Below are positions 1-53,464 of a stretch of 53,464 nt of DNA, piece by piece (within the stretch, counting starts at the first letter, position 1; the number at the start of each line of letters is the position of its first letter). Both the position numbers and the translations under genes were made by a program. Below the pieces are notes generated by a model. The model saw only the letters and a list, made by a program, of their open reading frames with translations, ran no database searches and had not been told where the DNA came from. Location of the stretch: contig NZ_JAGQBE010000013.1 in NCBI RefSeq assembly GCF_024345475.1, forward strand, positions 1-53,464, written 5' to 3'. This DNA comes from Cyanobium sp. T1B-Tous (lineage in GTDB: Bacteria > Cyanobacteriota > Cyanobacteriia > PCC-6307 > Cyanobiaceae).

Positions 1-127
1 CCTGCTGGCCGGTGGCGTCTTCACCGAAGACTTCATCAACAACTGGATCGCCCTCAAGTACGAGGAAGTGCAGCAGCTGCGCCAGCGGCCCCACCCCCAC
101 GAGTACGTGATGTACTACGACGCCTGA
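1..127 (+). CDS. glnA: Glutamine synthetase, C-terminal end (partial)
   Basis: Only the last 41 codons are present; the gene begins before the window. The frame starts at base 2 and ends with TGA at 125-127. The visible tail reads [13 protein letters not shown], then [13 protein letters not shown], which is the characteristic C-terminus of type I glutamine synthetase. The enzyme makes glutamine from glutamate, ammonia and ATP in the cytoplasm and is the entry point of nitrogen assimilation. A strong terminator follows 12 bases downstream. The active site lies outside the window, so this call rests on the tail alone. Confidence 0.93.
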
Positions 128-138
128 TCGCGCGACTC

Positions 139-166
139 AAGCCCTGGCTTCGGCCAGGGCTTTTTT
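139..166 (+). terminator. Rho-independent terminator of glnA
   Basis: A 10-bp stem (139-148 paired with 153-162) closes on a C(TTCG)G tetraloop, and a run of T extends to 166. It lies just after the glnA stop. The opposing 76-aa gene ends at 166, and the AA/TT base pairs at the stem foot mean the hairpin may also stop transcription from that side. Confidence 0.92.
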
Positions 167-396
167 CATGCATGGCGGATTTGGGCGATGGCACTGTCGT
201 GCAGGTGCTTCTCGCGGGCTTGGCGCCTGGCCCAGGCCTCCATCTGGTGCACGACATCGCCGGCGGGGTTGAGGTCGTGGTGCTGGGTGATCTGGGCCAA
301 CTCAGCGGCATGCAGCCGCGTGGCTTGGGCGTGTTGGCGGCTCCAGGTCTGAAATTCGGGATCGGGAGCCAGTGGCTGAAAACGGGAGTCGTCCAT
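166..396 (-). CDS. Small hypothetical protein (76 aa)
   Basis: I do not recognise a family. The protein is hydrophilic, rich in His, Gln, Ala and Arg, has no membrane segment, and looks mostly helical. The start is well supported: on the minus strand an AGGAGG ribosome site lies four bases before the ATG at 396. The gene converges on glnA and ends inside the T-run of the glnA terminator. The strong ribosome site and full-length open frame argue that it is a real gene. Confidence 0.6.
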   Translation of the reverse strand: MDDSRFQPLAPDPEFQTWSRQHAQATRLHAAELAQITQHHDLNPAGDVVHQMEAWARRQAREKHLHDSAIAQIRHA

Positions 397-532
397 GGAG
401 CCTCCTGGATCTGTGGTTCCAGCATGACCCCACTTCTGTAGCGGTTGCTACGAAATGGCCAAGGCTTCACAGGACGTTGCAGGCGCGGTCGCCGGCCAGA
501 TCCGCTGAAATGGGGGTCGCCTCGCTCGATCC

Positions 533-1591
533 ATGCCCGATCAGCTCACCAAGCTGGCTTACCAGACGCTGCAACAGGGCAAGGCCTTGCTGGGGGTGAC
601 CCACAAGGAAGTCAGCACCCGGCTGATGGGCCTGCTGGCACCAGAAGGCACCCCGAAGACGGTGCCGGTGCCGCCGGAATTGCTCGGCCGGCTGAAGCAG
701 GCGATGGATGCGCTGCACGAACGGGACTGGCAGGAAGCCGAACAGGGGCTGTATCCACCGTCGCTGTTGTTTGATGCGCCCTGGCTGGATTGGGCCAGCC
801 GCTATCCATTGGTCTGGCTGGATATGCCCAGCACCTGGAGCCGGCGCCAGGAGCGCAAGGTGCGCGACCTGCCCAGCAGCATCGACCCGGAGGACTTCCC
901 GGAGTACTACCTCCAGAATTTCCATCACCAGACCGACGGCTACCTGAGCGACCACTCCGCCGCCCTCTACGACCTGCAGGTGGAGATCCTGTTCAACGGC
1001 ACGGCCGATCCCATGCGGCGCCGCTTGCTGGCTCCGCTGCTGCGGGGAATCCGGGCCTTTTCAGACCGCCCGGCGGGGCAGATCCGGGTGCTGGATGTGG
1101 CCACCGGCACCGGCCGGACCCTGCGTCAGATCCGCGGAGCCCTGCCCAAAGCCCAACTGTTTGGCCTGGACCTCTCCAGTGCCTACCTGCGGCAGGCCAA
1201 CAAGTGGCTGAGCGAGTTGCCAGGGGAACTGCCCCAGCTGGTGCAGGGAAACGGGGAGCGCATGCCGTTCGCCGAGGGCACCTTCCAGGGGCTCACCTGC
1301 GTCTTCCTGTTCCATGAACTGCCCGGTGACGCCCGTCAAAACGTTTTGCAGGACGCGTTCCGGGTGCTGGAACCGGGTGGGGTGGTGGTGTTGGCCGACT
1401 CGGTGCAACTGGCCGATTCACCCCAGTTCAGTGCCGTGATGGAGAACTTTCGGCGGGTGTTCCACGAGCCTTACTACCGGGACTACATCAGCGACGACAT
1501 TGAGGGGCGACTGCGCCGTTGCGGGTTTGAGGGAATCACCGCCGAAACCCATTTCATGACCCGGGTGTGGACGGCGCGCAAACCCCGCTAG
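533..1591 (+). CDS. Class I SAM-dependent methyltransferase
   Basis: This 352-aa protein has a Rossmann-type methyltransferase domain in its second half. Motif I (VLDVATGTG) lies near residue 187, followed by the acidic strand end GLDLS, a motif IV-like LTCVFLFHEL and a post-motif VLEPGGVVVLADS. The first 150 residues are a cyanobacterial-type extension containing an EYYLQNFHHQTDGYLS segment. The substrate cannot be read from the sequence; the domain is of the UbiE/SmtA small-molecule type. It stands alone on the plus strand, and its stop overlaps the end of the convergent gene at 1588. Confidence 0.85.
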   Translation: MPDQLTKLAYQTLQQGKALLGVTHKEVSTRLMGLLAPEGTPKTVPVPPELLGRLKQAMDALHERDWQEAEQGLYPPSLLFDAPWLDWASRYPLVWLDMPSTWSRRQERKVRDLPSSIDPEDFPEYYLQNFHHQTDGYLSDHSAALYDLQVEILFNGTADPMRRRLLAPLLRGIRAFSDRPAGQIRVLDVATGTGRTLRQIRGALPKAQLFGLDLSSAYLRQANKWLSELPGELPQLVQGNGERMPFAEGTFQGLTCVFLFHELPGDARQNVLQDAFRVLEPGGVVVLADSVQLADSPQFSAVMENFRRVFHEPYYRDYISDDIEGRLRRCGFEGITAETHFMTRVWTARKPR

Positions 1592-1866
1592 CGCTTCAAA
1601 CACCAGGCCAGCAGGAGCCCGGCGGTGGCCCAACGCAGCCCCCGCCAGAAGAGCACGTCCTGACGATGCGGTGGGGCCAGCTCGGCCGGGAGGGGATCCA
1701 GCAACCGCTGGGTCAAGGCGAGACGCTGCCGCTGCCGCCGCTGGGTCACCCCCGAGCTGTTGGCTGTCAGGGAGGCCTGGGTGAGCAGGCCATCGAGCAG
1801 ATGCAGAAGCCGGATCGGCTGTCGCACGGGGTGGTGGCCGAGGGGTCTTAGCGGCATGGGCTGCAC
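1588..1866 (-). CDS. Small hypothetical protein with C-terminal membrane segment (92 aa)
   Basis: No family is recognised. The middle is rich in Gln, Arg and Leu and looks helical. The C-terminus (WRGLRWATAGLLLAWCLKR) looks like a single membrane or membrane-associated helix. A second Met three codons in (1857) is an equally possible start. The gene converges with the methyltransferase, overlapping its stop by four bases. The membrane-like tail and fitting context support a real gene, but translation is not proven. Confidence 0.5.
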   Translation of the reverse strand: MQPMPLRPLGHHPVRQPIRLLHLLDGLLTQASLTANSSGVTQRRQRQRLALTQRLLDPLPAELAPPHRQDVLFWRGLRWATAGLLLAWCLKR

Positions 1867-1891
1867 CCAGCGTCAGGGGTCTGGCATCAGG

Positions 1892-2245
1892 ATGGGGCCT
1901 TCCTCAGGCAAACGTCCAGTGTCCAAGTCCCTGGCGAAGCCCCAACGCAGCTGGCCAGAGAGCGCCCTGGAGCAGGCCGTGGCCCTGCAACGCCTGTTGG
2001 CGATCGGCGATCGTGACTGGCACGCTCTCAAGGCCCAGCGTTCCCGCCGAGGCGCCGAACAGCTGGCTGCAGCGCTGGTGCTGTTGCTCAGCGGGGACGA
2101 CCCCGGGGCGCCCCAGCCCAGCCCAGCCCGCCAGGAGGCGATCGCCCTGGTGGAACATGGCCTGAGCTGGCTCCGGGCTGAGGTCAGCGATCCCGGTTGC
2201 CCCAGCCACCGGCCGGCGACAGCAGCTCCGCCCGCTGACGGCTGA
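1892..2245 (+). CDS. Cyanobacterial conserved small protein (DUF6439-like)
   Basis: The core (ALEQAVALQRLLAIGDRDW, KAQRSRRGAEQLAAAL, then ALVEHGLSWLRAEVSDPGCP) resembles a short picocyanobacterial family that I believe is DUF6439; its function is unknown. The protein is soluble and helical. The frame is open from 1760, but the part before 1892 looks non-coding. ATG at 1856 or 1892 and GTG at 1919 are all possible starts, with no decisive ribosome site. The 3' end overlaps the convergent anti-sigma gene by 62 bases. Confidence 0.65.
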   Translation: MGPSSGKRPVSKSLAKPQRSWPESALEQAVALQRLLAIGDRDWHALKAQRSRRGAEQLAAALVLLLSGDDPGAPQPSPARQEAIALVEHGLSWLRAEVSDPGCPSHRPATAAPPADG

Positions 2246-2621
2246 CCGCCAGTTGCAGGCGGTTGCCCCGCTGGCTCCAGCGCACGTCGTCGAAACAGTG
2301 GTGAATCAGAAACAGGCCTCGGCCACTGGCGGCATCGAGCTGTTCGGGCAGGGTTGTGCTGCGGGATTCAGCCGGAAACCCAGGCCCCTCATCCTGCACC
2401 TGCCACACGAGCCAGCGGGGTGTTTCGATCCGGCGGACCCGCAGGCACTTGGAGGGATCACAGGCATTGCCATGGCGCACGGCATTCACCAGGGCTTCCT
2501 GGAGACCCAACTGCACCTGGCTCTGAAGTTGCAGACAGCGCACCGGCTCGATCAACAACTCCAGCAGCGGGGCCAGCTGCAGGGTGGAGGGGGTGATGAA
2601 ATCCGACCAGCGCAGCGCCAT
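2184..2621 (-). CDS. RsbW-like anti-sigma factor / serine kinase (HATPase_c_2)
   Basis: This 145-aa protein has the GHKL ATP-binding signature in order: an N box (EALVNAVRHGN, residues 42-52), a G1 box (DEGPGF, 77-82) and a G2-like GRGLFLI (100-106). Members of this family bind sigma factors or phosphorylate STAS-domain antagonists in partner-switching regulation. A STAS antagonist is encoded at 33663 in this window, but pairing of the two is only inference. The open frame extends to 2723; I chose the Met at 2621 because the added N-terminus is low-complexity Arg/Pro sequence. It lies downstream of gun4 on the same strand. Confidence 0.82.
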   Translation of the reverse strand: MALRWSDFITPSTLQLAPLLELLIEPVRCLQLQSQVQLGLQEALVNAVRHGNACDPSKCLRVRRIETPRWLVWQVQDEGPGFPAESRSTTLPEQLDAASGRGLFLIHHCFDDVRWSQRGNRLQLAVSRQRAELLSPAGGWGNRDR

Positions 2622-2676
2622 TCGGCCCGGATCCGCAGGGTCCGGTTTGACCCTACGCCGTGGCCGGCCCCCTGAC

Positions 2677-3405
2677 TCAGGCCTTGATGCGCTGTTGCAG
2701 AGCCGGATGGCGCAGCAGGGCATCCATCAGCCGCACGCCGCGCAGCTGGTTCACCAGCGGCATGTGGCCCTCCGGAGCGTCGATCGACCATTGGAAGGAG
2801 CCCGGATAGCGGGTCCACAGGCCACCATCCTTCCAGCCCAACTTGGGCCACAGCAGCTCCCAACGGCCGTTGCAGCTGGCGAGCAGGGTTCCCTGCACGG
2901 ACAAGCCAAACCGGCCTCGGGAGAAACACACCCACAGCCGATCCAGACTGTCGAGGTCGGCGGAGGGCATGGGCGGCACCTCGCTGTAATAGACGTAGCC
3001 TCGTCGCACGGCGTCTGCACCCGCCAGCTCCCGGAGCAGGGCACTGGTGAGCCGATCGGCCTCCTCAAAGTGCTGGGCCATCAGGGCCCGCTGGAGCGGG
3101 GCGTAGTCGACACCGCAGGCGGACACGGTGGCCAGCCAGCCATCGGGGTAGCGACTCAGAAAGTCGTTCTGCAACCCATCGCCCTCCTCCAGCAGCATCT
3201 GGATCAGGAACCCAGCGGCCCAGTCATCGCCGGTGGCATCGAGGCCTGCGAGATGGTCCGCAATCAGGGGCCGCAGCTCCTGGCGACGGCTCTGCAGGGT
3301 CGTGACCAGGGAACGGCGTTGACGGCCGTTGGCGGCCTGGAAGCGCTCCAACAGGGCGCCTGGGCTGGCGGTAGCGGTGGCGGTGACCGGAGGTCCGGAA
3401 AGCAT
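2677..3405 (-). CDS. gun4: Gun4, activator of magnesium chelatase
   Basis: The C-terminal half carries the GUN4 core: HFEEADRLT, RRGYVYYSEVPPMP, DLDSLDRLWVCFS, FGLSVQ and GHMPLVNQLRGVRLMDALL. Gun4 binds protoporphyrin IX and Mg-protoporphyrin IX and stimulates magnesium chelatase, the first committed step of chlorophyll synthesis. The N-terminal ~90 residues form the helical domain usual in cyanobacterial Gun4. The product is about 242 aa from ATG 3405; a GTG at 3447 would add 14 residues and overlap the divergent mnmH start. The anti-sigma gene follows on the same strand. Confidence 0.93.
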   Translation of the reverse strand: MLSGPPVTATATASPGALLERFQAANGRQRRSLVTTLQSRRQELRPLIADHLAGLDATGDDWAAGFLIQMLLEEGDGLQNDFLSRYPDGWLATVSACGVDYAPLQRALMAQHFEEADRLTSALLRELAGADAVRRGYVYYSEVPPMPSADLDSLDRLWVCFSRGRFGLSVQGTLLASCNGRWELLWPKLGWKDGGLWTRYPGSFQWSIDAPEGHMPLVNQLRGVRLMDALLRHPALQQRIKA

Positions 3406-3473
3406 GGAAGGGAGGCCGAGCCTGAAGCGGTGCCAGCGTGGGCCCACTATGTCAGCAGAGATCCTCGTCAGCG

Positions 3474-4514
3474 ATGCCGGGCGCCAGCCCCCCCCTTCCT
3501 GCGGATGCCTTCCTCTCCAACGCGGGGCCGGTGGTGGATGTGCGCAGCCCGCAGGAATTCGCCCAGGGACACATTCCGGGAGCCCACAACCTGCCCCTGT
3601 TCAGCGACGACGAGAGAGCCCAGGTGGGCACTTGCTACAAGCAGGCAGGGCGCGGGGCCGCCGTACAGCTCGGCCTGGAGTTGGTGGGCCCCAAACTCGC
3701 AGCGCTCGGACGCGAACTCCAGAACCTGGCGCAGGCAGGAGCCCCCCTGCGGCTGCACTGCTGGCGGGGGGGCATGCGGTCAGGCAGCGTGGCTTGGCTG
3801 GCCGCCACCTTGGACCTGCCGGTGCTGGTGCTCGACGGGGGCTACAAGGCCTACCGGCGCTGGGTCTTGGCCACCTTTGAGCAGCCCTGGCCCCTGCTGA
3901 TCCTGGGCGGGCGCACGGGCACGGGCAAAACGGATCTGCTGCTGGCGCTGCGGGAACAGGGTGCCGCTGTGGTGGACCTGGAGGGGTTGGCCCATCACCG
4001 GGGCAGCAGCTTCGGCGGCCTGGGGTTGCCGGAGCAGCCCAGCACCGAGCACTACGAGAATCGACTGGCAACGGCCCTGCAGGCCCTGAAGGGCCGTGGT
4101 CCGATCTGGCTGGAAGCCGAAAGTGCCCAGGTGGGCCGCTGCCGCATCCCCAACGGTCTGTGGCGGCAGATGGGGACAGCCCCGGCGGTCGAGATCCTGC
4201 GGCCCCTGGCTGAGCGGTTGGACCAGCTCGTCGCCGTCTATGGCGGCCAGGGCCAGGCCCCCCTGCGGGAGGCCACCGAACGCATTGCCCGGCGCCTCGG
4301 CCCCCAGCGCACGGCGGCGGCCCTAGAGGCGATCGACCGCAGCGACTGGGCCGGAGCCTGCCTGCAGATGCTCGATTACTACGACCGCTGCTACGACCAT
4401 GAGTTGAGTCGGCGCGACCGGCCGGTGCGGGCCTGCTTTGATCTCGCCGGGTTGGAGGCGGGAGTCGCAGCCCTGCGGCTGCTCCAGGATCCGTCCTGTG
4501 CCATGACCCCCTAA
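3474..4514 (+). CDS. mnmH: tRNA 2-selenouridine synthase
   Basis: The protein (346 aa) has an N-terminal rhodanese domain with active-site Cys96 in HCWRGGMRS and a C-terminal P-loop domain with a Walker A motif at residues 145-153 (GGRTGTGKT). This arrangement is specific to MnmH (SelU/YbbB). It replaces sulfur with selenium at the wobble 2-thiouridine of certain tRNAs through a geranylated intermediate. ATG 3474 is chosen because the GTG at 3438 would only add unconserved residues. The gene is divergent from gun4, with about 70 bases between the start codons. Confidence 0.93.
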   Translation: MPGASPPLPADAFLSNAGPVVDVRSPQEFAQGHIPGAHNLPLFSDDERAQVGTCYKQAGRGAAVQLGLELVGPKLAALGRELQNLAQAGAPLRLHCWRGGMRSGSVAWLAATLDLPVLVLDGGYKAYRRWVLATFEQPWPLLILGGRTGTGKTDLLLALREQGAAVVDLEGLAHHRGSSFGGLGLPEQPSTEHYENRLATALQALKGRGPIWLEAESAQVGRCRIPNGLWRQMGTAPAVEILRPLAERLDQLVAVYGGQGQAPLREATERIARRLGPQRTAAALEAIDRSDWAGACLQMLDYYDRCYDHELSRRDRPVRACFDLAGLEAGVAALRLLQDPSCAMTP

Positions 4515-4537
4515 CGGAGGCCGCTGGGGCTGACTCC

Positions 4538-4543
4538 TAGGAT
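4538..4543 (+). promoter_or_regulatory. Putative -10 element (TAGGAT) for psb28
   Basis: TAGGAT matches four of six positions of the bacterial -10 consensus. It begins 27 bases before the psb28 ATG, which predicts a leader of about 15 nt. No convincing -35 is visible. Similar TAGGnT hexamers stand at nearly the same distance before several other genes here. Confidence 0.4.
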
Positions 4544-4564
4544 TGATTTTTGTCCCCTCTTGCC

Positions 4565-4936
4565 ATGGGCGCCGCCATTCAGTTCTTCCGTGGAGTGGAT
4601 GAGCCGGTCGTGCCCGACATCCGCTTGACGCGATCAAGGGATGGGCGCACGGGTCAGGCCCTGTTCGTGTTCGAAGAGCCTGACGCCCTCGCCCCCGAAA
4701 CCATGGGGGACATCACCGGCATGTTTCTGGTGGATGAGGAGGGCGAACTGGTGAGCCGGGAGGTGAAGGCCCGCTTTGTCAACGGCAAGGCCAGCGCTCT
4801 GGAATGCACCTACACCTGGAAAACCACCGAGGACTTCGATCGCTTCATGCGTTTCGCCCAGCGTTACGCCGAGAGTCACGATCTCGGTTTCTCCGGCAAC
4901 CAGGGCGAAGATCAGGGAGAGCAGGACGAGGCCTGA
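4565..4936 (+). CDS. psb28: Photosystem II assembly factor Psb28
   Basis: The start [19 protein letters not shown] and later [22 protein letters not shown] are typical of Psb28 (Psb13, Ycf79). The protein is 123 aa, soluble, and acts on the cytoplasmic face of thylakoids. There it binds a CP47-containing photosystem II intermediate transiently and also influences chlorophyll supply. ATG 4565 is chosen because Psb28 proteins start with this sequence; the frame opens at 4550. The C-terminal acidic tail is variable in the family. The AI-2E-type gene starts five bases after its stop, so they are probably cotranscribed. Confidence 0.95.
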
Positions 4937-4940
4937 TCCC

Positions 4941-6035
4941 TTGAAATTCGGCCAATGGCTGGGGCTGCTGGGGCTGGTGGCAGCCCTGGCCCTCCTCTGG
5001 AGCCTGCGCCAGAGCCTGATGCACCTGTTTGCAGCCGTGGTCCTGGCGATGGCCCTCTGCACCCTGGTGGGGGCCATCCGCAACCGGCTGAACTGCTCCA
5101 GACCGCTGGCCCTGCTGCTCAGCCTGGGGGTGGTGGCCCTGGTGCTCACGGTGGTGGCCACCGCCGTGATCCCCCCCTTCGTCGACCAGTTCGCCCAGCT
5201 GATTGCCAAGCTTCCGACAGCCGCCACAACCCTGCTGGATCTGCTGCGCAGTGGTCTGGCCAACGCCAGCCAGATGCTCTACGGCAGTGCTGGCGACAGC
5301 GTCTCCTGGTTGCGCAACGGCCTGATTGGGAACCCCGGAACCTCCGGCCTGTCCTCCGGATTGAGCTCCGGACTTGGACCCAGCCTCAGCAGCGGCGCCC
5401 TGCGTCTGCTGGGCCTGGCCGGCGGCCTGGGTACGGCCGTACTCCAGGGGCTGTTCGTGGTGGCGGTGGCCCTGATGGTGGCGGTTCAACCGGCTCCCTA
5501 CCGCGAGGTCGCCGTGCTGTTGGTGCCCTCCTTCTACCGGCGCCGCTTCCGCCAGATCCTGGTGCAGTGCGGCGAAGCCCTGAGTGCCTGGATGGTGGGG
5601 GTGCTGATCAGTTCGCTCTGTGTGGGCACCCTGGCCGCCATCGGGCTCTCCCTGCTGGGGGTGAAGCTGGTGGCCGCCAATGCGCTGTTGGCGGGGTTGC
5701 TCAACATCATCCCGAACGTGGGGCCAACCCTGAGCACGGTGTTCCCGGTCTCGGTGGCGCTGTTGGATGCCCCCTGGAAGGCCCTGGCGGTGCTGGTTCT
5801 CTACATCGCCGTGCAGAACCTGGAGAGCTATCTGATCACCCCCTCGGTGATGCACCACCAGCTGCGGCTGCTGCCGGGTCTCACCCTCACGGCCCAGCTG
5901 CTGTTCACCGTGGTGTTCGGGCCGTTGGGCCTGCTGCTGGCCCTGCCCCTGGCGGTATGCCTGCAGGTGATCGTGCGTGAGGTGCTGATCCACGACATCC
6001 TGGATCCATGGAAACGCCAACGGCTGGAGGCCTGA
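4941..6035 (+). CDS. AI-2E family transporter (PerM-like), first of two
   Basis: The product is a 364-aa polytopic membrane protein with the layout of the AI-2E/PerM family: two N-terminal helices, a soluble loop, then further helices containing the family segment LLNIIPNVGPTLSTVFPV and ending LGLLLALPLAVCLQVIVREVL. I place the start at TTG 4941, giving LKFGQWLGLL. The frame upstream overlaps psb28 and looks like its shadow. The substrate is not predictable; members have been linked to quorum signals and Na+/H+ exchange. A paralogue follows four bases later. Confidence 0.85.
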   Translation: MKFGQWLGLLGLVAALALLWSLRQSLMHLFAAVVLAMALCTLVGAIRNRLNCSRPLALLLSLGVVALVLTVVATAVIPPFVDQFAQLIAKLPTAATTLLDLLRSGLANASQMLYGSAGDSVSWLRNGLIGNPGTSGLSSGLSSGLGPSLSSGALRLLGLAGGLGTAVLQGLFVVAVALMVAVQPAPYREVAVLLVPSFYRRRFRQILVQCGEALSAWMVGVLISSLCVGTLAAIGLSLLGVKLVAANALLAGLLNIIPNVGPTLSTVFPVSVALLDAPWKALAVLVLYIAVQNLESYLITPSVMHHQLRLLPGLTLTAQLLFTVVFGPLGLLLALPLAVCLQVIVREVLIHDILDPWKRQRLEA

Positions 6036-6039
6036 TCCC

Positions 6040-7041
6040 ATGAACGGCCGCACGGTGCTCGGGGCGTTGGCCCTGATCGTGCTCGGGCTGCTCACCTGGG
6101 AACTGCGCTGGGTGCTGTTGGTGCTGTTCGGCGCCGTGGTGCTGGCGGTTGCCCTGGATGTGCCCATCACCCTGCTGCGACGGCTGCTGCCGCTGAACCG
6201 ACCCACCGCCCTCATCGTGGTGCTGGTGGTGCTGGTCTTGGTGGGAGGACTGCTCGGCCAGCTGCTGCTGCCAGAACTGCTCGAGCAGGTCAATCAACTC
6301 ACGGCCCTGCTGCCGGCCCTGGCTGAACGGCTGAGCAGCCTGGCCCGCCAGGTCACTTGGATGCCCGACCTGGAACGGCAATTGATGCAACTGGGCACCT
6401 GGGATCGTTTGCAGCCCCTCGGCAGCCAACTGCTGGGCTTTGCTGGAGGGGCCGCGAGCACCACCATCCAGCTGCTGCTAATGGCCCTGCTGGCCATCCT
6501 GCTGGCCCTCGATCCCCGCAGTCACCAGAAGGTGGTGGTGGCGATGACCCCCGACTTCTGGCGGCCCCAGATGCGCAGCCTGCTGACGGAATGCCGCCAG
6601 GCGCTGGGTGGCTGGCTGGCCGGCATGACCCTCTCCGCCGTCAGCGTGTTTCTGCTCACCTGGGCTGGATTGGCCCTGTTGGGAGTGCCCTTGGGCCTGC
6701 TCAGCGCCCTGGTGTGTGGTCTGCTGACCTTCGTGCCCACCATTGGTCCCACGGCTGCCACCCTGCTGCCCTTGGCGGTGGCGCTGCTGGTGTCCCCCGG
6801 AAAAATGGTGCAGGTGTTGGTGCTGCGTCTTGTGCTCCAGAACGCCGAGGCCTTTCTGCTCACCCCGATGCTGCTGCGGCGCACCGTGAACCTGCTCCCC
6901 ACCGTCGCTCTCACGGCCCAGCTGTGCCTGGGGGCCCTGCTGGGTTTACCGGGCGTGCTCCTGGCCCTGCCCCTGGTGGTGGTGCTGCAGGTGTTCTGTG
7001 AGGAAGTGGTGGTGAAAGAAGTGATGGATCGCTGGGCCTGA
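6040..7041 (+). CDS. AI-2E family transporter (PerM-like), second of two
   Basis: The 333-aa product has the same architecture as the preceding protein. The conserved late segment is LLTFVPTIGPTAATLLPL, followed by AEAFLLTPMLLRRTVNLLP and LLALPLVVVLQVFCEEVV. The two are clearly homologous but diverged, especially in the soluble loop, so this is an old tandem duplication. The ATG lies four bases after the upstream stop, which suggests translational coupling. The gene converges with the small membrane protein gene ending at 7056. Confidence 0.87.
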   Translation: MNGRTVLGALALIVLGLLTWELRWVLLVLFGAVVLAVALDVPITLLRRLLPLNRPTALIVVLVVLVLVGGLLGQLLLPELLEQVNQLTALLPALAERLSSLARQVTWMPDLERQLMQLGTWDRLQPLGSQLLGFAGGAASTTIQLLLMALLAILLALDPRSHQKVVVAMTPDFWRPQMRSLLTECRQALGGWLAGMTLSAVSVFLLTWAGLALLGVPLGLLSALVCGLLTFVPTIGPTAATLLPLAVALLVSPGKMVQVLVLRLVLQNAEAFLLTPMLLRRTVNLLPTVALTAQLCLGALLGLPGVLLALPLVVVLQVFCEEVVVKEVMDRWA

Positions 7042-7055
7042 ACTTCAGCCCGGGG

Positions 7056-7343
7056 TCACTCTCGCCGCCTGCGGTAGTGCTGCAACAGCGAGGGCCACAG
7101 CAGCAAAACAGCCACAGCCAGAGGATGGCTGCGCACCGCGGCCGCCAGGGCAGCCAGGGTGAAGTGATCCCCAAGCAATTGCAGTTCCACCCGGAGATCC
7201 AGCAGGGCCAGAACCCCTAACAGCAACGGCACGGCGAACCAGCTGCGGCTGCTGCGCCTGCGGGGGCCTGCGGTGGGGGCAGCTTCAGCGACGGGACAGT
7301 ACCGGCAGGAGCGTTGGTGCCACGGCGATGCTCGACCAGGCAC
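7056..7343 (-). CDS. Small membrane protein downstream of secF
   Basis: The frame encodes up to 95 aa with two hydrophobic stretches (WFAVPLLLGVLALLDL and HPLAVAVLLLWPSLLQ) and a basic end, HYRRRRE. No family is recognised. The only standard start giving full length is GTG 7343, which would overlap secF by 59 bases. The real start may be nearer 7290 at a non-standard codon. Its position directly after secF on the same strand suggests cotranscription with secDF. Confidence 0.55.
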   Translation of the reverse strand: MPGRASPWHQRSCRYCPVAEAAPTAGPRRRSSRSWFAVPLLLGVLALLDLRVELQLLGDHFTLAALAAAVRSHPLAVAVLLLWPSLLQHYRRRRE

Positions 7344-8274
7344 CGATCACGATGCCGAAACTCAGGGCAATGGCAAACCAGAACAGGGTGCTGCCCCCGA
7401 AGAAAATCAGGGCAATCAGGGGGAGAAGGGTGGTGAGCGAGGTGTAGACGGAGCGGGTGAGTGTGCTGATCACGGCTTCATCGGACTGATCCGCCAAGGG
7501 GAGCTCCTTGAGCTCGTTTCGCTTCTCACGGATTCTGTCAAAGATCACCACCGTGTCATTCACCGAATACCCAGCGATGGTGAGCAGGGCAACTGCAAAC
7601 AGGCTGTTGACTTCCACGCCGAACACCAGGCCCAGCCAGGCGAAGAGGCCACAGGTAATCAGGACATCATGGGCTAGACACAGCAACGCCAACAGCGCAT
7701 AGACACGGTCATAGCGAAAGGTGATGTAAAGGGAAATTCCAACAAAACTCACCAACAGCGACAACAGGCTGGCCTTGAGCAACTGGGCACCCAGAGTTGG
7801 CCCAATGGTGTCCACAGAAAGGTCCCCGGGCACGGTCTCCCCCACCACGGGGCCGATGGTGTTCAACACGAGCTCGGCTTGGTCAGGGCTGAGGCTGGGC
7901 AGCCGCATCACCACGGAGCGGCCACCATCGAGCAACTGAACGGCGGCGGCGGACAGGGCAGGCGCGGGCTCGCCTTCGGCGCTTGGCAGCTTGAGGGTTC
8001 GCAGCGATGCTTCAAGGCTGCCCAGCTTGAGGTCTGCACAGGACGGTTCACAAAGCCGCTCGATCTGGATCTGGGTTCCACCGGTGAAATCGAGACCTGG
8101 ACGCAACGGTGCGCGGATCGATGGGGACAACCAGCTGATGGCCATGCCCAGGAGACTCAGCACGATGGCCACGCTGGAGAGCAGCCACAGTTGGCGCCGA
8201 TGGCGGTTAACCCGAAAGGCGAAAAGGCCTGTTCGCCCATTAGCGGACTGAGCAATCACGGAAGGATTGGCCAT
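7285..8274 (-). CDS. secF: Protein translocase subunit SecF
   Basis: This is a 329-aa membrane protein of the RND-like SecDF family. The first helix is followed by the periplasmic signature LRPGLDFTGGTQIQIE. A late segment TIAGYSVNDTVVIFDRIREKR is diagnostic of SecF. SecDF uses the proton-motive force to help pull preproteins through SecYEG in plasma and thylakoid membranes. ATG 8274 lies one base past the secD stop; a TTG at 8283 would overlap secD. Translation is probably coupled to secD. Confidence 0.96.
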   Translation of the reverse strand: MANPSVIAQSANGRTGLFAFRVNRHRRQLWLLSSVAIVLSLLGMAISWLSPSIRAPLRPGLDFTGGTQIQIERLCEPSCADLKLGSLEASLRTLKLPSAEGEPAPALSAAAVQLLDGGRSVVMRLPSLSPDQAELVLNTIGPVVGETVPGDLSVDTIGPTLGAQLLKASLLSLLVSFVGISLYITFRYDRVYALLALLCLAHDVLITCGLFAWLGLVFGVEVNSLFAVALLTIAGYSVNDTVVIFDRIREKRNELKELPLADQSDEAVISTLTRSVYTSLTTLLPLIALIFFGGSTLFWFAIALSFGIVIGAWSSIAVAPTLLPVLSRR

Positions 8275-8275
8275 A

Positions 8276-9784
8276 TCAAGCAATGCCTTCAGAACGCTGG
8301 GACACGGGGATGAAATACGAAATCTGTCGCAGAGCTGGATAACTCATCAGCACCCGCAGCAGGGTTCGGGTGCAGGTGAGTGCGCTGAACAGACTCAGCA
8401 GCACACCGATGCCGAGGGTTACCGCAAAACCTTTGACGAATCCCGTACCAAGGGCAAACAGGGCGACACAACTGATCAAGGTTGTGACCTGGCCATCCAG
8501 GATCGAGGAGAACGCCAGTGAAAAGCCCGTATCGATCGAGCGAATCAGGGTGTTTCCGGAGCGCAGTTCCTCCTTGATCCGCTCAAAGATCAGCACATTG
8601 GCGTCCACCGCCATACCGAGAGAAAGAATGAACCCGGCGATCCCCGGCAGGGTGAGGGTGACTGGGATTAGCGCGTAGACAGCGAGATTGAACAGGCCAT
8701 AGAGGGAAAGGGCCAGAACCGCCACCACCCCGGCCAACCGGTACACAACAAGCATGAACACGGCCACAAGGAAGAGGCCGCTCAGGGCAGCCGCCAGGCT
8801 GGTGCGGATGTTGTCCGCACCCAGGGACGGCCCCACGGTGCGGACTTCCACGATCTTGACGGGCAGCGGCAGGGAGCCCCCTCGCAACTGCACCTCCAGA
8901 TCACGGGCCTCCTCGGCGCTGAAATTGCCGGTGATGCTGGCCGAACCGCCGCTGATGCCGGCTGCCTTGAATTCCGGGCCCACGCTGGCCTCACTGATCG
9001 AACGGCCATCCAGAACGATGCCCAGCAGGCGATCTGTTCCGGCGATGCCCTGGGTGAGCTGGGCGAACTTGACGCCCCCTTCGCGGTTGAAGGACAGCGT
9101 CACATCCCAACCGGTTCCGGTCTGTTGCTGCTGACGGCCGGCGGTGGTGAGGTCTTTGCCGGTGAGCTGGGCCGGCTCGTACAGCTCCACGATGCGGGTG
9201 TTGACGGCCTTGAGCAGCAGGTCGAGCTGGTCAGCTTCACTGCTGCCGGGCGGCACCTGGATTCCCAGGGAGGCCAGGGACGCGGCGAGCTCCTCGGCCT
9301 TGATGGTCACCTGGGGCTGGGCCGGCTCAGGCTGGCCTGTGGGGTCGGCTTGGGCAGCCTTGGCCTTCTTCTGGTTGAGAACGGCCTGGGCTTGGCGCTT
9401 GAGGCGGAGCAAGCCCTGCATCTGCTGTTCCGTGCCGGGCTTCTGGGCCCTGAACTCCAGCAGGGCTGTGGTGCCGAGCACGGCGGCGGCCCGGGAGGGA
9501 TCCTGCTCTCCGGGCAACTGCAGCACCAGCTGATCGTCGCCGACGGTCTGAAGCGTGGACTCCGCCACACCCAGGCCGTTGATGCGCCGATCAAGCACCT
9601 CCTTCACCGCATCGAGTTGTTCCTTCTGAACCGACTTGACCGCCCCGGCAGGCAGAACCTGCAGGGTGAGCTGACTGCCGCCCCGGAGGTCGAGACCCAG
9701 CTGGAGGGGGAAGGAGGCGAGCAGGGCTCCCGCAGCGATCGCCAGAGCAAGAATCAGGGCAAACCACCCCTGTTGGCGGGCCAT
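8276..9784 (-). CDS. secD: Protein translocase subunit SecD
   Basis: The 502-aa product starts with one membrane helix followed by FPLQLGLDLRGGSQLTLQV, the SecD D1 signature. A large lumenal P1 region follows, with an Ala/Gln/Pro-rich insertion near residues 125-155. The membrane half contains LPGIAGFILSLGMAVDANVLIFERIKEEL. It forms a complex with SecF to assist protein export. It lies one base downstream of pdhB and one base upstream of secF, so the three are probably one transcript. Confidence 0.96.
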   Translation of the reverse strand: MARQQGWFALILALAIAAGALLASFPLQLGLDLRGGSQLTLQVLPAGAVKSVQKEQLDAVKEVLDRRINGLGVAESTLQTVGDDQLVLQLPGEQDPSRAAAVLGTTALLEFRAQKPGTEQQMQGLLRLKRQAQAVLNQKKAKAAQADPTGQPEPAQPQVTIKAEELAASLASLGIQVPPGSSEADQLDLLLKAVNTRIVELYEPAQLTGKDLTTAGRQQQQTGTGWDVTLSFNREGGVKFAQLTQGIAGTDRLLGIVLDGRSISEASVGPEFKAAGISGGSASITGNFSAEEARDLEVQLRGGSLPLPVKIVEVRTVGPSLGADNIRTSLAAALSGLFLVAVFMLVVYRLAGVVAVLALSLYGLFNLAVYALIPVTLTLPGIAGFILSLGMAVDANVLIFERIKEELRSGNTLIRSIDTGFSLAFSSILDGQVTTLISCVALFALGTGFVKGFAVTLGIGVLLSLFSALTCTRTLLRVLMSYPALRQISYFIPVSQRSEGIA

Positions 9785-9785
9785 C

Positions 9786-10769
9786 TCAGAGTTGACCGGC
9801 GAGGAGTTGCTTGGCGGTGTCGACGATCTGGTGGGGTTGGATGATCGTCAGGTTTTCCAGGGCGCCGTTGTACGGGGTCGGGATGTCCTGGGAGGAGAGG
9901 CGAATCGGCCTGGCGTCGAGGTCGTCAAAGCACTGCTCCGTGATCAGGGCCAGCAGCTCGGCGCCGATGCCGCCCGTCTTCATGCATTCCTCCACCACGA
10001 TCACCCGATGGGTCTTGCGGATCGAGCGGGCAATGGTCTCCATGTCGAAGGGCTTGAGGCTGATCAGATCGATCAACTCCACGCTGACCCCGTCCTTCTC
10101 CAGCTGCTCCACCGCCTTAAGGCAGTGATGACGCATGCGGGAGTAGGTGAGGATCGTGACGTCGCTGCCCTCCTGCACCACATCCGCCTGATCGAGGGCG
10201 CAGGTGTACTCGCCGTCGGGGATGTCCTCGGAGAGGTTGTAGAGCAGCACGTGCTCGAAGAAGAGCACCGGGTTGTTGTCGCGGATGGCGGCCTTCATCA
10301 GGCCCTTGGCGTTGGTGGGGGTGCTCACCGCCACGATCTTGATGCCCGGCACGGCGTGGAAGTAGGCCTCCAGGCGCTGGCTGTGCTCTGCCCCCAACTG
10401 GCGCCCCACGCCACCGGGACCGCGCACCACGGTGGGAATGGTGAAGTTGCCGCCGCTGGTGTAGCGGAGCATCCCCATGTTGTTGGAGATCTGGTTGAAC
10501 GCGAGCAGCAGGAAGCCCATGTTCATGCCCTCCACGATCGGGCGCAGGCCCGTCATCGCCGCGCCCACCGCCATGCCGGTGAAGGCGTTCTCGGCAATCG
10601 GGGTGTCGAGCACCCGCAGCTCGCCGTATTTCTCGTAGAGGTCCTTGGTGACCTTGTAGGAGCCGCCGTACTGGCCGACGTCCTCGCCCATCACGCAGAC
10701 GTGGGGATCGCGGGCCATCTCTTCGTCGATGGCTTCACGAAGGGCGTTGAACAGCAGGGTCTCTGCCAC
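9786..10769 (-). CDS. pdhB: Pyruvate dehydrogenase E1 component, beta subunit
   Basis: The 327-aa product has the transketolase-like pyrimidine domain of E1 beta: [28 protein letters not shown], split by [23 protein letters not shown]-terminal transketolase domain follows ([17 protein letters not shown]). With E1 alpha, encoded elsewhere, it decarboxylates pyruvate using thiamine diphosphate to feed acetyl-CoA synthesis. It lies in a minus-strand block after ispE and DUF3082 and directly before secD. Confidence 0.96.
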
Positions 10770-10827
10770 GTCTGGGCTTGCACCGTATGGCCGCCAACCT
10801 ATCTCAGCCGCCAGCGGCGGATCCGGC

Positions 10828-10923
10828 TCAGCCGCCAGCCGCGAAGGTGGAGAGCAGCAGCACCGAGAGGAGCATGCCGGGGAGCAGCAGCGTCACCAGC
10901 AGGCCCAGGTCGTGGGGAGTCAT
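10828..10923 (-). CDS. Small single-helix membrane peptide (31 aa)
   Basis: The 32-codon frame starts at ATG 10923 and ends with TGA at 10828. The peptide begins [16 protein letters not shown], continues with a Leu-rich helix, and ends STFAAGG. It has the size and hydrophobicity of the small photosystem or cytochrome subunits common in cyanobacteria, but I cannot match it to PsbM, PsbX, PsaM, PetN or Psb30 by eye. It fills the gap between DUF3082 and pdhB on the same strand. No clear ribosome site is visible, so expression is uncertain. Confidence 0.5.
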
Positions 10924-10946
10924 GAACCGATGCCAGTGACGGGAAG

Positions 10947-11297
10947 CTAGGCGGTTTTGTCGGCCTCGGCAGGGGCTGATCCGGAGCCGGACACCAGGCT
11001 TTGCACGAACACCAGGCCCAGGCCCAGGGCGATGAAGGCAAAGCTGAAGGTGGCCAGGAAGGACATGCCCACGATCAGGGTCTTGAGGGCAGTGGCAATG
11101 CTCTGGGCAATCGCCGAGCCATAGCTGGGCGGATGCAGGGCGTAGTAGGCCACCAGCCGCTGGCTCAAGCCCAGGGCCAGCCAGGCCAGCAGGCCGGCGG
11201 TGAGCGAACCGGACAGAAAACTCAGCGGCCCCTTTCGGGGCCTGGTGGAGGCTGGGGTCTCCAGGGCAGGGCTGGAGCTGGGATCGGAATCAGTCAC
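10947..11297 (-). CDS. DUF3082 membrane protein
   Basis: The 116-aa product begins VTDSDPSSS at a GTG that overlaps the ispE stop by four bases (GTGA). After a disordered Pro/Thr-rich start there are two probable membrane helices: [20 protein letters not shown] and [20 protein letters not shown]. The sequence matches the cyanobacterial DUF3082 family, of unknown function. The overlapping start indicates translational coupling with ispE. Confidence 0.8.
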
Positions 11298-12229
11298 GGG
11301 TCCAGGCTGACACCCTGGCGGCTGAAGCCACAACACCAGGCTTCAAAGCCCGCCGCCTCCAGCTGGGCCGCCAGGGCGGCATGGGCCGCTTGCGCCTCGG
11401 CGAGGTGGGCGAACAGGGCGAACAGGCTCGGGCCCGATCCGCTCATGGCCACCGCCAGGGGGCGTTCCGTCTGGCGCAGCAGGGCCAGGCCCTGCCGCAC
11501 GCTGCCAACCTCCGGTTCCACCACAGCCTGCAGGTCATTGCGGAGCGAGGGCAGGGCCGAACCCTGGAGCAGGGCCTGCAGCAGCGGGCCCTCGCGCAAC
11601 GCCTGCCGGCGTTGGGCGAAGTCGGGCTCCCCATCCAGGTAAAAGTCGCCGCGCATGGCCTTGCAGCGCCCATAGGCCCAGGGTGTGCTCACGCTGACCT
11701 CGGGGTGCTTGATCAACAGCACGGCCAGGTTGAGGGGCTGTTCAGGCACCAACGGCTCCAGCCGCTCCCCGCGACCGAAACACAGCTGGGTGCCACCGTC
11801 GAGGCAGAACGGCATGTCGGATCCGAGCTCAGCCGCCATGGCGTGCAGGGCTGCGCCATCAAAGCCGAGGCCCCAGAGGGCATTGAGGCCCACCAGGGCC
11901 GCCGCCCCGTTGCTCGAGCCCCCAGCCAAACCGGCACCGATCGGAATGCGCTTCTCGAGCACGATCTCGGCCCCCAACTCCGTAAAGCCCGAACGGGCAC
12001 GCAGCAGCTCGCCGGCCCGCACGATCAGGTTGCTGCCGTCCGTGGGCAGGTCGCTGCGGTCACAGCGCAGGCTGATCTGGGCATCCGCCGTGGGGCGCAT
12101 CCTCAGGGTGTCGGCCAGATCGATGGACTGCATCACCATCGCCAGCTCGTGGAAGCCGTCGGAACGCAGCCCGAGCACCTCCAGGTGCAGGTTGATTTTG
12201 GCGGGGGCCCGCACACACAGGTCAGCCAT
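11294..12229 (-). CDS. ispE: 4-diphosphocytidyl-2-C-methyl-D-erythritol kinase
   Basis: This GHMP kinase of 311 aa has [12 protein letters not shown] at residues 9-20 and the ATP-binding glycine loop [16 protein letters not shown] near 96-111. A late [11 protein letters not shown] motif is also present. It phosphorylates the 2-hydroxyl of CDP-methylerythritol in the MEP route to isoprenoids, which supplies carotenoids, phytol and quinone tails. It overlaps the rsmA stop by eight bases, an arrangement found widely in bacteria, and is followed by DUF3082. Confidence 0.96.
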
Positions 12230-13067
12230 GGGCGGAAGTGGGGACCGGGTCCGTTGCGCGCATCGCCTGATTCAAACCGTTGGCCAAGGCCACCCAACCC
12301 TCGGGGGCGATGTCCTGGGGCCGCTGCTGCAAACCCATACCCGCAGCCTCGGTGAGGGAAGCCAGCTCAGCCTCCGGCAGCAACCCCGCCAGGGTGTTGC
12401 GCAGCATCTTGCGACGGGCGGCAAAACAGCGCCTCAACAGTTGCTCCACCGTGCGCGCCACCTGGGGGTCGAGCTGCTGCGACGCCGGCAGCGGATCCAA
12501 CACGATCACTTCGGAGTGGACCTTCGGCGGCGGCTGGAAGCAGCGGGGGGGAACCGGGCAGACCGACCGGCAGTCGGCCAGCAGCTGCATCCGCACGCTC
12601 AGGGCCGAGTAGGCGCTGCTGCCGGGCTGGCAGCGGATGCGTTCCCCCACCTCCCGCTGCACCAGCAGCACCAGTCGCTCGTAGGGCTGGGCTGCGGGCC
12701 GATCCAACCGGCCCACCAGGCGTTCCAGCAAGGGGCCCGTGATGTTGTACGGAATATTGGCGACCACCTTGTTGGCCCCCGGCAGCTCCACCGCCAGCAC
12801 ATCCCCGGAGGTGAGGCTGAAGCGCGGTTGATCGCCAAAGCGACCCTGCAGACCCTCCACCAGATCCCGATCCAGCTCCACCGCCAGGACTGCCGACGCA
12901 GGGGACGCCAAGAGCCGCTCCGTGAGGGCCCCGCGCCCCGGACCGACCTCCAACACCCGGTCGCCGGCATCCAGCTCGGCCGCTGTCACGATCTGGCCCA
13001 GCACCGTTTGATCCACCAACCAGTGCTGGCCGAAGCGCTTGCGGGCGCGGTGGGCAGCAAAACTCAT
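12222..13067 (-). CDS. rsmA: 16S rRNA dimethyladenosine transferase RsmA (KsgA)
   Basis: The 281-aa product opens with [11 protein letters not shown] and has SAM motif I ([16 protein letters not shown], near residue 38) and the catalytic NIPY motif at 104-107. It dimethylates two adjacent adenines in the 3' terminal helix of 16S rRNA late in 30S assembly. The frame is open to 13676, but the ATG at 13067 begins the conserved protein. The longer part lies over the opposite-strand genes. The block rsmA-ispE-DUF3082 appears coupled by overlaps. Confidence 0.96.
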
Positions 13068-13091
13068 GGATGGCGTCGCAGTTCCTCCACC

Positions 13092-13379
13092 TTGCCTGTT
13101 TCCCGGCCCCACCTCCTCCTGCTGGCCCTCTTCGGGGCCGTGGGCCTGCCGTTGCTCAGTGCCCCTGCCCGGGCGGGAAGCGTCACGGCCTCCTCGATCT
13201 GGGACCAGAGCAACGCCCTGGAACGGGCCCGCGAACAGCTGCCGGCGGGAGCCACCGTCACTGCCGAGCGCTGCCAGGAGGTGGAGGTGGGCATCGGCAA
13301 CATCCGCTACCTGTGCACGGTGGAATTCCAACCCGCCAGCGAGACCAGTCCGGCCCCTAGCCCCGCCCCATCCCCCTAA
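13092..13379 (+). CDS. Small secreted protein with two cysteines (paralogue of 23882)
   Basis: From TTG 13092 the product is 95 aa. A signal peptide (LLLLALFGAVGLPLLSAPARA) is followed by a mature part with QSN at 39-41, LPAG, Cys61, then YLC with Cys75, and a Pro/Ser tail. The pattern QSN..A..LP.G..T...C.E...Y.C.V recurs in the protein at 23882, so the two are paralogues. Function is unknown; the two Cys may form a disulfide after export. The start is uncertain: no ATG exists, and GTG 13050 would overlap rsmA, which begins 24 bases away on the other strand. Confidence 0.65.
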   Translation: MPVSRPHLLLLALFGAVGLPLLSAPARAGSVTASSIWDQSNALERAREQLPAGATVTAERCQEVEVGIGNIRYLCTVEFQPASETSPAPSPAPSP

Positions 13380-13384
13380 AACCC

Positions 13385-13750
13385 TCAGCCTTGGGGCCGT
13401 ATCCAGCGCACGGGAGCGGTTGTGGGGGCGAGGGGCACCAGGGCATACACCAGCTCCACGGGACTCTCCGCCCACTGCGGGTGGGCCGCAAGCCAGCAGC
13501 TCCAGGCCTGCTCCAACCGTCGCCGTTTCTGCCGTCGCAGGCCAGCGACCCCCCAGCCATCGGGCCCCTGGCGGCGCCGGCCCTTGACCTCCACCAGCAG
13601 CAGCCGGCCGGACTTTTCCAGCACCAGATCCAGTTCGCCCCAGCGACACCCCCACTGATGGGACAGCAGGCGCCACCCCCTGGCCCGGAGCAGCCGCAGC
13701 ACCCGCTGCTCAGCCCAATCCCCCTGACGGCGGGCGGCGGTGCGCGGCAT
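13385..13750 (-). CDS. UPF0102 (YraN-like) endonuclease-fold protein
   Basis: The product of about 121 aa contains RRQGDWAEQRVLRLL, WGCRWGELDLVLE and LLLVEVKGRR, the conserved core of UPF0102/YraN. The family has the PD-(D/E)xK nuclease fold, with the acidic residues in GELD and the E-x-K of VEVK. Its physiological role is unsettled. I chose Met 13750 (MPRTAARRQGDWAEQ); Met 13759 is an alternative. It converges with the secreted protein gene five bases away. Confidence 0.88.
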   Translation of the reverse strand: MPRTAARRQGDWAEQRVLRLLRARGWRLLSHQWGCRWGELDLVLEKSGRLLLVEVKGRRRQGPDGWGVAGLRRQKRRRLEQAWSCWLAAHPQWAESPVELVYALVPLAPTTAPVRWIRPQG

Positions 13751-13816
13751 CGAGACCATCCTGAGCTGGTTCAGGGTTCCCACCAAACCCGTCCTGACCG
13801 CACCAAAGGGCCTCCC

Positions 13817-13822
13817 TAGGCT
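13817..13822 (+). promoter_or_regulatory. Putative -10 element (TAGGCT) for the pentapeptide gene
   Basis: TAGGCT begins 27 bases before the ATG at 13844, the same spacing as the TAGGAT before psb28. No -35 is evident. The call rests on this repeated spacing. Confidence 0.35.
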
Positions 13823-13843
13823 TGCGGCAGCTTCCCTGCTGCC

Positions 13844-14362
13844 ATGCTCCCGCCGTCCTCGCCCGGTTGGGCACCTCGCCGCCTTGTCCGTCTGGTGTCA
13901 GGGGTGTTGCTGGCCCTCTCCCTCAGCTGGATCGGACCCATCGCCCCAGCCGTGGCCGCAATGGATGTGGCCAAGCAGGTGCTGATCGGTGCCGACTTCC
14001 ACGATCAGGATCTGCGGGGTGCCACCTTCAACCTCACCAACCTGCGGGATGCCAGCTTCGCCGGCTCCGACCTGCAGGGGGCGAGCCTGTTTGGCGCCAA
14101 GCTTCAAGACGCCGATCTCAGCAACACCAACCTGCGGGAGGCCACGCTCGATTCCGCGATCTTTGATGGCACCAACCTCAGCAATGCGGTGCTGGAAGAT
14201 GCCTTTGCCTTCAATACCAAGTTCACCAACGTGGTGATCGAGGGTGCCGACTTCACCAACGTGCCTTTGCGGGCTGACGCCCTCAAAACCCTCTGTGGCG
14301 TGGCCAGCGGCACGAATCCCGTCACCGGCCGCGACACCCGGTCCACCCTCGGCTGCAGCTGA
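13844..14362 (+). CDS. Secreted (probably thylakoid-lumenal) pentapeptide-repeat protein
   Basis: The 172-aa product has a Sec-type signal peptide ([18 protein letters not shown], cleavage near AVAA at about residue 39). About 16 A(D/N)Lxx-type pentapeptides follow ([20 protein letters not shown] and on), which form a right-handed quadrilateral beta helix. The tail [21 protein letters not shown] has two Cys that could form a disulfide. Lumenal pentapeptide proteins of this kind are common in cyanobacteria and plant thylakoids, with largely unknown roles. The next gene starts 12 bases downstream. Confidence 0.87.
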
Positions 14363-14373
14363 CCCGACCCGTC

Positions 14374-14787
14374 ATGAGCTTCGACGCCCGCAGCCGCGAA
14401 CGCCTTGAGGCCCTCGGCCGCCGTCTGCCCCAACCTCTGCCCACGCCGGCCCCTCCCCAGCAGGCCGCGACCAAGGCCACCGACAAACGCCACCGCGTGG
14501 AACGGGAGGAGAACCCCGAGGCCCTGTTTCGCGAACTGATGCAGGTCAGTCCCGATGGCACGGTGCCACCGCACCTGATGGAGCGGTTACGGGAGTTGGA
14601 GGCCCGCCGCCAGGGCCCGGTCCCGAACGCATCACGCTCCACCCCCTCCCCCACTCCAGGCAAGGAGCGCAGCAGAGCAGCGGGGGCCAACACCGTGGGC
14701 CGCGCGGATGCCCGTACCGCCGCCGCGCACGGCGACCTTTACACCGCGTTTCAGCAACTGCTGCTGGAAGATGAAGACGACGCCTGA
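14374..14787 (+). CDS. Conserved hypothetical protein (137 aa), soluble and partly disordered
   Basis: No domain is recognised. The N-terminal half is charged and helical (RSRERLEALGRRLPQP, then ENPEALFRELMQVSPDG and PHLMERLRELEARRQ). The middle is Pro/Ser-rich, and the C-terminus has a short acidic helix, YTAFQQLLLEDEDD. There is no signal or membrane segment. It follows the pentapeptide gene closely on the same strand and is probably cotranscribed. Confidence 0.68.
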   Translation: MSFDARSRERLEALGRRLPQPLPTPAPPQQAATKATDKRHRVEREENPEALFRELMQVSPDGTVPPHLMERLRELEARRQGPVPNASRSTPSPTPGKERSRAAGANTVGRADARTAAAHGDLYTAFQQLLLEDEDDA

Positions 14788-14848
14788 CTTCGCCGTGGAT
14801 GCGTGCCCTTTTACGGCCCCAGGGCCTTCGCTGAGGTAGGCATAAGAC

Positions 14849-15508
14849 ATGCCCGTTCCCCTCTCCAGCGACCCCAGCCTGGCCGCCTTCGGCTCCAGCC
14901 TCACCGCCATCACCCTCGCGGAGCTGGGCGATAAAACCTTTTTCATGGCCTTGATCCTGGCGGTGCGCCACCGGGCCCGCTGGGTGTTCTTGGGGGCGTT
15001 TGCCGCGCTCACAGCGGTCACCCTGATCTCCCTGGCCCTGGGCTACGGCCTGCGGGAATTGCTGCCCCAGTCCGTGGTGCCCTGGCTGGCGGCGGCGCTG
15101 TTTCTGGCTTTTGGCCTCAAGCTGCTGATCGATGCCCAGGGCATGGCCGCTGACGCGGCCGAGGAGGAAGCCGAGGAGGCCGAGGAGGCCATCAATGCGG
15201 CGGAATCCAACAACCCCCTCACCACTGCCTGGTCCGTGATCTGGGAGGCCTTCGCCCTCGTGTTTGTGGCGGAACTGGGGGACCGGACCCAATTCACCAC
15301 GATCTTCATGGCCACCGCACCAGCCCAGGTGTTCAGCTTTGCCGGACTTCTGGCGGGCACCTTGCTTGGTCATGCCCTGGTCACCTGGTTGGCGGTGGGC
15401 GCCGGCAAGTGGATCGGCCAACGGGTCAACGAGCGGCTCCTGTACCGCCTCAGTGGCGGCCTGTTTCTCGTGTTCGGACTGGCGGCCCTCCAACAGGCCC
15501 TGGGCTGA
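14849..15508 (+). CDS. TMEM165/GDT1 family cation exporter (Mn2+/Ca2+)
   Basis: The 219-aa membrane protein has the two signature repeats of UPF0016/GDT1: ELGDKT at residues 25-30 and ELGDRT at 142-147. They are separated by an acidic loop (EEEAEEAEEA) near residue 105. Characterised members, including the cyanobacterial Mnx, move manganese or calcium out of the cytoplasm, in photosynthetic cells partly into the thylakoid lumen. Both halves are in one polypeptide, so it could function alone. A TAGGCA hexamer 12 bases before the ATG may be a promoter element or a ribosome site. Confidence 0.9.
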   Translation: MPVPLSSDPSLAAFGSSLTAITLAELGDKTFFMALILAVRHRARWVFLGAFAALTAVTLISLALGYGLRELLPQSVVPWLAAALFLAFGLKLLIDAQGMAADAAEEEAEEAEEAINAAESNNPLTTAWSVIWEAFALVFVAELGDRTQFTTIFMATAPAQVFSFAGLLAGTLLGHALVTWLAVGAGKWIGQRVNERLLYRLSGGLFLVFGLAALQQALG

Positions 15509-15522
15509 AGCGCGCCCCGTAA

Positions 15523-16566
<1,044 letters not shown>

Positions 16567-16620
16567 GCACTGGACTGAGACAGGCCGGGCACTGGTGAAG
16601 GGTCCCTCCCTTCCCAGCCC

Positions 16621-16998
16621 ATGGCCTGCGGTGCCGTGATCTCCCTGCTCGATACCCAGCAGTCCCGCCAGGGCCACTGGTGGCTCCCCGATGCTGGCTT
16701 TCCCCAGCACCTCGCCAGCCTGCTCGGCTCCCCGCTGCGTGCGAGTGGGCAGCCGCCGCGCAGCTGGTGGGAGCTCGCCGCGGTGTTCGAGCCGCTACGG
16801 CCGCTGCCCGCGTCAGACGCCCCGCCAACCACCACTGGCGCCACCTACCGCTACCTGATCTGCCTCCATCGGCGCGGCAACCGCCTGTCCTGCTGGCGCC
16901 GCTATCCGCAAGGCCTGGGCTGGCAGCGCCGCTGCGGACCCATGCCCCTGGCGCACTTCATCCACCGCTTCAACCAGCACCTAATCTCGCCCCCATGA
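16621..16998 (+). CDS. Hypothetical protein (125 aa), Trp/Arg-rich
   Basis: No family is recognised. The sequence is rich in Trp, Arg, Pro and Leu (GHWWLPDAGFPQHL; PPRSWWELAAVF; RYLICLHRRGNRLSCWRRYP) and has no signal or membrane helix. It begins at ATG 16621 shortly after gap1 and overlaps the next start by four bases (ATGA at 16995-16998), which suggests coupled translation and supports this frame. Another frame over the same bases is open but lacks such support. Confidence 0.58.
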   Translation: MACGAVISLLDTQQSRQGHWWLPDAGFPQHLASLLGSPLRASGQPPRSWWELAAVFEPLRPLPASDAPPTTTGATYRYLICLHRRGNRLSCWRRYPQGLGWQRRCGPMPLAHFIHRFNQHLISPP

Positions 16999-17255
16999 CC
17001 GGCAATCTCCAGGCGATTGGCTTTCTATTCAGCTGGGTGCTGGGCTGGGGCATCGGCGGATCCCTGATCGACGCCGGGTTGATCCAGGCGGGCGTGTATT
17101 CCCTGGAAACCGGCCAGCTCGGCACGCTCTCCACCTTTGTGCTGTGGACCCTGGCCTGGGGCGGTGGCGGCTTTTGGCTCTACCAGCGCTTCACCAGCCC
17201 CGATCCGCACGCCCGTGCGTCGGATCCATCCGACTCAGGCGACTCCCAGAGCTAA
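16995..17255 (+). CDS. Small two-helix membrane protein (86 aa)
   Basis: Starting at ATG 16995 (MTGNLQAIGFLFSWVLGWG), the product has two hydrophobic segments, one N-terminal and one at LSTFVLWTLAWGGGGFWLYQ. It ends in a Ser/Asp-rich disordered tail. The pattern resembles small cyanobacterial membrane proteins of unknown function. It overlaps the previous gene by four bases. The SOS-controlled umuDC unit begins just downstream. Confidence 0.68.
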   Translation: MTGNLQAIGFLFSWVLGWGIGGSLIDAGLIQAGVYSLETGQLGTLSTFVLWTLAWGGGGFWLYQRFTSPDPHARASDPSDSGDSQS

Positions 17256-17282
17256 AGGGCGCCCCATCGCCCCTCCAAAATC

Positions 17283-17296
17283 AGTACGCCTGAACT
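17283..17296. promoter_or_regulatory. Probable LexA (SOS) box upstream of umuDC
   Basis: AGTACGCCTGAACT matches the cyanobacterial LexA consensus RGTACNNNDGTWCB at 13 of 14 positions; the only mismatch is A for T at position 11. It ends 26 bases before the proposed umuD start and is in the position expected for repression of an SOS-induced polymerase operon. Confidence 0.65.
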
Positions 17297-17322
17297 AGTG
17301 TCGAGGGATCTGCGGTCTGCCC

Positions 17323-17709
17323 TTGGCTCCACGCCCGCTTCCCAACTCCCTCGCACCCAGCACCCTCGAGCCAACGGCCACCAGCCTTGAAGAGCAGCTG
17401 ATCCGCTGCCGTGCCAGCACTTTTTTGCTGCGGGTGAGCGGCGAGTCGATGCAGGGAGCCGGCATCCGTCACGGCGACCTGCTGATCGTCGATCGGGGAC
17501 TGGAGCCCCGCGTCGGCCAGATCGTGGTCGCCTACCTCGACGGGGGTTTCACCCTCAAGCGGCTGGCTCGGCACCGGGGGCGGCTGCGGCTGGAAGCCGC
17601 CCATCCGGCCTACCCCCCCCTGGAGCTGAGCCGCTCCGACGAGCATCGGCTCTGGGGCGTGGCGCTCCACGTGATCCGCGCCCTGGCAGCCAGACCGCTC
17701 CATCGCTGA
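17323..17709 (+). CDS. umuD: UmuD-like S24 peptidase subunit of DNA polymerase V
   Basis: The 128-aa product has the LexA/UmuD serine-lysine dyad: Ser42 in SGESMQGAGI and Lys79 in FTLKRL. HGDLLIVDR lies between them. Processed UmuD joins UmuC to form the error-prone polymerase. An in-frame TAG at 17296-17298 prevents a longer N-terminus, and TTG 17323 is the first usual start codon. From it there is no Cys-Gly or Ala-Gly cleavage pair ahead of the dyad, so the protein looks pre-trimmed. A CTG at 17317 is an alternative start. An SOS box lies upstream and umuC seven bases downstream. Confidence 0.88.
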   Translation: MAPRPLPNSLAPSTLEPTATSLEEQLIRCRASTFLLRVSGESMQGAGIRHGDLLIVDRGLEPRVGQIVVAYLDGGFTLKRLARHRGRLRLEAAHPAYPPLELSRSDEHRLWGVALHVIRALAARPLHR

Positions 17710-17716
17710 GCAAGCC

Positions 17717-19021
17717 ATGGGGTCCTGTCCGTTGGCCAGCAGCCACCCCGCCATCGTGCTGATCGACGGCAACAACTTCTACGCCTCCTGTGAAGCGGTG
17801 ATGGATCCGGCCGTGCTGGGCCGACCGCTGGTGGTGCTCTCCAACAACGACGGCTGCATCGTGTCGCGCAGCGCCGAGGCGCGAGCCCTCGGCATTCGCA
17901 TGGGCCAGCCCTACTTCCAGGTGCGACGGGATCTGGAGCGCCAGGGCGTGGTGGTGCGCAGCTCCAACTACACCCTCTACGCCGACATGAGCCAACGGCT
18001 GATGGCCACCCTGGAACCCTGGGTGGAAGCCCTGGAGATCTACTCGATCGATGAGGCCTTTGGCCGATTGGGACGACCGGCCGGCAACGGCGACCTGAGC
18101 GGCTGGGGCCAGCAGCTGCGGCACCACGTGCTGTGCCAGCTCGGGCTGCCGGTAGCCGTGGGCATCGGTCCGAGCAAGGTGCTGGCCAAGCTCGCCAACA
18201 GAGTTGCCAAGACGACCCCGGCACGCAACGGCGTCTTCGACATCGGCAGCATCCCCGACCCTGATCCCTACCTCGAAGCGATCGCCGTCGAAGAGGTCTG
18301 GGGCATCGGCCGCCAGCTCTCCCGCTGGTGCCGGCTGAGAGGCATCAGCCATGCCCGCGCCCTGCGGGACATGCCCACCGGAGAGCTGCGGCGGCGCTGC
18401 GGCGTCGTGGGCGTGCGCCTGCAGCAGGAATTGCGCGGCCATGCCTGTCTGCCGCTCGAGTTGGTGCCGGCTGCAAAGCGGGAAACCTGCGTCAGCCGCA
18501 GCTTCAGCCAGCCCATCACCACCCAAGCCGAGCTGAAAGAGGCGATCGCCACCTACCTGAGCCGGGCGGCGGAGAAGTTGCGGCGGCAACGGCAACGGGC
18601 CGGCGCCATCACGGTGTTTGTGCGCAGCAGCCCCTTCAACGGCACCAGCTTCTACAGCAACAGCGCCACCGTGAGCCTGCCCCTGGCCAGCAATGACACG
18701 GCCGTGCTGCTGGCGGCAGCCCTGCCCCTGGTGCCGCAGCTGTTCCGCCCCCACAAGCCCCTGCAGAAGGCCGGCGTGCTGCTGCAGGCCCTGCAGAGCA
18801 CCACGACCCTGCAGCACCACCTGCTGCTGCCGCTACCCGAGGAACAGCAACACCGTCGTGAGGCCCTGATGGCCGCGATCGATGCTCTCAACCGGCGCTA
18901 TGGCAGCGGCACCGTGCAATGGGCCGCGGCCGGGCTGCACACTCCCTGGCGGATGCGGCGCTCACGCCTATCGCGGTCAACCACCACCCAGCTGGACGCC
19001 ATCCCGGTGGTGCAGGCCTGA
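17717..19021 (+). CDS. umuC: DNA polymerase V catalytic subunit UmuC (Y family)
   Basis: The 434-aa product has the Y-family catalytic motifs LIDGNNFYASCEAV (Asp17) and YSIDEAFG (Asp112-Glu113). The fingers NNDGCIVSRSAEARALG, the thumb segment GIGPSKVLAKLAN and a little-finger region follow, with the UmuC-type C-terminus. It performs translesion synthesis past DNA damage and is mutagenic. It is cotranscribed with umuD, probably under LexA control. Its 3' end faces the 115-aa minus-strand gene. Confidence 0.95.
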   Translation: MGSCPLASSHPAIVLIDGNNFYASCEAVMDPAVLGRPLVVLSNNDGCIVSRSAEARALGIRMGQPYFQVRRDLERQGVVVRSSNYTLYADMSQRLMATLEPWVEALEIYSIDEAFGRLGRPAGNGDLSGWGQQLRHHVLCQLGLPVAVGIGPSKVLAKLANRVAKTTPARNGVFDIGSIPDPDPYLEAIAVEEVWGIGRQLSRWCRLRGISHARALRDMPTGELRRRCGVVGVRLQQELRGHACLPLELVPAAKRETCVSRSFSQPITTQAELKEAIATYLSRAAEKLRRQRQRAGAITVFVRSSPFNGTSFYSNSATVSLPLASNDTAVLLAAALPLVPQLFRPHKPLQKAGVLLQALQSTTTLQHHLLLPLPEEQQHRREALMAAIDALNRRYGSGTVQWAAAGLHTPWRMRRSRLSRSTTTQLDAIPVVQA

Positions 19022-19040
19022 AGGGGCCCCAACCGGGAAC

Positions 19041-19388
19041 TCAGGCGAGCTCCTGCAGGGCGGCCTCGATCATGGCGGCCGTCACCGCAATGGTTTCCAG
19101 TTCGTCGGCATTGTCGAGGTAGGCCTCGAAGGAGGCATAGCGCCGCAGATGGGGCTGGGCCGCCGGCTCGGCACAGGCCTCGCTCCAGCAGATCCCATCG
19201 GATTGCTCGGATTGCACGGCGCGGAAAGCCGTCAGGGCTTCCTCGAGATCGCCACCATCGCCGATGGCCTCACCGTGCCAGAACGCCTCGAAAAACACCA
19301 TGGACCGGAACGGGGGCATGCCAGCTGCAAGCAGCGTATCGAGCTCTCCGGCAGGAGGAGTAGAAACAAGGGAATCAGGTTCTTCCAT
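19041..19388 (-). CDS. Hypothetical acidic protein (115 aa)
   Basis: No family is recognised. The protein is acidic and soluble, with a conserved-looking centre (PFRSMVFFEAFWHGEAIGDGGDLEEALTAF) and an alpha-helical C-terminus. The ATG is supported by an AGGGGAG ribosome site about nine bases upstream on the minus strand. This start shares the CCATGG at 19385-19390 with the divergent ICMT-like gene. It converges with umuC. Confidence 0.6.
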   Translation of the reverse strand: MEEPDSLVSTPPAGELDTLLAAGMPPFRSMVFFEAFWHGEAIGDGGDLEEALTAFRAVQSEQSDGICWSEACAEPAAQPHLRRYASFEAYLDNADELETIAVTAAMIEAALQELA

Positions 19389-20019
19389 GGGTCAAAACTC
19401 CCCTGCAGCAGGCAAAACCTGGTGGGAACGGCAGCGCACCGGACTGTCCAAAGTGGTGGCCGTGCTGATGTTCTCGGTGGTAGCCCTCACCCAGAGCCGC
19501 TGGGAACTGCAGCACGAGGACGTGGCCACCTTCCTCTACAGCGCAGGATTGGCCCTGGCTGCCATCGGAGCGGCGGGGCGGATCTGGTGCTCGTTCTTCA
19601 TCTCCGGCCGCAAGGACGGCCAGCTGGTGACGGAGGGTCCGTACTCGATCAGTCGCAATCCCCTCTACGTCTTCAGTGGCATCGGAATGCTGGGGGTTGG
19701 ACTCACCACGGAAACCCTCACCTACCCGCTGCTGTTTCTGTTGATCTTTGGCCTGTATTACCCCGGGATCATGGGCCGCGAGGAGCGGCGACTCGAAGAG
19801 CTGTTCGGTGACGCCTACCGCACCTACCGGCAGCGCGTACCGCGCTTCTGGCCCCAGCCTCGGCTCTATCGCGAACCAGCCAGCTGGAGCAGCAACCCGC
19901 GCCTGTTCCGTCGCCACATCCTGAGCGACATCTGGTTTGTGTGGATTGCCGCGATCATCGAGTTGGTGGAGGGATTCCGCAACATGGGTTGGCTCCCCCA
20001 CCTGGTGCAGCTCTGGTGA
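19387..20019 (+). CDS. Isoprenylcysteine carboxyl methyltransferase-like membrane protein
   Basis: The product of about 210 aa has several membrane helices and the ICMT/PEMT core: LVTEGPYSISRNPLYVFSGIG, then YYPGIMGREERRLEELFGDAYRTYRQRVPRFWP. This family binds SAM at the membrane face and methylates lipid-linked or small substrates; the bacterial substrate is unknown. ATG 19387 is used, but its codon overlaps the start of the opposite gene and the ribosome site is weak. A slightly later start near the first helix is possible. Confidence 0.83.
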   Translation: MGQNSPAAGKTWWERQRTGLSKVVAVLMFSVVALTQSRWELQHEDVATFLYSAGLALAAIGAAGRIWCSFFISGRKDGQLVTEGPYSISRNPLYVFSGIGMLGVGLTTETLTYPLLFLLIFGLYYPGIMGREERRLEELFGDAYRTYRQRVPRFWPQPRLYREPASWSSNPRLFRRHILSDIWFVWIAAIIELVEGFRNMGWLPHLVQLW

Positions 20020-20038
20020 GCTCACCAGCGGGCGTCAC

Positions 20039-20323
20039 TCACCACCAGTCATCCCAGAAGGGGCCGCCGAAACCGTCATCAAACGCAGGCTCAACGGTCC
20101 AGGTGGGGGGTGGTCCACCAGCCATCGGCGGTTTGGGGGGGCCGGAGAGCGTTTCCGCGTTGATGCCGGGAATCGGCAGGGGCTCACACGGGCACAGGCA
20201 GGCACCATCGGGGCCCATCTGGCCGACGGTGGGCTCGGCACAGCCGCAGGAACATCCCTGGGCCAAGCCAGCGGGGGGAGCCATCAGGCAGAGCAGGGCC
20301 AGGCAAGGGGCGAAACCACCCAT
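20039..20323 (-). CDS. Small secreted protein with twin CxCxC motifs
   Basis: The 94-aa product starts MGGFAPCLALLCLMAPP, a signal peptide with probable cleavage near GLA/QG at about residue 21. The mature N-terminus carries two CxCxC clusters (Cys24/26/28 and Cys42/44/46) with 13 residues between them. A Pro/Gly-rich stretch and the aromatic acidic tail FWDDWW follow. Clusters of this kind suggest metal binding or disulfides, but no family is recognised. Met 20347 would add eight residues. It lies downstream of dnaG on the same strand and converges with the ICMT-like gene. Confidence 0.62.
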   Translation of the reverse strand: MGGFAPCLALLCLMAPPAGLAQGCSCGCAEPTVGQMGPDGACLCPCEPLPIPGINAETLSGPPKPPMAGGPPPTWTVEPAFDDGFGGPFWDDWW

Positions 20324-20401
20324 GGGGTGAACGGAGGGCAGGGGCATCGAATCGAACTGGGTGGGAGGGCAACAGGCTGAAACGGGAAGCGGGCGCTGCG
20401 C

Positions 20402-22480
20402 TCAGGCGGCCGGTTGGGCCATCACCTCCCCATAGCCGGCACAGCGCTGGGAATCGAGGTGCTCCAGGTGCTTGCGCTCGTTGTAGTAGAGCTCCTGAAA
20501 GCGCAGGGCATCGCCATTGAGCTCGGCGAAGAGGGCCTCGATCCGCGCTTCCATGTCGCTCACCGGAGCCAGGCCTGAGGGCGTGGCCCGGGCCTCCTGC
20601 CGTTCCTCATCCAGCAGCCGGGCGATGCAGCGCTCCAGGGTTTCGAGCCGTTGACTGCCCCAGGCATCCAGCAGGTGCCGGCAGCGCTTGACACTCTTCT
20701 GCCGTTCCAGGGCGGCCGTGGCGCCGCGCAACTGGAGCAGGGGCTGGCTGAGGGCCATCCGCTGCAGTTCACTCGGCTCCAGCAGGGGGGTCAGCCGGCC
20801 GAGCAGGGCGCTCTGCTCCACCACCAGCAGGTCGGCCAACAACCGGGGCAGGTCAAGATCCGCCAGCTCGAGGCCAGGGTCGCTGCCCCGGTTGATCGCC
20901 TCCAGCCGACCAACGCCCAGGTTGTCCTCCTCCAGGGAACTGATCGAGGCCCAGAGCAGGCGATGGTGCTGCAGGGCGAAGTCATCCAGTTCCCGCTGGC
21001 GCAGCTCCACCCGGATCGCGGTGCGATGGGTGGGGCAATGGAGGTAGAGCCGCAGTAACTCCGCCTCAGCCCGCTCCCGCAGGCCCGCCTCGCCGGGCTG
21101 CTCCCACTTCTGGGAGCGCCCATGCCAACGCTGGCCCTTCACCTGCTGGCGCAGGTCATCTTCGAGCTGGATCGCCAGCCGGGCCTGGCCACCGCTCAGC
21201 CGTTCGGCCACCCGCTGGAGGTAGTGGCTGCGCACGGCGCTCTGGGGCAGCTTGCCGAGCAGGGACACCAGGGCCGTCACCGCCTGCTGGAACTGGTCGG
21301 CTCGGGCCAGATCGCGCCCTTCGAGCACCTGCTCCATCTGCCAATCGAGCCAGAGGGGGGCCTGATCAAGCAGGGAGCGGTACTCACCGGCACCGTGCTG
21401 CTGCAGGAACTCGTCGGGGTCCTTACCGGCCGGCAGGTGCAGCACCCGCAGTTCGAGCTGGCCCTGCAGGGCCAGCTGCTCCACCTCACCGATGGCGCGC
21501 TGGGCGGCGCGCACCCCGGCGCCATCGCTGTCGAAGTTGAGGATCAGCCGCCGGCTCTCGCAGCAGCGGCAGAGCTGGGTGATCTGCTGGCTGCTGAGTG
21601 CCGTGCCCAGGGCCGCCACCGCATTGGTGATGCCCGCGGCATGGAGGGCGATCACGTCGAAATAGCCCTCCACCACCACAGCCCGGTCGTCCTTGCGGAT
21701 GGCCGTGCTGGCCTTGTCGAGCCCGAACAGGTGTTTGCCCTTCTCAAACACCTCCGTCTCCGGCGAGTTGAGATATTTGGGCTCGCCGCCATCGAGGCTG
21801 CGGCCGCCGAAGCCGATCACCCGGCCCTGGCGATCCTTAATGGGCACCATCACCCGAGCGCGGAAGCGGTCGTAGAAGCCGTCACCGCCCTTGCGGGGCA
21901 CCACCAGGCCGGCCGCCTCCAACAGCTCCGGCCCCAGCCCCTCCACCTGCTGCAGGTGGGAGAGCAGGCCATCCCAGCGATCGGGGGCAAAGCCGAGCTC
22001 AAAGGCCTCGAGGGTGGCCTCACTCAGGCCGCGGCTGTCGCGCAGGTAGGCCAGGGCTGCGGCTCCCTCGGCGGAGCGGAGCTGGCTGCGAAACCAGCCC
22101 GCCGCCAGGGTGAGCACGCGGTGCAGCTGCTCGCGGCGGGAAAGCTGTTTGCGCAGCCGTTCCTGCTGGGGGCCGTCGAGGGTTTCGATCGGCAGCTGGT
22201 ATTTGCGCGCGAGCTCCAGCACCACATCGCTGAAGCTCTGGCGCTGGTGCTCCATCAGGAACTTGATGGCATTGCCCCCCGCCCCGCAGGAGAAGCAGTA
22301 GTAGAACTGCTTGGCCGGGGACACCGTCATCGACGGTGACGTGTCGTCGTGGAAGGGACAGATGCCGACGTACTCCCGACCCTTTTTCTTGAGCACCACG
22401 TGCTCGCCCACCACATCGACGATGTCGGCGCGCTCCTTGACGGCCTCGATCGTGCGGGGGTGGAGACGCGGCAGGCTCAA
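20402..22480 (-). CDS. dnaG: DNA primase
   Basis: The 692-aa product has the N-terminal CHC2 zinc finger (Cys41, His44, Cys62, Cys65), a catalytic core and a Toprim domain with VVVEGYFDVIALHAAG and later LNFDSDGAG. A C-terminal DnaB-binding region follows. It makes RNA primers at the replication fork. The start (MSLPRLHPRTIEAVKERADIV) is standard for the family. The gene is divergent from the EamA transporter, with only 17 bases between the proposed start codons. Confidence 0.96.
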   Translation of the reverse strand: MSLPRLHPRTIEAVKERADIVDVVGEHVVLKKKGREYVGICPFHDDTSPSMTVSPAKQFYYCFSCGAGGNAIKFLMEHQRQSFSDVVLELARKYQLPIETLDGPQQERLRKQLSRREQLHRVLTLAAGWFRSQLRSAEGAAALAYLRDSRGLSEATLEAFELGFAPDRWDGLLSHLQQVEGLGPELLEAAGLVVPRKGGDGFYDRFRARVMVPIKDRQGRVIGFGGRSLDGGEPKYLNSPETEVFEKGKHLFGLDKASTAIRKDDRAVVVEGYFDVIALHAAGITNAVAALGTALSSQQITQLCRCCESRRLILNFDSDGAGVRAAQRAIGEVEQLALQGQLELRVLHLPAGKDPDEFLQQHGAGEYRSLLDQAPLWLDWQMEQVLEGRDLARADQFQQAVTALVSLLGKLPQSAVRSHYLQRVAERLSGGQARLAIQLEDDLRQQVKGQRWHGRSQKWEQPGEAGLRERAEAELLRLYLHCPTHRTAIRVELRQRELDDFALQHHRLLWASISSLEEDNLGVGRLEAINRGSDPGLELADLDLPRLLADLLVVEQSALLGRLTPLLEPSELQRMALSQPLLQLRGATAALERQKSVKRCRHLLDAWGSQRLETLERCIARLLDEERQEARATPSGLAPVSDMEARIEALFAELNGDALRFQELYYNERKHLEHLDSQRCAGYGEVMAQPAA

Positions 22481-22497
22481 GGGACGGGGAGGCGGTG

Positions 22498-23376
22498 GTG
22501 GGCACTGAAGCGACGCTTGATTCTGACGGGGGCCGGCGTGCCGTGCTGGGGATGGTGGCCAGCGCCCTGAGTTTCTCCCTGATGGGGGTGTGCGTGAAAC
22601 AGGTGGGCGGGCGTATCCCCGCTGCCGAGGTGGTCCTGGCCCGGGCGATTGTCAGCGTGGCCCTGAGCTGGTGGCTGCTGCGCCGCGCCGGAGTGCCGCC
22701 CTGGGGGCAGCGGCGCGGACTGCTGGTGTGGCGCGGGGTGATCGGTACGGCCGCCCTGCTCTGTGTGTATGCGGCCCTGGCGGCCCTACCCCTGGCCTCC
22801 GCCACGGTGCTGCAGTACCTCTACCCCCCGTTCACCGCCCTGCTGGCCTGGTTGATGCTGGGGGAGCGCATCGGCAAGCGGGTGCTGGCCGCCATGGCCC
22901 TCGGTTGGGCCGGGGTCTTGCTGGTGGCCCAGCCCGGCAGCAGCATGGCCCTCGCCTGGCAGCCGGTGCTGATCGCCGTGGCAGGGGCCCTGTTCACGGC
23001 CCTGGCCTACGTGAGTGTGCGCTCCCTCGGCCAGAGCGAGCATCCCCTGGTGATCGTGTTCTATTTCCCGCTCGTGGCCCTGCCCTTGAGCCTGCCGCTG
23101 GTGGCGCTCCATCCGGTGCTGCCGACCCCTGGGGAGGTGGCCTGGCTGATTGGGGTGGGGGTGTTCACCCAGCTGGGCCAGGTGTACCTCACCCGCAGCC
23201 TCACGGCCCTGCCGGCGGCCCGGGCCACGGCGATCAGCTATGTGCAGGTGGTGTTCGCGGGGGGCTGGGGTTGGCTGCTGTTCGGAGAGACCATCGATGG
23301 AGCCACGATCGCCGGCGCAGCACTGGTGTTGGCGGCCACCCTGGTGAGCCTCAGTCACCGCCAGCCGGTGCGCTGA
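22498..23376 (+). CDS. EamA/DMT superfamily transporter
   Basis: The product of about 292 aa has ten hydrophobic segments in two EamA repeats. Landmarks are VVLARAIVSVALSWWLLRR, ATVLQYLYPPFTALLAWLMLGERI and, in the second half, AISYVQVVFAGGWGWLLFGETI. Members export amino acids, nucleotides or other small molecules; the substrate cannot be told here. Two tandem GTG codons at 22495 and 22498 are the candidate starts, with a GGGGAGG ribosome-like site just before them. Its end overlaps the convergent gene at 23351 by 26 bases. Confidence 0.88.
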   Translation: MGTEATLDSDGGRRAVLGMVASALSFSLMGVCVKQVGGRIPAAEVVLARAIVSVALSWWLLRRAGVPPWGQRRGLLVWRGVIGTAALLCVYAALAALPLASATVLQYLYPPFTALLAWLMLGERIGKRVLAAMALGWAGVLLVAQPGSSMALAWQPVLIAVAGALFTALAYVSVRSLGQSEHPLVIVFYFPLVALPLSLPLVALHPVLPTPGEVAWLIGVGVFTQLGQVYLTRSLTALPAARATAISYVQVVFAGGWGWLLFGETIDGATIAGAALVLAATLVSLSHRQPVR

Positions 23377-23794
23377 TCTGCTCGGCATGGGCCACCACCC
23401 GACGGCAAAACTCCAGCAGCTCCTCCGGGGTCATGTCGTGCTTGGCGTCGTTGGTGCGCCAGGCGCAGATCACAAAATTGGGCTCGGGACTCCCCGAGGG
23501 TTGACTGGGAGTGGGAAGCAGCGCGAACCGTCGCTTGTGTTCCGCGCCGCCGGCTTCAGCCTGCTTGGGGTCATAGCTGCCGATCAGGTGCCAGTCGAGT
23601 TGTTCACCGGTCCAGTGGTCGCGGCCGCCTGAGGCCAGCACGGCCTGGTGAATGGCGAGCCGGTACTGCTGCACGTTGCCGCTACCACCGCGTTTCTGAT
23701 CGCGCTTGCACAGGGTGACCGCCTTGCGCTGCACCCAGCCCGGATAGGTGCGGGCCACGCTGTCGGGCAGCCAGGGCGGGGGGCTGGTCTCCAT
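23351..23794 (-). CDS. Conserved hypothetical protein, possibly HNH-like remnant
   Basis: The product of about 147 aa starts METSPPPWLPDSVARTYPGW. It contains DHWTGEQLDWHLIGSYD, EHKRRFALLPTPS and PNFVICAWRTNDAKHDMTPEELLEFCRRV. I have seen this layout in bacterial proteins in which the RFALLPT part is followed by an HNH-like VDH; that His is absent here, so nuclease activity is doubtful. The assignment is from memory and tentative. It is soluble and convergent with the EamA gene; an alternative start is Met 23821. Confidence 0.62.
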   Translation of the reverse strand: METSPPPWLPDSVARTYPGWVQRKAVTLCKRDQKRGGSGNVQQYRLAIHQAVLASGGRDHWTGEQLDWHLIGSYDPKQAEAGGAEHKRRFALLPTPSQPSGSPEPNFVICAWRTNDAKHDMTPEELLEFCRRVVAHAEQISAPAGGD

Positions 23795-23881
23795 GGCCTG
23801 AGTCTTGCGGTTCACCGCCAACCTGGCCAGCCCTGGGCTTCCGGCCTAGAACGCAAGCAACGACCGTTCTGGAGCGATCCC

Positions 23882-24124
23882 ATGCGCCATGCCGTTCTGC
23901 TGCCAGCGCTGTTGGCGGCGATGTCAGGGCTCCTAGCCCTGCCCTGCCGGGCAGGCGGCGCCATCGGGCAATCGAACGTGAGCCAGGCGGAAGCGATCCG
24001 CAGTGCCACGGTGGGCATGCTGCCCGGAGAGGTGATCACCTCCAGCAACTGCACCGAAAACATGGTGGATGGCATCACGCTGTACAGCTGCGAGGTGCAG
24101 TGGGGAGCACCACCGGCCCCCTGA
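23882..24124 (+). CDS. Small secreted protein with two cysteines (paralogue of 13092)
   Basis: The 80-aa product starts MRHAVLLPALLAAMSGLLAL, a clear signal peptide with cleavage near CRAGG. The mature part has QSN at 30-32, MLPGE, Cys57 and YSC with Cys70, ending WGAPPAP. The pattern is shared with the protein at 13092, with the Cys pair 12 rather than 13 residues apart. A GGAG ribosome site lies seven bases before the ATG and a TAGAAC at 23847 is a possible -10. Function is unknown; a periplasmic or lumenal disulfide protein is a reasonable inference. Confidence 0.75.
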   Translation: MRHAVLLPALLAAMSGLLALPCRAGGAIGQSNVSQAEAIRSATVGMLPGEVITSSNCTENMVDGITLYSCEVQWGAPPAP

Positions 24125-24131
24125 ACCGAGA

Positions 24132-24623
24132 TCAGCCCTTGAGGGGGAGGGGGTCCGTGATCCAGGCCTGCACGCCGGGGCTGGCGGTGAGCGCATCGCC
24201 ACGGGGGCGGGCCAGGCGCCAGCTTTGGCCCCGTTCCCCCCGCTCCAGGTAGAGCTCGAAGGGGCTGTCAACCCGAATCGGATCGCCGGCCAGACGCCAG
24301 TCGAACTGACCCACCACCCGCAGACCCTTCGCCTCGCCGATGGGCACCGACTCCTGCTGGGACACCCGCACCCGGCTCACCTCGGGGGTTCCACCGGAGT
24401 CCAGGGCGAGGGCCTCGGCAATGGCCCCCTGGGTGAGCTGGATCTGCAGCTCCAGGGCCTGCAGCAACACGGAACGCGGCGGCTGACCGACGCCACTGCA
24501 TCCGGCCAGAGCCAGGGGCAACACCACCATCACGGGCAAGAGCCAGCCCAACAGCCGGCGCCACCAGACGGGAGTCCAGGTTGGGGGCGAATTGGGCTGG
24601 GCATCGCTGGGCAGGGCGGGCAC
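24132..24623 (-). CDS. Putative lipoprotein, cyanobacterial
   Basis: A hydrophobic stretch LLGWLLPVMVVLPLALAGC ends in a lipobox (LAGC) at about residue 42 from GTG 24623; TTG 24551 would give a shorter signal. The mature part contains SVLLQALELQIQLTQGAIAEAL, QFDWRLAGDPIRVDSPFELYLERGERG split by small residues, and a C-terminal WITDPLPLKG. It resembles a picocyanobacterial lipoprotein of unknown function. The gene is divergent from ruvA with 24 bases between starts, and its stop lies close to that of the secreted protein at 23882. Confidence 0.7.
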   Translation of the reverse strand: MPALPSDAQPNSPPTWTPVWWRRLLGWLLPVMVVLPLALAGCSGVGQPPRSVLLQALELQIQLTQGAIAEALALDSGGTPEVSRVRVSQQESVPIGEAKGLRVVGQFDWRLAGDPIRVDSPFELYLERGERGQSWRLARPRGDALTASPGVQAWITDPLPLKG

Positions 24624-24647
24624 GATGGGGAACCTTTCACTGCTCCC

Positions 24648-25295
24648 ATGATCGGCTGGCTGCAAGGGCAACTCACCCACCCCTGGCAGCAGGACAAACG
24701 GTTCGGCCTGATGCTGGTCTGCCAGGGGGTGGGCTACGACGTCCAGGTGACCCAGCGGCAATGGCAGCAACTGCCTGGGGAAGGCAGTGCCCTGAGCCTG
24801 CACATCCACCACGCCATCCGCGACGACGCCTGGCTGCTCTACGGGTTTGGCGAACGCCACGAGCGGGACCTGTTCCGCGAACTGGTGGCCGTGACGGGCG
24901 TGGGGCCCCAGATGGGCCTGGGCCTGCTCGGGGCGATGGACCCGGGGGAATTGGTGCAGGCGATCGTGCAGGCCGACCTGCGCCGCCTCTGCCAGGCACC
25001 CGGGGTGGGCAAGCGCACCGCCGAGCGACTGGCCGTGGAATTGCGCACCCGGCTGCAACAGCGGTTTCTTGGCCAGCTGGAGGAGCAGGAGGACTCAGAT
25101 CCCCTGGCAGACCTCTCCCTGCTGCCGGCCTCAGGCCGCGATGAGGTGCACCTCACCCTGGCGGCCCTGGGCTACGAAGCCCTGGAAATCCACCGCGCCC
25201 TACGGGCCGTGGCGGTGGGGAGCTTGGCGGCTGGGGCGCCCGCGGAAGACTGGATCCGGGAATGCCTGCGCTGGCTATCCCGCCAGGTCGCCTGA
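24648..25295 (+). CDS. ruvA: Holliday junction DNA helicase subunit RuvA
   Basis: The 215-aa product begins MIGWLQGQL, the usual RuvA start. It has the OB domain, then helix-hairpin-helix segments (LVAVTGVGPQMGLGLLG and LCQAPGVGKRTAERLAVEL) and the C-terminal domain III that contacts RuvB (ALGYEALEIHRALRAV). RuvA tetramers bind four-way junctions and direct RuvB-driven branch migration. The open frame extends upstream, but the family start is at 24648. Confidence 0.96.
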   Translation: MIGWLQGQLTHPWQQDKRFGLMLVCQGVGYDVQVTQRQWQQLPGEGSALSLHIHHAIRDDAWLLYGFGERHERDLFRELVAVTGVGPQMGLGLLGAMDPGELVQAIVQADLRRLCQAPGVGKRTAERLAVELRTRLQQRFLGQLEEQEDSDPLADLSLLPASGRDEVHLTLAALGYEALEIHRALRAVAVGSLAAGAPAEDWIRECLRWLSRQVA

Positions 25296-25321
25296 TCCGA
25301 TCCCCCCTGACCACTGGGCGG

Positions 25322-25327
25322 TATGGT
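25322..25327 (+). promoter_or_regulatory. Putative -10 element (TATGGT) for rpsO
   Basis: TATGGT matches four of six -10 positions and lies 64 bases before the rpsO ATG. It predicts an approximately 50-nt leader. S15 often represses its own mRNA through such a leader, but no particular structure was established here. Confidence 0.35.
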
Positions 25328-25385
25328 GGTCGCTTGCACCGTAGGTCCCCAGCCCGGGCCCAGCCTGCGCTTCACTCCCCAGCCC

Positions 25386-25655
25386 ATGCCGCTCACCACC
25401 ACCAAAAAGCAGGAACTGATCAACGGTCACCAGACCCACGGCACCGACACCGGCTCCGTGGAAGTGCAGGTGGCCATGCTCAGTGAGCGGATCAGCCAGC
25501 TGACGGGCCATCTCCAGAAGAACAAGCACGACTTCTCCTCCCGGCAGGGCCTGCTGAAGATGATCGGCCGCCGCAAGCGCCTGCTCGGCTACCTCAACGG
25601 CATCAGCAAGGAGCGCTACAGCGCCCTGATCGCCAAGCTCGGCATCCGCGGCTGA
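25386..25655 (+). CDS. rpsO: 30S ribosomal protein S15
   Basis: The 89-aa product has the full S15 signature: [38 protein letters not shown] and [12 protein letters not shown]-like [12 protein letters not shown]. It binds 16S rRNA at the central-domain junction and nucleates platform assembly. ATG 25386 gives the standard start [12 protein letters not shown]; the frame upstream is leader. The PAM68-like gene follows 11 bases later. Confidence 0.97.
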
Positions 25656-25666
25656 CCGGAGCATTC

Positions 25667-26101
25667 ATGGCCGGCAAGGGCATTCAAGGTCGTGCTCCAG
25701 CCGGCAAGGCCAAGCGCCAACCACCGGGGCAACCCGCACGCCCCTCCGCCAAACAGCGCAGCACGGGGCAGCAGGTGATTCCTGATGCCGTCGCCAACCG
25801 CATGGCTCGGCGCATCGCCATTGGCACGGGCATCCCCACCGTGATGGGGATGGGCGTCTTTGTGGGCAGCTACCTCCTGGTGAGCCGTCAGATTGTGGAC
25901 GTCCCCACCGGAGTCACCCTGGCGGCATCAGGAGCCTGTTTTTTTCTGGGCGTGATGGGCCTGAGTTTCGGCGTCCTCTCCGCCAGCTGGGAAGACAAGC
26001 CAGGAACCCTGCTTGGCACCGAGCAGATCGGCGTGAACATCAGCCGGCTGCGCAGCTCGATCAAGAGCATGCGCAATGGCGGCAATGGCCCCCAGGCCTG
26101 A
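25667..26101 (+). CDS. PAM68-like (DUF3464) photosystem II assembly protein
   Basis: The 144-aa product has a basic, disordered start, then RMARRIAIGTGIPTVMGMGVF and two membrane helices, with the conserved end LGTEQIGVNISRLRSSIKSM. This matches the PAM68/DUF3464 family, whose plant and cyanobacterial members assist early photosystem II (CP47) assembly in thylakoids. It lies directly after rpsO, as seen in other cyanobacteria, and its stop abuts that of the convergent dnaE. Confidence 0.88.
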   Translation: MAGKGIQGRAPAGKAKRQPPGQPARPSAKQRSTGQQVIPDAVANRMARRIAIGTGIPTVMGMGVFVGSYLLVSRQIVDVPTGVTLAASGACFFLGVMGLSFGVLSASWEDKPGTLLGTEQIGVNISRLRSSIKSMRNGGNGPQA

Positions 26102-29100
26102 TCAGGCGGCCAACAGCGGGGAACTGATCCGGGCCTGAAAATCGGCCGCCGTGAGCGTGTCGAGGGCGGCGCCCACATCTCCCACGCAGAACTGGGGACC
26201 AAGCCGAACGAAACGGGTTTGGTCGGCCTGATGAACCAGGGCCACCACCGGCACCCGATGGCCGGCCTCCTCCTGGGGGGGCTTGTGGCGGTGCAGGCAC
26301 TCCCGCAGCCTGTGCTGGATGGCAATGTCAGCCGCCTGATCGGCCGGCAAATCAACCATCAGCAACTGCAGATCATCGATGGAGCGGCAGTCGTCGACGA
26401 TGAGCTGCACCCGATCATCGCGGCGGTCGACAGAGGCCCACACCAGCAGCCGGGCATCCACCATCAGGTGGTCGGCCAGGCGCGCGTAGCTCTTGGGGAA
26501 CACCACGGCCTCACAGCTGCCGGTGAGATCCTCCAGCTGCAAGACGGCCATCCGATCGCCCTTTCGGGTGGTGACCTGGCGGATTTCGGGCACCATCACC
26601 ACCGCACTCACCTTGGCCTTGTCCGCCATCTCCTCGAGTTGGCCCAGGGCGATCGGTGAGAGCAGCTTCACCTGCCGGGCCAGCTGCTTGAGGGGGTGGT
26701 CCGAGAGATAGAAGCCCACCAGCTCCTTCTCCAACCGCAGTTTCTCGGTGGGCGGGTAGTCGGGCACCGGCGCTGCCTTCGGGGCCGTGCTGAGGTCGGC
26801 TGCCGCGGGGCCCGCGGGGTCGCTGGCGGCGGCACCAGCAAGCAGATCGAAGAGATTGCCTTGACCGCTGGCACGGTCCTTGGCCCGGGACCTGGCCCAG
26901 TCGATCACCAGATCGAGGTCGGCCATCAACTGGGCACGGTTGGCCCTGGGCTCGAGGGCATCGAGGGCACCGGAATGGATTAGGGCCTCCATGGCCCGGC
27001 GGTTGAGCTGCTGACCCGGGATGCGATCACAGAGTTCCGCCAGGCTGTCAAAGGGACCATCCGCCAGGCGGCACTCGATCAACTGCCGAATCGCCCCATC
27101 CCCGAGATTGCGCACGGCCGAGAGGCCGAAAAGGATGCGATCACCAACGGGTGTGAAATCGATGCCGGAGGCATTCACATCTGGAGGCATCACCTCGATG
27201 CCCATGGCGTTGCAATTGGCGATGTAACGCTGCACCTTGGCGCTGTCGCCGGCATTCACGGTGAGCAACGCCGCCATGTAGGCCACCGGATAGTGGGCCT
27301 TGAGGTAGGCGGTTTGATAGGTCACTGCCCCGTAGGCGGTGGAGTGGCTTTTGTTGAAGCAGTATTCAGCAAAGAGCACCATCTGTTCAAACAGAGCTTC
27401 CGCAACCCGTGCCTCCACTCCCCTTTCGGTGGCACCACTCACGAAGAGGCTTTGGTGCTTCTCCATCTCGCTTTTCTTCTTCTTGCCCATCGCCCGCCGC
27501 AACAGGTCGGCTTCACCCAGGGAGTAGCCAGCCAGATCCTGGGCAATTTTCATGATCTGCTCCTGGTAGACCATGATCCCGTAGGTCTCCTTGAGGATCG
27601 GCTCCAGCTTTTCGTGGGCGACGTCAATCGCTTCACGACCATGCTTGCGATTGATGAATTTGGGAATCAGACCCGCGTCCAAGGGGCCTGGTCGGTACAA
27701 GGCCAAAATGGAGGAAATATCTTCCAGGGACGAAGGTTTGAGGTCGCGCACGATCTGGCGCATGCCGCTGGATTCCAACTGAAAAATTCCCTCGAGATCA
27801 CCGCGGGCCAATAGGGCGTAGGTGCCCTCATCGTTGAGAGGAAGATCATCGGGATCCACTCTCACACCGCTGCTCTGCTCCACCAGATCGACGGTCTTAT
27901 CGATCATGGTGAGGTTTTTCAGACCCAGGAAGTCCATCTTCAGCAGGCCCATCGACTCCACGTCTTCCATGAAGTACTGGGTGATCACCTGGCCGTCGTT
28001 GTTGCGCTGCAGGGGCACCAATTGATCGAGGGGCTCGGCGGCAATCACCACACCGGCGGCATGCACGCCAAAGGTCTTGTTGGTTCCCTCGATGCGCATG
28101 GCCATATCCACCCAGCGCTTGACCACTGGGTCTTTCTCATACTTCTCGCGAAACTCAGGCGCCGGCGATTCGGCGCCGATCATCTCCTTGAGTTTGGCGG
28201 GTTTGCCCCGCACCACGGGAATCAGCTTGGCCAGCCGATCGGCATCGCCATAGGGAATGTCGAGCACCCGTGCCACATCCTTGAGCACGGCCTTCGAGGT
28301 CATGCGGTTGAAGGTGATGATCTGGGCTACCTTCTCTTCGCCATAGCGCTGGGTGACGTAGTCGATCACCTCGCCACGGCGCTCGATGCAGAAGTCGGTG
28401 TCAATATCCGGCATCGACTTGCGCTCCGGGTTGAGAAAGCGCTCAAAGAGCAGCCCATTGGTAACCGGGTCGATATTGGTGATGCCAAGGGCGTAGGCCA
28501 CCAACGAGCCCGCCGCCGATCCCCGGCCAGGCCCCACCGGAATGCCGTTCTCCCGCGCAAACCGGATGTAGTCCCACACCACGAGGAAGTACGTGGGGAA
28601 GCCCATCTGCTCCATCACCTGCAGCTCAAAAGCCAGGCGCTCCCCATACTCCGGCTCAAACGGCACAGCGCTGTCCAGGTGCAGGCGATCCCGCAGGCCC
28701 AGTTCCGCCACTTCGGTGAGATAGCTCACCGGGGTGTGGCCCGCGGGAATGGGGAAACGGGGCATCTGGTAGCGGCCGAGGATGTCATAGGCCTCCACCT
28801 TCTCGGCTACACGGGCGGTATTCGCCACCGCCCGAGCAATCACGGTCTCGGGCAGGTGATCACCAAACAGGGCCAGCATCTCAGCTTCGCCCTTGATGTA
28901 TTCGGTGCCGGTGTAGCGCAGCCGTTTCTCATCGCTGATCAGCTTGCCGGTGAGCACGCAGAGCAGCGCGTCGTGGGCCTCCACATCGTTGGCGCTGAGG
29001 TAGTGGGCGTCGTTGGTGGCGATCAGCTCAATGCCCAGCTCCGCGCCGATGCGGGCGATCTCGGTGTTAACAATGCGATCTTCAATGCCGCCATGGTCCT

Positions 29101-29632
29101 GGATCTCCAGGTAGAAGTCGTCGCCGAAGGTCTGCTGATACCAACCGGCCACCTCCCTGGCCACCTCGGGCCGCCCCCTCAGGATGGCCTGGGGAATCTC
29201 ACCCCCCAGGCAGGCGGTGGCCACGATCAGCCCTTCGCTGTACTGGGCCAGCAGCTGCTTGTCGATGCAGGCCCGGGCAAAGATTCCCCGGCCACGCATG
29301 CCGCGAAGGTGGCTGATGCTGGTGAGCTTCACCAGGTTGCGATAGCCCACCGCATTCTTGGCCAGCACCACCAGGTGGTAGCGCTTCTCTTTTTTCTGCT
29401 GGGGATCATCAATGGAGCCATTGATGACATACATCTCGTTGCCGATGATCGGCTTGATTCCAGCCTTGGTGCAGAGCTTCAGCAACTCGATGGCGCCGTA
29501 CATGACGCCGTGGTCGGTGAGGGCCAGGGCTGGCATGCCGAGCGCAACGGCCCGCTCCACCATGGCCGGCAGCTGACTGGCCCCATCCAGGAGGCTGTAG
29601 TCGCTGTGGTTGTGGAGTGGAACGAAGGCCAA
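26102..29632 (-). CDS. dnaE: DNA polymerase III alpha subunit
   Basis: This 1176-aa replicative polymerase has an N-terminal PHP domain ([13 protein letters not shown]), the palm catalytic acids in MPDIDTDFC near residue 408, and NKSHSTAYG. Helix-hairpin-helix and OB-fold regions lie toward the C-terminus ([23 protein letters not shown], split by loops). The frame is continuous: there is no intein and no split as in many other cyanobacteria. About 110 bases separate it from gatA; I see no certain promoter there. Confidence 0.97.
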
Positions 29633-29743
29633 GGAGCGAGACGGCCGGGGGGCGCCAAAGGCTGGTTCAGGCTAGGCGACGACGCAAGATCCAGTGTGCT
29701 GGCCCACAGGAAACGCAGAACATGCACCAGATCTAGGGCTCGC

Positions 29744-31204
29744 CTAGGGAACCAACTCAGCTGTGGGGCGAGCCTCCATGACCCGGGCCGCCTGCTCGTA
29801 GTGGTGGGCCACCTGGAGCAGACGCGGCTCCTCCAGCACGCCCGTGATCAGCTGCAGACCGATGGGCAGACCCTGCAGGTCGAAGCCGCAGGGAAGGCTG
29901 ATTGCCGGCAAACCGGCCATGTTGGCGGGAATGGTCAGCAGGTCGGCCAGGTACATGGCGAGGGGGTCCTCCGCATGGGCACCAAAGCCAAAGGCGGTGG
30001 TGGGGGAGGTGGGCGTCAGCAGCACATCGACCGCCTCGAACGCCCGGTCGAAGTCGCGGCGGATCAGGGTGCGAACCTGCTGGGCTTTCTTGTAGTAGGC
30101 ATCCACGTACCCGGCTGAGAGGGCGTAGGTGCCGATCAGGATGCGGCGCTGCACCTCATCGCCAAAGCCCTCCGCCCGGCTGCGGGCCGTCATCTCGGCC
30201 AGGCTGGCCGCATCCGGCGAGCGGTAGCCGTATTTGACGCCGTCGTATCGGGCCAGGTTGGCCGACGCCTCCGATGGGGCGATGACGTAGTAGGTGGCGA
30301 TGCCATCGTTGAACCGGGGGCAACTCACCTCCACCAGCTCGCAGCCCAGGGCTTCCAGCTGGGCCGCCGCCGCCATCACCGACGCCTTCACCTGGGGATC
30401 GAGCCCTTCGGCCTCGAAGCACTCGCGCACAATCCCCACCCGCAGCCCAGCCACCGGCTGCTGCAGGGCGGCGCGGTAGTCGGGCACCGGGGCCTTGAGG
30501 CAGGTGGCATCGCGGGGGTCAGCGCCGGCGATCACCTGCAGCAGTTCGGCCGCATCGGCCACGCTGGTGGTGAAGGGACCCACCTGGTCGAGGGAGCTGG
30601 CGAAGGCCACCAGGCCGTAGCGACTGACGCGGCCGTAGGTGGGCTTCAGACCGACCACACCGCAAAAGGCAGCGGGCTGGCGAATCGAGCCGCCGGTGTC
30701 GGATCCGAGGGAGGCCAGGCACTCGCCGGCGGCCACCGCGGCGGCACTGCCACCGGAGCTGCCACCGGGCACTTTGTCCGGATTCCAGGGGTTGCGGCTC
30801 GGGCCAAAGGCCGAGGTCTCGGTGGAGCTGCCCATGGCGAACTCGTCGAGATTGGTCTTGCCGAGCAGCACACCGCCGGCCTGCCAGAGGCGCTCGGTGA
30901 CCGTGCTCTCGTAGGGAGGCACGAAGTGCTCCAGCATCCGGCTGGAACAGGTGGTGGCCACCCCCTTGGTGCAGAGGTTGTCCTTGATGGCCAGGGGAAT
31001 TCCCGCCAGGGCAGGCAGGGCTTCACCGGCAGCCCGGCGGGCATCGATGCGATCGGCATCGGCCCGGGCCCGCTCCGCCGTCACCTCCAGAAAGGCGTGG
31101 ACGGTGGAATCCACCGCAGCAATGCGGGCCAGGTGGTGATCCGTGAGCTCCCGGGCCGACACGTCGCCCCTGCTCAGTTGATCACGCCATTCGGCGATCC
31201 CCAT
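29744..31204 (-). CDS. gatA: Glutamyl-tRNA(Gln) amidotransferase subunit A
   Basis: The 486-aa amidase-signature enzyme has the Ser-cis-Ser-Lys triad: Lys74 ([10 protein letters not shown]), Ser149 ([15 protein letters not shown]) and Ser173 ([14 protein letters not shown]). With GatB and GatC it converts misacylated Glu-tRNA(Gln) to Gln-tRNA(Gln), the only route to Gln-tRNA in cyanobacteria. The start [20 protein letters not shown] is standard. It lies in the minus-strand run between DUF1816 and dnaE. Confidence 0.96.
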
Positions 31205-31245
31205 CCACCCGATTGCCAGTTGGTCTGGACGCTATCAGCCGACCC

Positions 31246-31488
31246 TCATCCACCGAACTCGGTGAGGGGTTCACCCCGCCGGGTGCGCAGCACCCGGTGC
31301 TCCAGGGATCCAGGAGATTCGGCCTGAATGTCGGCCAGGAAGGCAGGCAGGTGGCTGTCGAGCGTGCCACGACGCACGAAGGGGCCAAACCAGTAGACCG
31401 CATCGGGAGAATGCGTCTCCACCCGCGCCCACCAAGCCAGGCCCAGACCATTGGCGCAGCTGCGCACGGGCCACAGCAAGGGATTCAT
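31246..31488 (-). CDS. DUF1816 family protein
   Basis: The 80-aa product contains LAWWARVETHSPDAVYWFGPFVRR followed by LPAFLADIQAESPGSLEHRVL in separate blocks. This matches DUF1816, a small cyanobacterial family whose C-terminal part helps distinguish it from the related CpcD-like linker domain. Function is unknown. A perfect 7-bp inverted repeat (31519-31534) lies between it and rlmB but has no T-run. It lies between rlmB and gatA on the same strand. Confidence 0.85.
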   Translation of the reverse strand: MNPLLWPVRSCANGLGLAWWARVETHSPDAVYWFGPFVRRGTLDSHLPAFLADIQAESPGSLEHRVLRTRRGEPLTEFGG

Positions 31489-31549
31489 GGGGCGGGGGCA
31501 GGAATGCCTGCATTCTGCCCGGCCCGAGGGCCGGAAGGTACGGAGAGGC

Positions 31550-33223
31550 TCACAACTGAATGTCTCCCCAGAACCCGGGAGCGCGCGCCGGGCTCAGGCC
31601 CAGGTCCACCTCGGAGTCCACTGGGACATCGGCTGGGGGGGGTGCCGTGGGCTCGCCCAGCACCATCGGCTCCACCGACTCCTCCGGTTCGGCTTCAACA
31701 TCGATCTCCGGCTCGGTGATGGGGCCCAGGGAGGCCATCCCCTCGACCTCCATCCCATCGACCTCTATCCCATCAACCTCGGTATCGGGAGCGCTGGCCG
31801 AGGCGGCCGGAGCAGGGAGCTGGGGCCTCACGAGCCGCGGGGCCGGCTGGGATCCGCTGAGCCCCTTCATCCAGCCACGACGCGCCACCTCATAGAGGAG
31901 TAGGGCGGTGGCCACGGAGGCGTTGAGGCTGGGGGTCGCCCCCCGCAGGGGAATGCGCACCAGCTGGTCGCAGTTGCGACGGGTCAGCATGGAGAGTCCA
32001 TCACCCTCCGAGCCGGTCACGATCACCAGTGGCCCTTCCAGATCCACCTCTTCCAGGCTGACGGTGCCCTCCGCCGCCAGGCCCACAATCCGATACCCCT
32101 CCTGCTTGAGGGTGTCGAGGGCGCGGTTGAGGTTGACCACGCGGGCGACGGGAAGGTGCTCCAGGGCGCCGGCCGCCACCTTGGCGACCGAGCCGGTGAG
32201 ACCAGCACTACGGCGTTGGGGCAGCACCAATCCATGGGCACCGAGGGCCTCGGCGCTGCGCACGATGGCCCCCAGGTTCTGAGGGTCCGTGAGGCCGTCT
32301 ACCGCCATCAGCAGCGGGGGTTCGCCGATGCTGGCGCACCCCTCGATCAGGGTTGGGAGGTCGAGGGTCTCAGCGGCAGCGGTTTGCAGGGCGATGCCCT
32401 GGTGCACCGCACCACCGGTGAGTTGTCCCAGCCGCGCCCAGGTGACCTCCTCCACCAACACACCGGACGACTTCGCCTCCCGCAGCAATTGCAGAAATTT
32501 GGGGCTGAAGCGCATCTCCGGCGTGCACCACACCCGGTGAATCGGCCGGCCACTCTCCAGGGCGGCCTGGGCCGGGTGGCGTCCCCAGATCAGGTCCGTG
32601 CTGGGGTCAACGCTGTGGCGCTCGGCCTCACCAGAGGGCGGGAGGCTGTCGGCATCCACGATCAGGGGCTTGGGCGCGAAGCGGCCCGGGCCCCCACGGG
32701 AACCTTCAAACCGAGATCCTTCAAACCGGGATCCTCCAAAACGGCCCCCTTCAGAACGGCCCCCGGTGGGGCGGCCTCCCTCGAATCGGCGCCCCTGGGG
32801 ACGGCCACCCCCGAAGCGGCTTCCGTCCGGGCGCCCCCGCTCAAAGCGGCCCCCCTCCGGACGACCGCGCTCAAAACGGCCTGCCTCAGGACGACCTGCA
32901 TCGGGACGGCCTGCATCGGGACGGCCTGCCTCAAACCGGGGCCGCTCGGGCCGGCCACCCTCAATCCGACGGACATCGGGCCGGCGGCCCACGGGACGGC
33001 CCCCATCCCCGCGACGGGCCTGGGGCCTCCGGTCGTAGGGCTTGCTGTCGAGCGGAGGGCGTTCGCCCCGGCTGCTGGATCGATCACTACTCCCCTCCCG
33101 GCGCGGCTGCTCGCCATCGCGTCGCCATTCGGGCTTGGGACCACTGAAGCGGGGGGGGCGTCCAGCCCCGCGGCCCCCGGCCCCCGTCCGCTTGTCCGGA
33201 CGGCGTTCAAATCGTGGGCTCAT
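31550..33223 (-). CDS. rlmB: 23S rRNA (guanosine-2'-O-)-methyltransferase RlmB with long disordered ends
   Basis: The 557-aa product is much longer than the usual ~250 aa. Residues 1-180 are Arg/Gly-rich and include 18 pentapeptide units (90-179). Residues 211-465 form the SpoU domain: LIWGRHPAQAALESGRPIHR, DGLTDPQNLGAIVRSAEALGA and the C-terminal knot GSEGDGLSM with IPLRGATPSLNASVATALLLYE. The last ~90 residues are acidic and Pro-rich. RlmB methylates G2251 in the ribosomal P loop. Context with mrnC upstream is common for this enzyme. A basic N-terminus and acidic tail could interact, but that is inference. Confidence 0.93.
   Translation of the reverse strand: MSPRFERRPDKRTGAGGRGAGRPPRFSGPKPEWRRDGEQPRREGSSDRSSSRGERPPLDSKPYDRRPQARRGDGGRPVGRRPDVRRIEGGRPERPRFEAGRPDAGRPDAGRPEAGRFERGRPEGGRFERGRPDGSRFGGGRPQGRRFEGGRPTGGRSEGGRFGGSRFEGSRFEGSRGGPGRFAPKPLIVDADSLPPSGEAERHSVDPSTDLIWGRHPAQAALESGRPIHRVWCTPEMRFSPKFLQLLREAKSSGVLVEEVTWARLGQLTGGAVHQGIALQTAAAETLDLPTLIEGCASIGEPPLLMAVDGLTDPQNLGAIVRSAEALGAHGLVLPQRRSAGLTGSVAKVAAGALEHLPVARVVNLNRALDTLKQEGYRIVGLAAEGTVSLEEVDLEGPLVIVTGSEGDGLSMLTRRNCDQLVRIPLRGATPSLNASVATALLLYEVARRGWMKGLSGSQPAPRLVRPQLPAPAASASAPDTEVDGIEVDGMEVEGMASLGPITEPEIDVEAEPEESVEPMVLGEPTAPPPADVPVDSEVDLGLSPARAPGFWGDIQL
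32687..32956 (-). repeat. 18-copy 15-bp coding repeat within rlmB
   Basis: Residues 90-179 of RlmB fall into 18 consecutive five-residue units of the form (G/S)R(P/F)(D/E/G)(A/G/R), for example GRPDA twice in a row, GRFER twice, and SRFEG twice. The DNA is correspondingly periodic at 15 bp, with some units nearly identical, indicating growth by slippage or unequal exchange. Confidence 0.9.
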
Positions 33224-33238
33224 GGCGTTTCCCGCTGG

Positions 33239-33682
33239 TTATGGATCGATCTCCTTCAAGTGATCTAGCAGCTCGGCCAACCGGGGCGGGTCGTGGAGAA
33301 ACAGCCAGCCGAGCAAAGCCTCGAAGCCGGTGGCCTGGCCATAGGCCGCCGCGTCCCCCCGACGGGGGCCCCGTCCGGCCCGGTTTCGCCCCCGCCGCAC
33401 CAGGTCCCGTTCGGCCTCGTGGAGCACCGAATCGAGGCATTCCAGCGCCTTGGCCTGGGCATCGGCGCGCACCGCCTGCACCACCTCCTGATGGAGGGTC
33501 TGGGACCGGGCGGGCCGCCGACAGCGCTGCAACCGCTGGTGCAGTTCCCACACCGCATCCCCCAGCCAGGCGAGCTGGACGGGGCCCAGGTCGCCGCTGG
33601 GGGGCTGGCGAGGCAACCCGGTCAGCCAGCTGGTTGCGGCCCCGGAGCCACCGTCAACCCGCTCAGGCAGCGAGGTTGCCAA
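33239..33682 (-). CDS. mrnC: Mini-ribonuclease III
   Basis: The 147-aa product is a lone RNase III catalytic domain: LGPVQLAWLGDAVWELHQR (catalytic Asp42 region), then ATGFEALLGWLFLHDPPRLAELL. No double-stranded RNA-binding domain follows, which defines Mini-III. In Bacillus it matures 23S rRNA ends. TTG 33682 is the first start and overlaps the STAS gene by 20 bases. Its position directly upstream of rlmB matches the arrangement in other bacteria. Confidence 0.9.
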   Translation of the reverse strand: MATSLPERVDGGSGAATSWLTGLPRQPPSGDLGPVQLAWLGDAVWELHQRLQRCRRPARSQTLHQEVVQAVRADAQAKALECLDSVLHEAERDLVRRGRNRAGRGPRRGDAAAYGQATGFEALLGWLFLHDPPRLAELLDHLKEIDP

Positions 33683-34007
33683 GGGCGGTGTCGAGATCGG
33701 GCTGGAGATGCAGGAAGTCCTCGAGGCGCACCAGTTTCACGGTCTGCACCACCCGGGCATTGCCCACCACCAGAAACTGTTGCTGGTCGGTGTTGCACTG
33801 CTTGGCCAGCTGCACCAGGGCCCCCAGGCCAGAGGAGTCGATGAAGTCGATATGGCTCAGATCGATCACCAGGGGCTGCCCCATCCCGCGGTGGGAGGCG
33901 ATGAAGTCACCAAACTGCTTATCGGAGTAGGCATCCAGCTGGCCGGTGAACCGGAACAGCTGGCAGTGGGCCTGCTGCTCGAAGCCCCCTCGCAGGGACA
34001 CCGTCAA
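33663..34007 (-). CDS. STAS-domain anti-sigma factor antagonist
   Basis: From TTG 34007 the product is 114 aa with the full STAS fold: LRGGFEQ, QLFRFTGQLDAYSDKQF and the phosphorylation loop IDLSHIDFIDSSGLGALVQLA (Ser58/Ser59, quoted in part). NTDQQQFLVVGNARVVQTV follows. Such proteins bind RsbW-like kinases when unphosphorylated and release a sigma factor. An ATG at 34109 would add 34 Cys-rich residues that do not look like the family. It lies between carA and mrnC; an RsbW-like gene is at 2184. Confidence 0.9.
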   Translation of the reverse strand: MTVSLRGGFEQQAHCQLFRFTGQLDAYSDKQFGDFIASHRGMGQPLVIDLSHIDFIDSSGLGALVQLAKQCNTDQQQFLVVGNARVVQTVKLVRLEDFLHLQPDLDTALGNLAA

Positions 34008-34130
34008 TCGCTGCAGGTCTTGAATGGCTCCAGCCCTCGATCCGTTCTGGGCCGAAGTGTAGAGAGCAATTTTGTCGCTGCAGCAGTCGCAACAAAACTG
34101 CGACAGCACGCCAACCCATCGGGGCCAAGC

Positions 34131-35294
34131 TCAGCGGCGTGAGGCCATCAGGGCCGTGAAGCGGGCGAAGTGGTGATCGGCGTCGTGGGGTCCCGGACTG
34201 GCCTCCGGGTGGTACTGCACCCCGAAGACCGGGGCGTGCCGCATCTCCAGGGCAGCCACGGTGCGGTCGTTGAGATTGAGGTGGGTCACCCGCACCCGAT
34301 CGGCCGGCAACGACTCCGCGTCCAAGGCAAAACCATGGTTCTGGCTGGTGATCTCCACCTGGCCAGGGCTGCCGCAGGGATGGTTGAGGCCGCGATGGCC
34401 GTAGCCGAGCTTGAAGGTGCGTCCGCCGAGGGCCAGGCCGAGGATCTGGTGCCCGAGGCAGATGCCGAACACCGGCAGGTCGTTCTGGGCCAGCAACCCC
34501 CGGGCCAGGTCGATGCCACTGCTGACGGCAGACGGATCTCCAGGGCCGTTCGAGAGGAACACCCCCTCGGGGCTATGGCTGAGCACCTGGTCGAGGCTGG
34601 CATCGGCCGGCAACACCGTGACGTCACAGCCGTGGGCCACCAAGCGCTCCAGGATGGCCCGCTTGATGCCGAAATCGATCGCCACGACGCGGTAAGGGCG
34701 TTCGGGGTTGACCTGCAGCCGGGTGTCGAAGCTGGCTCCGCAGGTCTGGGACCAGTGGTAGGGCTCGCGGGTCGTGACCTGGGCCGCCAGGTTGAGCCCC
34801 TGCATCGAGGGGGCCGAGCGCACCTGGGCAAGCAGCTCTGCCGGCGGGGTGCCGTCGGTGCTGATGGCCCCGTTGAGGGCACCACCCTCCCGCAGGTGCC
34901 GCACCAGGGCCCGGGTGTCGACGGACCGGATGCCGACCACCCCGTGCTGGGTCAACCAGGCCTCCAAATCGCCTTGCGAGCGCCAGTTGCTGGCCCTTGG
35001 GGACAGCTGGCGGGCAATGACGCCACGCACATGGGGACGGTCAGCCTCCTGATCGTCCGGATTCACGCCGGTATTGCCGAGCTCGGGATAGGTGAAGGTG
35101 ACCAGCTGACCGGAGTAGCTGGGGTCCGTCATCACCTCCTGATACCCGGTCATGCCGGTGTTGAAGACCACCTCCCCGATGGCCGTGCCGCGGGCGCCAA
35201 AGGCCTCCCCCCGCAACACCGTGCCATCGGCCAGCACCAACAGGGCAGTGGCAGAGGGCTCGCTCACGGGATCCAGCACAGTTGGGGCGATCAT
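34131..35294 (-). CDS. carA: Carbamoyl-phosphate synthase small subunit
   Basis: The 387-aa product has the N-terminal CarA domain ([21 protein letters not shown], quoted in part) and a C-terminal class I glutamine amidotransferase with nucleophile Cys in [17 protein letters not shown] and the His-Glu pair in [12 protein letters not shown]. It supplies ammonia from glutamine to CarB for arginine and pyrimidine synthesis. Its ATG overlaps the trpD stop by four bases (ATGA), so the two are coupled. Confidence 0.96.
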
Positions 35295-36334
35295 CCCGCA
35301 GCGGGGGCGGGCAAGGCGACGCGGAGGCGCTCCAGGGCGCTCCAGGCCTGGCCAGAGGCCAACGCTTGGCGGGCCTGATCCAGTCCCTCCGCCACGCTGT
35401 CGGCCCGGCCAGCCGCCCACAGCACCAGGGCCGCATTCAGGGCCACCACATCGGCTTGGGCCTGGCTTCCGCGACCCTGGAGCACCGCCTCGAGAATCGT
35501 TCGATTGGCGGAGAGATCCCCCCCGGCCAGCGCTTCGATCGGGGCCCGTTGCAAGCCCAGGGCCTCCGGATCAAGCTGGTCGGCCCGTACCGAGCCGGCC
35601 TCCACCAGGCGCAGGGCATTCACCCCGGCCAGGGAAGCCTCATCGAGGCCCCCATGGCCGTGCACCACCACGGCCCGGCGCAGACCGAGGCGAGCCAGGG
35701 CCTCGGCCATGGGATCGAGCAGGTCGGCCCGGGCCACACCCAGCACCTGGGCATCGGGGCGCAGGGGGTTCACCAGGGGGCCGAGCAGGTTGAACACCGT
35801 GCGCACGCCGAGGGTGCGCCGCAGGGGGGCCAGACCCACCAGGGCCGGATGCCAGCCCGGGGCGAACAGAAAGGTGAGCCCCGCCTGGGGCAGGGCCGCC
35901 ACCACCTGCTCCTGGGGAGCGAGGAGATGAATGCCCAGGGCTTCGAGCACGTCCGCCGATCCCACCCGGCCACTGGCACTGCGGTTGCCGTGCTTGGCCA
36001 CATGGGCTCCACAGGCGGCGGCCACAAAGGCCACAGCGGTGGAGATGTTGAAGCTGTCGGCCCCATCACCGCCGGTGCCGCAGGTGTCGACCAGGTCGAG
36101 GTCAGGCCGGGCCCCGGGCAAGGGGCAGGCCTCACGCAGCACCTGGGCCATGGCGGCCAGTTCCACGCCGTTGACGCCCTTGGCACGCAGGGCGGCCAGC
36201 AGGGCTCCGGTGAGCACGGGATCAATCTGCTCGTCCAGCCAGCCCCGCATCAGGGCCGTGGCCTGCTCCTCCATGAGCGGCGTGCCGTTGAGCAGTTGCT
36301 CCAGCAGGGCAGGCCACGATTGGGCTTGGAGCAT
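35291..36334 (-). CDS. trpD: Anthranilate phosphoribosyltransferase
   Basis: The 347-aa product has the PRPP-binding [17 protein letters not shown] (GTGGD at 86-90), [21 protein letters not shown] (quoted in part) and [12 protein letters not shown]. It joins anthranilate to PRPP in tryptophan synthesis. Met 36334 ([15 protein letters not shown]) is chosen; the frame upstream to 36406 is unlike the family. No trp leader or attenuator is apparent in the 55 bases before the upstream terminator. Confidence 0.96.
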
Positions 36335-36389
36335 GGCAGGAGGTTTCAGAGGGCAGTGACGAATCCGGGGGCCAGCAAGGGGGGCCAGT

Positions 36390-36418
36390 AAAAAGCCCGG
36401 GTGCAAAGCACGCCGGGC
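36390..36418 (-). terminator. Rho-independent terminator after the DUF3288 gene
   Basis: On the minus strand GCCCGG, a C bulge and GTGC pair with GCAC and CCGGGC around a TTT loop, followed by five T. It lies 70 bases past the DUF3288 stop and separates that gene from trpD. Confidence 0.85.
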
Positions 36419-36487
36419 CGGGTGATGGGGACGCTTCCACTATCACCCGAAGAGGGTGAAATTGGCGATGCCCAGGGGACATTTCGT

Positions 36488-36805
36488 TTAGGCCTGCTCC
36501 TGATCGGCGGTGTCGAAGCTGGATCCGACGGCCTCGGCCGCCACCGGCGCGGGCCGATACCCCCCCTCCCAGATGCTGCGGGTGCGCGCGTGCAGGTCCT
36601 GCCGCGTCAGGCCCCACAGCCGCAGGGCCTTGGCGAGATCGGCGCTGAGGTCGTGGGCCCCGGGAAATCCCTCGTAGCGCATCAGCAGCCGGGCCGCATC
36701 CACGAGGTGATCGTCCGCCGGCACCTCGGCGGCGAGCAGGCGATCCACCACATCCCGATCAATGGCATAGAGAGGATGACTCTGGTCGGGGTTGCCGGTG
36801 TCCAT
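36488..36805 (-). CDS. DUF3288 family protein
   Basis: The 105-aa product reads MDTGNPDQSHPLYAIDRDVV, then LVDAARLLMRYEGFPGAHDLSADLAKALRLWGL in blocks, matching the small cyanobacterial DUF3288 family of unknown function. It is soluble and helical. Met 36805 is the family-like start. The gene is divergent from the ABC transporter and ends before a strong terminator. Confidence 0.85.
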   Translation of the reverse strand: MDTGNPDQSHPLYAIDRDVVDRLLAAEVPADDHLVDAARLLMRYEGFPGAHDLSADLAKALRLWGLTRQDLHARTRSIWEGGYRPAPVAAEAVGSSFDTADQEQA

Positions 36806-36881
36806 GGCAGGGCCGCTCGGGGCCCCCAGCCTGCCGGAAAAGCCGCTCCCTAGGTTGGGGGTTCCTGTGAACCCGGCCCCG

Positions 36882-38663
36882 ATGGGTGCCATCCGGCTGG
36901 ATCTGATTGGCCGCTACCTGCGGCCCCACCGCAAAGTGGTGCTGCGGGGCATGGCGGCCCTGGTGGTGGTGAACCTGCTGAGCGTCTCGATTCCGCTGCT
37001 GGTGCGGCAGGTGATCGACGACCTCCAGGATGGTTTTGCCCTGCGGGACGTGCTCGCCCAAGCGGGATTGATCGTCGCGCTGGCCACGGCGATGGGGGCC
37101 GTGCGGCTCTACTCCCGCATGCAGGTGTTTGGGGTGGGCCGGCAGGTGGAGGCCGACCTCAAGCAGCAGATCTTCGATCACCTGCTGCTGCAGGAACCCG
37201 GCTGGGTGCAGACCACCGGCAGTGGCGAGGTGATCAGCCGGGCCACCAGTGATGTGGAAAATGTGCGGCGCCTGCTCGGCTTCGCCGTGCTGAGCCTCAC
37301 CAACACCGCGCTGGCCTACGCCCTCACGTTGCCGGCCATGCTCGCCATCGACCCCTGGCTGAGCCTGGCAGCGGTGGGGCTCTATCCGGTGATGCTGATG
37401 GTGGTGCGGCTGTTCGGCGGTCGCATGATGCGCCAGCAGCGGCGCCAGCAGGAGGCCCTTGCCTCCCTCAGCGACCTGATCCAGGAGGACCTCTCCGGCA
37501 TCAGCGCCATCAAGATCTACGGCCAGGAAGCCACCGAGGAGCAGGCCTTTGCGGGACGCAACCGCGTCTATCGGGATGCGGCCCTCAACCTGGCGCGCAC
37601 CCGCAGCACGCTGTTCCCCCTGTTGGAAGGCATCTCCTCGATCAGCCTGCTGCTCCTGCTCGCCTTGGGTAGCGGCCAGCTGGAGAGCGGTCGACTCACG
37701 ATCGGCGACCTGGTGGCCCTGATTCTGTTTGTCGAACGGCTGGTCTTCCCGACGGCCCTGCTGGGCTTCACCCTCAACACCTTCCAGACTGGGCAGGTGA
37801 GCTTGGAGCGGGTCGAGGAGCTGCTGCGGCGGCAACCCCTGGTGGTGTCTCCCCGGGTCCCCCAGGCCCCCGGCCAGCCCAGCCGCGGGGCGGTGGAAGC
37901 CCGTGGGCTCACGGTGCGATACCCCAATGCCCCCAGGCCAGCGCTGGTGGACGTGAGCTTTGCGCTGCAACCGGGGGAACTGGTGGCGGTGGTCGGACCG
38001 GTGGGCTGCGGCAAGACGACCCTGGCCCGGGCCCTGGGCCGCATGGTGCAGGTGGATCCTGGCCAGTTGTGGCTCGACGGCGTCGACATCACCACCCTGG
38101 ATCTGGCCGACCTCCGCGGCCGGGTTGGGCTGGTGCCCCAGGAGGGCTACCTGTTCACCGCCAGCCTGGCGGACAACCTGCGCTACGGCGAACCGGAGGC
38201 GCCGCTGGAGCGGGTGCGCGAAGCGGCGCGCCAGGCCCGGCTGGACGGGGACATCAAGGGCTTTCCGGACGGCTACGACACCCTGGTGGGTGAACGGGGA
38301 ATCACCCTCAGTGGCGGGCAACGCCAGCGCACGGCGCTGGGCCGGGCCCTGCTGGTTCAGAGCCCCCTGCTGGTGCTCGACGACGCCCTGGCCAGTGTGG
38401 ACAACACCACCGCCGCCGAAATTCTGCGCAGCATTCGGGAGGAGCGCTCCCGCCAGGAGACCTCAGCCCAGCACGACGGTCGCACGATCTTGATGATCAG
38501 CCACCAGCTCTCGGCCGCTGCCGCCTGCGACCGGGTGCTCGTGCTCGAAGACGGCCGGCTGGTGCAGGAGGGGACCCACAACGACTTGCTCACCCAGCGG
38601 GGCACCTATCAGCGCCTCTGGGATCGGGAACAGGCCACCGAGCAGCTGAAAGCTGCGGGCTGA
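36882..38663 (+). CDS. ABC exporter, fused membrane and ATPase domains
   Basis: The 593-aa half-transporter has a six-helix exporter domain (residues 15-310) and an ATPase with Walker A GPVGCGKTT (372-380), a Q loop in GLVPQEGYLF, signature LSGGQRQR, and Walker B SPLLVLDDALASVD. It resembles MsbA/multidrug-type exporters; the substrate is unknown. A GTG at 36867 would add five residues. A TAGGTT at 36851 may be the -10. The last codons (QLKAAG and stop) form the first copy of a hairpin repeat. Confidence 0.92.
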   Translation: MGAIRLDLIGRYLRPHRKVVLRGMAALVVVNLLSVSIPLLVRQVIDDLQDGFALRDVLAQAGLIVALATAMGAVRLYSRMQVFGVGRQVEADLKQQIFDHLLLQEPGWVQTTGSGEVISRATSDVENVRRLLGFAVLSLTNTALAYALTLPAMLAIDPWLSLAAVGLYPVMLMVVRLFGGRMMRQQRRQQEALASLSDLIQEDLSGISAIKIYGQEATEEQAFAGRNRVYRDAALNLARTRSTLFPLLEGISSISLLLLLALGSGQLESGRLTIGDLVALILFVERLVFPTALLGFTLNTFQTGQVSLERVEELLRRQPLVVSPRVPQAPGQPSRGAVEARGLTVRYPNAPRPALVDVSFALQPGELVAVVGPVGCGKTTLARALGRMVQVDPGQLWLDGVDITTLDLADLRGRVGLVPQEGYLFTASLADNLRYGEPEAPLERVREAARQARLDGDIKGFPDGYDTLVGERGITLSGGQRQRTALGRALLVQSPLLVLDDALASVDNTTAAEILRSIREERSRQETSAQHDGRTILMISHQLSAAAACDRVLVLEDGRLVQEGTHNDLLTQRGTYQRLWDREQATEQLKAAG

Positions 38664-38717
38664 CCGCGGCAGCTGAAAGCTGCGGGCTGATCGAAGCAGC
38701 TGAAAGCTGCGGGCTGA
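38642..38717 (+). repeat. Three-copy 22-bp repeat, 27-bp period, each with a hairpin
   Basis: GCAGCTGAAAGCTGCGGGCT plus GA occurs identically at 38642-38663, 38669-38690 and 38696-38717, with five-base spacers that differ (CCGCG, TCGAA). The first copy encodes the last residues and stop codon of the ABC exporter. Each copy contains a perfect GCAGCT/AGCTGC stem with a three-base loop. Confidence 0.97.
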
Positions 38718-38718
38718 T

Positions 38719-38734
38719 CTCAACACTTGTTGAG
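38719..38734. repeat. Inverted repeat after the hairpin repeats
   Basis: CTCAACA and TGTTGAG pair perfectly across a two-base spacer. It lies directly after the third repeat copy. No T-run follows; it could be an operator or part of an RNA-end structure. Confidence 0.55.
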
Positions 38735-38744
38735 CAGTTCGGAC

Positions 38745-38764
38745 AAGCCCCGGCGCCGGGGCTT
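38745..38764. repeat. Perfect 20-bp GC-rich palindrome
   Basis: AAGCCCCGGCGCCGGGGCTT reads the same on both strands. It lies between the ABC exporter and the gene at 38800. There is no T-run on the plus side, so it is not a standard terminator for the exporter. It may be a protein-binding site or a strong RNA hairpin end. Confidence 0.6.
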
Positions 38765-38799
38765 AGGTGGAGTCAGTACCCCCGCCCAAGTCCTGCGCC

Positions 38800-39078
38800 A
38801 TGGAGCCCGCTGCCCCATTCACCGGCTGGCCGTACCGGCTGCGCTGCACCCTGACCTTCGGCGACATCTACGGCCAGATCCTGATCTGGATGTTGGTGAT
38901 CTTCGCGAGCCTGGCGGCGGGCCTGGCCCTGATGGGAGCCAGCAAGCCGATCTTCGCCCTGGTGGGGGTGGGCTTGATCCTGGTGCTCTCCCTGCCCTTC
39001 CTGCTCTTTGCCTTCACCACCACCCTGCTGAACCACATCGCCTTCGAGCCCGACGCAGCCGCAAAAGAGGCCACCTAG
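38800..39078 (+). CDS. Small membrane protein (92 aa), unknown
   Basis: Starting at ATG 38800 ([18 protein letters not shown]), the product has two hydrophobic helices, [19 protein letters not shown] and [20 protein letters not shown], and a short acidic tail. The N-terminus ([17 protein letters not shown]) looks conserved and may face the cytoplasm. No function is known to me. It lies upstream of msrA on the same strand; a TAGGTG at 38764 overlaps the palindrome. Confidence 0.7.
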
Positions 39079-39081
39079 GCT
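39076..39081 (+). promoter_or_regulatory. Putative -10 element (TAGGCT) for msrA
   Basis: TAGGCT begins 29 bases before the msrA GTG and overlaps the stop codon of the upstream gene. Its sequence and distance match those before the pentapeptide and peroxiredoxin genes. Confidence 0.33.
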
Positions 39082-39104
39082 CGGATTTCTTCAGCAGAGG
39101 GCCT

Positions 39105-39803
39105 GTGTTCGGGCTGTTTCAGACCGCTCCCCAGACCCAGTCCACCCATGCGGTGCTGGGAACAGCGATTGATGCCCCGGTCCGGGAGGGTCAGGGCGAA
39201 GCGGTGTTCGGCTGTGGCTGTTTCTGGGGGGCTGAAAAGGGGTTCTGGCGCCTGCCCGGGGTGGTGACCACCGCGGTGGGCTACGCCGGGGGCTCCCTGG
39301 ACAAGCCCACCTACCAGCAGGTCTGCTCCGGCAGCACGGGCCACAGCGAAGTGGTGCGGGTGGTGTGGGACACCACGCGGATCGACTTCAGCGACCTGCT
39401 GAAGCTGTTCTGGGAGTGCCATGACCCCACCCAGGGCAATCGCCAGGGCAATGATCGCGGCAGCCAGTACCGCTCGGTGATCTACGTGGACGATCCGGCC
39501 CTGCTCGCCCAGGCCCAAGCCAGCCAGGCGGCCTATCAGGTGCTGCTGGGCCAGGCGGGCTACGGCCCCATCACCACGGAAGTCCTCACCCACCAGACCC
39601 TCTGGTACGCCGAGCCCTATCACCAGCAGTACCTGGCCAAACCGGGCAGCCGTCCCTATTGCTCCGCCCAGCCCAGCGGCCAGAGACTGGGCTCCTTCGA
39701 CGGGGCGGCCTACAAGCTCGATCCCCGGGTGTGGGAGGCCTACGACTGGACGGTGGCCCACTGCGTGCTGCGGGGTGACAATGCCCCCATCCAGCTGGCC
39801 TAA
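39105..39803 (+). CDS. msrA: Peptide methionine (S)-S-oxide reductase MsrA
   Basis: The 232-aa product has the catalytic [13 protein letters not shown] (Cys39 in GCFWG), [22 protein letters not shown] and [19 protein letters not shown], all diagnostic. It repairs S-form methionine sulfoxide in proteins. The first ~25 residues are a variable extension. GTG 39105 is the likely start. It is followed four bases later by a lysozyme-inhibitor-like gene, probably in one transcript. Confidence 0.95.
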
Positions 39804-39806
39804 GCG

Positions 39807-40154
39807 ATGCCGGTGTTGCCCCTCCCACCCCTCCTGCCACTCCTGGCCTCCCAGTTGCTTTCGCTGCAACCGCTGGGTCCCAGCTCCCTGGCGATGGGAT
39901 CCCCCTGGTGGGAGGACTACGGCATCACCGAACAGTTCCTCTGTCCCGATCAACGCCGGGTGACCCTCGAGCGCAATGACGCCCAGGCCTCGCTGATCGC
40001 CGGCAGGTTCCGCTCCACCCTGTTCCGGGAAGCCTCCGACCTGCCCGGCCTGCGCTACCGGAATGAGCAGATGACCCTGATCCTCAAGGGAGACGTGCTG
40101 ACCATGGAGCAGCTGTCACGTCGGTTGGAGTGCCTCCGCACCGAGCAGGTCTGA
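39807..40154 (+). CDS. Secreted MliC-like (C-type lysozyme inhibitor fold) protein
   Basis: The 115-aa product starts with a hydrophobic Pro/Leu signal segment. The mature part runs FLCPDQRRVTLERND, ASLIAGRFRSTLFRE, GLRYRNEQMTLILKGD and LECLR. Two Cys (46 and 109) at the ends of the domain and the LRY...LILKGD core resemble the MliC/PliC fold. A true inhibitor role is unproven, since cyanobacteria carry diverged copies. It sits between msrA and a small membrane protein, all closely spaced. Confidence 0.65.
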   Translation: MPVLPLPPLLPLLASQLLSLQPLGPSSLAMGSPWWEDYGITEQFLCPDQRRVTLERNDAQASLIAGRFRSTLFREASDLPGLRYRNEQMTLILKGDVLTMEQLSRRLECLRTEQV

Positions 40155-40157
40155 GCG

Positions 40158-40340
40158 ATGTCTCCGTTGCCCGATCGGGTGGTGATTCTGGGATTGCTGA
40201 TCACCCTGGGCGTCTGCTTCGCCCTGGTGTTCTGGAGCGTCAAGCTGAACCCGCGGCCCGAACCCCAGCTGCAGTGGCGTGAGGGTCCCTCGGCCCAGGT
40301 CGGGGGCTGGCAACCTGGGGCCAGCCCTGCCCTGCTGTGA
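40158..40340 (+). CDS. Small single-helix membrane protein (60 aa)
   Basis: The product MSPLPDRVVILGLLITLGVC begins with one membrane helix (VVILGLLITLGVCFALVFW, quoted in part) followed by a hydrophilic Pro/Gln/Gly-rich tail. No family is recognised. It starts three bases after the MliC-like gene and overlaps the next start by four bases (GTGA), which supports translation in this frame. Confidence 0.65.
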   Translation: MSPLPDRVVILGLLITLGVCFALVFWSVKLNPRPEPQLQWREGPSAQVGGWQPGASPALL

Positions 40341-40699
40341 CTGAGCCCGATCGACCGAAACGCGCGGTGAGCCAGCCAGGGGGGAATCCCCGGCAGCTGC
40401 ACCCCCTGCCGAAGGGGCTCGTGGAGCTCTACGGGCTGCTGGCGGTGCTGTTTGTGCTGGTGCCGGAGTGGATGGCGGGCGGGGCCCTGCTGGGCTTCAC
40501 GGGCAGTCGCCAGGGGTCCAACCTGCCAGCGGAGGCCGCCGCCTGGCAAAAGCTGCCCGAGTTGCGGCTGGCCGGCATGGCCGTCGCCGAGCTGAGGCTG
40601 TTGGCCCGCCAACTGCGCATTCCGGGCTACGCCAGGCTCAACCGGGACCGGCTCACCGGTGTGCTGATTCGCCGGCTGAAACGGCGCAAAGCGTTGTGA
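40337..40699 (+). CDS. Membrane protein with C-terminal Rho-N/SAP-like helices
   Basis: From GTG 40337 the product is 120 aa. A hydrophobic segment (LVELYGLLAVLFVLVPEWMA) is followed by a loop and a C-terminal AVAELRLLARQLRIPGYARLNRDRL-type segment ending RRLKRRKAL. The latter resembles the helix-extended-loop-helix of SAP or Rho N-terminal domains, which bind nucleic acid. Function is unknown. It is the last gene of the msrA cluster; tRNA-Pro follows 14 bases later. Confidence 0.7.
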   Translation: MTEPDRPKRAVSQPGGNPRQLHPLPKGLVELYGLLAVLFVLVPEWMAGGALLGFTGSRQGSNLPAEAAAWQKLPELRLAGMAVAELRLLARQLRIPGYARLNRDRLTGVLIRRLKRRKAL

Positions 40700-40713
40700 T
40701 AGCTTCCTTCTGC

Positions 40714-40787
40714 CGGGGCGTAGCGCAGCTTGGTAGCGCACCACTTTGGGGTAGTGGGGGTCGCAGGTTCAAATCCTGTCGCTCCGA
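40714..40787 (+). tRNA. tRNA-Pro (anticodon GGG)
   Basis: The 74-nt sequence folds as a cloverleaf. The acceptor CGGGGCG pairs with CGCTCCG (one G-T), with discriminator A. The anticodon stem CCACT/AGTGG has loop TTGGGGT, giving GGG at 34-36. The T loop GGTTCAAATCC is standard. No CCA is encoded. A terminator follows at 40822. Confidence 0.96.
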
Positions 40788-40821
40788 TTTCAAGATCCGG
40801 CTGTTCCGTCAGCACCTCCCC

Positions 40822-40847
40822 ACCGCCCTCCCCAGGGCGGTTTTTTT
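40822..40847 (+). terminator. Rho-independent terminator after tRNA-Pro
   Basis: ACCGCCCT and AGGGCGGT form a perfect 8-bp stem around CCCC, followed by a run of T. It ends the tRNA transcript, and possibly also the msrA cluster. Confidence 0.93.
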
Positions 40848-40918
40848 GTGACGACGTCAGCCCAGGGCTTGGCACATCCGATCGACGCTCCTAGACAGGG
40901 AAATCGATCTCGGCAGGG

Positions 40919-41794
40919 ATGGTTCAGGCTGACGACCTCGACGCCCTCGACCTCCTGATCTGGCTCGGGACGGGAACGGAAGTGGCTCGCCACTGCCACT
41001 GCAACCAGAGCACCATCTCGCGGCGGGTGCACCAGGCCCTGCGCCCCTTTGGCCTCAACCTGATCCGGCGGCAGGGGGAGTGGGCGCTCAGACAGGACAG
41101 CGAGCTGCTGGCCCTCGAGCGGCAGGTGCACCAGCTTCACCGCTTCCTGAAGGGCAGCCCTTTGCGCGTGGATGCCAGCTACCTGGCAGCTCCTTTGCTC
41201 CAGGACATCTCGACGGCATCCCAGGCCTGGATCCAGGGCCGGATCAAGACCATTGGCAGCCATCGCCCCTTGGAGCTGCTGCGCGAGCGGGTCCTGGATG
41301 CCTGGATCACGGGCATGGACCAGGACCTGCCGCAGCTCGATCCCCAGACCTTCTCCCGCATTCGGCTGCTGCGCACCCCCTTGAGGATCGTGGCCGCTGA
41401 AGGCCATCCGCTCCACGGTCAAGGCCAGCTCAGCAGTGCTGACCTGGCCCCCTTTCCGAGACTGGCACCGCGTCCGGGCCAGTATCCGCGGACGGAACGC
41501 CAGATCAAGCGTTTGGACTTCAAGCCGCCCTTGCACCTGTCACCGGCACGGCACTACGGCCCCGACCTGACCGGCGCACCTCCTTTGGCTCTGCATTACG
41601 GCACCGCCATCACCCTGCTCCACCAACCGAGCCAGCAACCACTCGACTTCAGCCTGAACGTGGACAGCCAGGTGAGCCTGGTGGTGCGCACCGACGTGCT
41701 GGAGCAGCCTGGCGTGGCCCTACTGCTGGATCGGCTGCAAGCCCAGTCCCAGCTCCTGGCAACAGGCAACGATGCGGTGAGGCTCGCGGCCTGA
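40919..41794 (+). CDS. LysR-like transcriptional regulator
   Basis: The 291-aa product has an N-terminal winged-helix segment (LLIWLGTGTEVARHCHCNQSTISRRVHQAL, quoted in part) that aligns with LysR DNA-binding domains but is atypical. A linker helix and a periplasmic-binding-like effector region follow (LELLRERVLDAWITG; LRIVAAEGHPLHGQG; SLVVRTDVLEQPG). I recall similar atypical LysR proteins in picocyanobacteria. No divergent target gene adjoins it, so the regulon is unknown. TAGACA at 40892, 27 bases before the ATG, may be the -10. Confidence 0.78.
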   Translation: MVQADDLDALDLLIWLGTGTEVARHCHCNQSTISRRVHQALRPFGLNLIRRQGEWALRQDSELLALERQVHQLHRFLKGSPLRVDASYLAAPLLQDISTASQAWIQGRIKTIGSHRPLELLRERVLDAWITGMDQDLPQLDPQTFSRIRLLRTPLRIVAAEGHPLHGQGQLSSADLAPFPRLAPRPGQYPRTERQIKRLDFKPPLHLSPARHYGPDLTGAPPLALHYGTAITLLHQPSQQPLDFSLNVDSQVSLVVRTDVLEQPGVALLLDRLQAQSQLLATGNDAVRLAA

Positions 41795-41801
41795 CAGCCA
41801 C

Positions 41802-42065
41802 CTAGCCCAGCCGGGTGGCCACCTTGAGCCGTTCCAGCCAGCGATTGACCCGGCGCCTCAATCGCGGCGGCACCTCCTGGAGCAATTGGCCCAACTCATG
41901 GGCCGCCAAGCGCCTGAGGTCGCGCACATCCACACGCCACAGGCCTTCGGCCTCCCGGATCAACCGGGCCCAAGTGCGCACGGACTGCCAGCGGAGCAGC
42001 CGCTGCTGCGGCCCCCCGACCACCCGTAGCACCCGGAATCGAACCCGACTGGCCATGGCGTCCAT
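41802..42065 (-). CDS. Hypothetical basic protein (87 aa)
   Basis: From ATG 42065 the product reads MDAMASRVRFRVLRVVGG, followed by a Trp/Arg/Leu-rich helical region (WRVDVRDLRRLAAHELGQLL; RRRVNRWLERLKVATRLG). It is strongly basic and has no signal. No family is recognised. It converges with the LysR-like gene and lies downstream of the exonuclease gene on the same strand, separated from it by 100 bases in which I see nothing certain. Confidence 0.58.
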   Translation of the reverse strand: MDAMASRVRFRVLRVVGGPQQRLLRWQSVRTWARLIREAEGLWRVDVRDLRRLAAHELGQLLQEVPPRLRRRVNRWLERLKVATRLG

Positions 42066-42165
42066 GGCGACGATCCCACCAGCCTGTGCCACCCCCTGGC
42101 AAAAGACAGGAACGCCCCGGCAGGCTTCGGAGATTGGAAGAAATTCGGTGGAGCGGTCCGGAGCC

Positions 42166-43020
42166 TCAGGCCGCAACCCCATCCAGTTCGACCCGTTGCA
42201 CCGGGAAGGGCAGGGCCTCGGCCTCCCGCGCACTGAGGCGACGGCTCCAGGCCCCCCGCACGGGATCATTCCAGCGGAACCCCGCCTCCTTGGCCCGATG
42301 CCGCTCCGCGTAGGAGAGGTTGGCGCGGAACAGCAACCTGGGCTCCAGGGCGGCCACCAGCAACGGCTCGAGATCGCTGCAGCGCTCCAGCACCTGCACC
42401 AGATAGGTGCAGTCGGTGAGAGCCCGGTGGGCGGCCCACACCGGCACGCCATAGGCCAGGGCCAGATCCCGCACCGAAGGGGCGGCCCGCAGCTGGCGCT
42501 CCGCAGGCCAGTGGATGTCGTCCATGGAGCAAATCCAGGGTTTGGTGATCGGAGGCAAGGGGTCGAAACCAAACCATTGGGCGTCGAAGGCAGCGTTGTG
42601 GGCCAGCACCGCATCACAGGCGTCCAGTAGGGCCTGAAAATGGGCGAGGCCGGCCTGCCAGGGTTGGGGCAAGCGGCTGACGGCCGCCGGAATGCCATTG
42701 ACGTGCTGGGCTGGATTGGCGAGGGCCGGCAGCAGGAACGACACCTGGCTGAGCACGGCACGGGTGGGCACATGGAACAGCACGGCCCCCAGCTCGATGC
42801 ACTGGGCCGAAGCCGGTTCCAGGCCTGTGGTCTCGGTATCGAGAATGAGCAGGGTGGTGGGGGCGAGCCGTCCCGTCTCCCCGCGGGCGGAGAGGGGGGG
42901 CAATTGGGGCTCGCGCTCGGGCTTGCCGGCAGGGCTGCGCTCTTCAGCAGGCGCCGGCGCCAGGCTCAGCAGGTCGCTCTGTTGCCAGAGGCTGGGCTGT
43001 TCCTCGATCGGGCCGCTCAC
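42166..43020 (-). CDS. DEDDh 3'-5' exonuclease (DnaQ-like) with extra C-terminal module
   Basis: The 284-aa product has exonuclease motif I LILDTETTG near residue 58, motif II around HNAAFDAQWFG and the motif III His-Asp in AHRALTDCTYLV. An 50-residue disordered start precedes it. The C-terminus (AERHRAKEAGFRWNDPVRGAWSRRLS, quoted in part) resembles the KxxAKxxGxRWdxxxxxW module seen in DUF5710 and some nucleases. It may proofread or act in repair; it is not certain to be the replicative epsilon subunit. It is divergent from the peroxiredoxin gene. Confidence 0.86.
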   Translation of the reverse strand: MSGPIEEQPSLWQQSDLLSLAPAPAEERSPAGKPEREPQLPPLSARGETGRLAPTTLLILDTETTGLEPASAQCIELGAVLFHVPTRAVLSQVSFLLPALANPAQHVNGIPAAVSRLPQPWQAGLAHFQALLDACDAVLAHNAAFDAQWFGFDPLPPITKPWICSMDDIHWPAERQLRAAPSVRDLALAYGVPVWAAHRALTDCTYLVQVLERCSDLEPLLVAALEPRLLFRANLSYAERHRAKEAGFRWNDPVRGAWSRRLSAREAEALPFPVQRVELDGVAA

Positions 43021-43084
43021 GGATGCCAGGGACTGCTGGCCCCATCGTCCCAGCCCGATCCGCCGCAGGCCAGAGGGGCCTGCT

Positions 43085-43090
43085 TAGGCT
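43085..43090 (+). promoter_or_regulatory. Putative -10 element (TAGGCT) for the peroxiredoxin gene
   Basis: TAGGCT begins 30 bases before the ATG at 43115, in the 94-base gap between divergent genes. It matches the hexamers and spacing seen before other genes here. Confidence 0.38.
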
Positions 43091-43114
43091 GATTGACCAA
43101 CCCGTGATTGGGGC

Positions 43115-43570
43115 ATGGGCCTAGCCGCCGGAGACCGAGCACCGCTGATCGCCCTGGGAGATCAGAACGGCGTCGAACGCCGCAGCGACCAGTTGGCCGG
43201 CAAGGCCCTGGTGCTGTTCTTCTATCCCAAGGACGACACCCCGGGCTGCACCGCAGAAGCCTGCGCCTTCCGGGACAGCTATGCGGACCTCCAGGCCCTG
43301 GGCGCCGAGGTGTGGGGGGTGAGCGGCGACGATGCCGCCAGCCACCAGCGCTTTGCCAGCCGCCACAACCTCCCCTATCCCCTGCTGGTGGATCGGGGCA
43401 ACCAGTTGCGCAAGGCCTTCGGCGTGCCCGGGGTGCTGGGTCTGTTGCCCGGACGGGTCACCTACGTGATCGATGGCGACGGAGTCGTCCGCCATGTGTT
43501 CAACAACCTGCTGGACGGTGCTGCCCACCGCAACGAAGCCCGCGCCGCCCTGCAGCGGTTGGGCCTCTGA
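43115..43570 (+). CDS. Peroxiredoxin of the Bcp/PrxQ type
   Basis: The 151-aa product has FFYPKDDTPGCTAEACAFRD, with peroxidatic Cys45 and resolving Cys50 five residues apart, the PrxQ arrangement. It reduces hydrogen peroxide and organic peroxides, normally using thioredoxin. VTYVIDGDGVVRHVFNN closes the fold. Cyanobacteria usually carry several PrxQ paralogues. The DUF1350 gene starts two bases after its stop. Confidence 0.94.
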   Translation: MGLAAGDRAPLIALGDQNGVERRSDQLAGKALVLFFYPKDDTPGCTAEACAFRDSYADLQALGAEVWGVSGDDAASHQRFASRHNLPYPLLVDRGNQLRKAFGVPGVLGLLPGRVTYVIDGDGVVRHVFNNLLDGAAHRNEARAALQRLGL

Positions 43571-43572
43571 CG

Positions 43573-44298
43573 ATGGCGCAGTGGCGCCAGCGGGGCGACA
43601 TCTGGCAGCTTGAGCCCAGCGGCCGCCCCCGCGGCACCGTGGAGTTCATCGGTGGCAGTTACCTGGCGGCCACACCCCAGCTCAGCTACCGGCGGCTGCT
43701 GGAAGCCCTCGCTTCCCGCGGCTGGCGGATCCGGGCCTGGAGTTATGTGCCCGGCTTCGACCACCAGGACCAGGCCAACACCGCCTGGCGGCGTTTTCGC
43801 CAACTGCGGGACGGGGACCTGGCCGAACCCGTTCTGCGTCTGGGCCACAGCCTGGGCTGCAAGCTCCACCTGCTGGCCCCCGACGGCGGCCGTGCCTGCG
43901 ACGGCCTGGTGGCCCTGAGCTTCAACAACTTCTCCGCCGAGCGCTCCGTGCCCCTGCTCGCGGAACTGGGACAGCAGTTCAACTTTCGCAGCGAGTTCAG
44001 TCCGTCGCCGGAAGAAACCCTCCTGCAGGTGGCGCGCAGCTACCGGCAGCCGCACAACCTGCTGGTGCGGTTCCAGCGGGATCAGATCGATCAGAGCAAG
44101 CGGCTCCTGGCTGTGCTGCAGAGCCGAGCCGGGGATGGCAGCCGGCTCACCGAGCTGCCAGGGGACCATCTGGCCCCAGCCAGCGCCGGGCTGCGCCAGA
44201 ACCTTCTGGGCAACTGGGCTGACGATCCCAGCCGCCAGCGAGCCCTGGAGCGAATCGCCGACACGATCGATCACGCCCTACCGCCTGCCTGCGCTTGA
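43573..44298 (+). CDS. DUF1350 family protein (alpha/beta-hydrolase-like)
   Basis: The 241-aa product has VEFIGGSYLAATPQLSYRRLLEAL (quoted in part), YVPGFDHQDQAN, RLGHSLGCKLHLL and ALSFNNFSAERSVPLL. These match DUF1350, found in cyanobacteria and plant chloroplasts. GHSLG resembles a hydrolase nucleophile elbow, so an esterase or lipase-like activity is plausible but unproven. It begins two bases after the peroxiredoxin stop and is probably coupled to it. Confidence 0.88.
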   Translation: MAQWRQRGDIWQLEPSGRPRGTVEFIGGSYLAATPQLSYRRLLEALASRGWRIRAWSYVPGFDHQDQANTAWRRFRQLRDGDLAEPVLRLGHSLGCKLHLLAPDGGRACDGLVALSFNNFSAERSVPLLAELGQQFNFRSEFSPSPEETLLQVARSYRQPHNLLVRFQRDQIDQSKRLLAVLQSRAGDGSRLTELPGDHLAPASAGLRQNLLGNWADDPSRQRALERIADTIDHALPPACA

Positions 44299-44408
44299 GG
44301 GAGCCGGTCGGCAGGCCGTGGAATGGCCATCTGTGGCAGCGCTGGTTCATAGTGAAGAAGGGATACCAGGTTCCGTTCTGCGAACTGGCTGTTCCAGGGA
44401 TCAACACC

Positions 44409-45572
44409 ATGGGCGCTGCAAGTTGGGTCAAGGTTGGGGCCTCCACGCAACCCGGCACGACCGAAGCCCTGGAGGAGGCCCTGCGCTCCCTCGAGAGCCC
44501 CACGGCCCCGAAGTTGGTGGTCGCCTTGGTGGCGCCCCACTTCGACCTGCCCACCATTGCGGAAGGCCTGCACCAGGCCCTGCCCGGCACCCAGGTGATC
44601 GGCTGCACCACGTCGGGGGAAATCGCTCCGGATGGAGCGGTGGCTCATGCGCTGGTGCTCTGGGCCCTGGGCGGGGACGCGATCTCCGTCACCACCGGAT
44701 CGGGCCAAGGTGACGACCTCGGTCTGCGCAAGGCGGCCACCGAAGCCGCCCATTGCCTGGATCAGCTCGATCAGCGGGCCAACACCGTGCTGATGATGCT
44801 GTCCGATGGCCTCTGCGGAGATCAGATGGAGGTGGTGCGGGGCGCCTATGACGTGGCCGCCATCGACGTCCCCCTGGTGGGAGGCTGTGCCGGTGATTAC
44901 CTGGCGATGCGCCGCACGCGCCAGATCCACGGGCGCCGGGTGATGAGCCAGTCGGTGGTTGCCGCTGCCATCAGCTCAGACCGCCCCCTGGGCATCGGTG
45001 TGAGCCACGGATGGAGGCCCGCCAGTGAGCCGATGCTGGTGACCGGCAGCAAGGGCAACCTCCTCTCCTCGCTGGAGGACAAACCCGCTCTGGATGTGTA
45101 TCTGGATTTCTTCAATCCACCGGAGGCTGCCCGAACGGATCAGGCCGCGTTTGCCGACTTCGCCGCCACCCATCCGATCGGAATTCGCCGTCGCGACAAG
45201 ATCGAAATGCGCCACATCACGGGCTTCAACCTTCAGACGCGGGAGCTGATCACGGTGGCCGAAGTACCCCAGGGGGCCCTGGCCTTTCTCACCGAAGGGG
45301 ATTTTGACTCCGTTCTCGATGCGGCCGCCCAGTCGTGTCAATCGGCTTTGGCGGGCCTGAACGGGGAAGAGCCGGTGGGTCTGTTCCTGTTTGACTGTGT
45401 CTCGAGGCGTGCGGTGTTCACCGAAGATCGGGTGCATGAGGAAACCGATCTGATCACCAGCAGCTGCGGCCAGGTGCCGATGGCAGGGTTCTACACCTAT
45501 GGCGAAATCTGCAGGACCAAAGGGGCTGGCGGGTTCCACAATCAAACGCTGGTGACCCTGGCGATCGGCTGA
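44409..45572 (+). CDS. FIST-domain sensor protein
   Basis: The 387-aa product has FIST N (VVALVAPHFDLPTIAEGL; VIGCTTSGEIAPDG; VLMMLSDGLCGDQ) and FIST C regions (IGIRRRDKIEMRHI; CQSALAGLNGEEPVGLFLFDCVSRR, quoted in part; GFYTYGEICR). FIST proteins are thought to bind small ligands such as amino acids and often pair with signalling enzymes. I chose Met 44409 because the frame upstream overlaps the DUF1350 end. Its stop overlaps the start of the GGDEF-EAL gene by one base (TGATG). Confidence 0.9.
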   Translation: MGAASWVKVGASTQPGTTEALEEALRSLESPTAPKLVVALVAPHFDLPTIAEGLHQALPGTQVIGCTTSGEIAPDGAVAHALVLWALGGDAISVTTGSGQGDDLGLRKAATEAAHCLDQLDQRANTVLMMLSDGLCGDQMEVVRGAYDVAAIDVPLVGGCAGDYLAMRRTRQIHGRRVMSQSVVAAAISSDRPLGIGVSHGWRPASEPMLVTGSKGNLLSSLEDKPALDVYLDFFNPPEAARTDQAAFADFAATHPIGIRRRDKIEMRHITGFNLQTRELITVAEVPQGALAFLTEGDFDSVLDAAAQSCQSALAGLNGEEPVGLFLFDCVSRRAVFTEDRVHEETDLITSSCGQVPMAGFYTYGEICRTKGAGGFHNQTLVTLAIG

Positions 45573-47308
45573 TGGAGCCCTCCTGGTCGCTGCACATGCT
45601 CTCGGAGATCCTCTCGGCGTTTTCGACCGAGGATCCCGACAACCTCCGCAATGTGCTCAACCGTGTAGCGGAATCGGTGGATGCGGAAGTGGCCGCCATC
45701 CTCTGCGCGGGACAGATCGATTGGTGCATCGGGCTGAGCGAAGCTGACCAGACGCACTTGGTGCAGCAGGCCCAGCAGCAACCGACTGACATCCAGATCC
45801 GCTCTGGAGCGCTGCACACGTGCTGGGCACCCATGGGGCGCCGCGACGTGCTGTTTGTTGGCCGCCTGGGCGAACGCTTCGACCTGGAGGAACGGGCCCT
45901 GCTGCGGGCCATGGCCCGCAGCATCGAACTCAGCATCAAGATGCTGCGGGCCGTGTCGTCGGAACGCCAGGCCCGAAAGGATGCCTATCAACAGGCAACC
46001 CATGACGCCCTCACCGGGCTGCCCAACCGGCGGATGGTGCTCGATCGTCTTCGGTCAGCCATTGACCATCCGGTCGGTGACGAGTCGCTGGTGACCGCTG
46101 TGTTGTTCATCGACATCGATCGCTTCAAGTGGATCAATGACGCCCATGGCCATGCCGCCGGAGATCAACTGCTGATCCACGTCAGCCGCATCCTCAAGGA
46201 CGCGGTTCGGCATGGCGATCTGGTGGGACGGCTCTCGGGCGATGAATTCATCGTGATCACCCGCACCAGCGACCGCAACGCAGCCAGCGAACTCGCCCGG
46301 AGAATCATTGCCGCGATTCGCCAGCCCCTGCGGGTGGCGGGCTCGGAGCTCAGCCACACCGTGTCGATTGGAATCAGCTTTGCGCACGCTGGCGACAATC
46401 CCTCCTCCGTTCTGGAAAACGCCGACATGGCGATGTATCGCGCCAAGGCCCTGGGTCGGGGGCGCTACGCGAGCTTCCACTCCTCGATGCGCCTGCAAGC
46501 GCAGCAACGTCTCTCCCTGGAGGAGGCGCTTGGCCATGCGGTGGGCAATGGTGAAATCACCACCCATCTCCAGCCCCTGTTTCGCCTGTCCGATAACACC
46601 TTGTCGGGCTTTGAGGCGCTGGTGCGCTGGCAGCACCCCCAGCTGGGGCTTTTGCTTCCAGGCGCCTTTCTGGAGCAGGCCGAAGACAGCGGACTGATTC
46701 AGGACATCGACATGACCGTCTTCGAGGCTGCTTGCTCGGCGATCGCCCAATGGCAGCAGATTGCTGGTCTGGAGCATCTGCGCCTCTCCTCCAACCTGTC
46801 AGCGCGCAGCCTTGCCGATCCACGGGTGAAAGAGCGGATCAAGGTGATCCTCGAAACCACGGGCATCCAACCCACCAATGTCTACCTGGAGATCACGGAA
46901 ACCACTCTGGTGGAAGATATTGAATCCACGGTGAGCACCATCAATGCGCTGCGTGCTCTGAATGTGCGCCTGGCGATCGATGATTTCGGCACCGGCTATT
47001 CATCTCTCCTCTATCTCAAACGCTTCCCGGTCGGTGTGCTGAAGATCGACCGCTCCTTCGTGAATGGGCTGGGGATGAATCCGGAGGATGAAGTGATCGC
47101 CACCACGATCGTCTCCCTCGCCCGGGCCCTTGAACTGGAGGTTGTGGCCGAAGGGGTGGAGAACCAGATGCAGCTGGAACGCATCCGCGAGCTGGGAGGC
47201 GATTACGGCCAGGGCTATCTGTTTGGACGCACCCTCTCCATCGGCGATACCGAACGGAGCTTCATCGCTCCCCGGCGGCCCACCGCCGCCCTGCTGACCA
47301 CACCCTGA
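45572..47308 (+). CDS. GGDEF-EAL cyclic-di-GMP enzyme with N-terminal GAF-like region
   Basis: The 578-aa product has a GAF-like N-terminus (residues 10-125), a GGDEF domain with SGDEF at 222-226, and an EAL domain with FEALVRW (EAL at 348-350), NLSARSL, EITETTL, DDFGTGYSSL and EGVE. RHGD at 213-216, five residues before SGDEF, fits the product-inhibition I-site. Both catalytic sets look intact, so it may make and break cyclic-di-GMP. It is translationally coupled to the FIST sensor. It converges with acs, with one base between the stops. Confidence 0.93.
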   Translation: MEPSWSLHMLSEILSAFSTEDPDNLRNVLNRVAESVDAEVAAILCAGQIDWCIGLSEADQTHLVQQAQQQPTDIQIRSGALHTCWAPMGRRDVLFVGRLGERFDLEERALLRAMARSIELSIKMLRAVSSERQARKDAYQQATHDALTGLPNRRMVLDRLRSAIDHPVGDESLVTAVLFIDIDRFKWINDAHGHAAGDQLLIHVSRILKDAVRHGDLVGRLSGDEFIVITRTSDRNAASELARRIIAAIRQPLRVAGSELSHTVSIGISFAHAGDNPSSVLENADMAMYRAKALGRGRYASFHSSMRLQAQQRLSLEEALGHAVGNGEITTHLQPLFRLSDNTLSGFEALVRWQHPQLGLLLPGAFLEQAEDSGLIQDIDMTVFEAACSAIAQWQQIAGLEHLRLSSNLSARSLADPRVKERIKVILETTGIQPTNVYLEITETTLVEDIESTVSTINALRALNVRLAIDDFGTGYSSLLYLKRFPVGVLKIDRSFVNGLGMNPEDEVIATTIVSLARALELEVVAEGVENQMQLERIRELGGDYGQGYLFGRTLSIGDTERSFIAPRRPTAALLTTP

Positions 47309-47309
47309 C

Positions 47310-49301
47310 CTACACCCGCAGGGCATCCAGCACGGAGCGATCCTCGAGGGTGCTGGTGTCGCCACTCACCTCCTGGCCATCGGCCAGGGCCCGCAGAATG
47401 CGCCGCATGATCTTGCCGCTGCGGGTCTTGGGCAGGGCATCGGTAAAGCGGATCTCATCGGGTTTGGCGATCGGGCCGATCTCCTTGGCCACGTGGCTGC
47501 GCAGTTCGGCGATCAGGGCGTCATCGCCGCGGCGTCCGGTCTCCAAGGTGACAAAGGCCACGATCCCCTCCCCCTTGAGGTCGTCGGGCCGGCCCACCAC
47601 CGCCGCTTCGGCCACGGTGGGGTGACTCACCAGGGCACTCTCGATTTCCATCGTGCCCAGGCGGTGACCACTCACATTGATCACGTCATCCACGCGGCCC
47701 ATCACCCAGAAGTAGCCATCGGCATCCCGGCGGGCGCCATCGCCAGCGAAGTAGAGGTGGCTGCCGTCGGCCGGGCGAATCTCCTCCCAATAGCTCTTGC
47801 GGAAGCGCTCCGGATCGCCGTGCACGGTGCGCATCATCCCGGGCCAGGGGCGGCGCACCGCCAGGTAGCCACCCGCGTCTGCCGGCTGGGAGAGGCCCTC
47901 CAGATCGACCACGTCGGCGGCGATCCCCGGCAGGGGGAGGGTGCAGGAGCCCGGCTTGGTGGGCGTGGCGCCCGGCAGGGGGCTGATCATCACGCCACCA
48001 GTCTCCGTCTGCCACCAGGTGTCGATCACCGGGCAGCGATCGCCGCCGATCACATCCCGATACCACATCCAAGCCTCGGGATTGATCGGCTCGCCCACGG
48101 TGCCGAGAATGCGCAGGGAGCTCATGTCGTACTGATCAGGCACCTCGCGGCCGCTCTTCATGAAGGCCCGGATCGCCGTGGGGGCCGTGTAGAAAATCGT
48201 GCAGCGGTGCTTCTGAATCACCTCCCAGAAGGCACCGGGCTTGCTGGGGCGCGGTGCCCCCTCGTACATCACCGTGGTGGCACCGTTGGAGAGCGGGCCG
48301 TACACGATGTAGCTGTGGCCCGTGATCCAGCCCACGTCGGCGGTGCACCAGTGGATGTCGTCCTCACGGATGTCGAAGATCCACTGGAAGGTGAGGTGGG
48401 CCCAGAGGTTGTAGCCGGCAGTGGTGTGCACCACCCCCTTGGGCTTGCCGGTGGAGCCGGAGGTGTAGAGCACGAACAGCCGGTCTTCGCTGGCCATCGG
48501 CTCTGCGGCGCACTCCGCGCTCTGGCCCTCCACCAGCTCATGCCACCAGTGGTCGCGCCCCTCCGTCATGGCGCAGTCGCCGCCGGCCCCAGCCAGCCGC
48601 CGCACCACCAGCACATGCTCCACGGAGGGGGCCCCGCCATTGCCGGCCAGGGCCTCATCCACGGCGGGTTTCAAGGGCACGGGCTTGTCCTTGCGGAAGC
48701 CGCCATCGGCCGTGATCACCGCCTTCACCTCGCCATCGATCAGGCGATCGCGCAGGGCATCGGCCGAAAAGCCGCCGAACACCACCGAGTGGGGGGCACC
48801 GATGCGGGCGCAGGCCAGCATGGCGATGGCGGCCTCCGGCACCATTGGCATGTAGAGGGCCACCAGGTCGCCCTTGCCGATGCCGAGGGCCTTGAGGGCA
48901 TTGGCGGCCTTGCACACCTCGGCATGGAGCTGCCGGTAGGTGAAGCTACGGGTGTCGCCGGGCTCCCCCTCCCAGATGAGGGCCGTCTTCTCGGCGCGCG
49001 AGCCCTCGAGATGGCGATCGAGGCAGTTGAAGCTGAGGTTGGTGGTGCCGCCCTCAAACCAGCGGGCAAAGGGTGGATTGGTCCAATCCAGCACGGTGTG
49101 GAAGGGTTCGAACCAGTGGAGCTCACGGCGGGCGAGATCCCCCCAGAAGCCATCGGGATCAGCCTCCGCCTTGGAACACAAAGCCCGATAGGCCTCCAGG
49201 GAGCCGATGCGCGCCGAATCAGACAGGGCCTGGGGCGGAGGGAACAGCCGCTGCTCCTGCAGTCCCGATTCGATCGTCGCGCCCGTGGTGACATCAGACA
49301 T
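47310..49301 (-). CDS. acsA: Acetyl-CoA synthetase
   Basis: The 663-aa product has the ANL signatures [35 protein letters not shown] and [16 protein letters not shown], and the C-terminal [13 protein letters not shown] with the adenylating Lys. It activates acetate to acetyl-CoA through acetyl-AMP; that Lys is acetylated in many bacteria to switch the enzyme off. Met 49301 ([15 protein letters not shown]) is the best start. It is convergent with the GGDEF-EAL gene. Confidence 0.96.
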
Positions 49302-49431
49302 GGGGCAGGAGCGGGGCTGAGGAGCTGGGACCATTCAACCCAGCCCCGGCCACCGGCGCTGCCCCGGGACGGGGCCATGTAACGGGACGTCGTGATGGCC
49401 CCGGCCCCTGGCCTTGCTGCAGGATGGTGAG

Positions 49432-50088
49432 ATGGGCACCCCTGCCGCCTGCCTGTTCGATCTGGACGGGGTCCTGCTCGACACCGAGCCACTCCAGGCC
49501 CTCGCCTGGCAGGAGGCGGCGATCCACTTCGGCTGTGCGCTGGATGCCAGCCAGTTGCTCAGCCTGCGGGGCCGGCGCCGTCCCGATTGCGCCGAACAGG
49601 TGTGCCACTGGATCCGCACCGCCACGGGCTCCTCCCCTGGATTTGGGGCCCTCCTGGCCGTACGCCAGCCCCTGGCTGATCGGCTGCTGGTCGCTGCCCC
49701 GCCCATGCCAGGAGCAGAGGCTCTGGTGCAGCGTTGCCTCGAACGTGGCATCCCGATGGCCCTGGCCACCAGCAGCGCCAGGGCAGCGGTGGAACGCAAA
49801 GCCGCTCCCCACCCCTGGCTGGACTTGATCACCGTGCGCGTCTACGGAGATGATCCAGAGCTGCGTGGTGGCAAACCCTCACCAGAACCCTTTCTGCTGG
49901 CCGCCGCGCGGCTCAGGGCCGCGCCCGCGGATTGCTGGGCCTTCGAGGATTCCCAGGCAGGCCTTCAGGCGGCCGTCACAGCCGGTTGCCGCGTGTTTGC
50001 CCTGGTACCGGATCTGGCAGCTGGTGCCGCATTGACCGTTCCCGAGGGCGTGACGGTGCTGAGATCGCTGAAAGAGGTGGCGCTCTGA
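49432..50088 (+). CDS. HAD-superfamily hydrolase (phosphoglucomutase/CbbY-like)
   Basis: The 218-aa product has HAD motif I LFDLDGVLLDTEP, motif II ALATSS, a Lys in RGGKPSPEPFLLAA and motif IV AFEDSQAGLQAA. It has the helical cap of subfamily I (beta-phosphoglucomutase, CbbY, phosphoglycolate phosphatase types). The exact substrate is not evident. The frame opens at 49414; ATG 49432 gives the usual short start. It converges with the prenyltransferase gene. Confidence 0.87.
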   Translation: MGTPAACLFDLDGVLLDTEPLQALAWQEAAIHFGCALDASQLLSLRGRRRPDCAEQVCHWIRTATGSSPGFGALLAVRQPLADRLLVAAPPMPGAEALVQRCLERGIPMALATSSARAAVERKAAPHPWLDLITVRVYGDDPELRGGKPSPEPFLLAAARLRAAPADCWAFEDSQAGLQAAVTAGCRVFALVPDLAAGAALTVPEGVTVLRSLKEVAL

Positions 50089-50101
50089 GCGCCACAGCCG
50101 A

Positions 50102-51073
50102 TCAGTAGAGCCGGCTCAGCACGAAATCGGGCAAGGCACGCAGGGCCCTGCTGGGCTCGGACGGGGTGAGCCAATCCAAGGCGGCGGCAGCCTCCTTCGC
50201 AAAGCCTTCGGCCAGGGCCCGGGAGCGGGGAATGGCCTCACAGCCGCGCACCAGCTCCAGGGCCTGCTCCAGGTCGCCCTCCTGGCTGAACTCCCGTTCG
50301 ATCAGACCCGCCAGGGCCGGGCGCTCCTGGAGGGCGTAGAGGGCCGGGGCGGTGAGATAGCCCGAAGCCAGATCGCTGGCGGCCGGCTTGCCCAGCTGCT
50401 GGTCGCTGCCGGTGAAATCGAGGATGTCGTCCACCACCTGGAAGGCCAGGCCCAGCTGACGCCCAAAGCGGTAGAGGTCATCGAGCTGCTGGGAGGCCAG
50501 GCCGGTCAGCACGCCGGCGGCGCGGGCGCTGTTGGCGATCAGAGACGCGGTTTTGCAGTAGCTCTTCTCGAGGTAGGTCTCGAAGCTCTGGCCGGTGTCG
50601 TAGCGGAACAGGCCCTGCTTCACCTCGCCATCAGCCAGATCCATGATCACGCGGCTGAGCAGCTTCACCACCTCGAGATCGTCGAGATTGGCCAGGTGCC
50701 AACTGGCCTGGGCAAAGAGAAAGTCGCCAGCCAGAACAGCCACCCGGTGGTTGAAGCGGCTGTGCACGGTGTCGACACCGCGGCGGGTGGCGGCCTCATC
50801 CACCACGTCGTCGTGAACCAGCGACGCCGTATGGATCATCTCGGTGATCTCGGCCAGGCGCCGATGGCGCGGGCCCAGTTCGCCGTCCGCGGCCACCGCC
50901 CGGGACAGCAGCAGCACGATGCCGGGGCGGAGACGCTTGCCTCCGGCGGCAAACAGGTGTTCAGCGGCGGCCTGGAGGATGGGGTGCCCGGCTCCGATCA
51001 AGCTGCGCAGGTCGGCCAGCAGGGCATCCAGATCAGCCTCTACGGGCTGGAGCAGCTCTGCAACCGTTGCCAC
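50102..51073 (-). CDS. sds: Long-chain prenyl diphosphate synthase (solanesyl type)
   Basis: The 323-aa product has the two Asp-rich motifs: LVHDDVVDEAATRRG (Asp88-Asp92) and FQVVDDILDFTG near residue 218. GGKRLRPG also fits the family. It chains isopentenyl units to a long prenyl diphosphate for plastoquinone and related quinones. GTG 51073 is a strong start: a GGAGG ribosome site lies about five bases before it. The start fits the family (MATVAELLQPVEADLDALL), and murI lies directly upstream. Confidence 0.93.
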   Translation of the reverse strand: MATVAELLQPVEADLDALLADLRSLIGAGHPILQAAAEHLFAAGGKRLRPGIVLLLSRAVAADGELGPRHRRLAEITEMIHTASLVHDDVVDEAATRRGVDTVHSRFNHRVAVLAGDFLFAQASWHLANLDDLEVVKLLSRVIMDLADGEVKQGLFRYDTGQSFETYLEKSYCKTASLIANSARAAGVLTGLASQQLDDLYRFGRQLGLAFQVVDDILDFTGSDQQLGKPAASDLASGYLTAPALYALQERPALAGLIEREFSQEGDLEQALELVRGCEAIPRSRALAEGFAKEAAAALDWLTPSEPSRALRALPDFVLSRLY

Positions 51074-51105
51074 AACACCTCCGCCGTGGCGAGATCCTAG
51101 AAGGC

Positions 51106-51921
51106 TCAACCCACCGACCGCAGGTCCACGCGCTCCACCGTTGGGCGGTATCCCAACCAACGGCTGGCCCCATCAGCGAAGGCCTCCGCACAACCACTCA
51201 CGCAGACGCGGGTGCGATCAGCCGGGGGAACCACCGCCACCCCGGAGAGCTCCCCCTCCGGCATCCCCCCCATGCTGGCGAGCAGGGGGCCCAAGCGCTT
51301 CACCGCCGCTTCAGCCGGATCCACGAGCCGCACATGGGGCGGGAGCAGCTCCGTGAGCAGCGGCCGCAACATCGGGTAGTGGGTGCAGCCCAACACCACC
51401 GTGTCGACCCCGGCCGCCACGAAGGGGGCGAGATAGCCCCGGGCCGCGACCTCCAGCTCCGGACACTGCAGATCGCCAGCCTCGATCAGGGGTACGAAGG
51501 CCGGACAGCCGATTTCCAGCACCTGGGCGTGGGGATGGCAGGCATGGATCGCCCGCCGGTAGGCACCACTGGCCGCCGTAGCGCTGGTCGCCAGCACCCC
51601 AACCCGATCACTGCCGAGGTCCGCCGCCACGCTGTCGATCAGCCCCACCACCGGCACCCCGGCCTCCACCACCGCCACATCCAGGGCCAGGGCGTTGGAG
51701 GTGTTGCAGGCCATCACCAGCACGCCCACCTGCTGGTGACGCAGCCAAGCCACCACCTCGGCGGCGATGGCGCGAATGTCGGCCACGCTGCGCTGGCCGT
51801 AGGGCACCCGCGCGGTGTCACCGAGATACAGGCACGAGGAATGGGGATAGCGCTCCTGAAGCCGGCGCAACACCGTGAGGCCGCCCAGACCGCTGTCAAA
51901 CAGGCCCACCAAGGCGCTCAT
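51106..51921 (-). CDS. murI: Glutamate racemase
   Basis: The 271-aa product has GLFDSGLGGLTVLRRL, MACNTSNALAL (first catalytic Cys, residue 72) and VLGCTHYPMLRPLL (second catalytic Cys). It makes D-glutamate for peptidoglycan. Its ATG overlaps the amidase stop by four bases (ATGA), and the prenyl synthase gene follows 32 bases after its stop. Amidase, racemase and prenyl synthase may share a transcript. Confidence 0.96.
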   Translation of the reverse strand: MSALVGLFDSGLGGLTVLRRLQERYPHSSCLYLGDTARVPYGQRSVADIRAIAAEVVAWLRHQQVGVLVMACNTSNALALDVAVVEAGVPVVGLIDSVAADLGSDRVGVLATSATAASGAYRRAIHACHPHAQVLEIGCPAFVPLIEAGDLQCPELEVAARGYLAPFVAAGVDTVVLGCTHYPMLRPLLTELLPPHVRLVDPAEAAVKRLGPLLASMGGMPEGELSGVAVVPPADRTRVCVSGCAEAFADGASRWLGYRPTVERVDLRSVG

Positions 51922-53021
51922 GGGCCCTCCTGCAGGGCATTGAGAATCCCGGCGGACAGGGCCAGGGCCATGCGGCGGCGGAAATTCGCATCAGCCAGGC
52001 GGCGGGAGTCGAGCTCCCCGGTGACAAAACCCATCTCCACCAGGGCTGAGGGCATCACCGTGCGGCGGATGACGAAGAAGCGACCCGTCCGCACCCCCCG
52101 ATCCGGACTGCCCGGGGAGATGGCCAGCATCTGCTCCTGAAGGGCGGCCGCCAGACGGCGGGACTTGAATCCGGCGCCTTCGAAATAGAACGTTTCGATT
52201 CCGTTCACATCAGGACGCGCCATGCTCAGGGCATTGGCGTGGACGCTGACGAACAGGTCGGCACCGCTGCTGTTGGCCAGGGACACCCGGGGCGGCAGGT
52301 CCACATCCACCTCGGAGGTGCGGGTCATCAGCACCTGCACGCCACGGGCCTGCAGCAGCTGGGCCATCTGCAGGCAAACATCCAGCACCACATCCGTTTC
52401 CCGCAGTCCGCCAATGCCGACGGCCCCGGGATCTGGGCCGCCATGGCCGGGATCGATCACCACCTTGAAGCGTCCCCGCGGCACCACCGGCAAGCCATCG
52501 GCCGAGAGGGGCGTGGTGGCCGTTGGGAAGTTGGTCTGACGAATGGGGAGGTCACGGGTGACCGCATCGAGATCCCCCTCCCCGATACCCGTGCCGCCCT
52601 GGATGGCCAGCCCGGGCAGCTCCATGCGCCAACGGTCACGGGCGGTGCCCACCAGCTTGAGGCCGGCGGGATCCAGCTGGGTGCCCGGGGCAAACTCGAG
52701 CACCAGCCTGGTGGTGAAGCCATCGGGCCGACCGATGCGAACCTCGCGCAGGGCACCACTGCCGGGCACGCTGCGGGTCCGGGACGGGGCTCCTGGCAGG
52801 TCCACCCAGACGCGAGGCCCCCGCAGAGCGGTCCCGGCTTCGAAGAAGGCCTGGGGACGGACATCGAGGCTGGTGCGCAGCTCGAGCTGGCCGGCCCGGG
52901 TGATCCGCCAAGCCGCCAGGGAGGAGGCCCAGGTGGGCAGTGCAGCCAACACCACGGCGAGGACCGCGAGAACGGAGCTCCACTGCAGGCGACTCACCTT
53001 GAATCCGACGGTCCAGCGCAT
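51918..53021 (-). CDS. N-acetylmuramoyl-L-alanine amidase (AMIN + Amidase_3)
   Basis: The 367-aa product has a signal segment (SSVLAVLAVVLAALPTWAS), an AMIN-like domain (residues 35-130) that binds the envelope, and a zinc amidase domain. The metal ligands lie in VIDPGHGGPDPGAVG (His), GLRETD (Glu) and VSVHANA (His), and the catalytic Glu in VEMGFVT. It cleaves the peptide stem from glycan strands at cell separation, as AmiC does. It is coupled to murI by a four-base overlap. Confidence 0.94.
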   Translation of the reverse strand: MRWTVGFKVSRLQWSSVLAVLAVVLAALPTWASSLAAWRITRAGQLELRTSLDVRPQAFFEAGTALRGPRVWVDLPGAPSRTRSVPGSGALREVRIGRPDGFTTRLVLEFAPGTQLDPAGLKLVGTARDRWRMELPGLAIQGGTGIGEGDLDAVTRDLPIRQTNFPTATTPLSADGLPVVPRGRFKVVIDPGHGGPDPGAVGIGGLRETDVVLDVCLQMAQLLQARGVQVLMTRTSEVDVDLPPRVSLANSSGADLFVSVHANALSMARPDVNGIETFYFEGAGFKSRRLAAALQEQMLAISPGSPDRGVRTGRFFVIRRTVMPSALVEMGFVTGELDSRRLADANFRRRMALALSAGILNALQEGP

Positions 53022-53029
53022 CAGGACGG

Positions 53030-53464
53030 TCAGAACAGGGCCGGCCGGCGGTGTTGGAGGCTCGGCATCTGGGCTCGCACGCGCGTGGCATGGCCAGGAT
53101 CCACCGGAGCCACCGCCAAGCCCACACCCACGCCGGCATCGGCCAGAACCGTGCCCCAGGGGTCAATCACCAGGGCATGGCCATGGCTCTGGCGACGGCC
53201 GTAGTGCAAGCCCGTCTGGGCTGGCGCCACCACATAGGCGGTGTTTTCAATCGCCCGGGCCTGCAACAGCACCTGCCAGTGATCCTTGCCCGTAAAGGCG
53301 GTGAACGCCGCCGGCACCATCAGCACATCCACGCCGGCTTCCGCCAAATGGCGGTAGAGCTCCGGGAAGCGGACGTCGTAGCAAATGGAGAGGCCGATCC
53401 GCCCCAGGCCGGGCACCTCAACCACCGGGGGCAACTGGTCGCCAGGCTTGACGGTGGCGGATTC
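53030..53464 (-). CDS. Carbon-nitrogen hydrolase (nitrilase family), partial
   Basis: Only the C-terminal 144 codons are in the window; the gene begins beyond base 53464. It shows the catalytic Cys in IGLSICYDVRFPELYRHL, then VLMVPAAFTAFTGKDHWQVLLQARAIENTAYVV (quoted in part) and SHGHALVIDPWGTVLADAG. These fit the Nit1/omega-amidase branch of the nitrilase superfamily, which hydrolyses small amides. The Glu and Lys of the triad are outside the window or not assignable. The amidase start lies eight bases downstream. Confidence 0.92.
   Translation of the reverse strand, partial: ESATVKPGDQLPPVVEVPGLGRIGLSICYDVRFPELYRHLAEAGVDVLMVPAAFTAFTGKDHWQVLLQARAIENTAYVVAPAQTGLHYGRRQSHGHALVIDPWGTVLADAGVGVGLAVAPVDPGHATRVRAQMPSLQHRRPALF

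Follow-up and report, generated by a model that had tools for sequence, protein, structure and literature searches.

What might a small protein that probably leaves the cytoplasm do with six cysteines arranged as two symmetric CxCxC clusters? The question is raised by a minus-strand gene of Cyanobium sp. T1B-Tous, situated in a stretch of 53,464 nucleotides that is referred to below as the window. The first-pass annotation described a product of 20039–20323 with the clusters 13 residues apart and FWDDWW at its end, and it was accurate on both counts: in the 94-residue frame that starts at ATG 20323, CSCGC and CLCPC are separated by exactly 13 residues, and the C-terminus reads FWDDWW. The in-frame ATG at 20347 is nevertheless the likelier start, because the closest relative has MPWPSVLR there, including a basic residue of the sort usual near the N-terminus of signal peptides. 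The twin clusters are not an accident of composition. Among the 514 stop-to-stop frames of at least 60 residues in the window, five contain CxCxC and this frame alone contains two; when the mature protein was shuffled 200,000 times, two separate copies arose in 4 cases, and 30 base shuffles of the window produced no frame with two copies spaced 5–25 residues apart. The three antisense frames of the gene are each interrupted by stops in many members of the family, and no promoter-like or terminator-like sites were found in 19900–20700. The layout of the locus is given in Table 1.

Table 1. The six-Cys gene, its predicted parts, and its flanking genes, in window coordinates.
Feature	Position	Strand	Basis
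Gene for six-Cys exported protein	20039–20347	−	102 residues from ATG 20347; stop at 20039–20041
Predicted signal peptide MPLPSVHPMGGFAPCLALLCLMAPPAGLA	20261–20347	−	Hydropathy; A/Q junction in homologues
First cluster, CSCGC	20240–20254	−	Spacing exact in 24 of 25 members
13-residue loop AEPTVGQMGPDGA, with conserved P and two G	20201–20239	−	Alignment; AlphaFold2
Second cluster, CLCPC	20186–20200	−	Spacing exact in 24 of 25 members
Pro/Gly-rich linker, invariant L-x-G-P-x-x-P	20087–20185	−	Alignment of members
Acidic aromatic tail AFDDGFGGPFWDDWW, ending FWDDWW	20042–20086	−	Frame translation; alignment of members
dnaG, upstream neighbor on the same strand	20402–22480	−	Pfam DNAG_N, Toprim, DnaB_bind
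PEMT/ICMT-type membrane methyltransferase, convergent neighbor	19264–20019 (longest frame)	+	PF04191, E 2.6e-12

The six-Cys proteins constitute a real, lineage-limited, and undescribed family, although the small, exported, Cys-rich kind to which they belong is a familiar one. The homologue search that the first-pass annotation proposed does find relatives, and these carry the Cys clusters. Ten strong matches, all in the same genus (E 6.6e-22 or better), emerged from 60 related genomes; 36 of these genomes gave some match at E up to 10, and the other 26, at E 0.0036 or worse, were set aside as chance. When 400 genomes of the taxonomic family were searched with a profile, members appeared in 25 (E 5.4e-9 or better), distributed over four genera, designated g1 (10 of 16 genomes), g6 (8 of 42), g54 (3 of 13), and g68 (4 of 4). 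Partial matches in the remaining 42 of 67 matching genomes (E 2.8e-4 to 0.48) were attributed to chance; the best of them, in genome G099, fell below E 0.001 in the 400-genome search and not in the search of genus g6. A scan of named genomes located four loci, in Cyanobium usitatum Tous, Synechococcus sp. CS-1330, Cyanobium sp. FACHB-13342, and Synechococcus sp. 8F6. Farther afield, strong matches were confined to four g1 genomes in a sample of the class (388 genomes) and two g1 genomes in a sample of the phylum (292 genomes); neither sample held a convincing relative from outside the taxonomic family, three of the seven class matches being partial, at E 0.004–0.006, and set aside as chance. 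No copies were found in collections of phages, plasmids, and viral contigs. The earlier impression that the protein resembles no family is borne out: Pfam returned nothing for three of the proteins at E up to 10 or for 13 aligned members, NCBIfam and PDB searched by sequence gave no match, and a Foldseek search of PDB with the AlphaFold2 model of the full mature protein or of its core was equally empty. One weak PHROGs match, in 1 of 13 members at E 0.22, was taken as chance. Literature searches on CXCXC in cyanobacteria or the periplasm, and on Cys-rich signal-peptide proteins of Cyanobium, yielded no description of the protein.

Within this family, the cysteines are fixed. Of the 25 members, 24 match QxCxCxCxxPxxGx5GxCxCxC exactly, and in the remaining one the codon for the second Cys, TGN, is unreadable. 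Sixteen columns are invariant across 23 aligned members: the Q, the six Cys, the P and two G of the loop, the L, G, P, and P of the linker, and two W. The first-pass remark that there is little structure beyond the clusters was half right, but the linker motif LxGPxxP and one Trp of the tail are invariant as well in the 23 of 25 members aligned. Codon analysis covered the same number, leaving out L046 (frame-length limit) and L059 (unreadable codons), both of which were checked afterwards for the Cys pattern. dN/dS ranged from 0.05 to 0.36 in 13 of 15 pairs; of the other two, one had no non-synonymous change and one was saturated. The gene is under purifying selection.

Where the protein acts is suggested by its N-terminus. 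The hydrophobic stretch, whose 11-residue hydropathy mean reaches 2.45, ends in PPAGLA, and cleavage is predicted immediately before the invariant Q. Two features of a Sec signal are present, namely the hydrophobic stretch in the window protein and, in homologues, a small residue at the cleavage site (the A/Q junction); the basic n-region is absent from the N-terminus of the window protein. Ahead of the first Cys, members have AQ or SQ followed by G, P, A, T, D, or E, and a lipobox, L-[AS]-[GA]-C, was not found there in any member. Nor does the window protein carry the twin Arg of Tat substrates in this region. Export by Sec is favored on these grounds, and the secretion claimed by the first-pass annotation agrees with both the hydrophobic N-terminus and the A/Q junction. 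Three g68 members (L057–L059) have a very short hydrophobic N-terminus, about 14 residues from Met; in these same members, GGW units are repeated in the tail. Counted from the Q, the mature window protein comprises 73 residues with a pI of 4.05 and a net charge of −8; Cys occurs in it six times and Trp four times, and His is absent. It reads QG-CSCGC-AEPTVGQMGPDGA-CLCPC, followed by the Pro/Gly-rich linker and the tail AFDDGFGGPFWDDWW.

Structure prediction offers a partial view of how the clusters might be arranged. AlphaFold2, run with five sequences in each case, modeled the full mature protein poorly (pLDDT 55.5, pTM 0.26), the linker lying mostly under pLDDT 50, while a 32-residue core reached a mean pLDDT of 77.8 (pTM 0.35). 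The core model features strands at 3–6 and 13–16 with short bridges at 21–22 and 28; in the loop, VGQM is modeled as a strand and GPDG as a turn, and with moderate confidence a possible third strand bearing an invariant Gly is placed between the two Cys strands. Neither model contains a helix bundle. In sequence layout the protein recalls the cystine ladder of theta-defensin, whose Cys order is likewise CxCxC-CxCxC. Three parallel disulfides link two short antiparallel strands in that peptide (PMC10096437). The resemblance is one of layout only, as theta-defensin is a primate peptide of 18 residues, head-to-tail cyclic and cationic, whereas the six-Cys protein is linear and acidic and has a 13-residue loop. 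When the protein was checked against such a ladder, its sequence layout fitted, and the core model suggested, at moderate confidence, the additional strand in between. Should the modeled strands form a simple meander, the Cys strands would flank the middle strand, which speaks against a cross-strand disulfide ladder. No solved structure in PDB matched the protein by sequence or either model by fold. Conceivably, the twin CxCxC motif defines a novel mini-fold of three strands, with the invariant-Gly strand in the middle and the Cys strands on either side holding a cystine ladder that is linear or, alternatively, a compact cluster of Cu(I)/Zn and thiolates; exported to the envelope, it would present the Trp-rich acidic tail. 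As a complete proposal, this is rather doubtful.

What, then, do the cysteines do? The explanation favored here, tentatively and at a little short of an even chance, is that the protein is a Sec-exported, disulfide-braced binding or adaptor peptide that presents its acidic Trp-rich tail, and not a thiol enzyme. Sec would deliver it to the periplasm, the thylakoid lumen, or the cell surface; after signal cleavage, the VKOR–thioredoxin system would oxidize the six Cys to three disulfides; these would brace a mini β-domain of about 25 residues, from which the flexible linker would present the acidic, Trp-rich tail for binding a partner in the envelope. Two VKOR domains in the genome exceed the Pfam cut-off, and after each of them a thioredoxin-like stretch with CPHC can be recognized by eye; in cyanobacteria, which are without DsbA/DsbB, disulfide formation is ascribed to VKOR fusions (PMC3842002). 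Because two such fusions coincide with an exported protein whose Cys set is even and invariant, disulfides are the likelier state. The suggestion of the first-pass annotation that the six Cys act as thiols, in metal binding or redox chemistry, found no support, and the two fusions tilt the balance toward disulfides. Several points temper the favored explanation: metal clusters, too, would be compatible with six Cys spaced in CxC steps; the core model, built on five sequences, has a pTM of 0.35 and, read as a meander, is a bad fit for a disulfide ladder; the full model is poor, and neither has a PDB counterpart; and no conserved neighbor gene in the g1, g54, g6, and g68 loci lends support to a partner. 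In either event, picocyanobacteria gain a small, strictly conserved family of Cys-rich exported proteins. Little is known of what the VKOR system acts on in these organisms, and if the six Cys do form disulfides, the protein would be a clean native substrate.

The strongest competitor is an exported metallothionein-like protein, which would act as a metal buffer of the periplasm or lumen, its six thiolates binding a small cluster of Cu(I) or Zn. This is unlikely, yet it draws on several observations: lists of metallothionein motifs include CXC and CXCXC (PMC7216689), exported Cys-rich copper stores are known, as exemplified by Csp1 (PMC7558416), and the invariant-Gly strand between the Cys strands of the AlphaFold2 core could leave room for a cluster. 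Moreover, no match to Metallothio_Pro was found in the genome, while the control, Synechococcus elongatus, does match; should the six Cys bind metal, a genome with no classical metallothionein match would have a metallothionein-like protein that is exported. Prokaryotic metallothioneins of the SmtA type (PF02069) are similarly small and Cys-rich, with CxC steps, and occur in Synechococcus-type cyanobacteria. Unlike them, the six-Cys protein carries a signal for export and has its six Cys arranged as two symmetric clusters, and it does not match the PF02069 profile (three proteins at E up to 10; 13 aligned members). Csp1 shares export and Cys richness with it, but is a Tat-exported four-helix bundle with many Cys (PMC7558416), as opposed to about 73 mature residues with predicted strands behind a Sec-like signal. 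Identity with Csp1 is contradicted by the missing twin Arg of the window protein, the absence of a helix bundle in the models, and the lack of a Pfam match, and the difference in export route counts against the metal reading. The lack of His in the mature window protein also counts against metal binding, and no metal gene is common to the neighborhoods of the members; the sole hint comes from g68, where three loci carry a TerC-like frame.

That the product is a peptide signal, a bacteriocin, or another ribosomally made product released into the medium is improbable. Small size, export, Cys richness, and the patchy distribution among the four genera would all suit such a role, but the purifying selection is strong and the core has no variable regions, the net charge of the mature protein is strongly negative, no modification, transport, or immunity genes were recognized by eye in six loci, and phages and plasmids hold no copies. 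Very improbable is a role in thiol redox chemistry or a disulfide relay, with the CxCxC clusters passing back and forth between the thiol and disulfide states: the six Cys are conserved and CxC pairs can form vicinal-type disulfides, but there is no thioredoxin-like fold, no CxxC, no Pfam match, and no redox neighbor in the loci inspected.

The position beside dnaG, singled out in the first-pass annotation, holds in the window and in genera g1 and g54, where the gene lies behind dnaG, and fails in g6 and g68. Ten loci of the latter two genera (7–13.5 kb) contain no homologue of dnaG, the methyltransferase, umuC, or the 19041–19388 frame, and the flanking genes differ between g6 and g68. Because g6 and g68 members lie elsewhere, the adjacency says little about function and is best regarded as inherited synteny of two genera. 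The convergent methyltransferase, whose true start is probably near 19388, was not found beside the six-Cys gene in L034, L039, L041, L045, L046, and L047, of which L034 and L041 are one and the same place. In g1 and g54 loci, a 115-residue minus-strand frame without a Pfam match (19041–19388) is kept, with the six-Cys gene on one side and umuC on the other. In L072–L074, all from g68, a frame named by eye as a TerC-like integral membrane protein ends convergently at the six-Cys gene, an arrangement confined to this genus.

Synteny with dnaG also exposes a loss. Six of 16 Cyanobium genomes have no six-Cys match, and one of them, G011 (99% complete), retains behind dnaG (L082) a 40-base remnant of the first Cys cluster that is 85% identical. 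Missing after the remnant is about 0.9 kb, which covers the rest of the six-Cys gene together with the greater part of the convergent methyltransferase; ahead of the remnant, the region for the signal peptide is mostly gone as well. This deletion establishes that the gene is dispensable in at least one lineage, in agreement with its patchy spread. The dnaG loci of the other five non-member genomes show no twin CxCxC, a result that is weak for G003, in which dnaG is split over contigs, and for G009, which is incomplete.

Elsewhere in the window, two small plus-strand frames of similar build (12966–13379 and 23876–24124) have a hydrophobic N-terminus ending in ARAG or CRAG, followed by a Cys pair 13–14 residues apart. 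Neither has a Pfam match; they align in short pairwise BLASTP and are possibly distant paralogues. No RNA gene turned up in the window other than a tRNA-Pro (ggg) at 40714–40787 on the plus strand.
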